A stretch of DNA of 42,253 bases from Rhodoluna limnophila (GTDB lineage Bacteria; Actinomycetota; Actinomycetes; Actinomycetales; Microbacteriaceae). Position 1 is the stretch's first letter; every line of letters starts with the position of its first letter. Of this stretch, positions 1 through 42,253 are shown one piece after another. Below the pieces are notes generated by a model. It was not told the origin of the DNA. It ran no database searches and saw only the letters and a list, made by a program, of their open reading frames with translations. The position numbers and the translations under genes are program-made. The stretch covers positions 1 through 42,253 of the forward strand of contig CAMCXL010000002.1 of the NCBI GenBank assembly GCA_945883505.1, read 5' to 3'.

Positions 1-717
1 CGCATCCGAAACGGTGAAGTTGACGTAGTTGTTGCCGGTGGGTCAGAAGCCGCTATTCACCCGCTGCCGATTGCTGCCTTTGCAGCAATGCAGGCTCTTT
101 CAAAGCGCAATGACGCACCAGAAAAAGCATCCAGACCATACGACATAGATCGTGACGGCTTTGTCATGGGTGAGGGCGGCGGCGCACTAGTACTTGAAAG
201 CGAAGAGCACGCGTTAGCTCGAGGAGCCAAGATTTATGCCGAGGTTGTCGGAGCTTCCGTCACTTCTGACGCGTATCACATCACAGCTCCGGATCCTGAA
301 GGATCCGCTGCAGCCAGAGCAATGATTGGTGCAATCGAACAAAGTGGATCGAAACTCACAGATGTTGCTCACATTAACGCCCACGCAACCAGCACCCCGG
401 TTGGCGACATCGCCGAGTACAACGCTTTAAAAAGAGTGTTTGGAGACCACCTGCCAAAGATTGCGGTTTCAGCAACCAAGAGCTCGACCGGCCACTTGCT
501 GGGTGGGGCGGGGGCAATCGAAGCGATCTTCACAGTTTTAGCGCTTTACGAAAGAACTGCTCCTCCGACCATCAACCTAGACAACCCGGATCCTGCAATT
601 GAATTGGATGTTGTGACCAGCCCTAGAAAACTAGAGGGGTCTAACATTTTGGCCATTAGCAACTCTTTCGGCTTCGGCGGACACAACGCTGTGGTTGCCT
701 TCCGCTCCACCAACTAG
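1..717 (+). CDS. fabF: beta-ketoacyl-ACP synthase II, C-terminal part (5' end outside window)
   Basis: This condensing enzyme of type II fatty-acid synthesis elongates acyl-ACP with malonyl-ACP in the cytoplasm. The reading frame is open from base 1, so the gene enters from the left and its N-terminal half with the active-site cysteine is not seen. Visible thiolase-fold landmarks are VVAGGSEAAIHP, DGFVMGEGGGALVLE, the first catalytic histidine in NAHATSTPVGD, the second in SSTGHLLGGAGAIEA, and the glycine-rich end NSFGFGGHNA. It converges on the DUF3145 gene, and the last 87 bases are shared antisense. FabF is far more likely than FabB because of the HATSTPVGD and GFGGHN forms and the DUF3145 neighbour. 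Confidence 0.95.
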   Translation, partial: RIRNGEVDVVVAGGSEAAIHPLPIAAFAAMQALSKRNDAPEKASRPYDIDRDGFVMGEGGGALVLESEEHALARGAKIYAEVVGASVTSDAYHITAPDPEGSAAARAMIGAIEQSGSKLTDVAHINAHATSTPVGDIAEYNALKRVFGDHLPKIAVSATKSSTGHLLGGAGAIEAIFTVLALYERTAPPTINLDNPDPAIELDVVTSPRKLEGSNILAISNSFGFGGHNAVVAFRSTN

Positions 718-1164
718 CTCCCTATAGGGTTCGAGCTCGTCGTCCCAGGCCTGACCCAGCATCTTTCTAATCTCAGCTTGCAGCTTGAGGGCGTTTGATC
801 CAGCTCGCTCCATCGCAAGTCGCAGTTGATTTTCATTCACAACTAGATTCCCGGCTTCATCGGTTGCGCTGTGGAACATCCCAAGTGCTGGAGTAAAGCA
901 CCATCTGGCCCCTGATGATTTCGGCGATGGATGCTCTACAACCTCGAAGGAAAGCTGCTTTAGGTTCATGAAGGCCGAGGCCAGGGTGGCTACTGAATCA
1001 GCTGGAGCGCTAAAGGCGCTTACACCTCGGAAGGTTGGAACAGCCGTATCGTTTTGAACCCAGTCGATTTTTGTGGGGTTTCCAGAGATGCCCGAAATTG
1101 TCCACTCAACATGAGCAAGCAAGGGCCCAGGAACAAGGTGCAAAAACACCATTCCTTCAGACAT
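631..1164 (-). CDS. DUF3145 family protein
   Basis: This actinobacterial family of unknown function is usually found beside the fatty-acid synthase genes, as here beside fabF. Family features are the N-terminal VFLHLVPGPLLAHVEW, the central RWCFTPALGMFHSATDEAGN and the helix ending GQAWDDELEPYR. The ATG at 1164 is preceded by a near-perfect Shine-Dalgarno (GGAGGTGAT), so the start is secure. After ELEPYR the protein runs 29 more residues, all lying opposite the end of fabF. From memory, homologues end within about 10-20 residues of that point with an unrelated tail, so this end looks like a read-through extension. The function cannot be told from sequence; a link to fatty-acid synthesis rests on context only. 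Confidence 0.88.
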   Translation of the reverse strand: MSEGMVFLHLVPGPLLAHVEWTISGISGNPTKIDWVQNDTAVPTFRGVSAFSAPADSVATLASAFMNLKQLSFEVVEHPSPKSSGARWCFTPALGMFHSATDEAGNLVVNENQLRLAMERAGSNALKLQAEIRKMLGQAWDDELEPYRELVGGAEGNHSVVSAEAERVANGQNVRPL

Positions 1165-1223
1165 ACAATCACCTCCAAACCTAGGTACGTCTTCCCCTAC
1201 GACCTGTATTTGGTGGTTATCTA

Positions 1224-1252
1224 AGGCTAGACCCGCTTGAGATGGATGTCAA
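1224..1252 (-). promoter_or_regulatory. sigma-70-type promoter of the DUF3145 gene
   Basis: On the minus strand there is a perfect -35 TTGACA (1252 to 1247), a 17-base spacer and a -10 TAGCCT (1229 to 1224). The predicted start of transcription near 1217 leaves a leader of about 50 bases before the ATG at 1164. The element sits in the 113-base gap that also has to hold the promoter of the divergent thymidine kinase gene. Confidence 0.6.
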
Positions 1253-1277
1253 AATATCCAACTAGCATATAGGGGCA

Positions 1278-1877
1278 ATGAGCAAACTATATTTTCGTCA
1301 CGGGGCCATGAACAGCGGTAAATCAACCGCCCTACTTCAGGCCGCTCACAACTACGAGGAGCGCGGCCAAGCCGTATTGCTGGCAAAACCGGCCATCGAT
1401 ACCAAGGGTGACACCGCCATCTTGTCAAGACTCGGAGTTGACCGTCACGTCGATTTCCTAGTAACCCCAGAGCTAAATCTTCGAAACGAGTTCCAGAGAC
1501 TCTCGACCGTTCATCGAGATAAAACCGGCAAGCGAGTGGCCTGCCTGCTGCTTGACGAGGCACAGTTTCTAACCCGAGATCAGGTTGACCAAGCGCTCGA
1601 GATTGCAGTGCTAGATGATGTACCGGTACTGGCGTTTGGAATCAGAACCGACTTTCTAACCAATGGTTTCCCTGGATCACTGAGGCTACTGGAGATTGCT
1701 CACAGCCTGGAAGAACTAAAGACCATCTGCCGCTGCGGTAAAAAAGCAATGTTTAACGCGAGAAAAGTTAATGGCGAGTTTGTATTCGATGGTGCTCAGG
1801 TGGCAATCGACGGCGAGGAAGTGACCTACGAGTCACTCTGTCCCTCTTGCTACTTCAGAGAAAAAACGTCTTCCTAG
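1278..1877 (+). CDS. tdk: thymidine kinase (type II)
   Basis: This enzyme phosphorylates thymidine to dTMP with ATP in the pyrimidine salvage pathway. The Walker A loop GAMNSGKS spans residues 9-16. The Walker B/catalytic segment LLLDEAQF follows, with Glu94 as the likely general base. A structural zinc site is formed by Cys151/Cys153 (CRCGKKA) and Cys188/Cys191 (CPSCY). The length of 199 residues is normal for the type II family. The gene stands alone on the plus strand, divergent from DUF3145 and convergent with the UbiA gene only 20 bases away. The ATG at 1278 lies just before the P-loop strand, as expected. Confidence 0.95.
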   Translation: MSKLYFRHGAMNSGKSTALLQAAHNYEERGQAVLLAKPAIDTKGDTAILSRLGVDRHVDFLVTPELNLRNEFQRLSTVHRDKTGKRVACLLLDEAQFLTRDQVDQALEIAVLDDVPVLAFGIRTDFLTNGFPGSLRLLEIAHSLEELKTICRCGKKAMFNARKVNGEFVFDGAQVAIDGEEVTYESLCPSCYFREKTSS

Positions 1878-1897
1878 ACTTCGAAATTACAGAACGT

Positions 1898-2716
1898 TTA
1901 CCCAAGCATTAGTAAAACCACATTCACCAGGCATGCAATAAGTAGCAGGTCAAAGATGATACGTGGTGGTTTAGATCTAAGAGCAAGGGCACTTGCAGCA
2001 AGAGCTAGAACCAGGGTCAAGGCAAACCCAATTGCTGCCACAAAGCTATCAATCTCTAAGGATTGAGTCACAACCAGCAGTGATGCGCTGGCAGCCGATA
2101 TGGCAATCACGATTGCTGATACCCGCTGGCCGAGTATGTGAGGCAGGGCCCGCACCCCAGTTTCTCGATCCGCAAACAAATCTGGCAAGGTGTTTGCGAA
2201 GTGAGCGGAGATACCCAATAGAGCAGATGCCAGAATCACCCACCAGGCGGGAATCGTCGGTGGATCAAAGGCTAGAGTCACAAAAATCGGCAGAATTCCA
2301 AATCCGATCGCGTATGGAACAATCGAGAACCCGGTGGACTTTAGGCCTAAGTTATACGACCAACCAACTACCAACATGGCAATCATCATCAGCCCGGTTG
2401 CAGAACCCAGGCTGAAGGCCAGTACTAAAGAAATGGCAGCAGCCACAAAAGAAAAGTTTCTAACTTGCGTTATGGAAACTTCTCCCCTGGTTGTTGCTTT
2501 ATCAAGCCTGTGGCCAAGTTTGTCCCGATCGAAGTCCAGCCAGTCGTTTGAAAGACCAACGGAAAACTGCTGCGTTAGAACGCTAAGGCTCACAATCACT
2601 AGTTGCTCAATCGGCAAGCTAAACCCAATTGCAAATAGCGCTGTGAAAGAAGCAACCGCAACAGAAGGCACTGGATGGGTTGATTTCAGTAGCGCATACG
2701 CCCGCCTAAGAATCAT
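1898..2716 (-). CDS. UbiA-family prenyltransferase
   Basis: This polytopic membrane enzyme transfers a prenyl group from a prenyl diphosphate to an acceptor. The first Mg-diphosphate motif is NDWLDFDRDKLGHR (an NDxxDxxxD form) and the second is NTLPDLFADRETGVRALP. About eight hydrophobic segments follow the superfamily layout and the length of 272 residues is usual. The acceptor is not visible: no quinone, haem or carotenoid genes are adjacent. Candidates are a menaquinone-type, lipid or carotenoid prenyltransferase. The gene follows the CAU tRNA on the same strand. Confidence 0.85.
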   Translation of the reverse strand: MILRRAYALLKSTHPVPSVAVASFTALFAIGFSLPIEQLVIVSLSVLTQQFSVGLSNDWLDFDRDKLGHRLDKATTRGEVSITQVRNFSFVAAAISLVLAFSLGSATGLMMIAMLVVGWSYNLGLKSTGFSIVPYAIGFGILPIFVTLAFDPPTIPAWWVILASALLGISAHFANTLPDLFADRETGVRALPHILGQRVSAIVIAISAASASLLVVTQSLEIDSFVAAIGFALTLVLALAASALALRSKPPRIIFDLLLIACLVNVVLLMLG

Positions 2717-2753
2717 GGCTTTTTTGCCACTTCGGCTCCTGGTCTGTTTGGAT

Positions 2754-2830
2754 TGGTGGGGAGTACGGGACTTGAACCCGTGACCGACGGATTATGAGTC
2801 CGCTGCTCTAACCAGCTGAGCTAACTCCCC
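2754..2830 (-). tRNA. tRNA with CAU anticodon (probably tRNA-Ile2; elongator tRNA-Met possible)
   Basis: The minus strand folds as a full cloverleaf. The acceptor stem pairs GGGGAGT with ACTCCCC. The D-arm is AGCTCAGCTGGTTAGAGC, the anticodon loop is CTCATAA, the T-arm contains GGTTCAAGTCC, the discriminator is A and CCA is encoded (2756-2754). A CAU anticodon is used by elongator Met, initiator Met and lysidine-modified Ile2. The A1-type mismatch of an initiator is absent. The GGACTCATAATCC anticodon arm suits Ile2 but does not exclude elongator Met. Confidence 0.93.
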
Positions 2831-2847
2831 TCTGGCCAATTCCAAGC

Positions 2848-4326
2848 CTACTGCTCCTCGCGTCTTAGCCTTTCGGCGGCTTTCTTAACGCCTTTTCGAA
2901 CCCGAATCTCTATTCGTTTTGCTGCGAACACAACATCCTCACGAACTTCTTCAATTCTTTCTATTACTTCTCCGCGAGCTTCCTGCGCCCGCTCACGTAG
3001 CTCAGCACCGGCTTCTTCGGCGAGAGCTCGAAGTTCAGCAGATCGCTTTCGAGCGAGCATGATTGATCTACTCAAACGCTTGCTCAGCTGACCAATAGGA
3101 AGACTGTAAGTTGCGAGGTTGTCTGCTGACTCCTCGGGTTCTTGCACATCGCCACGATAAAGACCCTCAAATATTTTGATTGTGGTTTCGATGTCGTGCG
3201 ACTGAATCAAGTGAAGTGAGTTCTCAGAAAGCCTGTCTAGCTCCTGCTGGCTTGCGGTTAGAACTCTAAGCAGTCGATCGGCGAAAGCCTCAACATCATC
3301 CGGTGGGAATAGGTAGCCATTGTCGCCATCGTGCACCAAATGAGGCAAAGCCATAGCGTCAGCGGCTACTACCGGTCGACCCGAGGCCATGGCCTCCATG
3401 GTGGCAATCGATTGAAGCTCGGCAATCGAGGGCATCGCAAACAGTGTGGCGCGCTCGTAGGCCCTTGGAAGCTCCTGATCTGTGATGTGACCTCGGAACT
3501 CAACGTTGGTTGTAATTCCAAGCTCGGCAGCTAACTTCTCTAGATATTCGCGCTCTCCCCCGTCGCCGACGATCTCAACTTTTACATTCAAACCCTTTGG
3601 TAACAAGGCAACGGCCTTGAGAAGATTGTGGATGTGTTTTTCATAATCCAGGCGCCCCAAAAATAGGATTCTGGGGTCTCTATTGGAAGTAGGGGTCTGA
3701 TTGGCAAACTTGGAAGCTTCGATGCCGCAGGAAACGGCCAGCACCCCGGTTAGCCCAGATGCAGCTTCCAGTAAGTTGGCGGCCCTTCTTGTTGGAGTTG
3801 TTACAACATCCGCTTTTCGAAGGACTCGACCGGCGTCTTTCCAGGCAAGGTTCATCACCCACTTCTCAGCCCAACGCGGGATAACCAGTGAATACTTGAT
3901 GAGGTTCTCGGGCATGATGTGGTTAGTCGCAATCACCCTGATGCCAAGTTCCTGGGCAGATTTCAGAACGAAGCGGCCAACAATCATGTGGGAATTGATG
4001 TGAACTGCATCTGGCCGAAGTTTCTTCAGTAACTTATCTGCCTTGGCCTTTAGAGTAAAAGGCCAGACGTATCTAAGGGTCTTGTGCTGAATGACTCGAT
4101 AGCTTTTTATGCGGTGAACGGTCATTACCTGGCCGTCGTGGACCTCGGTGAAGCTGCCGAAAATGTTGTTGTGGGCTGGGGCAATAACGTGGACCTGGTT
4201 GCCAGATCGAACCAATCCAGCAGCTAGCCTTTCGGCAAAACGCGAGGCTCCGTTGATATCCGGTGGAAAGGTATCGCAGGCAATCACTACGCGAAGTGGC
4301 GCGGCGATAATCGAAGTTTCGGTCAT
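2848..4326 (-). CDS. GT4-family glycosyltransferase with charged C-terminal tail
   Basis: This GT-B enzyme probably transfers a hexose or mannose from a nucleotide sugar to a membrane lipid or polysaccharide at the inner face of the membrane. The N-terminal domain opens with RVVIACDTFPPDINGASRFAERLA. The C-terminal Rossmann domain shows ILFLGRLDYEKHIHNLLKA, IVGDGGEREYLEKLA, the EX7E-type ELQSIATMEAMASGRPVV and DGDNGYLFPPDD. The catalytic domains end near residue 390. About 70 residues of charged, heptad-like helix follow (Arg/Glu/Ala-rich, from about 420 to 492), which is unusual and may give membrane attachment or oligomerisation. It resembles the actinobacterial PimB/MgtA type, but the substrate is not fixed by sequence. 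Confidence 0.88.
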   Translation of the reverse strand: MTETSIIAAPLRVVIACDTFPPDINGASRFAERLAAGLVRSGNQVHVIAPAHNNIFGSFTEVHDGQVMTVHRIKSYRVIQHKTLRYVWPFTLKAKADKLLKKLRPDAVHINSHMIVGRFVLKSAQELGIRVIATNHIMPENLIKYSLVIPRWAEKWVMNLAWKDAGRVLRKADVVTTPTRRAANLLEAASGLTGVLAVSCGIEASKFANQTPTSNRDPRILFLGRLDYEKHIHNLLKAVALLPKGLNVKVEIVGDGGEREYLEKLAAELGITTNVEFRGHITDQELPRAYERATLFAMPSIAELQSIATMEAMASGRPVVAADAMALPHLVHDGDNGYLFPPDDVEAFADRLLRVLTASQQELDRLSENSLHLIQSHDIETTIKIFEGLYRGDVQEPEESADNLATYSLPIGQLSKRLSRSIMLARKRSAELRALAEEAGAELRERAQEARGEVIERIEEVREDVVFAAKRIEIRVRKGVKKAAERLRREEQ

Positions 4327-4373
4327 TATTTTTTGCCTTGCAGAGCTCTAAGGGAAGGAAGCTTCTTATAAGT

Positions 4374-5270
4374 TTACTTGACTGACCATTTCCTAGGTTT
4401 CAGCTCTGGATGGACCCTGGACAAAAGGTATACCCCGGCTATGGCGGTAGCACCGCTAACACTAAATGCCACTATGGAGCCCCAGCTGGCCGCCTGAGCC
4501 TCTCCCAGCACTCCGATAGCAATTGCCACAGCAACCATTGGGTCAATCACGGTGAGTCCTGCGATCACCAAATCTGGTGGACCGGAAGAGTAAGCATTTT
4601 GCACAAACCAGCCACCGAGTAAGACAGCGCCGATCATACTCACTAGAGCAAGACCGGTTAGTAAGTCGTAGTCCATTTGATAAAGCCGTTGGATTACAAC
4701 TTTGGCTAGGGTTGCAACAAACCCGTAGAGCACTCCTGCCCCGAGAATATACGTCAGGGCCTTGGCTTTTTTACCGAAGGTGAAAAACAAGATTCCAAAC
4801 CCGGCCAAGATCACTACCAAAAGACCCAGCACGCGAAGTAAGTTTGCGTCGGTTAGTTCAACTTGGGAGGCAACCCTGGACGCCGTGACCACAAACCCAC
4901 CAACTCCAAAGGTTGAAAGTCCAATGGCCAAGACCGTTCCTCTATTGATTCGGGTCTTGGTATACCTGGCGTTTAGTAGAGAGGTTATGACCAACGCAAT
5001 AGCACCAACTGGTTGCACCACGATCAGCGGAGCAAGGGTTAGAGCTGAAAGCTGCAACACCATTCCAAGGCCCATCAAGCCAAGGCCTGAGATCCATCTC
5101 GGTCTGGCAAAGAGCCTGCCGAGTTCTCGAATGGAAAGTGATCCTCGAACCCTTGGGGCTTTTTCCCGCCCCTTGGTGACCCCTTGGTTTTGAAACTGTG
5201 CACCGAACGCTAGCGCAACGGCTGCTGCTATAGCTAGCAGGATGGCAAGTTCTCTAAGTTCCGGTCCCAA
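4374..5270 (-). CDS. DMT/NIPA-like multi-helix membrane protein
   Basis: The protein has about nine or ten hydrophobic segments over 298 residues in the drug/metabolite-transporter arrangement. Landmarks are ALAFGAQFQNQGV at the first helix, LAPLIVVQPVGAIALVITSLLNA in the first half and the matching DLVIAGLTVIDPMVAVAIAIG in the second half, an internal pseudo-repeat. The PVGA signature recalls NIPA-type magnesium transporters, but the substrate is unknown. The start is TTG at 5270, preceded at about 6 bases by a GAGGTAG-type ribosome site. It lies 47 bases upstream of the glycosyltransferase on the same strand and may share its message. Confidence 0.8.
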   Translation of the reverse strand: MGPELRELAILLAIAAAVALAFGAQFQNQGVTKGREKAPRVRGSLSIRELGRLFARPRWISGLGLMGLGMVLQLSALTLAPLIVVQPVGAIALVITSLLNARYTKTRINRGTVLAIGLSTFGVGGFVVTASRVASQVELTDANLLRVLGLLVVILAGFGILFFTFGKKAKALTYILGAGVLYGFVATLAKVVIQRLYQMDYDLLTGLALVSMIGAVLLGGWFVQNAYSSGPPDLVIAGLTVIDPMVAVAIAIGVLGEAQAASWGSIVAFSVSGATAIAGVYLLSRVHPELKPRKWSVK

Positions 5271-5350
5271 TTCACTACCTCAATCAACAAATTCGAGCCT
5301 ATCCTGCGTCAGCTGGGTGCTTGTTTTAGCCAAACAGCTAGATTTATAGG

Positions 5351-5914
5351 GTGATTAGACCGATTCTTATTTATGGCGACCCAATATTGCACCAACTGGC
5401 CGCCGAAGTGACGGTTTTTGACCAGGATTTACGTGATTTAGTTGCCGACCTGTTCGAGACCATGGACGCTGCCCCCGGGGTTGGTCTGGCAGCTCCACAG
5501 GTAGGAGTTGGCCTTCGGGTATTTGTTTATAGCTACCCGGACGACGAAGATAACCCGCGACGTGGAGTGCTAATCAATCCAACCCTTTCGCACTCCCCGT
5601 TACCCGATCTTGATCCCGACGAAGAACTAGATAGCGAAGGGTGCCTTTCTGTTCCAGGTGAGCGGTTTAGTCTCAAGCGAGGCGAAAAAGTGGTGCTCGA
5701 GGGGGTGGACCTAGATCAAAAACCGGTAAAGATCAAAACTGAAGGTTGGTTTGCTCGAATATTCCAACACGAGTTTGATCACCTAAACGGAATAATCTAC
5801 GTTGATAAGTTGCCGTATGACCTTAGAACTGAAGCGTTCGAAGTGATGAGGGAGCGCGGCTGGAACCAGCCCGGGGTTTCTTGGATGCCCGGAATAGATA
5901 ACCTAGAGGACTAG
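5351..5914 (+). CDS. def: peptide deformylase
   Basis: This metalloenzyme removes the formyl group from the N-terminal methionine of new proteins. All three motifs are present: GVGLAAPQ (43-50), EGCLS with metal ligand Cys98, and QHEFDH with ligands His140 and His144 and catalytic Glu141. The length of 187 residues is normal. The start is GTG at 5351, giving the usual short N-terminus before the GDPILHQLA segment. The stop TAG lies within CTAG, which on the other strand is also the stop of azlD, so the two convergent genes share their stop tetranucleotide. Confidence 0.96.
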   Translation: MIRPILIYGDPILHQLAAEVTVFDQDLRDLVADLFETMDAAPGVGLAAPQVGVGLRVFVYSYPDDEDNPRRGVLINPTLSHSPLPDLDPDEELDSEGCLSVPGERFSLKRGEKVVLEGVDLDQKPVKIKTEGWFARIFQHEFDHLNGIIYVDKLPYDLRTEAFEVMRERGWNQPGVSWMPGIDNLED

Positions 5915-6216
5915 AAAAGCAGCCGAATTAGAGCTGCCATTAAGGCGGCTAGAGCCACAACAACAACATATGGAAGCCTCAGGTAAAAAAGCACTCCTGC
6001 CACCAGTAGGGCTGGGATTCTGGCATCGAGGCTAATCCCATCGGCGGTTCCAAAGGTTTGAATTCCAACCAGCGCAGCCAATAGCGCGACCGTCAGTAGG
6101 CTGGCAAGGTCCTTGATTTTGGGGCTCGAAACAAATCGTTCTGGAACCAGGTAGCCAAAAAGCTTCCAGGAATAAACCAGAGCACTTGAAAGCAAGACAG
6201 CCGCCCAAAGTGTCAT
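5911..6216 (-). CDS. azlD: AzlD-type branched-chain amino-acid transport subunit
   Basis: This small membrane protein of about four helices pairs with AzlC to export branched-chain amino acids or analogues. Typical AzlD segments are WKLFGYLVPERFVSSPKI and the hydrophobic end LPYVVVVALAALMAALIRLLF. I place the start at the ATG at 6216. It overlaps the azlC stop as ATGA and follows a GGAGG ribosome site by 5 bases, giving 101 residues. A TTG at 6243 would add nine residues without a better site. It is the last gene of the HK-RR-azlC-azlD operon. Confidence 0.88.
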   Translation of the reverse strand: MTLWAAVLLSSALVYSWKLFGYLVPERFVSSPKIKDLASLLTVALLAALVGIQTFGTADGISLDARIPALLVAGVLFYLRLPYVVVVALAALMAALIRLLF

Positions 6217-6887
6217 AAGCGCCTCCGGATCCCGTAAAACCAAAACCCGAGCGCCAAGAACGCCGTTAGTAGTACCGGCACACCGGCCGGTAAAACGATT
6301 GAGAGTGAGGTTGCCAGAAACGCCGAGGCAACAGCCAAGAGCAAAAGCTTGGACTGACTAAGCCTTGGCCAAATTAGGCCCAGAAAGGCAGCCGCGGCCG
6401 CTGCATCAAGACCGAAATCACTTGGATCACCGATTTGAGAACCCAACACTGCGCCAATGAAGGTAAATAAGTTCCAGAAAACAAAAACCGCTATTCCGGT
6501 TAGCCAAAAACCTAAACGCTCTTTCTTCTGATCTGGCTCCTGAGACAAAGACACTGCGTTTGACTCATCAATAGTTAGCTGGGCAGCCAGTGGCCTGATC
6601 AAGGCTGACACCGAAAGAATCGGGTTCATCCGAATGGCATAAAAACCATTTCTTACCCCCAGTAGCCATGCTGAGATTATCGCCGGCACTACCCCAGCCC
6701 CGGTTGCTACAACGCCAATAAATGCAAACTGGCTTCCACCGCTGAACATCAAAAGGCTAAGCGCCATGGTCTGCCAAATATCTAGGCCGGCTGCAACAGA
6801 GAGTGCTCCAAAGGAAATTCCATAGAGACCGGTTGCAACACCAACTCCCACAGACACCGCAGCAACCGATTGGCTCTTATCTTTCAT
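6213..6887 (-). CDS. azlC: AzlC-type branched-chain amino-acid transporter subunit
   Basis: This is the main membrane subunit of the AzlCD (LIV-E) exporter. Family features are GLYGISFGALSVAAGLDIWQ, the SLLMFSGGSQFAFIGVV segment, ISAWLLGVRNGFYAIRMNP and the later FWLTGIAVFVFWNLFTF. Seven or so hydrophobic stretches fill 224 residues, the usual size. The ATG at 6887 lies inside the end of the response-regulator-like gene (11-base overlap) with GGAG eight bases upstream, so translation is coupled. Location right after two signalling-like genes suggests shared control or shared physiology. Confidence 0.9.
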   Translation of the reverse strand: MKDKSQSVAAVSVGVGVATGLYGISFGALSVAAGLDIWQTMALSLLMFSGGSQFAFIGVVATGAGVVPAIISAWLLGVRNGFYAIRMNPILSVSALIRPLAAQLTIDESNAVSLSQEPDQKKERLGFWLTGIAVFVFWNLFTFIGAVLGSQIGDPSDFGLDAAAAAAFLGLIWPRLSQSKLLLLAVASAFLATSLSIVLPAGVPVLLTAFLALGFWFYGIRRRL

Positions 6888-7536
6888 CGAGTAGCTCCGA
6901 TCGCTCGAGCCGAATTACCAGCTCCGCTGCACTTCGAACCGGAAGTCTTGCAACCAGGCCATCCAAATTTGACAGGGAGAACTCTCCCAACTGTCTTGGG
7001 TTCGCCTTTAGCCAAACCGATCGAAGCCTTCTTAGGTTGCTGGCTAACTTCTCCGGAAGCTCAGAAACCAATTTCATCAAATCTAAATCGAGCTTTCTGG
7101 AGCTAGCCTCAGAGGATATCAAGCTGTGAAGTTGATACAAAGAATAAGCGGGCTCTGCTGCTTTCGCGCTCTGGATGGCCTCCAGAAGAGCCTCGGGGCC
7201 TTGCTCGATTGAAACGACCTGGCCAATACCAACTTCGAGTCCGGCAAGTAGCAAAGCCGGTTGGTCAAAGGCGGTTGTCATTACGCAATCCGGTGCTTGC
7301 TTGATTCCCAACTTGTCTCTAAGCAGAGAGTAAAAAGCTATACCCGGACCCGAAGCTAGGCTCTGATCCAAAACCAGAACATCCACTAACCCATCAGCCA
7401 CCGCCGAGAGATCAGAGGCTTCGCCTTTGGCATCCAAAACAATCTCAAGATTTGGCCTGGAGGATATCACCATGCGTCGACCAAGGCGCACGTCGGAATC
7501 CGAGTCCAAAAGAGCCAAGCGAAGAGACTGGTTCAT
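6877..7536 (-). CDS. degenerate NarL-type response regulator
   Basis: The protein has a receiver-like N-domain (about 1-125) and a strongly diverged LuxR-type C-end. The would-be phosphoacceptor Asp57 is kept (DVLVLDQSL) and so is the Thr pair near 87-88. The acidic pair is Asp11-Ser12 instead of Asp-Asp, and the conserved lysine of the GYLLK segment is Ser109. At the C-end only the last part, LPVRSAAELVIRLE, still resembles the recognition-helix end of LuxR domains. It starts directly after the kinase-like gene with no gap. It probably acts without normal phosphorylation, perhaps by protein contact. This is an inference from residues, with DNA binding uncertain. Confidence 0.75.
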   Translation of the reverse strand: MNQSLRLALLDSDSDVRLGRRMVISSRPNLEIVLDAKGEASDLSAVADGLVDVLVLDQSLASGPGIAFYSLLRDKLGIKQAPDCVMTTAFDQPALLLAGLEVGIGQVVSIEQGPEALLEAIQSAKAAEPAYSLYQLHSLISSEASSRKLDLDLMKLVSELPEKLASNLRRLRSVWLKANPRQLGEFSLSNLDGLVARLPVRSAAELVIRLERSELLDER

Positions 7537-8814
7537 CTAAAACAAAGGTTCCGGGTCTTTTGTGATGCTAGCCATCGGGAACATCGCTGACACCGTAAAT
7601 CCGATCCCGACAACCCGCTGAACCTCTAAGGATCCACCAAAGCTCTCAGCTCGCTCGCGCATGGCGGTAAGACCCGGGCCGGATACTTTCTCAAGCAATG
7701 AGTCAAGGTCTTGATCGGCATCGTATGGCAGGGGAAGACCGTTGGAGCCAAGGGTTGCCCGACGCACGACCTCAACCCCGTTGTCTTTGATCATCACCTG
7801 CAGTCCACTTTCCAACCAGAGAATCTCAACGGTGGCTTTGGTGCCGAGCGGATTATGTTGCTTGACGTTTTGCAGAGCCTCGTAGATGATTCGGTAAATG
7901 GCCAGCTCGGCTGACTCATCTAGTGAAAAACGGCTTCCAAAATTAGAAACGGCAACATCTAAGCCAGTTTCGCGCATGGTGGTAGCCAGTGATTCAAGGT
8001 CTTCAAGGGTTGGAAGGGTTGAAGAGGCTGCCGTTCCACGATTGATCATGTCAAATAGTCTTCGAAGTTCCGAGTGCGCGGATTTGGCACTAACGAGAAT
8101 TTTGTCTAATGCTCTAACTCCAGCTTCAGGATTTGACTTTGCTACGTAGAGCCCGCCCTCAGCGTTAGTGATTACCGAAGATAGTTTCTGAACCACGTTT
8201 TCGTTGATGTCTCTAGCGATTTCAAAACGCTTGGACTGCTCCGCAAGTTCAATTGAGAGTGCAAGCTGCCGTTCTTCAAAGACCAGTCGGTCAAATTCAG
8301 TACCGACGTGAATCAATCTGGTGATAAGCAACTGTCCAAGAATCCACATCAAAGTCACCAGGCTCACTGAGAGCGTAACCAGAGTTAGGAAGATAACCAC
8401 TCGGCCAGAGCTCTGGAGCTCAATTGATCCACCATAGACCGCAAGATCCAGCGTTGGATTGAAACTCAGGTTCGCCGCGAAACCAAGCCCACCAAGCACT
8501 GCAACCACATAGTTAATCTCTCGCCAGGGCTTTGCACTAAAAGCCCCCACGACAAAGGCAACTAGCGGTATTCCAAAAGAACCAAAAATGGGAAGCAGTG
8601 AGAAGCTGACCTGAATGGCGCTGGCTGTCAAAACCAGTGCTGAGGTTAGGTAGCTAAAGCGCCGAACAAATAGCAAGCTTGCCGCAATGGCTAAAGAGCC
8701 GAGCATTGCTATGGTTCCCTGGCTGAGCAGATCAAGCCCGCCCAGAACCAGAAAGACGGTAGCGGCTAACAAAAACTCCGGGAGCCACTTTCTTTGCTGG
8801 ATCCACCGAATCAT
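7537..8814 (-). CDS. NarL-family sensor histidine kinase-like protein lacking the phosphoacceptor histidine
   Basis: Residues 1-170 contain about six hydrophobic segments. A helix follows (about 175-260) that matches the HisKA_3 dimerisation domain, then a HATPase domain (about 295-415). The ATPase keeps its N box (EALQNVKQH, Asn316), G1 box (IKDNG) and G2 box (SGPGLTAMRERAESFGG). In HisKA_3 proteins the pattern is IARELHD. Here it reads IARDINE, so the phosphorylated histidine is Asn204 (codon AAC at 8205-8203, one base from CAC). The reading frame is otherwise intact. It is the first gene of a four-gene operon with the receiver protein and azlCD. It is likely a nucleotide-binding signalling protein that cannot autophosphorylate in the usual way. 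Confidence 0.82.
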   Translation of the reverse strand: MIRWIQQRKWLPEFLLAATVFLVLGGLDLLSQGTIAMLGSLAIAASLLFVRRFSYLTSALVLTASAIQVSFSLLPIFGSFGIPLVAFVVGAFSAKPWREINYVVAVLGGLGFAANLSFNPTLDLAVYGGSIELQSSGRVVIFLTLVTLSVSLVTLMWILGQLLITRLIHVGTEFDRLVFEERQLALSIELAEQSKRFEIARDINENVVQKLSSVITNAEGGLYVAKSNPEAGVRALDKILVSAKSAHSELRRLFDMINRGTAASSTLPTLEDLESLATTMRETGLDVAVSNFGSRFSLDESAELAIYRIIYEALQNVKQHNPLGTKATVEILWLESGLQVMIKDNGVEVVRRATLGSNGLPLPYDADQDLDSLLEKVSGPGLTAMRERAESFGGSLEVQRVVGIGFTVSAMFPMASITKDPEPLF

Positions 8815-8855
8815 CGGGACCTCCCTGAAATTGGCCTTTTGTCACTAGAAATAAT

Positions 8856-8931
8856 TGGCTCCCCGGCTTGGACTCGAACCAAGAACCTATCGGTTAACAG
8901 CCGATTGCTCTGCCAATTGAGCTACCGAGGA
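8856..8931 (-). tRNA. tRNA-Asn (GUU)
   Basis: The minus strand gives a complete cloverleaf. The acceptor stem pairs TCCTCGG with CCGGGGA (one T-G pair). The D-arm is AGCTCAATTGGCAGAGC, the anticodon loop is CTGTTAA with anticodon GTT, and the T-arm contains GGTTCGAGTCC. The discriminator is G and CCA is encoded at 8858-8856. It lies between the hydroxyacid dehydrogenase gene and the kinase-like gene. Confidence 0.97.
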
Positions 8932-8957
8932 ATGCTTGCGCAGCCTCCAACACTACC

Positions 8958-8980
8958 AAAAAATGGCCTCTCCAGAGGGC
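8958..8980 (-). terminator. probable Rho-independent terminator after the hydroxyacid dehydrogenase gene
   Basis: On the minus strand, immediately after the stop codon at 8982, GCCCTCTGGAGAGGC forms a short stem-loop followed by six T residues. The stem is only about four or five pairs with a bulge, so strength is uncertain. It would separate the long upstream operon from tRNA-Asn. Confidence 0.45.
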
Positions 8981-8981
8981 T

Positions 8982-9899
8982 TCAGTACCCCAGGCTGGGG
9001 TCTACTTCACCCAGCCACTCACCCTGGCCTAGAAAGGCCCGAACGTTGTGCTCCAAGCGGATTGCGAAGTGCCGCATCACAATCTCCTTGGTGTCGGCGG
9101 TGTGCGGGGTAACAATCAGATCGTCTCTTCCAAACATCGGATGACCAGCTGGAAGTGGCTCGGGGTCAGTGACGTCAACCGCCGCACCAGCCAAGAATCC
9201 TTTATCGAGAGCAGCTAATAGATCTGCTGTTTTTACGATTGGACCGCGGGCAACATTCACCAAAAAAGCCGAAGACTTCATTTTAGATAACAGCTCTAAA
9301 TCAAATAGGCCACTGGTTCGGTCGGTTAGGGCACACGCAATCACAACTAGGTCAGCAGTTGAAATCTTTAGCGGTAGCTGCTCTAGACCAAAAACTTCGT
9401 GAGCCAATTCAACTGGCTTCGAGGCATCGTTTCGACAAACCGAAATCTTGGCGCGAAATGGTTTTAGCATTCCGATCAACTCTTCGGCTATGCCTCCAGC
9501 ACCAACCAGCAAAACATTCGAGTCGTAGAAGCTCACAGCGGCCCGCCTGCCCCAACTTGATGCCTTTATCCGAACCGGAAGCAAGCGACCAAGCGCTAAG
9601 GCAAGCGCTAAGGCGTGCTCGGCAACCGGTTCCTTATAGGAACCCTTGGCGCTTGTGAATCGAACCGGGGCATCTAGTATCTTCGCGAAGGCATCCACGC
9701 CAGCAAATGGAAGCTGAACCCATTCCAGCTGCGGGTTCTCTGAGATCGTTGTTGCAAGACGATCAGCAGCTGAATAATCAGTCCAAATCAAGGCCCTAAC
9801 TGAAGGACTAAGTGGGGCAAGTTCCCCACCGGCTTTAGCAACTGCGACTTCGTAGGCTTCGAAGCTCTTGGGTTCAATCGCGACTAGGTTATTAGCCAC
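8982..9899 (-). CDS. D-2-hydroxyacid dehydrogenase family protein
   Basis: This NAD(P)-dependent enzyme interconverts 2-oxo and D-2-hydroxy acids; the natural substrate is not shown by sequence. The nucleotide-binding loop is LLVGAGGIAEEL. The catalytic triad is present: Arg in LVNVARGPIV, Glu in DVTDPEPLP and His in IVTPHTAD. At 305 residues it belongs to the shorter GhrA-like group. The GTG start at 9899 overlaps the dnaG stop by eight bases and follows an AGGAGT ribosome site, so it is translationally coupled to dnaG. Position at the end of the long operon suggests co-transcription. Confidence 0.9.
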   Translation of the reverse strand: MANNLVAIEPKSFEAYEVAVAKAGGELAPLSPSVRALIWTDYSAADRLATTISENPQLEWVQLPFAGVDAFAKILDAPVRFTSAKGSYKEPVAEHALALALALGRLLPVRIKASSWGRRAAVSFYDSNVLLVGAGGIAEELIGMLKPFRAKISVCRNDASKPVELAHEVFGLEQLPLKISTADLVVIACALTDRTSGLFDLELLSKMKSSAFLVNVARGPIVKTADLLAALDKGFLAGAAVDVTDPEPLPAGHPMFGRDDLIVTPHTADTKEIVMRHFAIRLEHNVRAFLGQGEWLGEVDPSLGY

Positions 9900-11745
9900 C
9901 CTGAAGACTCCTTCGGCGCTGTTCTATCGACATAAGCTCTTTTTGGACCTCGGCTATTTTGTCGGTAGCGGTTGGATCAAGCTGTCGAAGCACCGCCTGC
10001 AATGAAAGCTTCTGGCGGGTCAGTAAGTTAATGAATCCGCTGTTGACAACCCCCGACACATACCTAGCAATCTCCTCGTCGTTGCCTGCCGGTAGTTCTG
10101 TGGCGGCCAGGGATCTAAGGTTTCCGTGAAGCGCTGGGTCAACATTCTCGGCAATGGTTGCTAACCAGTTGGGAGAATCTTTGAATTCCAGACTCTTTAT
10201 TAGGCCAGTTGCGATTGCGGCGTGAACGCCGGCTATGAAATCCCCCGACACCAGTTCGGCCATCGCGTCTTTATCTACCTTAGAAGGCTGCTGGATGAGC
10301 ACTTCAAGTAGTTGCCTCTCAAATCTCACCACTGGATCTTTTAGATCCGGTGCTTGGAAGCTGGCTTCGACATTAGCTTCTTGCACCTGATCTTGGCGAA
10401 GCGGGGCAACGGCCTGAACTACTTTTTCCTTGATGGCACGGTCAACCAGGGCGGTCACCTCAGAAAGATCAAGATTTACCCAGTTGGCTAGCTCTCTTAC
10501 ATACACAGAGCGAAGAGCTGAGTCACGGATGGTTGCAATAACCGCCGCCGAGGCACGAGCTGCACCGACTCTTCCCTCAACGGATTCTAGATTGAAGTTT
10601 TTCATCTTCTGCCTAATTGCGAACTCGTAAATAGGTTTTTTGTTCTCAATCATGAGAACAACCGCTTCATCGCCTTTTTGAACTCTTAGGTCAGATGGAT
10701 CTAGACCGTCCGGGCCAACTGCAATAAAGCTGTTGGCGTGGAACTTATCGGCATCAGCGAAAGCTCGCATGGCAGCTTTTTGACCAGCTTCATCCGGGTC
10801 GAAAGTGAAGATCACTTCGGCTGGGGTATCGACATTGGCAGCTAGCATCCGATTCAATATCCTGATGTGCTCATCACCAAAGGCTGTTCCGCAGGTGGCA
10901 ACTGCAGTTGTAATACCCGCCAGATGGCAGGCCATTACATCGGTATATCCTTCGACCACCACAACTTTTTGAGATTTAGAAATATCTTTCTTCGCCAAAT
11001 CGATTCCATACAACACAGCCGACTTGTGATAAACCGGGGTCTCTGAGGTGTTTAGATACTTAGGTCCCTGATCATCGTCAAATAACTTTCTAGCTCCAAA
11101 CCCAATCACTTGGTTGGAGGTATCACGAATTGGCCAGATCAATCTTCCGCGAAATTTGTCGTAGAGGCCGCGTTCCCCCTTCGAGGAAAGCGAAGCGGTG
11201 ATCAACTCTTCCTCGGTAAAACCGGCAGCCTTGAGGTGATCGGTTAGGTTATTCCAGCCCTTGGGTGCAAAGCCAACTCCAAATAGTTCGGCGGCAGGTT
11301 TATCGAAGCCGCGGGATTTTAGAAAATCTCTTCCCGGGATAGCGGCATCGGTCATCAACTGATCCTGAAAATACTTTGCCGCCAACTGATTGGCTTCAAA
11401 GATTCTTGCCTTCTGGCCCTGGTCTGGGCCTTTAGCTCCGGCTTCATAGGTCAAAGTAAAGCCAACCTTGCCGGCTAAGTTTTCTACTGCCTCATAGAAA
11501 CTAAGTGATTCCATCTCCTGAAGGAATTTATAGACGTCGCCACCTGCGCCACAACCAAAGCAGTGATAGAAACCCTGCAGCGGACGAACATTAAAAGAAG
11601 GTGACTTCTCCTGGTGAAAAGGGCAGAGCCCCTTCAAGCTTCCGGCGCTGGCTGGCTTTAGGGCTACATAGGCCCCAACCACATCGGCGATATTTACTCT
11701 CGCCTTTACTTCCTCGATGTCTCGAGGGCTGATTTTCCCCGCCAT
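9892..11745 (-). CDS. dnaG: DNA primase
   Basis: Primase makes the RNA primers for chromosome replication. The N-terminal CHC2 zinc-binding domain has Cys41, His44, Cys62 and Cys65 (CPFHQEK and HCFGCGAGGD). The catalytic core shows GFGARKL and a TOPRIM domain with VVVVEGYTDVMA and the acidic IFTFDPDEAGQKAA. A helicase-interaction domain of weaker conservation fills the last 170 residues. The length of 617 residues is normal. It begins nine bases after dgt, a dgt-dnaG pairing common in actinobacteria. Confidence 0.97.
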   Translation of the reverse strand: MAGKISPRDIEEVKARVNIADVVGAYVALKPASAGSLKGLCPFHQEKSPSFNVRPLQGFYHCFGCGAGGDVYKFLQEMESLSFYEAVENLAGKVGFTLTYEAGAKGPDQGQKARIFEANQLAAKYFQDQLMTDAAIPGRDFLKSRGFDKPAAELFGVGFAPKGWNNLTDHLKAAGFTEEELITASLSSKGERGLYDKFRGRLIWPIRDTSNQVIGFGARKLFDDDQGPKYLNTSETPVYHKSAVLYGIDLAKKDISKSQKVVVVEGYTDVMACHLAGITTAVATCGTAFGDEHIRILNRMLAANVDTPAEVIFTFDPDEAGQKAAMRAFADADKFHANSFIAVGPDGLDPSDLRVQKGDEAVVLMIENKKPIYEFAIRQKMKNFNLESVEGRVGAARASAAVIATIRDSALRSVYVRELANWVNLDLSEVTALVDRAIKEKVVQAVAPLRQDQVQEANVEASFQAPDLKDPVVRFERQLLEVLIQQPSKVDKDAMAELVSGDFIAGVHAAIATGLIKSLEFKDSPNWLATIAENVDPALHGNLRSLAATELPAGNDEEIARYVSGVVNSGFINLLTRQKLSLQAVLRQLDPTATDKIAEVQKELMSIEQRRRSLQGG

Positions 11746-11754
11746 TAGCTAATC

Positions 11755-13011
11755 CTATTTTCCGACCAGCTCGGCGTGCAGGTTCAGTGCAGATACATCG
11801 GTCAGGGAAGCTACCTGATCTACTACCACCCGGTGTTTTTGAGCCTCGCTTTTGGCCTCATCCCAGACAGCTTTGCAGTAGTGATCGAGGTGTTTTCCGT
11901 TTGAAGCAAGTAGGGCATCTGCTAGTTCAGTCAGGACTTGTCTTTGCCAAATGTAGTAGGGCTGACGTTTTTCATCGGTCATCAAAAATACCGACACGGT
12001 TCCCTTAAGGACCGCTATTTCGGAACGAACATCTCCCGGAATCGAAAGCTTGCCGTTATATCGAACCAAGTGTTCTGAGCTATTGGCGGCAAGGGTGTTA
12101 GAAGTTGATCTTCCAACGAAAGAACCGATTAGATAACTGGTTAGGTTTTTCAAGGTGGCCTGATCGGCTAACGATGAGGAGTAGCTTGTGAGCCAGTAGA
12201 GATTGGAGCTTAGGCGCTCAAAGGCTGAGCCAATGTCCGAGATCGAAAGCTCCGGGCCTGCCCAACTTTGAATCTTGGTAAAGAACTCTTCGCGGTTCGT
12301 GCTGGAATTTAGCTTTGCTAGGTCAACGTATCCAGAAACAACCGCGTCTTCAAAGTCGTGTACCGAGTAAGCCACATCATCGGCAAAATCCATTACTTCA
12401 GCTTCGATGCACTTACTCGAATCAAGAGCTCCTTGGCGAAGAAACTCAAATACCTCTTTATCATCTTGGTAGTAGCCAAACTTTACAGATTGATTTCCAC
12501 CAGCTTCTGCAACACCCTCGGCTATCCCCCAAGGGTACTTGCAGGACGCATCAAGGCTTGCTCGGGTTAGATTGAGCCCCCTGGTTTGACCCGTGCTGTC
12601 AATTACCTTCGGTTCAATTCGAGAAAGCAGTCTCAGAGTCTGAGCGTTACCCTCGAATCCACCAAAATCTTCAGCCCATAAACTCAGAGCCTTTTCTCCG
12701 TTATGGCCAAAAGGGGGATGTCCGAGGTCGTGTGCCAAACAGGCGGTGTCCACAACATCTGGATCAACTCCAAGAGCTTGTGCCATCTCGCGGCCGACTT
12801 GAGCCACCTCGAGTGAATGTGTGAGACGAGTTCTAGCAAAATCTCCATTGGTTGGAGAAAGAACCTGGGTCTTAGCCCCGAGTCTTCGAAGCGCCGAGGA
12901 GTGCAACACCCTGGCGCGGTCTCGGGCGAACTCTCCACGCTTGGCTGACAGGGTTCGATCTTCTGGAACAAATCTTTCCAGATCACTTAGGACATAACCG
13001 GGAGTAATCAT
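11755..13011 (-). CDS. dgt: deoxyguanosinetriphosphate triphosphohydrolase-like HD protein
   Basis: This HD-domain metalloenzyme hydrolyses dNTPs to nucleoside and triphosphate and so limits the dNTP pool. Metal ligands are His65 (RTRLTHSLEVAQ), His94-Asp95 (CLAHDLGHPPFGHNGE) and a later Asp in FADDVAYSVHDFEDA. At 418 residues it matches the actinobacterial Dgt form. The ATG at 13011 follows the dusB stop with no gap. It belongs to the dusB-dgt-dnaG run of the long operon. Confidence 0.93.
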   Translation of the reverse strand: MITPGYVLSDLERFVPEDRTLSAKRGEFARDRARVLHSSALRRLGAKTQVLSPTNGDFARTRLTHSLEVAQVGREMAQALGVDPDVVDTACLAHDLGHPPFGHNGEKALSLWAEDFGGFEGNAQTLRLLSRIEPKVIDSTGQTRGLNLTRASLDASCKYPWGIAEGVAEAGGNQSVKFGYYQDDKEVFEFLRQGALDSSKCIEAEVMDFADDVAYSVHDFEDAVVSGYVDLAKLNSSTNREEFFTKIQSWAGPELSISDIGSAFERLSSNLYWLTSYSSSLADQATLKNLTSYLIGSFVGRSTSNTLAANSSEHLVRYNGKLSIPGDVRSEIAVLKGTVSVFLMTDEKRQPYYIWQRQVLTELADALLASNGKHLDHYCKAVWDEAKSEAQKHRVVVDQVASLTDVSALNLHAELVGK

Positions 13012-14187
13012 CTAGCCTCCCGAGACGCTTAGCTCGGCCTCGAGAAGAGAATGTCTTGCTGATTCACCAAGTTCTCTTGAATCCAACCAGTGCTCTGGAA
13101 GAGCGCAGCTTTTTACTGAGCCGGCACGACCTCTTGGACCCTCGGCCTCTTCACCTGGATATGGCATCGAGCGATCCAGGGTTCCAAGAATCTGATCCAT
13201 GTGTTCTAGATTTTCAACACTGGCAAGCGACGCTCTAAACTCTCCACCCACCGGGTAGCCCTTGAAGTACCAAGCGACGTGTTTTCTTATGTCTCGGCAG
13301 GCCCTTAGTTCATCTTCGAAAAAATCAACCAGTAAAACTGCGTGCTTCTTGAAAGCATCCGCTACCTCACCCAAGTTGGGCTGAATCTGCGAGTAGTCAA
13401 TCTCGGCGCTTGGATTGGCTAAGTATTTCCTGAATGCGTTTTCCAAATCAGCAAACAGCCAAGGCCTTCCAAGGCAGCCTCTTCCAACCACCACACCATC
13501 AACGCCGGTTTGCTTCATCATGTTTACGGCATCTTCCGCACTCCAGATGTCTCCGTTTCCTAGCACCTGCACATCAGGTAGAGCGGCTCTCAGTTCGGCA
13601 ATTGCGTCCCAGTCAGCCTTGCCGGAATAGTAGTCGGCTGCTGTGCGGCCATGGAGTGCAACGGCCACAACACCTGCGTCCCTGGCGGCTTTACCGGCAT
13701 CTAAAAAAGTCAGGTGGTGGGAATCAATACCTTTTCGCATCTTCACCGTCACTGGAATACTGCCAGCTGCCCTAACGGCAGATTGGACAATTGCCTCGAA
13801 TAGATCCTTTTTCCAAGGTAGGGCTGCTCCCCCGCCCTTACGTGTGACCTTTGGGACTGGGCAGCCAAAGTTTAGATCGATATGGTCAGCCCGATCTTCG
13901 GCGACCAGCATCGAAACAGCATCCCCAATAGTTTTTGGATCCACACCGTAAAGCTGAACCGAACGAACCTTCTCAGATTCATGATGACCGATTAATCTCA
14001 TGGATTCCTCGGTTCGCTCAACTAGAGCGCGGGAGGTGACCATCTCAGAAACATAAAGCCCGCCGCCAAACTCCTGACAGAGTCTGCGATAGGCGGTGTT
14101 GGTTATGCCGGCCATTGGTGCGAGCACCACGGGCACATCAATGGCGATGTTGCCATAGGTTAGAGCCGGTTTCTTTGTCACCTGCAT
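13012..14187 (-). CDS. dusB: tRNA-dihydrouridine synthase (DusB type)
   Basis: This FMN-dependent enzyme reduces uridines in the tRNA D-loop. Characteristic segments are VVLAPMAGITNTAYRRLC, the active-site LNFGCPVPKVTRKGGGAAL with catalytic cysteine, and VTVKMRKGID. Later come LHGRTAADYYSGKADW and the FMN-phosphate site LGNGDIWS / GVVVGRGCLGRPWLF. The length of 391 residues fits the actinobacterial members, which carry an extra C-terminal helical part. It lies ten bases after glyS and directly before dgt. Confidence 0.94.
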   Translation of the reverse strand: MQVTKKPALTYGNIAIDVPVVLAPMAGITNTAYRRLCQEFGGGLYVSEMVTSRALVERTEESMRLIGHHESEKVRSVQLYGVDPKTIGDAVSMLVAEDRADHIDLNFGCPVPKVTRKGGGAALPWKKDLFEAIVQSAVRAAGSIPVTVKMRKGIDSHHLTFLDAGKAARDAGVVAVALHGRTAADYYSGKADWDAIAELRAALPDVQVLGNGDIWSAEDAVNMMKQTGVDGVVVGRGCLGRPWLFADLENAFRKYLANPSAEIDYSQIQPNLGEVADAFKKHAVLLVDFFEDELRACRDIRKHVAWYFKGYPVGGEFRASLASVENLEHMDQILGTLDRSMPYPGEEAEGPRGRAGSVKSCALPEHWLDSRELGESARHSLLEAELSVSGG

Positions 14188-14197
14188 GATCTAGAAG

Positions 14198-15574
14198 TTA
14201 GACCAACTTCTCAGCCAGATAGCCCTTGAGCTTATCCAGTGATACCCGGGACTGCGCCATACTGTCACGCTCTCTTACCGTGACCGCCTGATCCTCCAGA
14301 GACTCGAAGTCCACGGTGATACAAAACGGCGTACCGATTTCATCTTGTCTGCGGTATCTGCGACCGATGGCTCCGGAGTCATCGAAATCAATGTTCCAAC
14401 TTCCACGAAGGTCGGCAGCCACATTTCTAGCTACCGGAGATAGGTCTTCGTTCCTGGAAAGCGGCAGTACCGCAGCCTTCACCGGAGCAAGGCGGTAGTC
14501 AAGTCGAAGGACCGTGCGAACATCAACTCCGCCCTTGGTGTTTGGTGCTTCATCCTCGGCATATGCATCCACCAAAAAAGCCATCAGCGATCTTGTAAGA
14601 CCAGCAGCTGGCTCGATTACAAACGGGGTCCATCTCTCACCCTTGGTCTGATCGAAGTAGCTAAGGTCTACCCCTGACTCGCGCGCGTGGGTTGATAAAT
14701 CGAAATCGGTGCGGTTGGCAACTCCCTCTAGTTCTCCAAATTCACTGCCTTGGAATCCGAAGCGGTACTCGATGTCTACGGTTCGTTTTGAGTAGTGCGA
14801 GAGCTTATCCTTGGGGTGCTCAAACAGACGCAAGTTTTCCGGGTTAATACCTAGATCGATGTACCAGTTGTAGCGCTCCTGAATCCAATACTCGTGCCAG
14901 GTTTCGTCGGTTCCAGGCTCAACAAAAAACTCCATCTCCATCTGCTCAAACTCACGAGTTCTAAACACGAAGTTTCCAGGGGTGATCTCATTTCTAAAGC
15001 TCTTACCGATTTGTCCGATACCGAAAGGAGGCTTCATGCGTGCCGCGTTCAAGACATTCGCGAAGTTTACGAAGATTCCCTGGGCAGTTTCTGGCCTAAG
15101 GTAATGAAGTCCCGACTCGTCTTCAACCGGTCCAAGATACGTCTTTAGTAAGCCATTAAACATCTTCGGCTCGGTCCAGACATCCTTTGTTCCACAATTA
15201 GGGCAGGCGATGTCCTTCATTGACTCCGGAGCGCGGCCCTTTTTCTCTTCGAAGGCTTCCTCGAGGTGATCTTGTCTAAATCTCTTGTGGCAGCTGGTGC
15301 ACTCAATAAGTGGATCAACAAACTCCTTGACGTGGCCGGAGGCCTCCCAGACTCGCCTTGGCAAGATAACGGAGGAATCTAAACCCACAACGTCTTCGCG
15401 GCTGTTCACTATCGAGCGCCACCACTGGCGCTTGATGTTCTCTTTAAGTTCTACGCCGAGTGGTCCATAATCCCAGGCCGAGCGGGTTCCACCGTAAATT
15501 TCCCCGGCGGGAAAGACAAATCCCCTGCGCTTGGCGAGGGAAATTGCCGAATCTAGGCGGTTGGTCTGTGCCAC
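14198..15574 (-). CDS. glyS: glycyl-tRNA synthetase (dimeric, eukaryote-like class II type)
   Basis: This enzyme charges tRNA-Gly. It is the single-chain type of actinobacteria: [14 protein letters not shown], a zinc-ribbon-like insertion with CTSCHKRF and CPNCGTKD, class II motif 2 ([23 protein letters not shown]) and motif 3 ([19 protein letters not shown]). The anticodon-binding domain is at the C-end. I choose GTG at 15574 (458 residues) because GGAG lies six bases before it. A TTG at 15586 would add four residues but lacks a clear site. No T-box is visible in the 54-base gap upstream. Confidence 0.95.
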
Positions 15575-15628
15575 GGTGAACTCCAAGTTTGGACTAGTAA
15601 ATGGCCCGAATCTGGACCAGACAACAGT

Positions 15629-16408
15629 TTACTTGGCCCGCTTTGGCTTCGGGTTATCGATTGCACCACCGAAGCGGCGCTGCCTGGTTGAATACTCGCC
15701 TATCGAGGCCCACAGCTGGGTCCTGTCAAAATCAGGCCAGAGCACCTCGCTAAACACCAGCTCCGCGTAGGCACTTTGCCAGAGCAGGAAGTTGGATATG
15801 CGCTTTTCACCGGATGTTCTGATGAATAGGTCCACATCTCCAAGTGGATAAGTCGAAAGAAGCTTTCCGAAGCTTTTTTCGGTGACGGACCCTGGTTTTA
15901 GCTTTTTCTTGGCTGCTAGCGCCGCAATCTGGTTGACCGCATCAACGATCTCAATTCTTGAACCGTAGTTCACGCACATGGTCAAAACCAGTCCCTTGTT
16001 CTTCTTGGTCATCTCCTCAGCGGCTTCCAACTCGTCAATCACGCTAGCCCAGAGTTTTGGTCTTCTGCCAACCCAGCGAATTTTCACACCCCAGTGATTG
16101 AGTTGATCTCTTCTTGCTCGCAAGACATCTTTGTTGAATCCCATCAGAAAACGCACTTCCTCGGGAGAACGCTTCCAGTTCTCAGTCGAAAATGCAAAAA
16201 CAGAAAGCTCGCTGATTCCAGCTTCGATGGCTCCGGCCACAACATCAAGTAGGGCAGCTTCGCCGGCTTTGTGTCCTTCGATACGAGTCAGTCCGCGCTT
16301 ATTTGCCCAGCGACCGTTGCCATCCATCACGATTGCAACGTGCTTTGGAACTTTGCCAAACTTTGGGGGCTTCAAGCCCTTTTTTGAAACGGACAAAAAA
16401 TCCATCAT
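15629..16408 (-). CDS. uppS: isoprenyl (undecaprenyl or decaprenyl) diphosphate synthase
   Basis: This cis-prenyltransferase makes the long-chain polyprenyl diphosphate used as lipid carrier in wall synthesis. The active-site [13 protein letters not shown] contains catalytic Asp29. [13 protein letters not shown] and the terminal [19 protein letters not shown] and [14 protein letters not shown] match the family. The ATG at 16408 overlaps the recO stop as ATGA and follows GGAAAG. An earlier ATG at 16456 would add 16 unconserved residues. The recO-uppS order is standard in actinobacteria. Product chain length is not readable. Confidence 0.95.
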
Positions 16409-17130
16409 GCTCTTTCCACGTGCGGCATGGACTTTAGCCCCCGCTCGATGTGCCACTGACTGTACGCAGCAACAATACCCGAAGCGCTGGAGCGAGCCTG
16501 ATCGCTTGCTGTCTCGGCAAGGTCCCAGTCGCCTGAAAGAAGGGCACCAAGTAAATCGCTGGTGTCTGTCGAGATGGCAACTGCACCGATTGGCTTACAG
16601 TTCTGGCAAACAACTGATCCGACCTGCATTACAAAAGCCGAATGAGGCCCCATTGCCTCACACCTGGCACAGTTGTCAAAACTTGGCGCCCAGCCGGCAA
16701 TGGCAAGTGCTCGAAGAAGGTAGGAATCCAAAATTAAGGATGAGTCATGTTCTTTGCCGGCTAACGAGCGTAAAGCACCAACCAGTAAAAGATATTGCTG
16801 CGGAGATGATTCTTCTGAGGTAAGTCTTTCGGCTGCTTCAACCATGGCGTTTGCTGCTGTAAAGGCTCCGTAGTCCTCAATTATTTGTCCGCCGTAAGAA
16901 CCAATGGTTTCTACTTGATTCACGATGTCCAAAGACTTGCCTTCGTAAAACTGAGCATCGACAACCATGAACGGCTCTAGCCTGGAACCAAACTTCGATG
17001 CGGTTCTTCTAACCCCTTTGGCCACGGCACGAATCTGACCGCGGTAGCGCGACAACAAAGTCACGATACGGTCTGCTTCACCCAGTTTTTGGGTTCTAAG
17101 CACAACTGCTTCATCTCGGTAAAGGGGCAC
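16405..17130 (-). CDS. recO: DNA repair protein RecO
   Basis: RecO helps load RecA onto SSB-coated DNA in the RecFOR pathway. The N-terminal OB domain begins [24 protein letters not shown]. The C-terminal zinc site shows two CxxC pairs (CARCEAMGP and VVCQNCKPI). The length of 241 residues is normal. The start is GTG at 17130, which gives the standard family N-terminus. It lies 35 bases after leuA; that gap contains a small perfect inverted repeat CCAGTA/TACTGG. Confidence 0.93.
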
Positions 17131-17165
17131 CTATCCAGTATCTACTGGCTAATCCCAAGAACGTC

Positions 17166-18967
<1,802 letters not shown>

Positions 18968-18983
<16 letters not shown>

Positions 18984-19015
18984 CCACTAAGTAGTAGCTC
19001 GAAGAACACGTTCAT
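18968..19015 (-). CDS. leuL: leuA leader peptide
   Basis: This 15-codon open reading frame, MNVFFELLLSGRDEA then TAA, lies between era and leuA. It has three consecutive leucine codons (CTA CTA CTT, 18997-18989). The codons that follow form the 5' arm of the attenuator hairpin. No clear ribosome site precedes the ATG. Its role is to sense charged leucyl-tRNA by ribosome position; the peptide itself is unlikely to act. Confidence 0.75.
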
Positions 19016-19026
19016 AACGCTAGCAC

Positions 19027-19920
19027 TTAAAAGCCGAGCTTTCCTAGCTGCTTTGGATCCCTCTGCCATTCGTGGGCAATTTTGACTCTCAGACTCAAAA
19101 ATACCTTTGAGCCTAGAAGCGCCTCAATCTCTTTACGGGAGCGGGTCCCGACGTCCTTCAAACGCTCACCGCCCTTGCCGAGCACAATCCCCTTTTGGCT
19201 AGCACGCTCAACAAATATGTTGGCGTGGATGTCAATCAAGTCTGAATCCTCGCGCTTTTTCATCTCGTCCATGGTGACAGCAAGGGAGTGTGGGAGTTCG
19301 TTCCTGACGCCTTCCAGAGAGGCTTCTCTAATCAATTCGCAGATTCTTGATTCAATCGATTCGTCGGTATTGATCTCCTTTGGATATAGCTCAGGAGAAA
19401 TTGGCATCAGCTTAAGAAGCAGCGTCGTTAGTTCATCTAGTTGGTCACCCGCAATAGCCGATACCGGAATGATTTCGGCCCAGTCACGAAGCTTAGATAC
19501 TTCCATCAGCTGATTGGCTAGCGCCTCTCTGGAAACAGTCTCGCTTTTGGTGACGATCGCAACTAGTTTTGCCCTTCTAAAATCTCCAAGCTGTTCATTG
19601 ATAAATCTGTCCCCGGGGCCAATCTTTTCCTCGGCGGGAAAACACATTCCAATTACGTCCACCTCAGAAAGAGTTGATGCAACTAAGTCATTGAGTCTTT
19701 GCCCCAGTAGTGTTCTGGGACGGTGTAGTCCCGGGGTGTCAACGATGATCAGTTGGCCCTCGGGTAAGTGAACGATTCCACGAATGGCTTTTCTAGTGGT
19801 TTGTGGCTTATCGCTGGTGATGGCTATTTTCTCGCCCACCAGAGCGTTGGTCAGAGTGGATTTTCCGACATTGGGCCTTCCTACAAAAGAGACAAAGCCC
19901 GCGCGGAATTCACTAGTCAT
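19027..19920 (-). CDS. era: GTPase Era
   Basis: This GTPase binds the 3' end of 16S rRNA and assists 30S assembly. G1 is GRPNVGKS (14-21), G3 is VDTPGLHRP and G4 is the TKSE segment (VTKSET). The C-terminal KH domain contains VERASQKGIVLGKGGERLKDVG-type residues. I place the start at ATG 19920, which overlaps the upstream stop by eight bases and has GAGGA upstream; a TTG at 19938 would add six residues. It ends the phoH-ybeY-corC-era cluster. Confidence 0.95.
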   Translation of the reverse strand: MTSEFRAGFVSFVGRPNVGKSTLTNALVGEKIAITSDKPQTTRKAIRGIVHLPEGQLIIVDTPGLHRPRTLLGQRLNDLVASTLSEVDVIGMCFPAEEKIGPGDRFINEQLGDFRRAKLVAIVTKSETVSREALANQLMEVSKLRDWAEIIPVSAIAGDQLDELTTLLLKLMPISPELYPKEINTDESIESRICELIREASLEGVRNELPHSLAVTMDEMKKREDSDLIDIHANIFVERASQKGIVLGKGGERLKDVGTRSRKEIEALLGSKVFLSLRVKIAHEWQRDPKQLGKLGF

Positions 19921-20740
19921 CGTTTTCGGAATCCTCAACCGGAGGTTTTATTAGCGCCCTAACAACTACAGTAAGTAATCGTTTGCCCCGGCCCTCAACT
20001 CTATCGGCGGTTAGCTCCAAACCACTAAGTTCAACCTGATCGCCGACTTTAGGCAAGCGACCGAGTTCCTTAGTAAGTAGTCCACCAACCGAGTCGACGT
20101 CTTCGTCTTCTAGCTCGATTTCAAAAAGATCGCCGAGTTCAAAAAGTGGGAATCGCGCATTGATACGGTAAAGGCCCTCTTCGATTTGCTCAACGTCTGG
20201 AATCTCTCGGTCATACTCGTCGACTATGTCTCCAACCAGCTCCTCAATAACGTCCTCCATGGTGACCAAGCCAGCCACGCCGCCGTATTCGTCAATCACA
20301 ATTGCAACGTGTGTGGAGCTTTGCTGCATGTCCTGGAGAAGATCCTTCAGAGCTTTGGACTCTGGAACAAACACAGCCTTGCGGGCTAGTTCCTCGGTGG
20401 TTTTTTCAAGCATCAACTTTGGACTCTCGTGCAGTATTTTTGCGACATCCTTTAGATACAAAATCCCAAGAATGTCGTCGGTACTTTTACCGGTGACTGG
20501 AAGTCTCGAGTATCCGCTGGATAGGAAAATGGCCATGGCCTTATCAAGGTTCGAGTCAGCTGAAATGGTTGCGATATCGATGCGAGGAATCATGACCTCG
20601 CGGGTTATGGTTTCGGAAAACTCCTCAACAGACTCAATGAGCTCTTGCTCATACTCCTCTGCCTCGGTGGAGTCAATTTCCGTCTTCTTGAATATTCTTC
20701 CCAGGAAAGCAAACCTAGAGCTGTCTGACAAACTAAACAC
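19913..20740 (-). CDS. CorC/HlyC-type protein with CBS pair, lacking a DUF21 membrane domain
   Basis: The protein has an N-terminal acidic linker, a CBS pair (about residues 45-165, with TREVMIPRIDIATI, GYSRLPVTGKSTDDILGILYLKD and HVAIVIDEYGGVAGLVTMEDVIEELVG-like segments) and the CorC_HlyC domain. This layout matches E. coli YbeX, which sits in the same neighbourhood and has been linked to ribosome metabolism and magnesium or cobalt handling. From memory, actinobacterial neighbours of ybeY usually carry an N-terminal DUF21 membrane domain; none is possible here because the frame begins at the end of ybeY. The start is uncertain: GTG at 20740 (chosen), GTG at 20746 or TTG at 20731, all with weak ribosome sites. 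Confidence 0.82.
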   Translation of the reverse strand: MFSLSDSSRFAFLGRIFKKTEIDSTEAEEYEQELIESVEEFSETITREVMIPRIDIATISADSNLDKAMAIFLSSGYSRLPVTGKSTDDILGILYLKDVAKILHESPKLMLEKTTEELARKAVFVPESKALKDLLQDMQQSSTHVAIVIDEYGGVAGLVTMEDVIEELVGDIVDEYDREIPDVEQIEEGLYRINARFPLFELGDLFEIELEDEDVDSVGGLLTKELGRLPKVGDQVELSGLELTADRVEGRGKRLLTVVVRALIKPPVEDSENDD

Positions 20741-21191
20741 TCTCACTTTCGTAGAACGCCTCAAGGATGGACTTCTGGATCCCAAACATCTCTTTTTCTT
20801 CCTCAGCTTCCGAGTGATCAAAACCCAAAAGATGCAAGATCCCATGGGTTGTCAAAAGCAGCACTTCTTTCATCGTGTCATGACCGGCAGCATCGGCTTG
20901 ACGCTCGGCAACTGCGGGGCAAATAACGATGTCACCAAGGAGTCCAGCTGGAGTCGGCTCGTGTTCGGTACCTGGTCTTAGTTCGTCCATCGGAAAACTC
21001 AGCACATCGGTTGGTCCCGGTTCATCCATCCACTGAATGTGTAGAGCCTCCATCGCAGGTTCGTCAACGAACATGATTGCAAGCTCAGCACCGGGGTGAA
21101 TCTTCATACGATCCAATACAAACCCTGCCAGGCTAAGTACCTTGACTTGATCAACCGCGTGCTCGGTCTCATTAGTTATCTCGATACTCAC
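20733..21191 (-). CDS. ybeY: endoribonuclease YbeY
   Basis: This metal-dependent RNase takes part in 16S rRNA 3'-end maturation and ribosome quality control. The zinc site HGILHLLGFDH uses His116, His120 and His126. The length of 152 residues is normal and TDVLSFPMDE and GLLGDIVICP are family segments. It overlaps phoH upstream by four bases and the CorC-like gene downstream by a few bases, so the cluster is translationally coupled. Confidence 0.96.
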   Translation of the reverse strand: MSIEITNETEHAVDQVKVLSLAGFVLDRMKIHPGAELAIMFVDEPAMEALHIQWMDEPGPTDVLSFPMDELRPGTEHEPTPAGLLGDIVICPAVAERQADAAGHDTMKEVLLLTTHGILHLLGFDHSEAEEEKEMFGIQKSILEAFYESESV

Positions 21192-22150
21192 TTTTGAGCA
21201 TCCTTCTTGGCTTTGGCTGCCGAGGCCACATCGTAGGCATCCACAATCTTTCCGACCAGCGGGTGCCTAATAACATCCTTTGAGCTAAGTCTTGCGAAGT
21301 GAACATCGTCAACCGAATCTAAAACTTTCGAGGCAATTGTTAAACCGGAGGCTCCCCCAGGTAAGTCGATTTGAGTGATGTCACCGGTAATAACCATCTT
21401 GGAGTTAAATCCAAGACGAGTTAGAAACATCTTCATCTGTTCGCCGGTAGTGTTCTGAGCCTCGTCCAAAATGATGAACGAATCGTTCAAGGTTCTTCCT
21501 CGCATGTAGGCCAGCGGTGCTACCTCTATGGTTCCGGTGGCAATCAGCTTTGGCACCGAGTCAGGATCAAGCATCTCGTGCAGTGCATCAAATAGAGGGC
21601 GAAGGTATGGGTCGATTTTCTCCGAGAGCGTTCCAGGCAAGAAACCTAGTCTTTCCCCGGCCTCGACCGCAGGTCTAGTCAAGATGATTCTTGAGACCTC
21701 CTTGCGCTGCAGCGCTTGAACAGCCTTGGCCATTGCAAGGTAGGTCTTGCCGGTTCCTGCGGGACCGATTCCAAAAACGATGGTGTTTTTATCTATTGCC
21801 TCGACGTAGCTTTTTTGACCGGCAGTCTTGGGCCGAATCGATTTACCCCTTGAGCTAAGAATGCTCTGTGATAAAAGATCTGGCTCGCTTCTTCGAAGAT
21901 CCGCCGCTAAAACTTCTGACCCGGTGCTAACCGCAGCCATGATTTGTCTAATCCTTAGCTCAGCCTTGACAACGGGATCGCTAGGGCCAGTTATCTCCAC
22001 CGTGTTTCCGCGGGCCAGAAACTTACACTCTGGAAAACTCTCCTCGATTACCCGAAGCAGTCGATCTTCTGGACCGAAGACAAACACCGGGTCAACTCCC
22101 GATATTTCAACGATTACGGTGATTGAATCTTTAGATTCAGAAACGGTCAA
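21188..22150 (-). CDS. phoH: PhoH-family ATPase
   Basis: This cytoplasmic P-loop ATPase, often fused or next to RNA-maturation genes, is thought to act on RNA. The Walker A is GPAGTGKT, followed by LAMAKAVQALQ, the RPAVEAGERLGFLPG segment, the Walker B FIILDEAQNTT and MFLTRLGFNSKMVITGD. The N-terminal about 100 residues form the usual KH-like part. The start is TTG at 22150. It overlaps the HIT gene stop as TTGA and follows AAAGGA by six bases, which makes this rare start convincing. Confidence 0.95.
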   Translation of the reverse strand: MTVSESKDSITVIVEISGVDPVFVFGPEDRLLRVIEESFPECKFLARGNTVEITGPSDPVVKAELRIRQIMAAVSTGSEVLAADLRRSEPDLLSQSILSSRGKSIRPKTAGQKSYVEAIDKNTIVFGIGPAGTGKTYLAMAKAVQALQRKEVSRIILTRPAVEAGERLGFLPGTLSEKIDPYLRPLFDALHEMLDPDSVPKLIATGTIEVAPLAYMRGRTLNDSFIILDEAQNTTGEQMKMFLTRLGFNSKMVITGDITQIDLPGGASGLTIASKVLDSVDDVHFARLSSKDVIRHPLVGKIVDAYDVASAAKAKKDAQK

Positions 22151-22491
22151 GAGCCGTCCTTTACGCTGTCGGAAATGATGTGAGCGTGAGCGTGAAAGAC
22201 GGTCTGTCCCGCGTCAGCGCCGGTATTGAACTGCAGCTTGAAAGATCCTGATGTGAACGTATCTGCAAGGTCAGTTGCTGTTTTTAGAACCTCAGACAAA
22301 ATAGCTGGAGCATTTTTGGCAAGTTCAGCAACGTCACGGTGGTGCTGCTTCGGAATAATCAACAGGTGCACCTTGGCAAGTGGAGCGATGTCCCAAAACG
22401 CCAGGGTGTTCGCAGTTTCTGCAACAAACTCGGTAGTTATATCCCGAGAGACGATCTTGCAGAAAAGGCAGTTAGCTTCGTTCATGCTCAT
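22147..22491 (-). CDS. HIT-family nucleotide-binding protein
   Basis: This small hydrolase of the HINT branch probably acts on adenosine 5'-phosphoramidates or related nucleotides. The zinc-type N-terminus CLFCKIVSRDI and the histidine triad VFHAHAHII are both present. I choose ATG at 22491 (114 residues), because the region upstream is the end of rsmE; ATG at 22485 is also possible and a TTG at 22524 would overlap rsmE. No strong ribosome site is visible, so coupling to rsmE is likely. Confidence 0.9.
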   Translation of the reverse strand: MSMNEANCLFCKIVSRDITTEFVAETANTLAFWDIAPLAKVHLLIIPKQHHRDVAELAKNAPAILSEVLKTATDLADTFTSGSFKLQFNTGADAGQTVFHAHAHIISDSVKDGS

Positions 22492-22514
22492 AAGTCTAGT
22501 TTTAGCCAAAGCGG

Positions 22515-23255
22515 CTAGTTCCAATCCCCCAACTTTGCCTGCAGATAAGAAAGTGCGGCTATTCCAGCAGTTGAGGTGCGAAGCACCCCAGAGCCTAGGT
22601 GTGCAGCTGTAAAGCCCGCCTTGCTAAATGCTGCCAACTCTTGCTCTGAGATGCCTCCCTCTGGACCAACCACTATCGCTACGGCTCCAGCTTTTGGAGG
22701 ATTTTGCTCAGTTATGGAAGTTCCAGATTCCGGGTCAAGGATAAGCACCTGATCAAAGCCTTGAAGCATTTGGATTAGCTCAGCGCTTTCCAAAACTTCA
22801 CTAACTTTTGGCACGTAGGACCTGAGTGACTGCTTGGCTGCCTCGGTGACGATTGACTGCCAGCGAGTTTGGCCCTTCTGCTTCTTCTCGGCTTTCCAAA
22901 TTGAAATTGACCGGTCAGCCTGCCAAGGAATCACTTCAGATACACCCAGCTCGGTGCAGGCTTGGATTGCTAGCTCATCCCGATCACCTTTGGCTAGGGC
23001 CTGAACCAAAACCAACTTCGTTAGGGGCTTAGGGATTTCATCAACGCTCTCGACGGAAACTTCAAGGGTTTCTTTCAGAACTTTGGATACTGTGCCACGA
23101 AGTTTTAGTCCCGCTCCGTCGCTAACCGCGATTGACTCGCCCACGGTCATTCGCTTCACGCTAACCGCGTGCTTAGCTTCCGGTCCACCCAGGATAAAAA
23201 CTGATCCAGCTGTGGTGTCTTTTCCGATAGCGGCGAAAAAAAGCGGCTCAACCAC
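22515..23255 (-). CDS. rsmE: 16S rRNA (uracil-1498-N3) methyltransferase
   Basis: This SPOUT enzyme methylates U1498 of 16S rRNA. The N-terminal PUA-like part contains AKHAVSVKRMTVGESIAVSDG. The SAM-binding trefoil knot shows VLVQALAKGDRDE, VVGPEGGISEQEL and the terminal LGSGVLRTSTAGIAAL. The family usually reads RILRTETA, so this is a mild variant. The length of 246 residues is normal. It overlaps the end of dnaJ by eight bases. Confidence 0.94.
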   Translation of the reverse strand: MVEPLFFAAIGKDTTAGSVFILGGPEAKHAVSVKRMTVGESIAVSDGAGLKLRGTVSKVLKETLEVSVESVDEIPKPLTKLVLVQALAKGDRDELAIQACTELGVSEVIPWQADRSISIWKAEKKQKGQTRWQSIVTEAAKQSLRSYVPKVSEVLESAELIQMLQGFDQVLILDPESGTSITEQNPPKAGAVAIVVGPEGGISEQELAAFSKAGFTAAHLGSGVLRTSTAGIAALSYLQAKLGDWN

Positions 23256-24318
23256 GACGTCTGCCCTGGAACGAACCAGACTTTCTCGCGATCAATCCTG
23301 CGGCATCAGATTTTCTAAGGCCGGCGAGCGAGCGGAAAAGCTCCTTCTGCTTAGAGTCGAGTTTGCTTGGAATCTTTACCTGAATTTTGACCAGTAGATC
23401 CCCTCTGCCTGAATTTCGCAATCTGCCAAAGCCTTTACCCTTAACAGTAAGCACATCGCCGCTTTGGCTTCCGGCGGGAACCTGAAGCTCTATTTCACCA
23501 TCGAAAGTTTGAACCTTCACCATCGTCCCAAGTACGGCGTCGTGAAGTGGAACCTCAAGCTCGCAGGTTATTTCATCGCCGTCTCTGCCAAAGTACTGAT
23601 GCGGTGCGATCGAGATGTCCACGTAAAGATCTCCGCTGGGTCCACCAGCAAAACCAACTTCACCGGAACCGGCAAGTTGCAGCCTCAGGCCATCTTCTAC
23701 TCCGGCTGGAATTTTTAGTTCAATATCCCTTCTTGCTCGAACCCGACCCTGACCGCGGCAATCAACACAGGGTTCTGGAATTATGTGGCCGTAGCCACGG
23801 CAAGAGCCGCAGGGACTTGAAGTCACGACCGAGCCAAGTAGCGATCTCACTTGAGTTTGAACTTGACCGCTACCGCGACAGATGTCGCAAACAGTCGGAC
23901 TGGTTCCAGGCTTTGCACAGCTTCCATTGCAGGTGTCGCACAGCACCGCGGTGTCAACTGGAATGGACTTTTCGCTGCCAAAAATTGCCTCTTCGAATGA
24001 AAGCTCTACTCGGAGCAAGGCATCTTGGCCGCGCTCTGCGCGCGAGCGTGGTCCGCGTTGCCCTCCTCCGCCAAAGAATGTTTCAAAGATGTCGCCAAAG
24101 CCAAAACCTGCATCGGCACCGCCAGAATCGTAGTTTCTTCTGGATTGCTCATCTCCAAGCACCTCGTAGGCGTGGGTGACAGTCTTGAATCGCTCCTGGG
24201 CTTGCTCGGAGGGATTCACATCCGGGTGCAGCTCACGGGCCAGTTTGCGATAAGCCTTTTTTATATCTTCCGGTGAAGCATTCCTAGAAACGCCAAGGGT
24301 TTGATAATGATCAGCCAA
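23248..24318 (-). CDS. dnaJ: chaperone DnaJ (DnaJ2-type)
   Basis: This Hsp40 co-chaperone stimulates DnaK. The J domain has HPD at 31-33. A Gly/Phe-rich linker follows (GGADAGFGFGDIFETFFGGGG), then four zinc-finger repeats (CDTCNGSC, CDICRGSG, CGSCRGYG, CVDCRGQG) and the substrate-binding beta domains. The first repeat ends in C where G is usual. The gene starts directly after hrcA, and this hrcA-dnaJ pairing without dnaK is the actinobacterial dnaJ2 arrangement. CIRCE-mediated heat-shock control is expected. Confidence 0.96.
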   Translation of the reverse strand: MADHYQTLGVSRNASPEDIKKAYRKLARELHPDVNPSEQAQERFKTVTHAYEVLGDEQSRRNYDSGGADAGFGFGDIFETFFGGGGQRGPRSRAERGQDALLRVELSFEEAIFGSEKSIPVDTAVLCDTCNGSCAKPGTSPTVCDICRGSGQVQTQVRSLLGSVVTSSPCGSCRGYGHIIPEPCVDCRGQGRVRARRDIELKIPAGVEDGLRLQLAGSGEVGFAGGPSGDLYVDISIAPHQYFGRDGDEITCELEVPLHDAVLGTMVKVQTFDGEIELQVPAGSQSGDVLTVKGKGFGRLRNSGRGDLLVKIQVKIPSKLDSKQKELFRSLAGLRKSDAAGLIARKSGSFQGRRRG

Positions 24319-25344
24319 TTACTGTGAGCCTCCGAGGGATTTGGTTAGGTACCTGGCAACAGCCAGGACCGCGCCAATGTTTGAGGAGTAGTCCATACGG
24401 GTTGGTCCGATTACTCCCACTTTGGCAATTTCGCTTCCTTGGTTTTCATAACCTGAAACCACCACCGAAGTTGATAGCAGGGCGTCTACGTTGTTTTCTC
24501 TTCCGATGCGGAGTGAGACTCCGTGTGCATCAGCCTGCATTTCGGAGATCAGCTTTAGTAGCACAACCTGTTCCTCGATTGCCTCTAGCACCGGAGATAT
24601 GCTTCCAGGAAAATCGTCGCCGCGACGAGCAAGGTTTGAAGTTCCGGCCAAAAGAATTTTTTCTTGACTGTTGGCATCAACCAACAGCAAAAGCTCAGGA
24701 AGAACTCGGTCGGAGAGTTGCTTTATTTTGGCTGTTGCCTTTTGGCCAACGCCTTTTATTAGGGCTGCCGCTTCGGAAAGCGGTTTTCCTTCCACGCTTT
24801 CATTTAGTAGGTTTCGCAGCTTCTCGACATCAGTAATTTCATACCCGCCAGGTATTTCCACAACATGCTGCTGGATTCGACCAGAGTCAGTGATAAGCAT
24901 TAGAAGAAGGCGTAGCTCATCGATTGAGATAATTTCGATGTGCCTAACCGATGCTCGGCCAAGACTCGGATACTGAACTAGAGCGACTTGGTTGGTGAGC
25001 TGAGATAGAAGTCTTGCCGTGTGACCTAGGGTTTCATCAAGATCTGAACTCTTGGACAAGAAACCTTCAATGGCAGCGCGCTCGGCAGCGCTCAATGGTT
25101 TTACTTCGCTTAGCTGATCCACGAACATGCGGTAGCCCTTATCGGTTGGCACTCGACCACTGGAAGTGTGAGGCGCAACAATGAGCTCTTCTTCTTCCAG
25201 AATTGCCATGTCGTTTCTAATGGTTGCCGCTGAAACCCCGAAGGAGTGTCGCTCGACCAGGGATTTTGAGCCAACTGGTTCTTTAGATGCGATGTAATCC
25301 CGAACGATGGCTTTTAGAACTTCAAGGGGACGATCCGGAATCAT
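24319..25344 (-). CDS. hrcA: heat-inducible transcription repressor HrcA
   Basis: HrcA binds CIRCE elements and represses chaperone genes. The winged helix at the N-end shows VLKAIVRDYIASKEPVGSKSL and SAATIRNDMAILEEEELI; the C-terminal GAF-like domain fills the rest. I place the start at ATG 25344 (341 residues) with AGGTGA eight bases upstream. A GTG at 25371 would lie inside the CIRCE operator and is unlikely. The gene heads the hrcA-dnaJ-rsmE-HIT-phoH series. Confidence 0.95.
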   Translation of the reverse strand: MIPDRPLEVLKAIVRDYIASKEPVGSKSLVERHSFGVSAATIRNDMAILEEEELIVAPHTSSGRVPTDKGYRMFVDQLSEVKPLSAAERAAIEGFLSKSSDLDETLGHTARLLSQLTNQVALVQYPSLGRASVRHIEIISIDELRLLLMLITDSGRIQQHVVEIPGGYEITDVEKLRNLLNESVEGKPLSEAAALIKGVGQKATAKIKQLSDRVLPELLLLVDANSQEKILLAGTSNLARRGDDFPGSISPVLEAIEEQVVLLKLISEMQADAHGVSLRIGRENNVDALLSTSVVVSGYENQGSEIAKVGVIGPTRMDYSSNIGAVLAVARYLTKSLGGSQ

Positions 25345-25364
25345 TCTAAAAATCACCTGCCTAG

Positions 25365-25391
25365 TTAGCACTCATTGGTTCTGAGTGCCAA
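25365..25391 (-). promoter_or_regulatory. CIRCE operator overlapping the hrcA promoter
   Basis: The inverted repeat is TTAGCACTC (25365-25373), nine bases, then GAGTGCCAA (25383-25391). It differs from the consensus TTAGCACTC-N9-GAGTGCTAA at a single base. It lies 20 bases before the hrcA start. On the minus strand a -10-like TATATT (25395-25390) overlaps its edge, so bound HrcA would block transcription. No good -35 is visible at 17 bases. It supports autoregulation of hrcA-dnaJ. Confidence 0.93.
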
Positions 25392-25416
25392 TATACCTGC
25401 AACCCCAGCGGTTTGT

Positions 25417-26649
25417 TTAGTCTGTCAAGATTCGAACTACCGCATCTGCCAACAACCGACCCTTAACGGTCAATACCAGTTGCCCCTTTATTGCCTGCTC
25501 TCCCTGAATCAAGCCGTCAACTATAAGCCCCGGAACTTTTTTGCCAGCTGCGGGCTCCAAAGCCACAAGGTCGGAGATGCTCATTCCAGATGAGGTTCTT
25601 GACTCCAGAAGCACCCGCTCTAGGGCTGCGGTTTGTTCCGAGAGTTGCTCGCGACCGGCCGCCGGAGAAACAAAGGACTCAAGTTTCTTTGAATAAGTCA
25701 ATGGATGCTTTTGGTTCCACCACCTTACGCTACCTAGGTGTGAATGAGCACCCGGTCCATAGCCCCACCAGTCTTGCCCCAACCAGTAAGCCAGGTTGTG
25801 ATTTGACTGAAGCGCTTCAGATTTTGACCAGTTGCTAATTTCGTACCAGCCATATCCTGCTTCCGCTAACAAAGCCTCGGTTAGTTCATACTTTTCTGCC
25901 TGCAGATCTTCATCGACATCGACTAACTCTTTGGAGTTGATCTGCCTTGCAAGTTTGGTGCCTGGCTCAACAATCAATGAATAAGCCGAAAGGTGATCCG
26001 GCGAGAGGGCAATTGCAGCCTCAAGGGAGTCCCGCCACTGGTCAATAGTTTCTCCAGGGGCACCGAATATCAAATCAAGTGAAGTGCCAAAGCCAAGATC
26101 CCTAACTATTTGAAAGGCATTGGCAACATTGTCTGGATTGTGGGTACGCTCCAGTGTTTTCAAAACACTCGGTACTGCTGACTGCATGCCAATCGATACC
26201 CGATTGAAACCAGCTTTTCGAAGTTTGGTGAATTTTTCTACCGTGACGGTGTCGGGGTTTGCTTCAGTTGTGATTTCCGCACCCTCGACAAAACCAAATT
26301 GATCAGAAAGTGCATTCAGAATTTCAATTAGGTCCTCTGCTGGAAGTAGCGAAGGTGTTCCTCCTCCAAAAAAGACCGTGGTGAATTTTCTTGGCGCAAC
26401 ACCGGATTTGGCAAGCACCTCAGCCGAGAGTGAAATTTCCGAAATCAGTGAGCGCGCGTAGTCACTTTGTTTAAGGGTTCCTAACTGGGTAGCGGTGTAA
26501 GTATTGAAGTCACAGTAGCCGCAGATGTCTTTACAAAAGGGAATGTGTACATAGGCGTGGAAAGTGCGAGATTCATGGCCTTGAATTTCCGTGTTTGAGA
26601 AAAGCCCGTCCGCTGGGGCCTGGTCGCCGTCTGGGAGTGGTCCGGCCAT
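25417..26649 (-). CDS. hemW: radical SAM protein HemW (coproporphyrinogen III oxidase-like)
   Basis: This radical SAM protein is now regarded as a haem chaperone, although often labelled oxygen-independent coproporphyrinogen III oxidase. The cluster motif HIPFCKDICGYCDFNTY has the CX3CX2C spacing. FFGGGTPSLL, TTEANPDTVT, RVSIGMQS and DLIFGAPGET are family segments and the C-terminal HemN domain is present. The length of 410 residues is usual. It starts directly after lepA, a lepA-hemW-hrcA order common in Gram-positive bacteria. Confidence 0.94.
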   Translation of the reverse strand: MAGPLPDGDQAPADGLFSNTEIQGHESRTFHAYVHIPFCKDICGYCDFNTYTATQLGTLKQSDYARSLISEISLSAEVLAKSGVAPRKFTTVFFGGGTPSLLPAEDLIEILNALSDQFGFVEGAEITTEANPDTVTVEKFTKLRKAGFNRVSIGMQSAVPSVLKTLERTHNPDNVANAFQIVRDLGFGTSLDLIFGAPGETIDQWRDSLEAAIALSPDHLSAYSLIVEPGTKLARQINSKELVDVDEDLQAEKYELTEALLAEAGYGWYEISNWSKSEALQSNHNLAYWLGQDWWGYGPGAHSHLGSVRWWNQKHPLTYSKKLESFVSPAAGREQLSEQTAALERVLLESRTSSGMSISDLVALEPAAGKKVPGLIVDGLIQGEQAIKGQLVLTVKGRLLADAVVRILTD

Positions 26650-28509
26650 TTACTTAGACTTCTTCTCGCCCTTTTTTTCGCCGTCGGAAGATAAAGCTGC
26701 GATGAAGGCTTCCTGAGGAACCTCAACGCGTCCCACCATCTTCATACGCTTCTTTCCTTCTTTTTGCTTCTCAAGCAGCTTGCGCTTTCTGGAAATGTCA
26801 CCGCCGTAACACTTGGCTAAAACATCTTTTCGAACAGCACGAATCGATTCGCGTGCAATTATTCGCGCACCGATGGCAGCCTGAATTGGAACCTCAAACT
26901 GCTGCCTTGGAATAAGCTCACGAAGCTTGCCGGTGATCATCACGCCGTAGGCGTAAGCCTTGTCTTTGTGAACAATCGCACTAAAAGCGTCCACCTGCTC
27001 ACCTTGCAGTAAAAGATCGACCTTCACTAGGTCGCCTTCGGCCAATCCAGCCTCCTCGTAGTCCAACGAAGCGTAGCCCTGAGTTTTGCTTTTTAGCTGA
27101 TCAAAGAAGTCAAAGACAATTTCGGCAAGTGGCAGTGTGTAGCGAAGCTGCACCCGATCTTCACCTAGGTACTGCATATCAATCATCACACCGCGTCTGG
27201 TTTGACAAAGATCCATGATGGTTCCGACGTAGTCTTTCGGGGCCAAAATAGTTGAGCGAACCATCGGTTCCAAAACTTTTCTAATCTTGCCACCTGGAAA
27301 CTCGCTTGGGTTCGTCACGGTGATTTCCTTGCCATCATCCATGGTCACCTCATAAACCACCGATGGGGCCGTTGCGATTAGCTCAAGACCAAATTCTCGC
27401 TCTAACCGCTCGGTGACAATTTCAAGGTGCAAAAGACCCAGGAAGCCGCAGCGGAATCCAAACCCTAAGGCCACCGAGGTCTCTGGTTCATAGACCAAAG
27501 CTGCGTCGGAGAGTTTTAACTTATCCAGAGCCTCTCGAAGATCCGGATAGTCCGATCCATCAATTGGGTAGACCCCGGAGAAAACCATCGGTAGCGGCTC
27601 CGAGTAGCCAATCAAAGCTTCAGTAGCAGGTTTATTGAAGGTGGTGACTGTATCGCCAACCTTGGACTGACGAACATCTTTCACACCGGTAATTAGGTAG
27701 CCCACTTCGCCAACACCAAGACCCTGGGTTGGCTCTGGCTCTGGTGAGCTAACTCCAATTTCTAGTAGCTCGTGCAGGGCGCGGGTTGACATCATTTGAA
27801 TCTTTTCCCGCGGAGATAAGCTACCGTCAATCATTCGAACGTAGGTCACTACACCTCGGTAGCTGTCATAAACCGAGTCAAAGATCATCGCCCGAGCTGG
27901 AGCGTTTGGATTCCCCGTGGGAGCAGGGACGGTGGCAACAATTTTGTCCAGAAGTTCGCCAACCCCGATTCCGGTCTTTCCCGAAACCCTCAGACAGTCA
28001 GCCGGGTCTCCCCCGATTAGATTTGCTAGTTCCTCGGCATACTTATCTGGCTGCGCGGCAGGTAGGTCAATCTTGTTCAAAACCGGAATGATGGTGAGGT
28101 TGTTTTCCATAGCCAGGTATAGATTCGCGAGAGTCTGGGCCTCAATCCCTTGGGCCGCATCAACTAGCAACACCGCTCCTTCGCAGGCGGCAAGTGACCT
28201 GGAAACCTCATAAGTGAAGTCCACGTGACCGGGGGTATCAATCATATTCAGCGCAAAAATTTCTCCGCCAACATCCCAAGGCATCCGAACCGCTTGGGAT
28301 TTGATGGTGATCCCTCGCTCGCGTTCGATGTCCATGCGATCCAGATACTGAGCTCTCATCGAACGATCGTCAACAACACCGGTTAGCTGAAGCATTCGGT
28401 CGGCCAGCGTTGACTTGCCGTGATCGATGTGGGCAATGATGCAAAAGTTCCGGAGTTGCCCAGGAGGCGTCTTGGACGGCTCCAGCTTGGTTTTGGCGCG
28501 TGGCGACAA
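26650..28509 (-). CDS. lepA: elongation factor 4 (LepA)
   Basis: This ribosome-associated GTPase acts in back-translocation or initiation. G1 is AHIDHGKST, the effector segment is [15 protein letters not shown]3 is DTPGHVDF and G4 is NKIDLP. The LepA-specific C-terminal domain ends [19 protein letters not shown]-like, followed by a short lysine-rich tail. The length of 619 residues is normal. The start is TTG at 28509 with AGGA about nine bases upstream. It diverges from rpsT across 154 bases. Confidence 0.97.
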
Positions 28510-28599
28510 GGGCTATTTCCTTAGTGTGGGGGCCGTTAGGCTTTGAGCCCATTCTCGCATAAGCCCAAGCATCCAAGGCCCTCTCACCCCATCAACTGT

Positions 28600-28629
28600 T
28601 GCTTCAAGCGCCGGCTTGCTAGTAAGCTA
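28600..28629 (+). promoter_or_regulatory. possible rpsT promoter
   Basis: TTGCTT (28600-28605), an 18-base spacer and TAAGCT (28624-28629) resemble a sigma-70 promoter. They lie about 35 bases before the rpsT start in the lepA-rpsT divergent gap. The match is moderate and rests on spacing and position. Confidence 0.4.
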
Positions 28630-28663
28630 GAGCGGTTGGGTATCCCCAAAACGAAAGAAAAAA

Positions 28664-28927
28664 ATGGCAAATATCAAGTCCCAGGTCAAGAGAATCTTGA
28701 CCAACAAGAAGGCAACTGACCGCAACCGCGCCGTCAAGAGCGAGCTCAAGACTGCAATCCGCGTGGCCCGCGAGGCAACCACCGGTGGTGACAAGACCGC
28801 AGCTGCTGCTGCAGTGTCCGCAGCTAACCGCAAGCTAGACAAGGCTGTGTCAAAGGGTGTCATTCACAAGAACCAGGCCGCCAACCGCAAGTCTTCACTT
28901 GCTAAGAAGGCATCAGCCCTGAAGTAA
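28664..28927 (+). CDS. rpsT: 30S ribosomal protein S20
   Basis: This helical, basic protein of 87 residues binds the 5' domain of 16S rRNA. The N-terminus [20 protein letters not shown] and the Ala/Lys-rich second half are diagnostic. The gene is monocistronic, ending in a strong terminator, and has the C-rich codon choice typical of highly expressed genes. The ribosome site (GAAAGA) is weak, as in many S20 genes. Confidence 0.98.
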
Positions 28928-28937
28928 AGCTTTTTGT

Positions 28938-28975
28938 AAAAAACACCGAGGCCATTTAGGTCTCGGTGTTTTTTT
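28938..28975. terminator. bidirectional Rho-independent terminator between rpsT and holA
   Basis: AAAAACACCGAGGCC, a short ATTTA loop and GGTCTCGGTGTTTTT form a long stem-loop with T runs on both strands. It lies 11 bases after rpsT. It also covers the last codons and stop of holA on the minus strand, so one structure probably ends both convergent transcripts. Confidence 0.9.
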
Positions 28976-29948
28976 GTCCCCTATTTGAAAGAAGTAGGAC
29001 CAGCTTCTCAAGAGCAAAAACCGGATCTCTTTCCATGCCTTTGACGGCAGCATCGGCGGTGGCAATTGCCATAACGGCGTTAGCTAGTCCCTCCTCGCTC
29101 CACCCGGCAAGATCCTTGCGTGCTCGATCGATCTGCCAAGGCTGGGCGCCGACGTTTGCAGCGCTGGCGTACTTGTTTCCATAAACCTTGGCCATCAGAC
29201 GAACCTTCATGGCAAAAGCAGCCACCACCGGAACTGGGTCGGCGCCGGTTGCAAGCGCGTGCCTCAGAAGCGCTAAAGCTTCCGCGCTTTGCCCGGCGAG
29301 GGCGGCATCGGCGACTTTGAAGGCGTTGGTTTCCACCCTTCCGCCGTAATACTTATCAACCGTTGCCTCATCGATTGACTCTGCCTGATCCGATAGCAGC
29401 TGAGAACAAGCTGCAGCGAGCTCGGATAAGTCATCAGCAAAGGCATCAGCCAAGGCGCGAAGGGCTCCCGGGCTAATTTTCCTTCCGGCCGCTGCAAACT
29501 CAGATTGTATAAAGGCTGCTTTGTCCGATTCTTTTTTGATCTCCGCGCAAGCGATCTCAACCGCGTTATCCGAAGCCCTGATTGCATCAATCAGCTTCTT
29601 TCCCCTAACGCTGGATGAGTTATGCCGAAGAATAATTGTGGTTTCTAAACTCGGTTCCAACAGATAAGAAAGTCCATCTTCAATAAGCGCATCAGTACAT
29701 TTTTCAACGCCGGAGATAACAACCAGTCTTGGCTCCATGAAAAGCGAAGGACTTGCCAAGGTGGTTAGTTGACCGGCTGTGTAATCACCGGCAAGCAGTT
29801 CATGAACTTCAACTCCGGCATCCAAAGCCTTGAGCTGATCGCGAATCGAGCGAATTGCTCGATCAGCTAGATACTCCTCCGGCCCAGAAACGAAAACAAC
29901 CGAAGCTGGCTTCGCATCTCGCCAGCTCACTTGTTTCGCTTTTCCCAC
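28956..29948 (-). CDS. holA: DNA polymerase III delta subunit
   Basis: Delta opens the sliding clamp within the clamp loader. The AAA+-like N-domain lacks a P-loop, as expected, and shows SVVFVSGPEEYLADRAIRSIRDQ and the LASPSLFMEPRLVVISG segment. The C-terminal helical collar domain contains VVAAFAMKVRLMAKVYG. The length of 330 residues is normal. The start is GTG at 29948. It usually follows the competence genes comEA/comEC in actinobacteria; those are absent here. Confidence 0.92.
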   Translation of the reverse strand: MGKAKQVSWRDAKPASVVFVSGPEEYLADRAIRSIRDQLKALDAGVEVHELLAGDYTAGQLTTLASPSLFMEPRLVVISGVEKCTDALIEDGLSYLLEPSLETTIILRHNSSSVRGKKLIDAIRASDNAVEIACAEIKKESDKAAFIQSEFAAAGRKISPGALRALADAFADDLSELAAACSQLLSDQAESIDEATVDKYYGGRVETNAFKVADAALAGQSAEALALLRHALATGADPVPVVAAFAMKVRLMAKVYGNKYASAANVGAQPWQIDRARKDLAGWSEEGLANAVMAIATADAAVKGMERDPVFALEKLVLLLSNRGQKNTET

Positions 29949-30084
29949 GCCCCTAGCCTACTAACCGCCAAGTCCTCTCCTAGTTCTGGACATTAGGACC
30001 ATTTATGATTGTCCGAAGAGTTGGCTACCATAGAGCAAGAACAGAGATCTGTCCTTAATCGCCATCGCACTAAAAGGGGGAAGA

Positions 30085-31500
30085 TTGTCTCAAGTAGACG
30101 TCTCAAAATTTCAGCGTGCTCGTCTAATTCCGGCGACCGACATCAAGGGGTCGCACGATCAAGAGCGAAGGGCTACTAGCGCATTCCTTGCGGTATTGCA
30201 GGGCGTTCCGGAGTTGACCAAGGCGATTCTCAAAGAGTTTGGGGTTCCAGCTGGCGACATTCAGACATTTATAGAACCTGAGTTCAAGCTGGACACGAAG
30301 AAGGTTCGACCTGATGGATTCATTCAGATTACTCGCGGTGGCAAGACTTTTCGGATCATCGTCGAAGTAAAGACGGGAAAGAACGAGTTAGAGCTAACGC
30401 AACTTAATGAATACTTGGATATTGCAAAAATTGAAGGCTTGGACATGCTTCTTACGATTAGCAACCAGGTCTTGGATTCCACTGGCGTTCATCCGACCAA
30501 AGGGATTGATGCAAGAAAACTAAGGTCGACAGCCCTGGTCCATCTTTCGTGGATGCGAATAATCTCTGAGTGCATAATCCTGAGCGAGCACACTGGCGTA
30601 AACGACGCGGATCGATCCTGGATTCTGAAGGAACTCATAAGATTCCTTCAATCTGATGCTTCGGGAGCCTCTGAATTTAACGACATGGGAACCAACTGGG
30701 TTGCAATCCGCGAAGGCGTGCGATCGGGCACAATCAGAAAACCCGATGAAAGTGTTGTAGATGTTGTGACAAAATTTCAGAATCTTGTCAGATATTGCGC
30801 CCTAACTCTAGCGGCCAGATCTGGTGTCGAAGCACAGGAAGTAATTCCCAAGGCAGCGAAAGCAGATGGCCGAAAGTTTTTGCTTGCCGAGGCCGGAGAA
30901 TTGCTGTCTCGAAAGTCGATTAAAGGTGCCCTAAAAATACCTGGTGCGGCTTCGGACCTTGAGATTCTTGCCGACATTGGAACTGGTATGACGCACACAA
31001 GTTTTGACCTAGATGCTCCAAGTGATGGAAAAAACAAATCAAGACTGAATTGGTTGTTGAAGCAGTGGAAGACAGTTCCGGGAGATGCTCTCTTGTCTAT
31101 TGGATACAAGCACAGTCGAACCATGGAAGTGCCTGTAAAGCTCGCGCAGCTTAAGTCCGGCGATTCGGAAATATCTATGGATAATTCGAAGGAAATCGCA
31201 ACTTTTCGAGTTTCTATAGTCCGGAGCTCAGGCGACAAAAGAGGCAGAGGTAAAGGCGCTTTCATCGACTCCGTACTTTCTCAAGTAGAACTTACTTATA
31301 CAGAGCTTCTTCAACCTCTCAAGCCTTGGGTATCTTCAGCCCCCAAACTCTCAGAGACTGTTGTGGACCTTATTCCCAAGCAGGAGAAATCTGACAGCTA
31401 TGCGGACAATCCAGATGGCTCTGAAGAGAGCCAGTCCACGGCGCATAGTAGTTGGGAAGGTACCGCCGAGAAAGTCGAAACTGAAAACCAGCAGTCTTAG
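30085..31500 (+). CDS. lone PD-(D/E)XK nuclease-like protein (actinobacterial 'stress response protein' family)
   Basis: No function is established. Residues about 20-125 carry a nuclease-fold signature: Glu27 in DQERRATSAF, Asp77 in VRPDGFI, Glu94 and Lys96 in IIVEVKTGKN, then Gln106/Tyr110 in TQLNEYLDIA. This QxxxY is like motif IV of RecB, AddB and Cas4 nucleases. The rest (about 150-410) is a conserved domain I cannot assign, and the last 50 residues are polar and low in complexity. From memory the family occurs sporadically across actinobacteria under the label stress response protein. The start is TTG at 30085 with GGGGGA upstream. It sits alone between holA and leuS, the only accessory-looking gene here. 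Confidence 0.75.
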   Translation: MSQVDVSKFQRARLIPATDIKGSHDQERRATSAFLAVLQGVPELTKAILKEFGVPAGDIQTFIEPEFKLDTKKVRPDGFIQITRGGKTFRIIVEVKTGKNELELTQLNEYLDIAKIEGLDMLLTISNQVLDSTGVHPTKGIDARKLRSTALVHLSWMRIISECIILSEHTGVNDADRSWILKELIRFLQSDASGASEFNDMGTNWVAIREGVRSGTIRKPDESVVDVVTKFQNLVRYCALTLAARSGVEAQEVIPKAAKADGRKFLLAEAGELLSRKSIKGALKIPGAASDLEILADIGTGMTHTSFDLDAPSDGKNKSRLNWLLKQWKTVPGDALLSIGYKHSRTMEVPVKLAQLKSGDSEISMDNSKEIATFRVSIVRSSGDKRGRGKGAFIDSVLSQVELTYTELLQPLKPWVSSAPKLSETVVDLIPKQEKSDSYADNPDGSEESQSTAHSSWEGTAEKVETENQQS

Positions 31501-31631
31501 CATTTCGGTTTCGCTGGTAGATCAAAGCACTCAGTCAAGTCACTCTTGCAGGGGCGGCACATCCAAACCCAATTAGCGCTTAGCCGGTAGCTGGATAGGC
31601 CACTCTCGGATTTACACGAAAAGCACCTCAT
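31497..31631 (-). CDS. zinc-ribbon micro-protein (44 residues)
   Basis: This open reading frame starts at ATG 31631 and encodes a protein with two zinc knuckles: CFSC at residues 3-6 and CRPC at 25-28, separated by 18 residues. Further cysteines are at 35 and 44. The spacing is that of a zinc ribbon. It lies 59 bases after leuS on the same strand. An extended -10-like TGTGTATAAG (TATAAG at 31674-31669) lies between them. Its stop TAA overlaps the TAG of the nuclease-like gene in a shared TTAG. No ribosome site is obvious. It could be a small RNA- or DNA-binding protein; function is unknown. Confidence 0.6.
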   Translation of the reverse strand: MRCFSCKSESGLSSYRLSANWVWMCRPCKSDLTECFDLPAKPKC

Positions 31632-31690
31632 CGCACTAGCTTAGAAAATCTCTGGTTTAGCTCTCTGACTTATACACAGGCCACTGAGAA

Positions 31691-34165
31691 CTAGGCGGTT
31701 GCGATATTAACAAGCTTTGGAGCACGAACGATAACGTTCTTGATTTTCTTGCCCTCAAGCACTTTCTTGACATTTTCAGAAGCCATCGCAAGAGCCTCAA
31801 GCTCCGATTCTGAAATCGAGGATGAAACTTCAAACTTGTCACGAAGCTTGCCATCAACCTGAACTACCGCAGTGAGGCTATCTCTGATCAGAAGCTCTGG
31901 AATAGCGTCTGAAAAACCAGCCAGGGCAACTGCTGGTTCATGTCCAAGTAACTGCCACATATCCTCCGCGGTGTATGGCGCAAATAGACTCAACGCCTTG
32001 GCAACAGCCTCAGCCGCCTCTCGAACAGCAGGGTCTGACCCGCCAGCTTTTCCATCGATGGCCTTACGCAGGGCGTTTACTAGCTCCATGATCTTGGCTA
32101 CGCCGACGTTGAACTTGAAAGACTCAATCTGTTCAGGAAATTCCTTCAAGAACAAATGGGTTGCCCTTCTAAGTTCATGATCACCGGTTGCAAAATCAAT
32201 CCCCGGGGCACTTGTAACTTCGTTCGCGCATCGCCAAGCCCTGGCCAAAAACTTTGCGCTTGCTGCAGGCGAAACATCCGCCCAGTCGATGTCATCCTCG
32301 GGAGGGCCGGCAAAGGCCATTGTCAATCGAACCGCATCAACACCATGCTCATCCAATTGCTCAGATAATCTGACCAGGTTGCCGCGCGATTTACTCATCG
32401 CCGAGCCATTCATCAGAACCATTCCCTGGTTCAACAGTCTGGTGAAGGGCTCTTCGAATTCAACGTATCCCAAATCGTGCAGCACCTTGGTGAAAAAGCG
32501 TGCATAGAGAAGGTGCAAGATGGCGTGAGTCACTCCACCCACATACTGATCTACAGGAGCCCACTTCTTAGCTTCCTCTTTTGGAAAAGCTTCGGTTTCT
32601 GAATTTGGAGATAGAAACCTCAGGAAATACCAAGAGGAGTCCACAAAGGTATCCATGGTGTCGGTATCGCGCTTGGCAGCTCCGCCACAGCTAGGGCAAG
32701 AGACATTCACCCAGTCGGTGGCTCCCCCCAAAGGAGAGGTTCCCTTCGGTGACAGGTCCAAGCCTTTAGCGTCAGGAAGTCGAATTGGAAGTTCACTAAC
32801 CGGCACCGGAACCTCGCCACAGGTTTCGCAGTGCACGATTGGGATTGGAGTTCCCCAATAGCGCTGACGGGAAATCAACCAGTCACGAAGCCTAAAGTTC
32901 TTTGCTTTTTTGCCAAGGCCTTTAGCCGCAAGTACTTCAGTGATCTTTTTGATAGCTTCGGTCTTCTTGAGACCGTTGAGTTCACCAGAGTTCACCAAAA
33001 CTCCGTCACCGGTAGTTGCAACACCCGAAACCGAAGGATCGTCTTCACCGGTGTCAACAACAAGTTGCACCGGAAGATTGTTTTGGCGTGCGAAGTCAAG
33101 GTCGCGCTGATCGTGAGCAGGAACGGCCATGATGGCACCGGTTCCATAATCTGCCAACACGTAGTCAGCAGCCCAGATCGGAAGCTTCTCACCGTTAACT
33201 GGATTTATCGCAAAGCGACCTAGGTCAATACCGCGCTTCGGGCGATCGGTAGCAAGACGATCAATATCATTGGTCTTTTTGGTCTCTTCCAAAAAGTCCT
33301 GGAACTTCATTCTCACCTCACTAGCCGCCTCTGAAGCTAGCTCCGCCGCTAAGTCTGAGTCGGCAGCCACAACCATAAATGTTGCCCCGAACAAAGTGTC
33401 TGGGCGTGTTGTGTAAACCTGAATTGGGTCTTTTCTTCCCTCTATTTCAAACTTCACTTCTGCACCATAGGATCTTCCGATCCAGTTACGCTGCATGGAT
33501 AGAACCTTGGCAGGCCAAGCACCCTCGAGGGTGTCAAGGTCATCGAGCAACCTGTCGGCGTAGTCGGTGACCTTGAAGTACCACTGGGTTAGAGCTTTTT
33601 TGGTAACCGCTGTGTCACATCTTTCACAAAGACCCTGAACAACCTGCTCGTTGGCAAGGACCGTTTGACAGGAAGGGCACCAGTTAACGTTTGAGTTCTT
33701 GCGATAGGCAAGACCCTTGTTGTAAAACTCCAGGAACAACCACTGGTTCCACTGGTAGTACTCGGGGTCAGAAGTAATAAGTACCCGGTCCCAGTCAAAG
33801 CTGCAGGCGTAGCGCCTCATGGAAGCTTTTTGCTGGGCGATGTTGTCGTAGGTCCAACCTCTTGGGTCTAGACCTCGCTTGATTGCAGCGTTCTCGGCTG
33901 GAAGACCGAAGGAGTCCCAACCAATCGGGTGCATAACGTTAAAGCCTTTTTGGACCCAGTACCTGGCGATGACATCGCCGAGCGCATAGGCCTCGGCGTG
34001 ACCCATGTGAAGATCGCCCGAGGGATAGGGGAACATATCCAGCACATACTTCTTTGGCCTTTTATCTTCTGGCTTTCCAGAGTCGAAGGGCTTTAGCTCA
34101 TCCCATACCGCAAGCCACTTCTCGCTCAACGCCTTAGCGTCAAACTGAACTGGCTCGTTGGACAA
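31691..34165 (-). CDS. leuS: leucyl-tRNA synthetase
   Basis: This class I enzyme charges tRNA-Leu. The HIGH-type motif is [12 protein letters not shown] and the KMSKS-type motif reads AMSKS ([11 protein letters not shown]), a tolerated first-position variant. The editing domain contains [16 protein letters not shown] and [19 protein letters not shown]. Zinc-like cysteine pairs occur at CPSCQ/CERC and at CETC/CPSCGG. The length of 824 residues is normal. No leader peptide or T-box is visible in the 65-base gap upstream. Confidence 0.98.
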
Positions 34166-34230
34166 GGTAAAACTCCTAATTAATTTTGAATGGATCTCTT
34201 GAAAAGGTTACCAATGCGAAGCTGGCTTAC

Positions 34231-34479
34231 TTAGCTTTTTGAAGACGGCCAATAGGTGATAGCAGCTGTCAATAGCGCCCAGCCAAGTGGGATCATGCCC
34301 AATCGGTCCGAGCCCTGCCAGGCAATCAAAGACAAGATACTCAGTGCAACAGCTGCCCCCAGTGGCCAGTACTTGGAAATCTTGTTCTTTCTTGCAAGTA
34401 TCGCCAGAACCACTGAGCCGGCACCTAAAATCACAAGGCCAAAAAATATCGCGCTGACTAAAAGAGCTAAATCTTCCAT
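34231..34479 (-). CDS. small three-helix membrane protein, unknown function
   Basis: The protein has 82 residues with about three hydrophobic helices (LALLVSAIFFGLVILGAG, WPLGAAVALSILSLIAW, IPLGWALLTAAITYW) joined by the basic turn ARKNKISKYW. I place the start at ATG 34479, four bases after the pabB stop, with GGGAGG eight bases upstream; the longer frame to 34605 overlaps pabB and looks spurious. Coupling to pabB suggests co-expression but not a shared role. I do not recognise a family. Confidence 0.65.
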   Translation of the reverse strand: MEDLALLVSAIFFGLVILGAGSVVLAILARKNKISKYWPLGAAVALSILSLIAWQGSDRLGMIPLGWALLTAAITYWPSSKS

Positions 34480-34483
34480 TCCC

Positions 34484-35821
34484 CTAGCCTCCCAGTGCCT
34501 GAAGCAACGCCTTGGATTTGAGCATGGTTTCCTCAAACTCGCTCTCCGGGTCTGAATCAATTGTGATTCCACCGCCAACTCCAAGGGTTGCCGATGTGCC
34601 CTCAAAAACTAGAGTCCTGATCGTCATTCCAAAATCAGCCGAGCCGTCGAAGCCGAGATACCCAAAGGCACCCGAGTAAATCTGTCTTGGCGCACCTTCT
34701 AGTTCTCGCAAAATTTCTAACGCTCGAATCTTTGGAGCTCCCGTCATTGATCCCCCCGGAAAACATGCCGCCAGTGCACTGGTTGCACTCTGACCAGTTT
34801 TGAGCTGGCCGGTCACGGTGCTAACCAGCTGATGAACTGTTGCGTAGGTCTCAACCTCAAAGAGTTTCTCCACTGAAATTGAATCGGCCTGGCAGACTCG
34901 ACCAAGATCATTTCGCATCAGATCCACAATCATTAGATTCTCAGCGCGCTCTTTTTCATTGGTTGCAAGCTCCGCCGAAATTGCCTGATCCTCGGCAATA
35001 TCTTTTGACCTTGGCCTGGTTCCCTTGATTGGCTTGGAAGAGATTTTTCCGGCGGAGGAAACTTTTAGAAACTGCTCGGGAGATGAGCTGACTATTTCGA
35101 CTCCGCCAAGTTTCAGGTATCCCCCGTAGGGAGCTGGGTTTATTTCTCGAAGCGAAAGAAATGTTCTTAGGGGGTTGGCCTCGTGTTCGATAAAGATTTG
35201 GTTAGTCAGACAAAGCTGAAATACATCCCCTTTAGCGATGTGATCTTTAGCTTTTTTGATTAGCTCTAGATAGCTTGGTTTTTCGTGCCGAAGCTTGGTA
35301 GAAATAAGTTTTGGCTCCTTGGTGGCCTGCAGGAAAGACGAAGCCTCGCCTCCAATCAGAGTCAGCCTCAAAAGGGCAGCCCGGTGCCAGTTTTGGAAAT
35401 CCTCAGTGGTTTCAAAAAGACCGATGAAATACATGGTCTTATTTTTGTGATCGAAAACCATCGCCCGATCAACAATCATGAACTGAGCTTTTGGGTATGC
35501 GCCCTCGTCTGAACTACTAGTTCGTTCAACACCAAGCTCATAACCCAGGTAGCCAACTAGCCCGGGGCGAAAGCTAAAGGGAATATCGGCTTCCGGATAG
35601 TAATCAATAGCGGCTTGGGTTTTCTTCAGGTGCTCGCTTGCGAGCGCGAAGGCCTCATCCCCTGCTCTTATGCTCTTACCTGCCGAGCCAAGTATTGATA
35701 CTGGCTCGTCGGGGTTGGTGGAGCGATCTAACCAAAAGGCATTTGGGTCCTTGGAGTGCATCGCCACAAAAGCATCGGCTGGGTTGACCCAGCCGCGAAG
35801 CTTTTCTAGCTCAAGACGCAA
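34484..35821 (-). CDS. pabB: aminodeoxychorismate synthase component I
   Basis: This chorismate-utilising enzyme makes 4-amino-4-deoxychorismate for folate with an amidotransferase partner (PabA, not seen here). The distinguishing PIKGTRPR carries the PabB-type lysine where TrpE has alanine. SSSPEQFL, EKERAENLMIVDLMRNDLGRV-type residues, FPGGSMTGAPKIRALEI and GVGGGITIDSDPESEFEET are catalytic segments. The length of 445 residues is normal. The start is TTG at 35821 with AGGTGA seven bases upstream. It diverges from the pabC-like gene, whose product would finish the pathway. Confidence 0.92.
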   Translation of the reverse strand: MRLELEKLRGWVNPADAFVAMHSKDPNAFWLDRSTNPDEPVSILGSAGKSIRAGDEAFALASEHLKKTQAAIDYYPEADIPFSFRPGLVGYLGYELGVERTSSSDEGAYPKAQFMIVDRAMVFDHKNKTMYFIGLFETTEDFQNWHRAALLRLTLIGGEASSFLQATKEPKLISTKLRHEKPSYLELIKKAKDHIAKGDVFQLCLTNQIFIEHEANPLRTFLSLREINPAPYGGYLKLGGVEIVSSSPEQFLKVSSAGKISSKPIKGTRPRSKDIAEDQAISAELATNEKERAENLMIVDLMRNDLGRVCQADSISVEKLFEVETYATVHQLVSTVTGQLKTGQSATSALAACFPGGSMTGAPKIRALEILRELEGAPRQIYSGAFGYLGFDGSADFGMTIRTLVFEGTSATLGVGGGITIDSDPESEFEETMLKSKALLQALGG

Positions 35822-35873
35822 AGTGGATCACCTAATCTGGGGGATTTGGAAATTAGCTTATGGATTTGCTCGT

Positions 35874-35887
35874 AATCTATAGATTAG
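35874..35887. promoter_or_regulatory. perfect 14-base palindrome in the pabB/pabC-like divergent gap
   Basis: TAATCTATAGATTA is a perfect palindrome lying 26 bases before the ATG at 35913 in the 91-base gap. It contains TATAGA, so it may be a -10 region, an operator or both. I saw no well-placed -35. A shared control site for the two folate genes is an inference. Confidence 0.4.
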
Positions 35888-35912
35888 AGCAAGGCTGAAC
35901 CGGAGGAATTTC

Positions 35913-36704
35913 ATGAGCGTTCTGGGGGATTTTTATCGCCTAGAGGCGGGGGAGCTAAAACCAGTTATTGAATCCTCGATTGAGGTTCAGCTCAAAGTTG
36001 CCGACTCCTGGTTGGTTGATGAGGGAAGGGTTCGGTCGCTAGCCGCACACTTCGAGAGATTTGGCTCATGGGTTGAAAATGAAGACCCAAACCAGAAGCA
36101 GTTTCTTCCCTTCTATTTCGCTGAGATCAAAAGACTGCTGCCAAAAATAGGTAGGTGGTTTCCCAGGATGGAATACCACGGTGAGCAGCCCGCTAGTACG
36201 CGGCTCTACCTAAGACTTCGAGAAGCTCCCGAGAAACTGGAGTCTTTGACCCTCTGGTCATACCCGGAACCTGACCCGAGAAATAACCCCCAAGTAAAAG
36301 GTCCTGACCTTTCTTTGTGTCAGCAGCTTAGGCGCCACGCCAACATGAACGGAGCTGACGAAGCGGTTATAACCGACACCAAGGGCTTTGTTGCCGAGGG
36401 AGCACTGAGTGCTCTGGTTTGGTGGCGCGGCGATGTGCTTTGCTCCTCAGACGATCAAACCAACTGGCTACCTTCTATTACTCGCCAGGAAGTTTTCTCG
36501 ATAGCCGATCAGATGGGCTTTGAGACAATGGTTGAAAATGTTAGGCCAGAGCAACTAGCCAAGTTGCCAATCTGGGCGCTGAGTTCACTAAATGGCATCA
36601 TGCCGGTTAGGTCCTGGATCGGTGTAGCAGATGAGCTTCCAGAGTCTTCAAACCTGGACGCGTTTTTGAAGCGCCTAAAGCTTCTAGGCACACAGCTCGA
36701 CTAA
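35913..36704 (+). CDS. pabC: aminotransferase class IV protein, probably 4-amino-4-deoxychorismate lyase
   Basis: This PLP enzyme would release pyruvate from aminodeoxychorismate to give p-aminobenzoate. Fold-IV features are the likely PLP lysine Lys129 (QVKGPDLSLCQQLRRHA), the GADEAVITDTKGFVAEGALSALVWW-type segment with its conserved Glu, and RQEVFSIADQMGF. The N-terminal half is divergent from typical PabC. A consensus GGAGG lies six bases before the ATG. The assignment rests on the fold plus the divergent pabB; a different class IV activity remains possible. Confidence 0.75.
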   Translation: MSVLGDFYRLEAGELKPVIESSIEVQLKVADSWLVDEGRVRSLAAHFERFGSWVENEDPNQKQFLPFYFAEIKRLLPKIGRWFPRMEYHGEQPASTRLYLRLREAPEKLESLTLWSYPEPDPRNNPQVKGPDLSLCQQLRRHANMNGADEAVITDTKGFVAEGALSALVWWRGDVLCSSDDQTNWLPSITRQEVFSIADQMGFETMVENVRPEQLAKLPIWALSSLNGIMPVRSWIGVADELPESSNLDAFLKRLKLLGTQLD

Positions 36705-36751
36705 AGCTAGCCCTCAGGGTTTTCTCAACCTTTTCGTGGGATGATTTTATA

Positions 36752-37411
36752 GTGAACGAAATTCTTGACTGGTTGCTAGCTGGGGTCTCTGGCATCGATC
36801 CGGTCTGGAGAAATTTCTTTGCAGGTCTTGCCATAATGCTCGAAACCTCGCTGTTTATTGGGCTAATAGTGCCAGGCGATACCGTCGTTCTGGTTGCCTC
36901 AACAGGGGTTTCCGACCTGCCGGACTTTTTCTGGCTGGTAGGGGCTGTGTTGGTTGGGTCCATGATCGGGGAAACCATTGGCTTCTCGATCGGAAGACTC
37001 TTCGGTAAGCGAATCAGGTCCTCAAAGCTGGGCCAACGCTTCGGTGAGGATAACTGGGCCAGGGCCGACATATTCGTTGAAAAACGCGGTGGTCCAGCCG
37101 TTGCCATATCGAGGTTCCTGCCGGTTCTGCACTCACTGGTGCCGGTGGTGGCAGGAGCTACCAAGATGAGATACAAAACCTTCATCATCTGGACCTTCGG
37201 AGCTTGTCTGGTTTGGGCAAGCACCTACGTTGGAATTGGCTACATCGCCAAGGCAAGCTACGAAGAGGTTGCCTCCGGGTTCAAGTTCGGAGCCTTGGTA
37301 TTTGTTGGGATTCTGGCTCTTTTTATCTTCTTTATTCACCTGGCCAAGAAGAAGATCTCCAAGGTCGCCGACAAGATGATCGACGAAGAGCTGCAAAAAA
37401 CCAATAAATAA
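36752..37411 (+). CDS. DedA-family membrane protein
   Basis: This VTT/SNARE-associated membrane protein is of the type linked to lipid-carrier flipping and envelope maintenance. The family signatures are FIGLIVPGDTVVLVAS, GETIGFSIGRLFGKR, FVEKRGGPAVAISRFLPVLHSLVPVVAG and the terminal hydrophobic helix. The acidic and arginine residues of the core (Glu in GETIG, Arg in SRFLP) are present. The C-end is lysine-rich. The start is GTG at 36752. It lies 47 bases after the pabC-like gene and 100 bases before the SOS-controlled gene pair. Confidence 0.92.
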   Translation: MNEILDWLLAGVSGIDPVWRNFFAGLAIMLETSLFIGLIVPGDTVVLVASTGVSDLPDFFWLVGAVLVGSMIGETIGFSIGRLFGKRIRSSKLGQRFGEDNWARADIFVEKRGGPAVAISRFLPVLHSLVPVVAGATKMRYKTFIIWTFGACLVWASTYVGIGYIAKASYEEVASGFKFGALVFVGILALFIFFIHLAKKKISKVADKMIDEELQKTNK

Positions 37412-37467
37412 CTGGCATTTGAGGCGGATTTCGCTTTGTCGGTCGATACCCATACACTAATCATTGT

Positions 37468-37483
37468 TCGAACACTTGTTCGA
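37468..37483. promoter_or_regulatory. LexA-binding site (SOS box)
   Basis: TCGAAC-ACTT-GTTCGA is an exact match to the actinobacterial SOS-box form TCGAAC-N4-GTTCGA. It lies 28 bases before the ATG of the DUF6504 gene, within the expected promoter. Flanking bases extend the pattern, giving GTTCGAAC at both 37466 and 37478. LexA control of DUF6504-dnaE2 is therefore strongly indicated. Confidence 0.93.
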
Positions 37484-37511
37484 ACAACTAGCCGTTTTAT
37501 GGGGAAGATTC

Positions 37512-37802
37512 ATGATCCAAGTCGACGAGACAGTCAAGGTACTAACCAACCAATCCGGAGAACCGGTTCGCTTCAGCTGGCGAAATGGCAGCTATCAGGT
37601 CACTTCGCGCCCCGAGCGCTGGTACTCCAGAAAGCCCTGGTGGTTAGAAGCTAGCCGCGCCCAGCGCGGCATTGGGGCCCAGGTTCTAGAAGTTGAGATG
37701 TGGCGAATAACTGCCAGCAAGGGAATCAACTCCCCCAATCAATTTGAGCTAGTTCATAGCCAAGCAGATGACGGTTGGCAATTGGTTCGAATCTTTGGCT
37801 AA
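37512..37802 (+). CDS. DUF6504 family protein (mutasome-associated)
   Basis: This small protein of 96 residues is typically encoded between imuB and dnaE2 in actinobacteria. It is rich in Trp and Arg (RFSWRNGSYQVTSRPERWYSRKPWW-type core, split over residues 20-45) and may form a small beta barrel. The ATG at 37512 follows GGGGAAG by four bases; the TTG at 37464 lies inside the SOS box and is rejected. DnaE2 starts two bases after its stop. A role in damage-induced DNA synthesis is inferred from context only. Confidence 0.82.
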   Translation: MIQVDETVKVLTNQSGEPVRFSWRNGSYQVTSRPERWYSRKPWWLEASRAQRGIGAQVLEVEMWRITASKGINSPNQFELVHSQADDGWQLVRIFG

Positions 37803-37804
37803 GC

Positions 37805-40800
37805 ATGTCCTTCACACACCTAAACGTCTCCTCGGCTTACTCATTCCATTTTGGAACCGCTAAGCCCGATCAGCTTGCCCAGGCTGCCGCGAGCTTTAGT
37901 CAAGACGCTCTAGCAATTACCGACGATAACGGTCTCTATGGAGCCGTGAAACATATCGGTGCCTGCCTGGATCAAAACATCGCTCCAATAGTCGGTGTTC
38001 GACTAAAGGTTGAAAATCGCGGGACAGTGACAATTTTTAGCCGAGGACACAACAAAGGAATCGGCTGGGCGGCGCTGTGCAAAATAGTTTCCAAAGCTCA
38101 AACTAGAGCTCAGGGTAAAACTAAAAAAGAAATAGCTATCTCAGAAAAAGACTTGAGCGAACTAGTTGTGTTGGATGGTAAACCGACCTGCACCATTTTG
38201 CTTGGACCAGAATCTGATATTGGCCAAGCGGTTATAAAGGCAAACGCTACCGTTGCCGCCAGAAAACTTCTGGACTGGAAAGAACTAATTCCGGTTAGTG
38301 AATGCTTGAGCGTAGAAATTGTTTCTCACCTAACCGAACCGGGATCAAGCTACTCAACCCTGCAGGCTAAAAGAATGCTGCAGCTGGCGCTAACTGCAGG
38401 ACTAAAACCAGTGCTGACAAATGCAGTTCGTTATCTAGAGCCCGACGATGCACTAACCGGAGATGTGTTAGATGCCGCTAGGCACCTAGAACCACTTGGT
38501 ATCTTTACCCCCCAAGCCAATGCCCAAGCTTGGCTAAAGCCCGAAGCGTTGATGAAAAAGCTAGCTCTTGAAATTACTCAGAGCCAGGAATTAGCCACCA
38601 AGCTCCTAAAAAATACCGAGGAGCTAGCCAATGCCCTGAGGCTTGACCCAGTTAGCGACTGCGACTGGTCAAGGCCTAAAACCCCTGAGAAATCAGCTCT
38701 TGGCATTGAAGGAAACCCTTTCGAAGTGCTCTGGCAAAAAGCTCACTCGGGGATTAACTGGCGCTACCCAAACTACTCTGAAGACAAACTGCTTCCGGTT
38801 AGGCACCGGCTGCACCAAGAGCTCATAACCATCAACAAGCTGGGCTTTGCAACTTACTTTCTAACCGTTGCCGATGTTGCGCAGATGATTCGGGATATGA
38901 GGATTAGAACCGCAGCTCGTGGCTCTGGGGCTGGTTCACTAACCAATTACCTGTTAGGGATAAGCGGAGTTGACCCAATCGAACACGATTTACTGTTTGA
39001 GAGATTTCTAAGCACCGAGCGCTCCAGCCTTCCAGATATCGATATAGATGTTGAATCGGCCAGGAGGCACGATATCTATCGGGCAATTTTCAAGCGCTAC
39101 GGTGGCAACCGGGTCACTCTACTTTCAATGCAGTCCACCTACCGAGGCCGAGGTGCGGTTCGAGACGGAGGGCTAGCCCTTGGCTTTGAAGAAGATCAAA
39201 TTGATGAGATAGCAAAGAGTATCTGGCGCTTTAGCGCAAGAAACTTTCGAGGCATGCTGAGTAAAAAACCAGAACTTGAAAAACTAGCCCAGCTGGTCGA
39301 GCACGACCGAAGACTGAACCTGCTGGTTGATATAACCGAGCGGCTAGACCGGCTACCTAGGCACATATCGATGCACCCCTGTGGTGTGATCTTGGGAAAC
39401 CAGGACCTACTCTCGCTTACCCCGGTTGAGCCAAGTGGTCTCGGGCTTCCGATGAGTCAGTTCGATAAGGACGATATGGACCCGATGGGAATGCTCAAGC
39501 TGGATATCCTCGGGGTTCGAATGCAATCCAGCATGGCCTATGCGATTAGGGAAATTGAGCGAGTCTCGGGAAAAACTATTGACCTTGATGCCATTTCTCG
39601 CGACGACAAAGAAACTTTCAGGCAGATTAGAACTACCAATACCCTCGGTGTCTTTCAGATTGAAAGCCCGGGCCAAAGAGAGCTAACCGGCAAGCACCAG
39701 CCAACCGAGTTCAACGACCTAACTATTCAGATTTCACTGTTTCGTCCGGGGCCCATGAAGGGCAACATGATTGCCCCCTATTTGGATGGTCGTCACGGGT
39801 TTGTGAAGCCAGATCTTATTCACCCCGACCTTGCTCCTATTTTGAAATCTACCCAGGGCGTTGTTATTTTCCACGAACAGGTGCTAAAAATCTTGAACGT
39901 GATGACCGGTTGCTCACTCGCCAAAGCCGATGAGCTTCGACGAACTCTCGAGAAAGACCAAAAATTCGTTGAGAAGTTCTTTCGGCAAAACGCCACCAAG
40001 CGCGGATACTCAAAGGCTGTTGTGGATCGAATCTGGAGTGTGCTAGAGGGATTTGGAAGCTTTGGGTTCTGCAAGGCCCACGGTGCAGCTTTTGCCCTTC
40101 CGACCTACCAAAGTGCCTGGCTAAAAACCCACTACCCCACTGAGTTTTTGGCAGGGCTATTTACCCATGACCCTGGGATGTATCCAAAGCGATTGCTGTT
40201 GTCCGAGGCCAGAAGACTCGGGGTCAAGATACTGCCGCTTGATGTCAATAAATCAAAAGATGAATACCTGGTTGAAAAAACTGCCGATGGCCTAGCAATC
40301 CGAATGGCAATAACTGATCTGCACGGCATCTCTAACTCTGAGATAACAAGAATCATCAAGCAGGCGCCTTTTGCCGACCTGGCCGATTTTTACCTAAGGG
40401 CTTGCCCTTCTCGAGCCACCATCAAACGTTTAGCTTTAGTTGGAGCACTCGATGAATTAGCCGGCGGCTCAACTGATCACACCAGAGGGGATATTCTGGA
40501 GCGAGTTAGGCAACTAACAGCCCTAAAATCCAAACCAAAACTGGACGAGAATCAGCCGATGCTGGATTTTGAAGCCAAAGAGCAAATGCCCTCGGGGTTT
40601 GCTGCTATTTCAACAGCCGGTCAGATTCAAGCCGAGCTTGATCTACTTGGCATGGACATCACCGACCATCAGCTGGCTAAGTATCAGCCGATGCTGGATC
40701 AGATGGGTGTTGTTAGGTCCAGTGAGTTAGTTGGCTTGAGATCTAAAACCGAGGTTCTAATTGCAGGGGTTAGGGTTGCAACCCAGAGCCCTCCGATGCG

Positions 40801-41053
40801 ATCTGGTAAGCGGGTTGTTTTCATTACCCTCGACGATGGCTCGGGGTGCAGTGATGCGACTTTCTTCGATGAAGCTCAGTCCCGATCCAGCGGGGTGCTG
40901 TTCAACACCAAGTTACTTTTGATTTCGGGTAAGACTAGGCGAACCGGTGTTAAGGGTGTTTCGATAATGGCCGAAAACGCCTGGGACCTAAGCCAGCTCT
41001 GGCAAGATTATCGCCAGAAAAATCAACTAGTCGCGGTTGAAAATCGAAAGTAG
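37805..41053 (+). CDS. dnaE2: error-prone DNA polymerase III alpha, DnaE2 type
   Basis: This C-family polymerase performs translesion synthesis after DNA damage. The N-terminal PHP domain is degenerate (HLNVSSAYS instead of HLHVHSxYS), so proofreading by it is unlikely. The palm has PDIDIDVE (catalytic aspartates) in SSLPDIDIDVESARRHDIY. The C-end has the OB fold with VLIAGVRVATQSPPMRSGKR and LDDGSGCSDATFFDE, the DnaE2 form. QPMLDF at residues 917-922 matches the beta-clamp consensus QxxLxF. The ATG at 37805 gives 1082 residues. The SOS box upstream supports DnaE2 over the replicative DnaE1. No imuB lies next to it. Confidence 0.92.
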   Translation: MSFTHLNVSSAYSFHFGTAKPDQLAQAAASFSQDALAITDDNGLYGAVKHIGACLDQNIAPIVGVRLKVENRGTVTIFSRGHNKGIGWAALCKIVSKAQTRAQGKTKKEIAISEKDLSELVVLDGKPTCTILLGPESDIGQAVIKANATVAARKLLDWKELIPVSECLSVEIVSHLTEPGSSYSTLQAKRMLQLALTAGLKPVLTNAVRYLEPDDALTGDVLDAARHLEPLGIFTPQANAQAWLKPEALMKKLALEITQSQELATKLLKNTEELANALRLDPVSDCDWSRPKTPEKSALGIEGNPFEVLWQKAHSGINWRYPNYSEDKLLPVRHRLHQELITINKLGFATYFLTVADVAQMIRDMRIRTAARGSGAGSLTNYLLGISGVDPIEHDLLFERFLSTERSSLPDIDIDVESARRHDIYRAIFKRYGGNRVTLLSMQSTYRGRGAVRDGGLALGFEEDQIDEIAKSIWRFSARNFRGMLSKKPELEKLAQLVEHDRRLNLLVDITERLDRLPRHISMHPCGVILGNQDLLSLTPVEPSGLGLPMSQFDKDDMDPMGMLKLDILGVRMQSSMAYAIREIERVSGKTIDLDAISRDDKETFRQIRTTNTLGVFQIESPGQRELTGKHQPTEFNDLTIQISLFRPGPMKGNMIAPYLDGRHGFVKPDLIHPDLAPILKSTQGVVIFHEQVLKILNVMTGCSLAKADELRRTLEKDQKFVEKFFRQNATKRGYSKAVVDRIWSVLEGFGSFGFCKAHGAAFALPTYQSAWLKTHYPTEFLAGLFTHDPGMYPKRLLLSEARRLGVKILPLDVNKSKDEYLVEKTADGLAIRMAITDLHGISNSEITRIIKQAPFADLADFYLRACPSRATIKRLALVGALDELAGGSTDHTRGDILERVRQLTALKSKPKLDENQPMLDFEAKEQMPSGFAAISTAGQIQAELDLLGMDITDHQLAKYQPMLDQMGVVRSSELVGLRSKTEVLIAGVRVATQSPPMRSGKRVVFITLDDGSGCSDATFFDEAQSRSSGVLFNTKLLLISGKTRRTGVKGVSIMAENAWDLSQLWQDYRQKNQLVAVENRK

Positions 41054-41785
41054 TCGAAGGATTTCGACGTAGAGCCAGATTAGAGTCACGGTTAGCCCAA
41101 AAGCTGCGCGCCACTCCATCTCAACTGGCCACTTGTCACGAGAACCAACCATGATGGTCTCAAAATCCAAGTTCAAGGTGAAAGCAGCAAGACCTGCTCC
41201 AACTAGACCTGCAAGCCATCCAAAGGCTGAGCCATAAACTCCGGCCTCACCGGAGATAAGAACAAAACCTAGGTTCACAACAGCAAAGATCATATATCCG
41301 ATGATTGCGAAGGTCATGATGCGAGTGAATCTTGCATCAACCTTGATCCACCCAAAGCGGTAGGCAGCAAACATTGCACCTGCGGTAGTTAGAGTTCCCA
41401 AAACTGCCGACTGCACGATTCCTGGGTACATCGCCTCGAACAAAGCGGAGATACCACCAAGGAACACACCCTCGACAGCTGCGTAAGCCACGATTACTGC
41501 TGGCATTACCTTCTTGGAGAAAGTGATCCACAAAGCAAAACCGAGTCCTACGAACATAGCCGGGAACCAAAGCTCTCGCAAAGGAGCAAAGAACCAGGTC
41601 GCTGCAGCTGCAACTAGCAGCACGAAGAAGATGGCGGTGACCTTGCCGGCGGTGCCCTCAACGGTCATCGGCTCAGACTTGGACGTAATCTTGTTAAATT
41701 CAGCGTCGACTAGATCCTGAGGAATCTCACGGGAGGCGCTAAGGCCGGTCTGCATTGAGCGGTTGAATACTGGGTTGTGGGACAA
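41027..41785 (-). CDS. Bax inhibitor-1/YccA-family membrane protein
   Basis: The protein has an N-terminal cytoplasmic stretch of about 45 residues and seven hydrophobic helices, ending VEILRLLSIFNRD. FFAPLRELWFPAMFVGLGFALW, VEGVFLGGISALFEAMYPGIV and AAFGLTVTLIWLYVEILRLL are typical of the actinobacterial Bax1-I proteins. The family forms pH-sensitive calcium leak channels in characterised members; the role here is not known. The start is TTG at 41785 with AGAAGGAGA seven bases upstream. Its last 27 bases overlap the end of dnaE2 antisense. Confidence 0.9.
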   Translation of the reverse strand: MSHNPVFNRSMQTGLSASREIPQDLVDAEFNKITSKSEPMTVEGTAGKVTAIFFVLLVAAAATWFFAPLRELWFPAMFVGLGFALWITFSKKVMPAVIVAYAAVEGVFLGGISALFEAMYPGIVQSAVLGTLTTAGAMFAAYRFGWIKVDARFTRIMTFAIIGYMIFAVVNLGFVLISGEAGVYGSAFGWLAGLVGAGLAAFTLNLDFETIMVGSRDKWPVEMEWRAAFGLTVTLIWLYVEILRLLSIFNRD

Positions 41786-41858
41786 CGCTAATCTCCTTCT
41801 TTCATTAGGGCTTAACTAGCTAAAAGTCTAAGGTTTATTCCTTTGAAAATGCTGAATG

Positions 41859-42253
41859 TTAGCTCTGCAGAGCCTTAGCTATGAACTCAACGTGCTCCCC
41901 ACTGATTTGGTGGCCTCCAGGGTGCATGAGCAAGGTGACATCGGCCCCCAGGTCCTCTAGCTGCTCGATCAGCGCGACTGTTTTTCGAGGGGGCGAGTAA
42001 TCATCTATCTCACCATTGGCGATAAAAACTTGGCTGCCCAAAAGGTCAACCCCCGAACTAATCTCTGGAAGCACTTGAGTGGTTCCAAAGGCAACCAGCA
42101 CCCGAACCAGAGCGGGCTTTAGAAGCATCAGTGCCCCGCCGGCGTGAGCTCCATTTGAGAACCCGACCGTAACCATCGACTCAACCGAAAACCCGTACCG
42201 GGCACTTGCTAATTCAATGAATTCGGCAAGCTTGTCTACCTCCTTGAGAAGGG
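41859..42253 (-). CDS. alpha/beta hydrolase (carboxylesterase/phospholipase type), C-terminal part
   Basis: The frame is open to the right edge, so the N-terminus is outside the window. The nucleophile elbow is VGFSNGAHAGGALML (Ser in GFSNG), the acid lies in FIANGEIDDYSPP, and the histidine is in LLMHPGGHQIS. This matches the Abhydrolase_2 or dienelactone-hydrolase-like carboxylesterases. The substrate is unknown. It lies 73 bases after the BI-1-like gene on the same strand, upstream in reading direction. Confidence 0.85.
   Translation of the reverse strand, partial: LLKEVDKLAEFIELASARYGFSVESMVTVGFSNGAHAGGALMLLKPALVRVLVAFGTTQVLPEISSGVDLLGSQVFIANGEIDDYSPPRKTVALIEQLEDLGADVTLLMHPGGHQISGEHVEFIAKALQS

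Follow-up and report, generated by a model that had tools for sequence, protein, structure and literature searches.

Among the nucleases that come closest to the protein studied here are those of the Cas4, AddB and RecB kind, in which a Q-xxx-Y motif follows E-x-K. A four-cysteine Fe–S cluster is typical of Cas4 and AddB. Card1, Can2 and Cdn1 are PD-(D/E)XK nucleases fused to a CARF domain that stands at the N-terminus, and VC1899 is likened to these CARF-fused nucleases. AF1548 (1y88), whose function is unknown, has 184 residues in total. YbjN, AmyR, Spa15 and, according to the paper that describes it, DR1245 are separate small proteins. One study predicts that YbjN-like 'TY-chaperones' belong to the same set of conflict systems as REase effectors (PMC9503650). 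For the TerD stress proteins and Ter-linked systems, recognition of nucleotide derivatives by TerD is suggested in a passage of PMC7159879, and PMC3710099 mentions an anti-phage system that depends on TerD.

The locus described here lies in a window (the whole stretch of DNA that was analysed) of 42,253 nucleotides from Rhodoluna limnophila. Its protein shares the Q-xxx-Y motif with Cas4, AddB and RecB and lacks the four-cysteine cluster. In contrast to Card1, Can2, Cdn1 and VC1899, its nuclease part is N-terminal and its C-terminal domain is predicted to be YbjN-like. AF1548 is too short to account for the 236-residue C-terminal part, and the predicted YbjN-like domain is fused to a nuclease, unlike the small proteins of that kind. 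TerD is absent from the window protein and from its own genome, whereas a sister clade carries it at the N-terminus. We find that the protein belongs to a genuine family of single-gene nucleases, as yet without a name, that is scattered across actinobacteria, and that its gene lies in the place of the comEC region in this lineage. The parts of the family are known ones; their combination is new. A literature search, which was not exhaustive, returned no description of the nuclease family and none of TerD together with YbjN; an earlier description may exist.

The gene and its nuclease domain

The features of the locus are collected in Table 1. The open reading frame agrees in coordinates, strand, length and TTG start with the one given by the first-pass annotation. 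A GGGGG stretch is found 4 nt 5' of the TTG, and the gene runs on the strand opposite to both flanking genes. It had been credited with a gap and promoter space of its own. It is indeed divergent from its upstream gene, with 136 bp between the two, but a sigma-70 consensus scan of positions 29900–31800 returned 0 sites against 1.7 expected. Relative to the nearest relative, L010 (51% over 442 codons), codon positions 1, 2 and 3 differ by 43, 30 and 69%, a pattern that looks like that of a constrained protein.

Table 1. Features of the nuclease locus and its flanks, in window coordinates.
Feature	Position	Strand	Remark
Flanking holA (DNA polymerase III delta)	28956..29948	-	90% identical protein beside comEC in L117
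13-bp footprint	29954..29966	-	equals last codon and stop of comEC plus next 7 bases in L117
Stand-alone nuclease gene	30085..31500	+	ORF, 471 aa, TTG start
PD-(D/E)XK nuclease domain (predicted)	30121..30645	+	residues about 13–187
Active-site set E27, E64, P76-D77, E94-x-K96, Q106-xxx-Y110 (putative)	30163..30414	+	invariant in 106/106 aligned, partly by selection (P76-D77, E94/K96)
YbjN/type III chaperone-like domain (predicted)	30760..31335	+	residues about 226–417; predicted fold, moderate support
Disordered C-terminal tail with SSWEG (degenerate SSQD)	31360..31497	+	pLDDT drop
Flanking leuS	31691..34165	-	last 269 residues match in 60/67 same-genus genomes

The window protein matched no family in Pfam or NCBIfam. 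Among the anti-phage models of PADLOC 2.0 its best match was a CARF model at E 0.043, and PHROGs gave three matches at E 0.03–0.25 only, including a Holliday junction resolvase. Against PDB sequences nothing convincing was obtained (a NosL chain at E 0.86), and a profile built from 82 members found no PDB chain.

The key finding for the N-terminal part is a predicted PD-(D/E)XK core fold, obtained from a structure model and a structure search in which AF1548, Card1, VC1899, FokI and chains like them come out on top. Below the Pfam threshold, the matches of the 82 members point in the same direction, as they appear to be mostly nuclease families of the PD-(D/E)XK superfamily (VRR_NUC 15, Tox-REase-7 8, TnsA_N 6, HSDR_N_2 1); the non-nuclease families PhnG (2 members), DUF2510, RMMBL and Gp80 (1 each) are touched as well. 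The six residues proposed from the sequence as active site (E27, D77, E94, K96, Q106, Y110) are present at the positions given. Together with E64 and P76 they are invariant across all 88 sequences of a first set, and likewise in all 106 of a wider set that includes TerD-fused forms. The conservation of E94 and K96 is partly a product of selection, because the pattern used to scan the genome collection required E-x-K-T and the expression used to extract 18 later loci required PD...E-x-K. Independent evidence therefore comes from E27, E64, Q106 and Y110 across all sequences and from P76-D77 in the first 88 sequences. Four loci were dropped by the extraction expression; L136, L137 and L146 retain the active-site residues, and L147 ends before them. 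Judged from these alignments, the residue conservation in the family is not chance. The first-pass annotation had named a model without this fold, or poor conservation across homologues, as results that would speak against a PD-(D/E)XK protein, and we observe neither: the fold is predicted and the residues are invariant.

The label 'RecB/Cas4-type' is only partly justified. The Q-xxx-Y motif supports it, with Q106 and Y110 in 106/106, but the rest does not, as the window protein contains two cysteines only, Cys163 and Cys238, which makes a four-cysteine Fe–S cluster impossible. With the nuclease part starting at about residue 13, the roughly 12 residues before it leave no place for a domain-sized CARF ahead of the nuclease. 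We conclude from model and alignment that residues of about 13–187 probably form a metal-dependent PD-(D/E)XK nuclease, which would cleave its target, presumably DNA.

C-terminal domain, tail and TerD fusion

For the C-terminal part, previously described as a large domain of unknown role, a likely fold can now be given. The predicted structure has the YbjN/TY-chaperone fold with moderate support. None of the 82 members matches a sequence model of the YbjN/TY-chaperone kind in Pfam or NCBIfam; one touches the NCBIfam model HrpB2 at E 0.045. By its modelled fold, the domain (residues of about 226–417) probably binds a protein or peptide.

Past residue 430 or so the model is disordered, and pLDDT falls from 74 to 46–48. 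Of 81 scan-derived members, 72 carry the tail motif SSQD within their last 80 residues, compared with 43 of 16,200 shuffled tails; since the members share ancestry, the 72 occurrences are not independent events. SSQD is absent from L010 and from 18 further loci checked, among them the TerD-fused ones (L141 is a piece), and in the window tail it is degenerate and reads SSWEG. The motif, seen for example at the C-terminus of L024, is possibly a peptide ligand or a phosphorylation site.

A TerD domain stands ahead of the nuclease in P0002–P0004, which are Rhodococcus and Streptomyces plasmid proteins, and in L004 from a genome of the window's order (E 1.8e-42 to 1.1e-49). For seven further loci the TerD label comes from a short expression only. 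A quick tree of 105 rows places the 11 TerD-labelled members together in a single 12-member clade (support 98); its twelfth member, L128, was missed by the TerD expression.

Distribution and gene neighbourhood

In a collection of one genome per species, 565 stretches match the scan pattern and 532 of these encode a relative according to a profile scan; as a single pattern was used, 532 is a lower bound. The best 80 of the 532 were kept for analysis, and these carry mostly actinobacterial names, with one labelled Acidobacteriaceae. Presence is patchy at every level: 5 of 149 relatives have the family, own genome included, and so do 25 of 396 genomes of the phylum, own genome again included and with G228 and G426 as weak fragments. 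Within the genus it is found in 1 of 67 genomes, the own one; 21 of the 66 without a match are near-complete. Among 72,556 plasmid records 11 carry the family, all from Streptomyces or Rhodococcus, and among 50,697 phage records none. Viral contigs gave one relative by profile and none with the window protein alone as query. The nearest relative is encoded on an Aquiluna MAG contig (53% identity in the scan), where the neighbours differ from those in the window. Broken copies occur in L005/L006 (G075), which is split over two frames, and in L141 (G375), which has one in-frame TAG; these two cases among the relatives indicate that the gene can be lost.

The description of the gene as 'lone' holds across the family. 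The four possible neighbour orientations are about equally frequent (21, 20, 18 and 17 of 76), as if random, and there is no constant partner. We searched for one by BLAST clustering of flanking ORFs with shadow frames of the nuclease gene set aside; among the clusters listed, at most 60, the largest non-shadow cluster draws on 13 of 82 sources and has 2 members within 1.5 kb, and a constant partner was rejected. Of 157 nearest neighbours called in 81 loci, 145 were scanned. The first 25 of 114 Pfam families include 7 kinases, 4 NERD, 3 integrases, 2 AAA_21 and 1 N6-methyltransferase, and on the PADLOC side PD-T4-6, mad6 and kinase models, each with 7 members, head the first 25 of 117 entries. 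These raw counts, taken without a control set, do not support enrichment in defence islands, and no consistent defence neighbourhood was seen around the family members.

In seven loci from Lentzea and Umezawaea a gene lies upstream of the nuclease gene, always on the same strand, at a distance of about 0.1 kb in Lentzea and 0.5–0.7 kb in Umezawaea; it encodes a Ser/Thr kinase in all four of these loci that were scanned. The two genes possibly form one unit (L037 6188–8308, L053 6943–8883, L079, L083 and three more). Five Rhodococcus plasmids were matched, and in the three that were read the TerD-fused gene is found near ThiF/Mov34, SIR2 or RES genes. Two hypothetical genes of 1101 and 1242 bp precede the TerD–nuclease gene on both L151 (4700–9281) and L152 (4647–9278), likely as an operon. 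On the four Streptomyces plasmids read, of six, there is no ThiF/Mov34, SIR2 or RES gene, and all except L153 look ordinary. In L153 (10455–15088), a Trypco1 gene and a gene for a trypsin-like peptidase follow 1.2 kb downstream of the TerD–nuclease gene; Trypco1 belongs to conflict systems.

The nuclease gene occupies the comEC site

The freshwater actinobacteria Rhodoluna and Aurantimicrobium are naturally transformable, according to passages of PMC11577799. For the present work ComEC was identified by Pfam PF03772. The flanking genes are those that we read from their sequences as leuS and holA, and comEA is named in the same way. The leuS matches within the genus include the own genome, and three of the 60 are weak. 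Six same-genus genomes were fetched, and in all six leuS and holA are spaced by about 2.6–3.0 kb with ComEC between them; in L117 and L118, for which ORFs were listed, comEA stands ahead of comEC. The arrangement is general in the genus, as 47 of 50 genomes with good leuS and ComEC matches have ComEC on the strand of the leuS match and 0.9–1.4 kb downstream of it, and in the remaining three the two genes lie on different contigs. In the window the interval (29949–31690) has 1742 bp and contains the nuclease gene in the place of comEC, and tblastn detects neither comEA nor comEC anywhere in the window. The DNA alignment with L117 reaches within eight bases of the leuS end and resumes at L117 position 6730, within the last six bases of comEC (end at 6735). 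The 13-bp footprint of comEC that is left occurs once in the window. We conclude that the nuclease gene stands in the place of the comEC region in this lineage, a swap shown computationally, in which the loss of comEC may have come before the insertion or together with it.

PF03772 is absent from the own genome, which is 98% complete, and present in 55 of 67 genomes of the genus and in 20 of its 22 near-complete ones. In the other near-complete genome without ComEC, G020, the contig ends at leuS. In all, eleven genomes of the genus besides the own one have no ComEC match and are mostly incomplete; six genomes besides the own one combine a good leuS match with no ComEC match. The contigs of G020 and G056 end near the site, with the ComEC of G056 on another contig. 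L155 (G049 C23) has masked bases between leuS and holA and no ComEC match, and with these masked bases its ComEC loss may be an assembly gap. Without ComEC, DNA uptake by this route is probably lost in the own genome. Wholesale loss of competence genes was considered and is contradicted by DprA and two T2SSE ATPases, which the own genome retains over the cut-off.

The swap is a local event and not a habit of the family. From 28 family-bearing genomes G228 and G426 were left out as fragments; all 26 others checked have ComEC, which is absent only here among 27. This rules out systematic replacement of comEC by the family. With leuS, holA, comEA and comEC as queries, no match was obtained in loci L002–L090 at E 1e-15.

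Discussion

We rank a defence or stress effector first, a nuclease of DNA repair second, a cassette that abolishes transformation third and an assembly error last. The first of these, to which we give an even chance, is a one-gene nuclease that is controlled by protein binding and acts in conflict or stress. It may defend against foreign DNA. Its support comes from the predicted fold, the invariant site, the sub-threshold Pfam matches, the published prediction for TY-chaperones and REase effectors, the patchy presence, the TerD fusion, the neighbours on plasmids and the kinase gene in Lentzea and Umezawaea. The biological role is something that we infer, as are partner binding, cleavage and the DNA target. 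The C-terminal domain would recognise a protein partner, either from an invader or from the stressed host, and this recognition would localise or release the nuclease, which could then cut DNA. In one clade the TerD domain might add a further input. In the lineage of the window, the gene now sits in the place of the comEC region, on the strand opposite to its flanks.

A host nuclease of DNA repair or processing is a tenable reading on the unlikely side. The nuclease would trim damaged DNA, and its YbjN-like domain would bind a protein of the repair machinery, much as DR1245, which is YbjN-like, is reported in PMC3575483 to bind the SSB-like DdrB in Deinococcus. The same source describes slower growth upon loss of DR1245 with radioresistance unaffected, which does not favour a repair role. 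The clustering by genus in the quick tree and the stand-alone gene without constant defence neighbours fit repair, but patchy presence with plasmid copies is unusual for a repair gene, as is the absence from all but one of the 67 genomes of the genus, including the 21 near-complete ones.

We consider it improbable that the gene is a cassette, selfish or accessory, that removed comEC and its companion by its insertion or followed upon their loss, and that profits from this as transformation can no longer restore the empty site; its nuclease would add a barrier to foreign DNA. The swap itself, the lack of ComEC only here among the family-bearing genomes and the retained DprA and T2SSE genes agree with such a cassette. 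Conflict between mobile elements and transformation, and breakage of comEC by transposable elements in another bacterium, are reported in published work (PMC4774983, PMC11472951, PMC12637031, PMC12955456). Against it, the two joins show no long repeat and weak pairs only, among them an inverted pair of 17 nt (82%) whose arms, at 30007 and 31395, lie within the joins. Family members elsewhere do not sit beside leuS, holA, comEA or comEC, and the other family-bearing genomes checked keep their ComEC. As eleven other genomes of the genus have no ComEC match, loss first and insertion later fits equally well. A combined model is a long shot: a chaperone-like groove would sense a protein signal and control the nuclease, the tail motif would be the ligand of the groove in most core-only members, and a cassette at the site of the DNA-uptake channel gene would escape curing by transformation.

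A foreign nuclease gene misjoined between leuS and holA is highly improbable: the draft genome comprises 11 contigs, and in G049, a same-genus genome without ComEC match, bases of this interval are masked, but the window has no N run at the join, the alignment of leuS comes to within eight bases of the gene's end, the 13-bp end of comEC is preserved, the GC content of 47.9% is close to the 50.8% of the window, and an Aquiluna MAG contig encodes a 53%-identical protein.

At least 532 matching stretches, the invariant active site and the newly assigned C-terminal fold would make the family a further type of actinobacterial nuclease and a candidate barrier to phages, plasmids or transformation. 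The swap at the comEC site would offer a way to test, in freshwater Microbacteriaceae, how transformation and accessory genes conflict.

Elsewhere in the window (37464–41053), a DUF6504 gene overlaps a gene for a DNA polymerase III of the alpha type with 1092 aa, which we take to be DnaE2-like; the two are possibly a mutagenic-repair pair.
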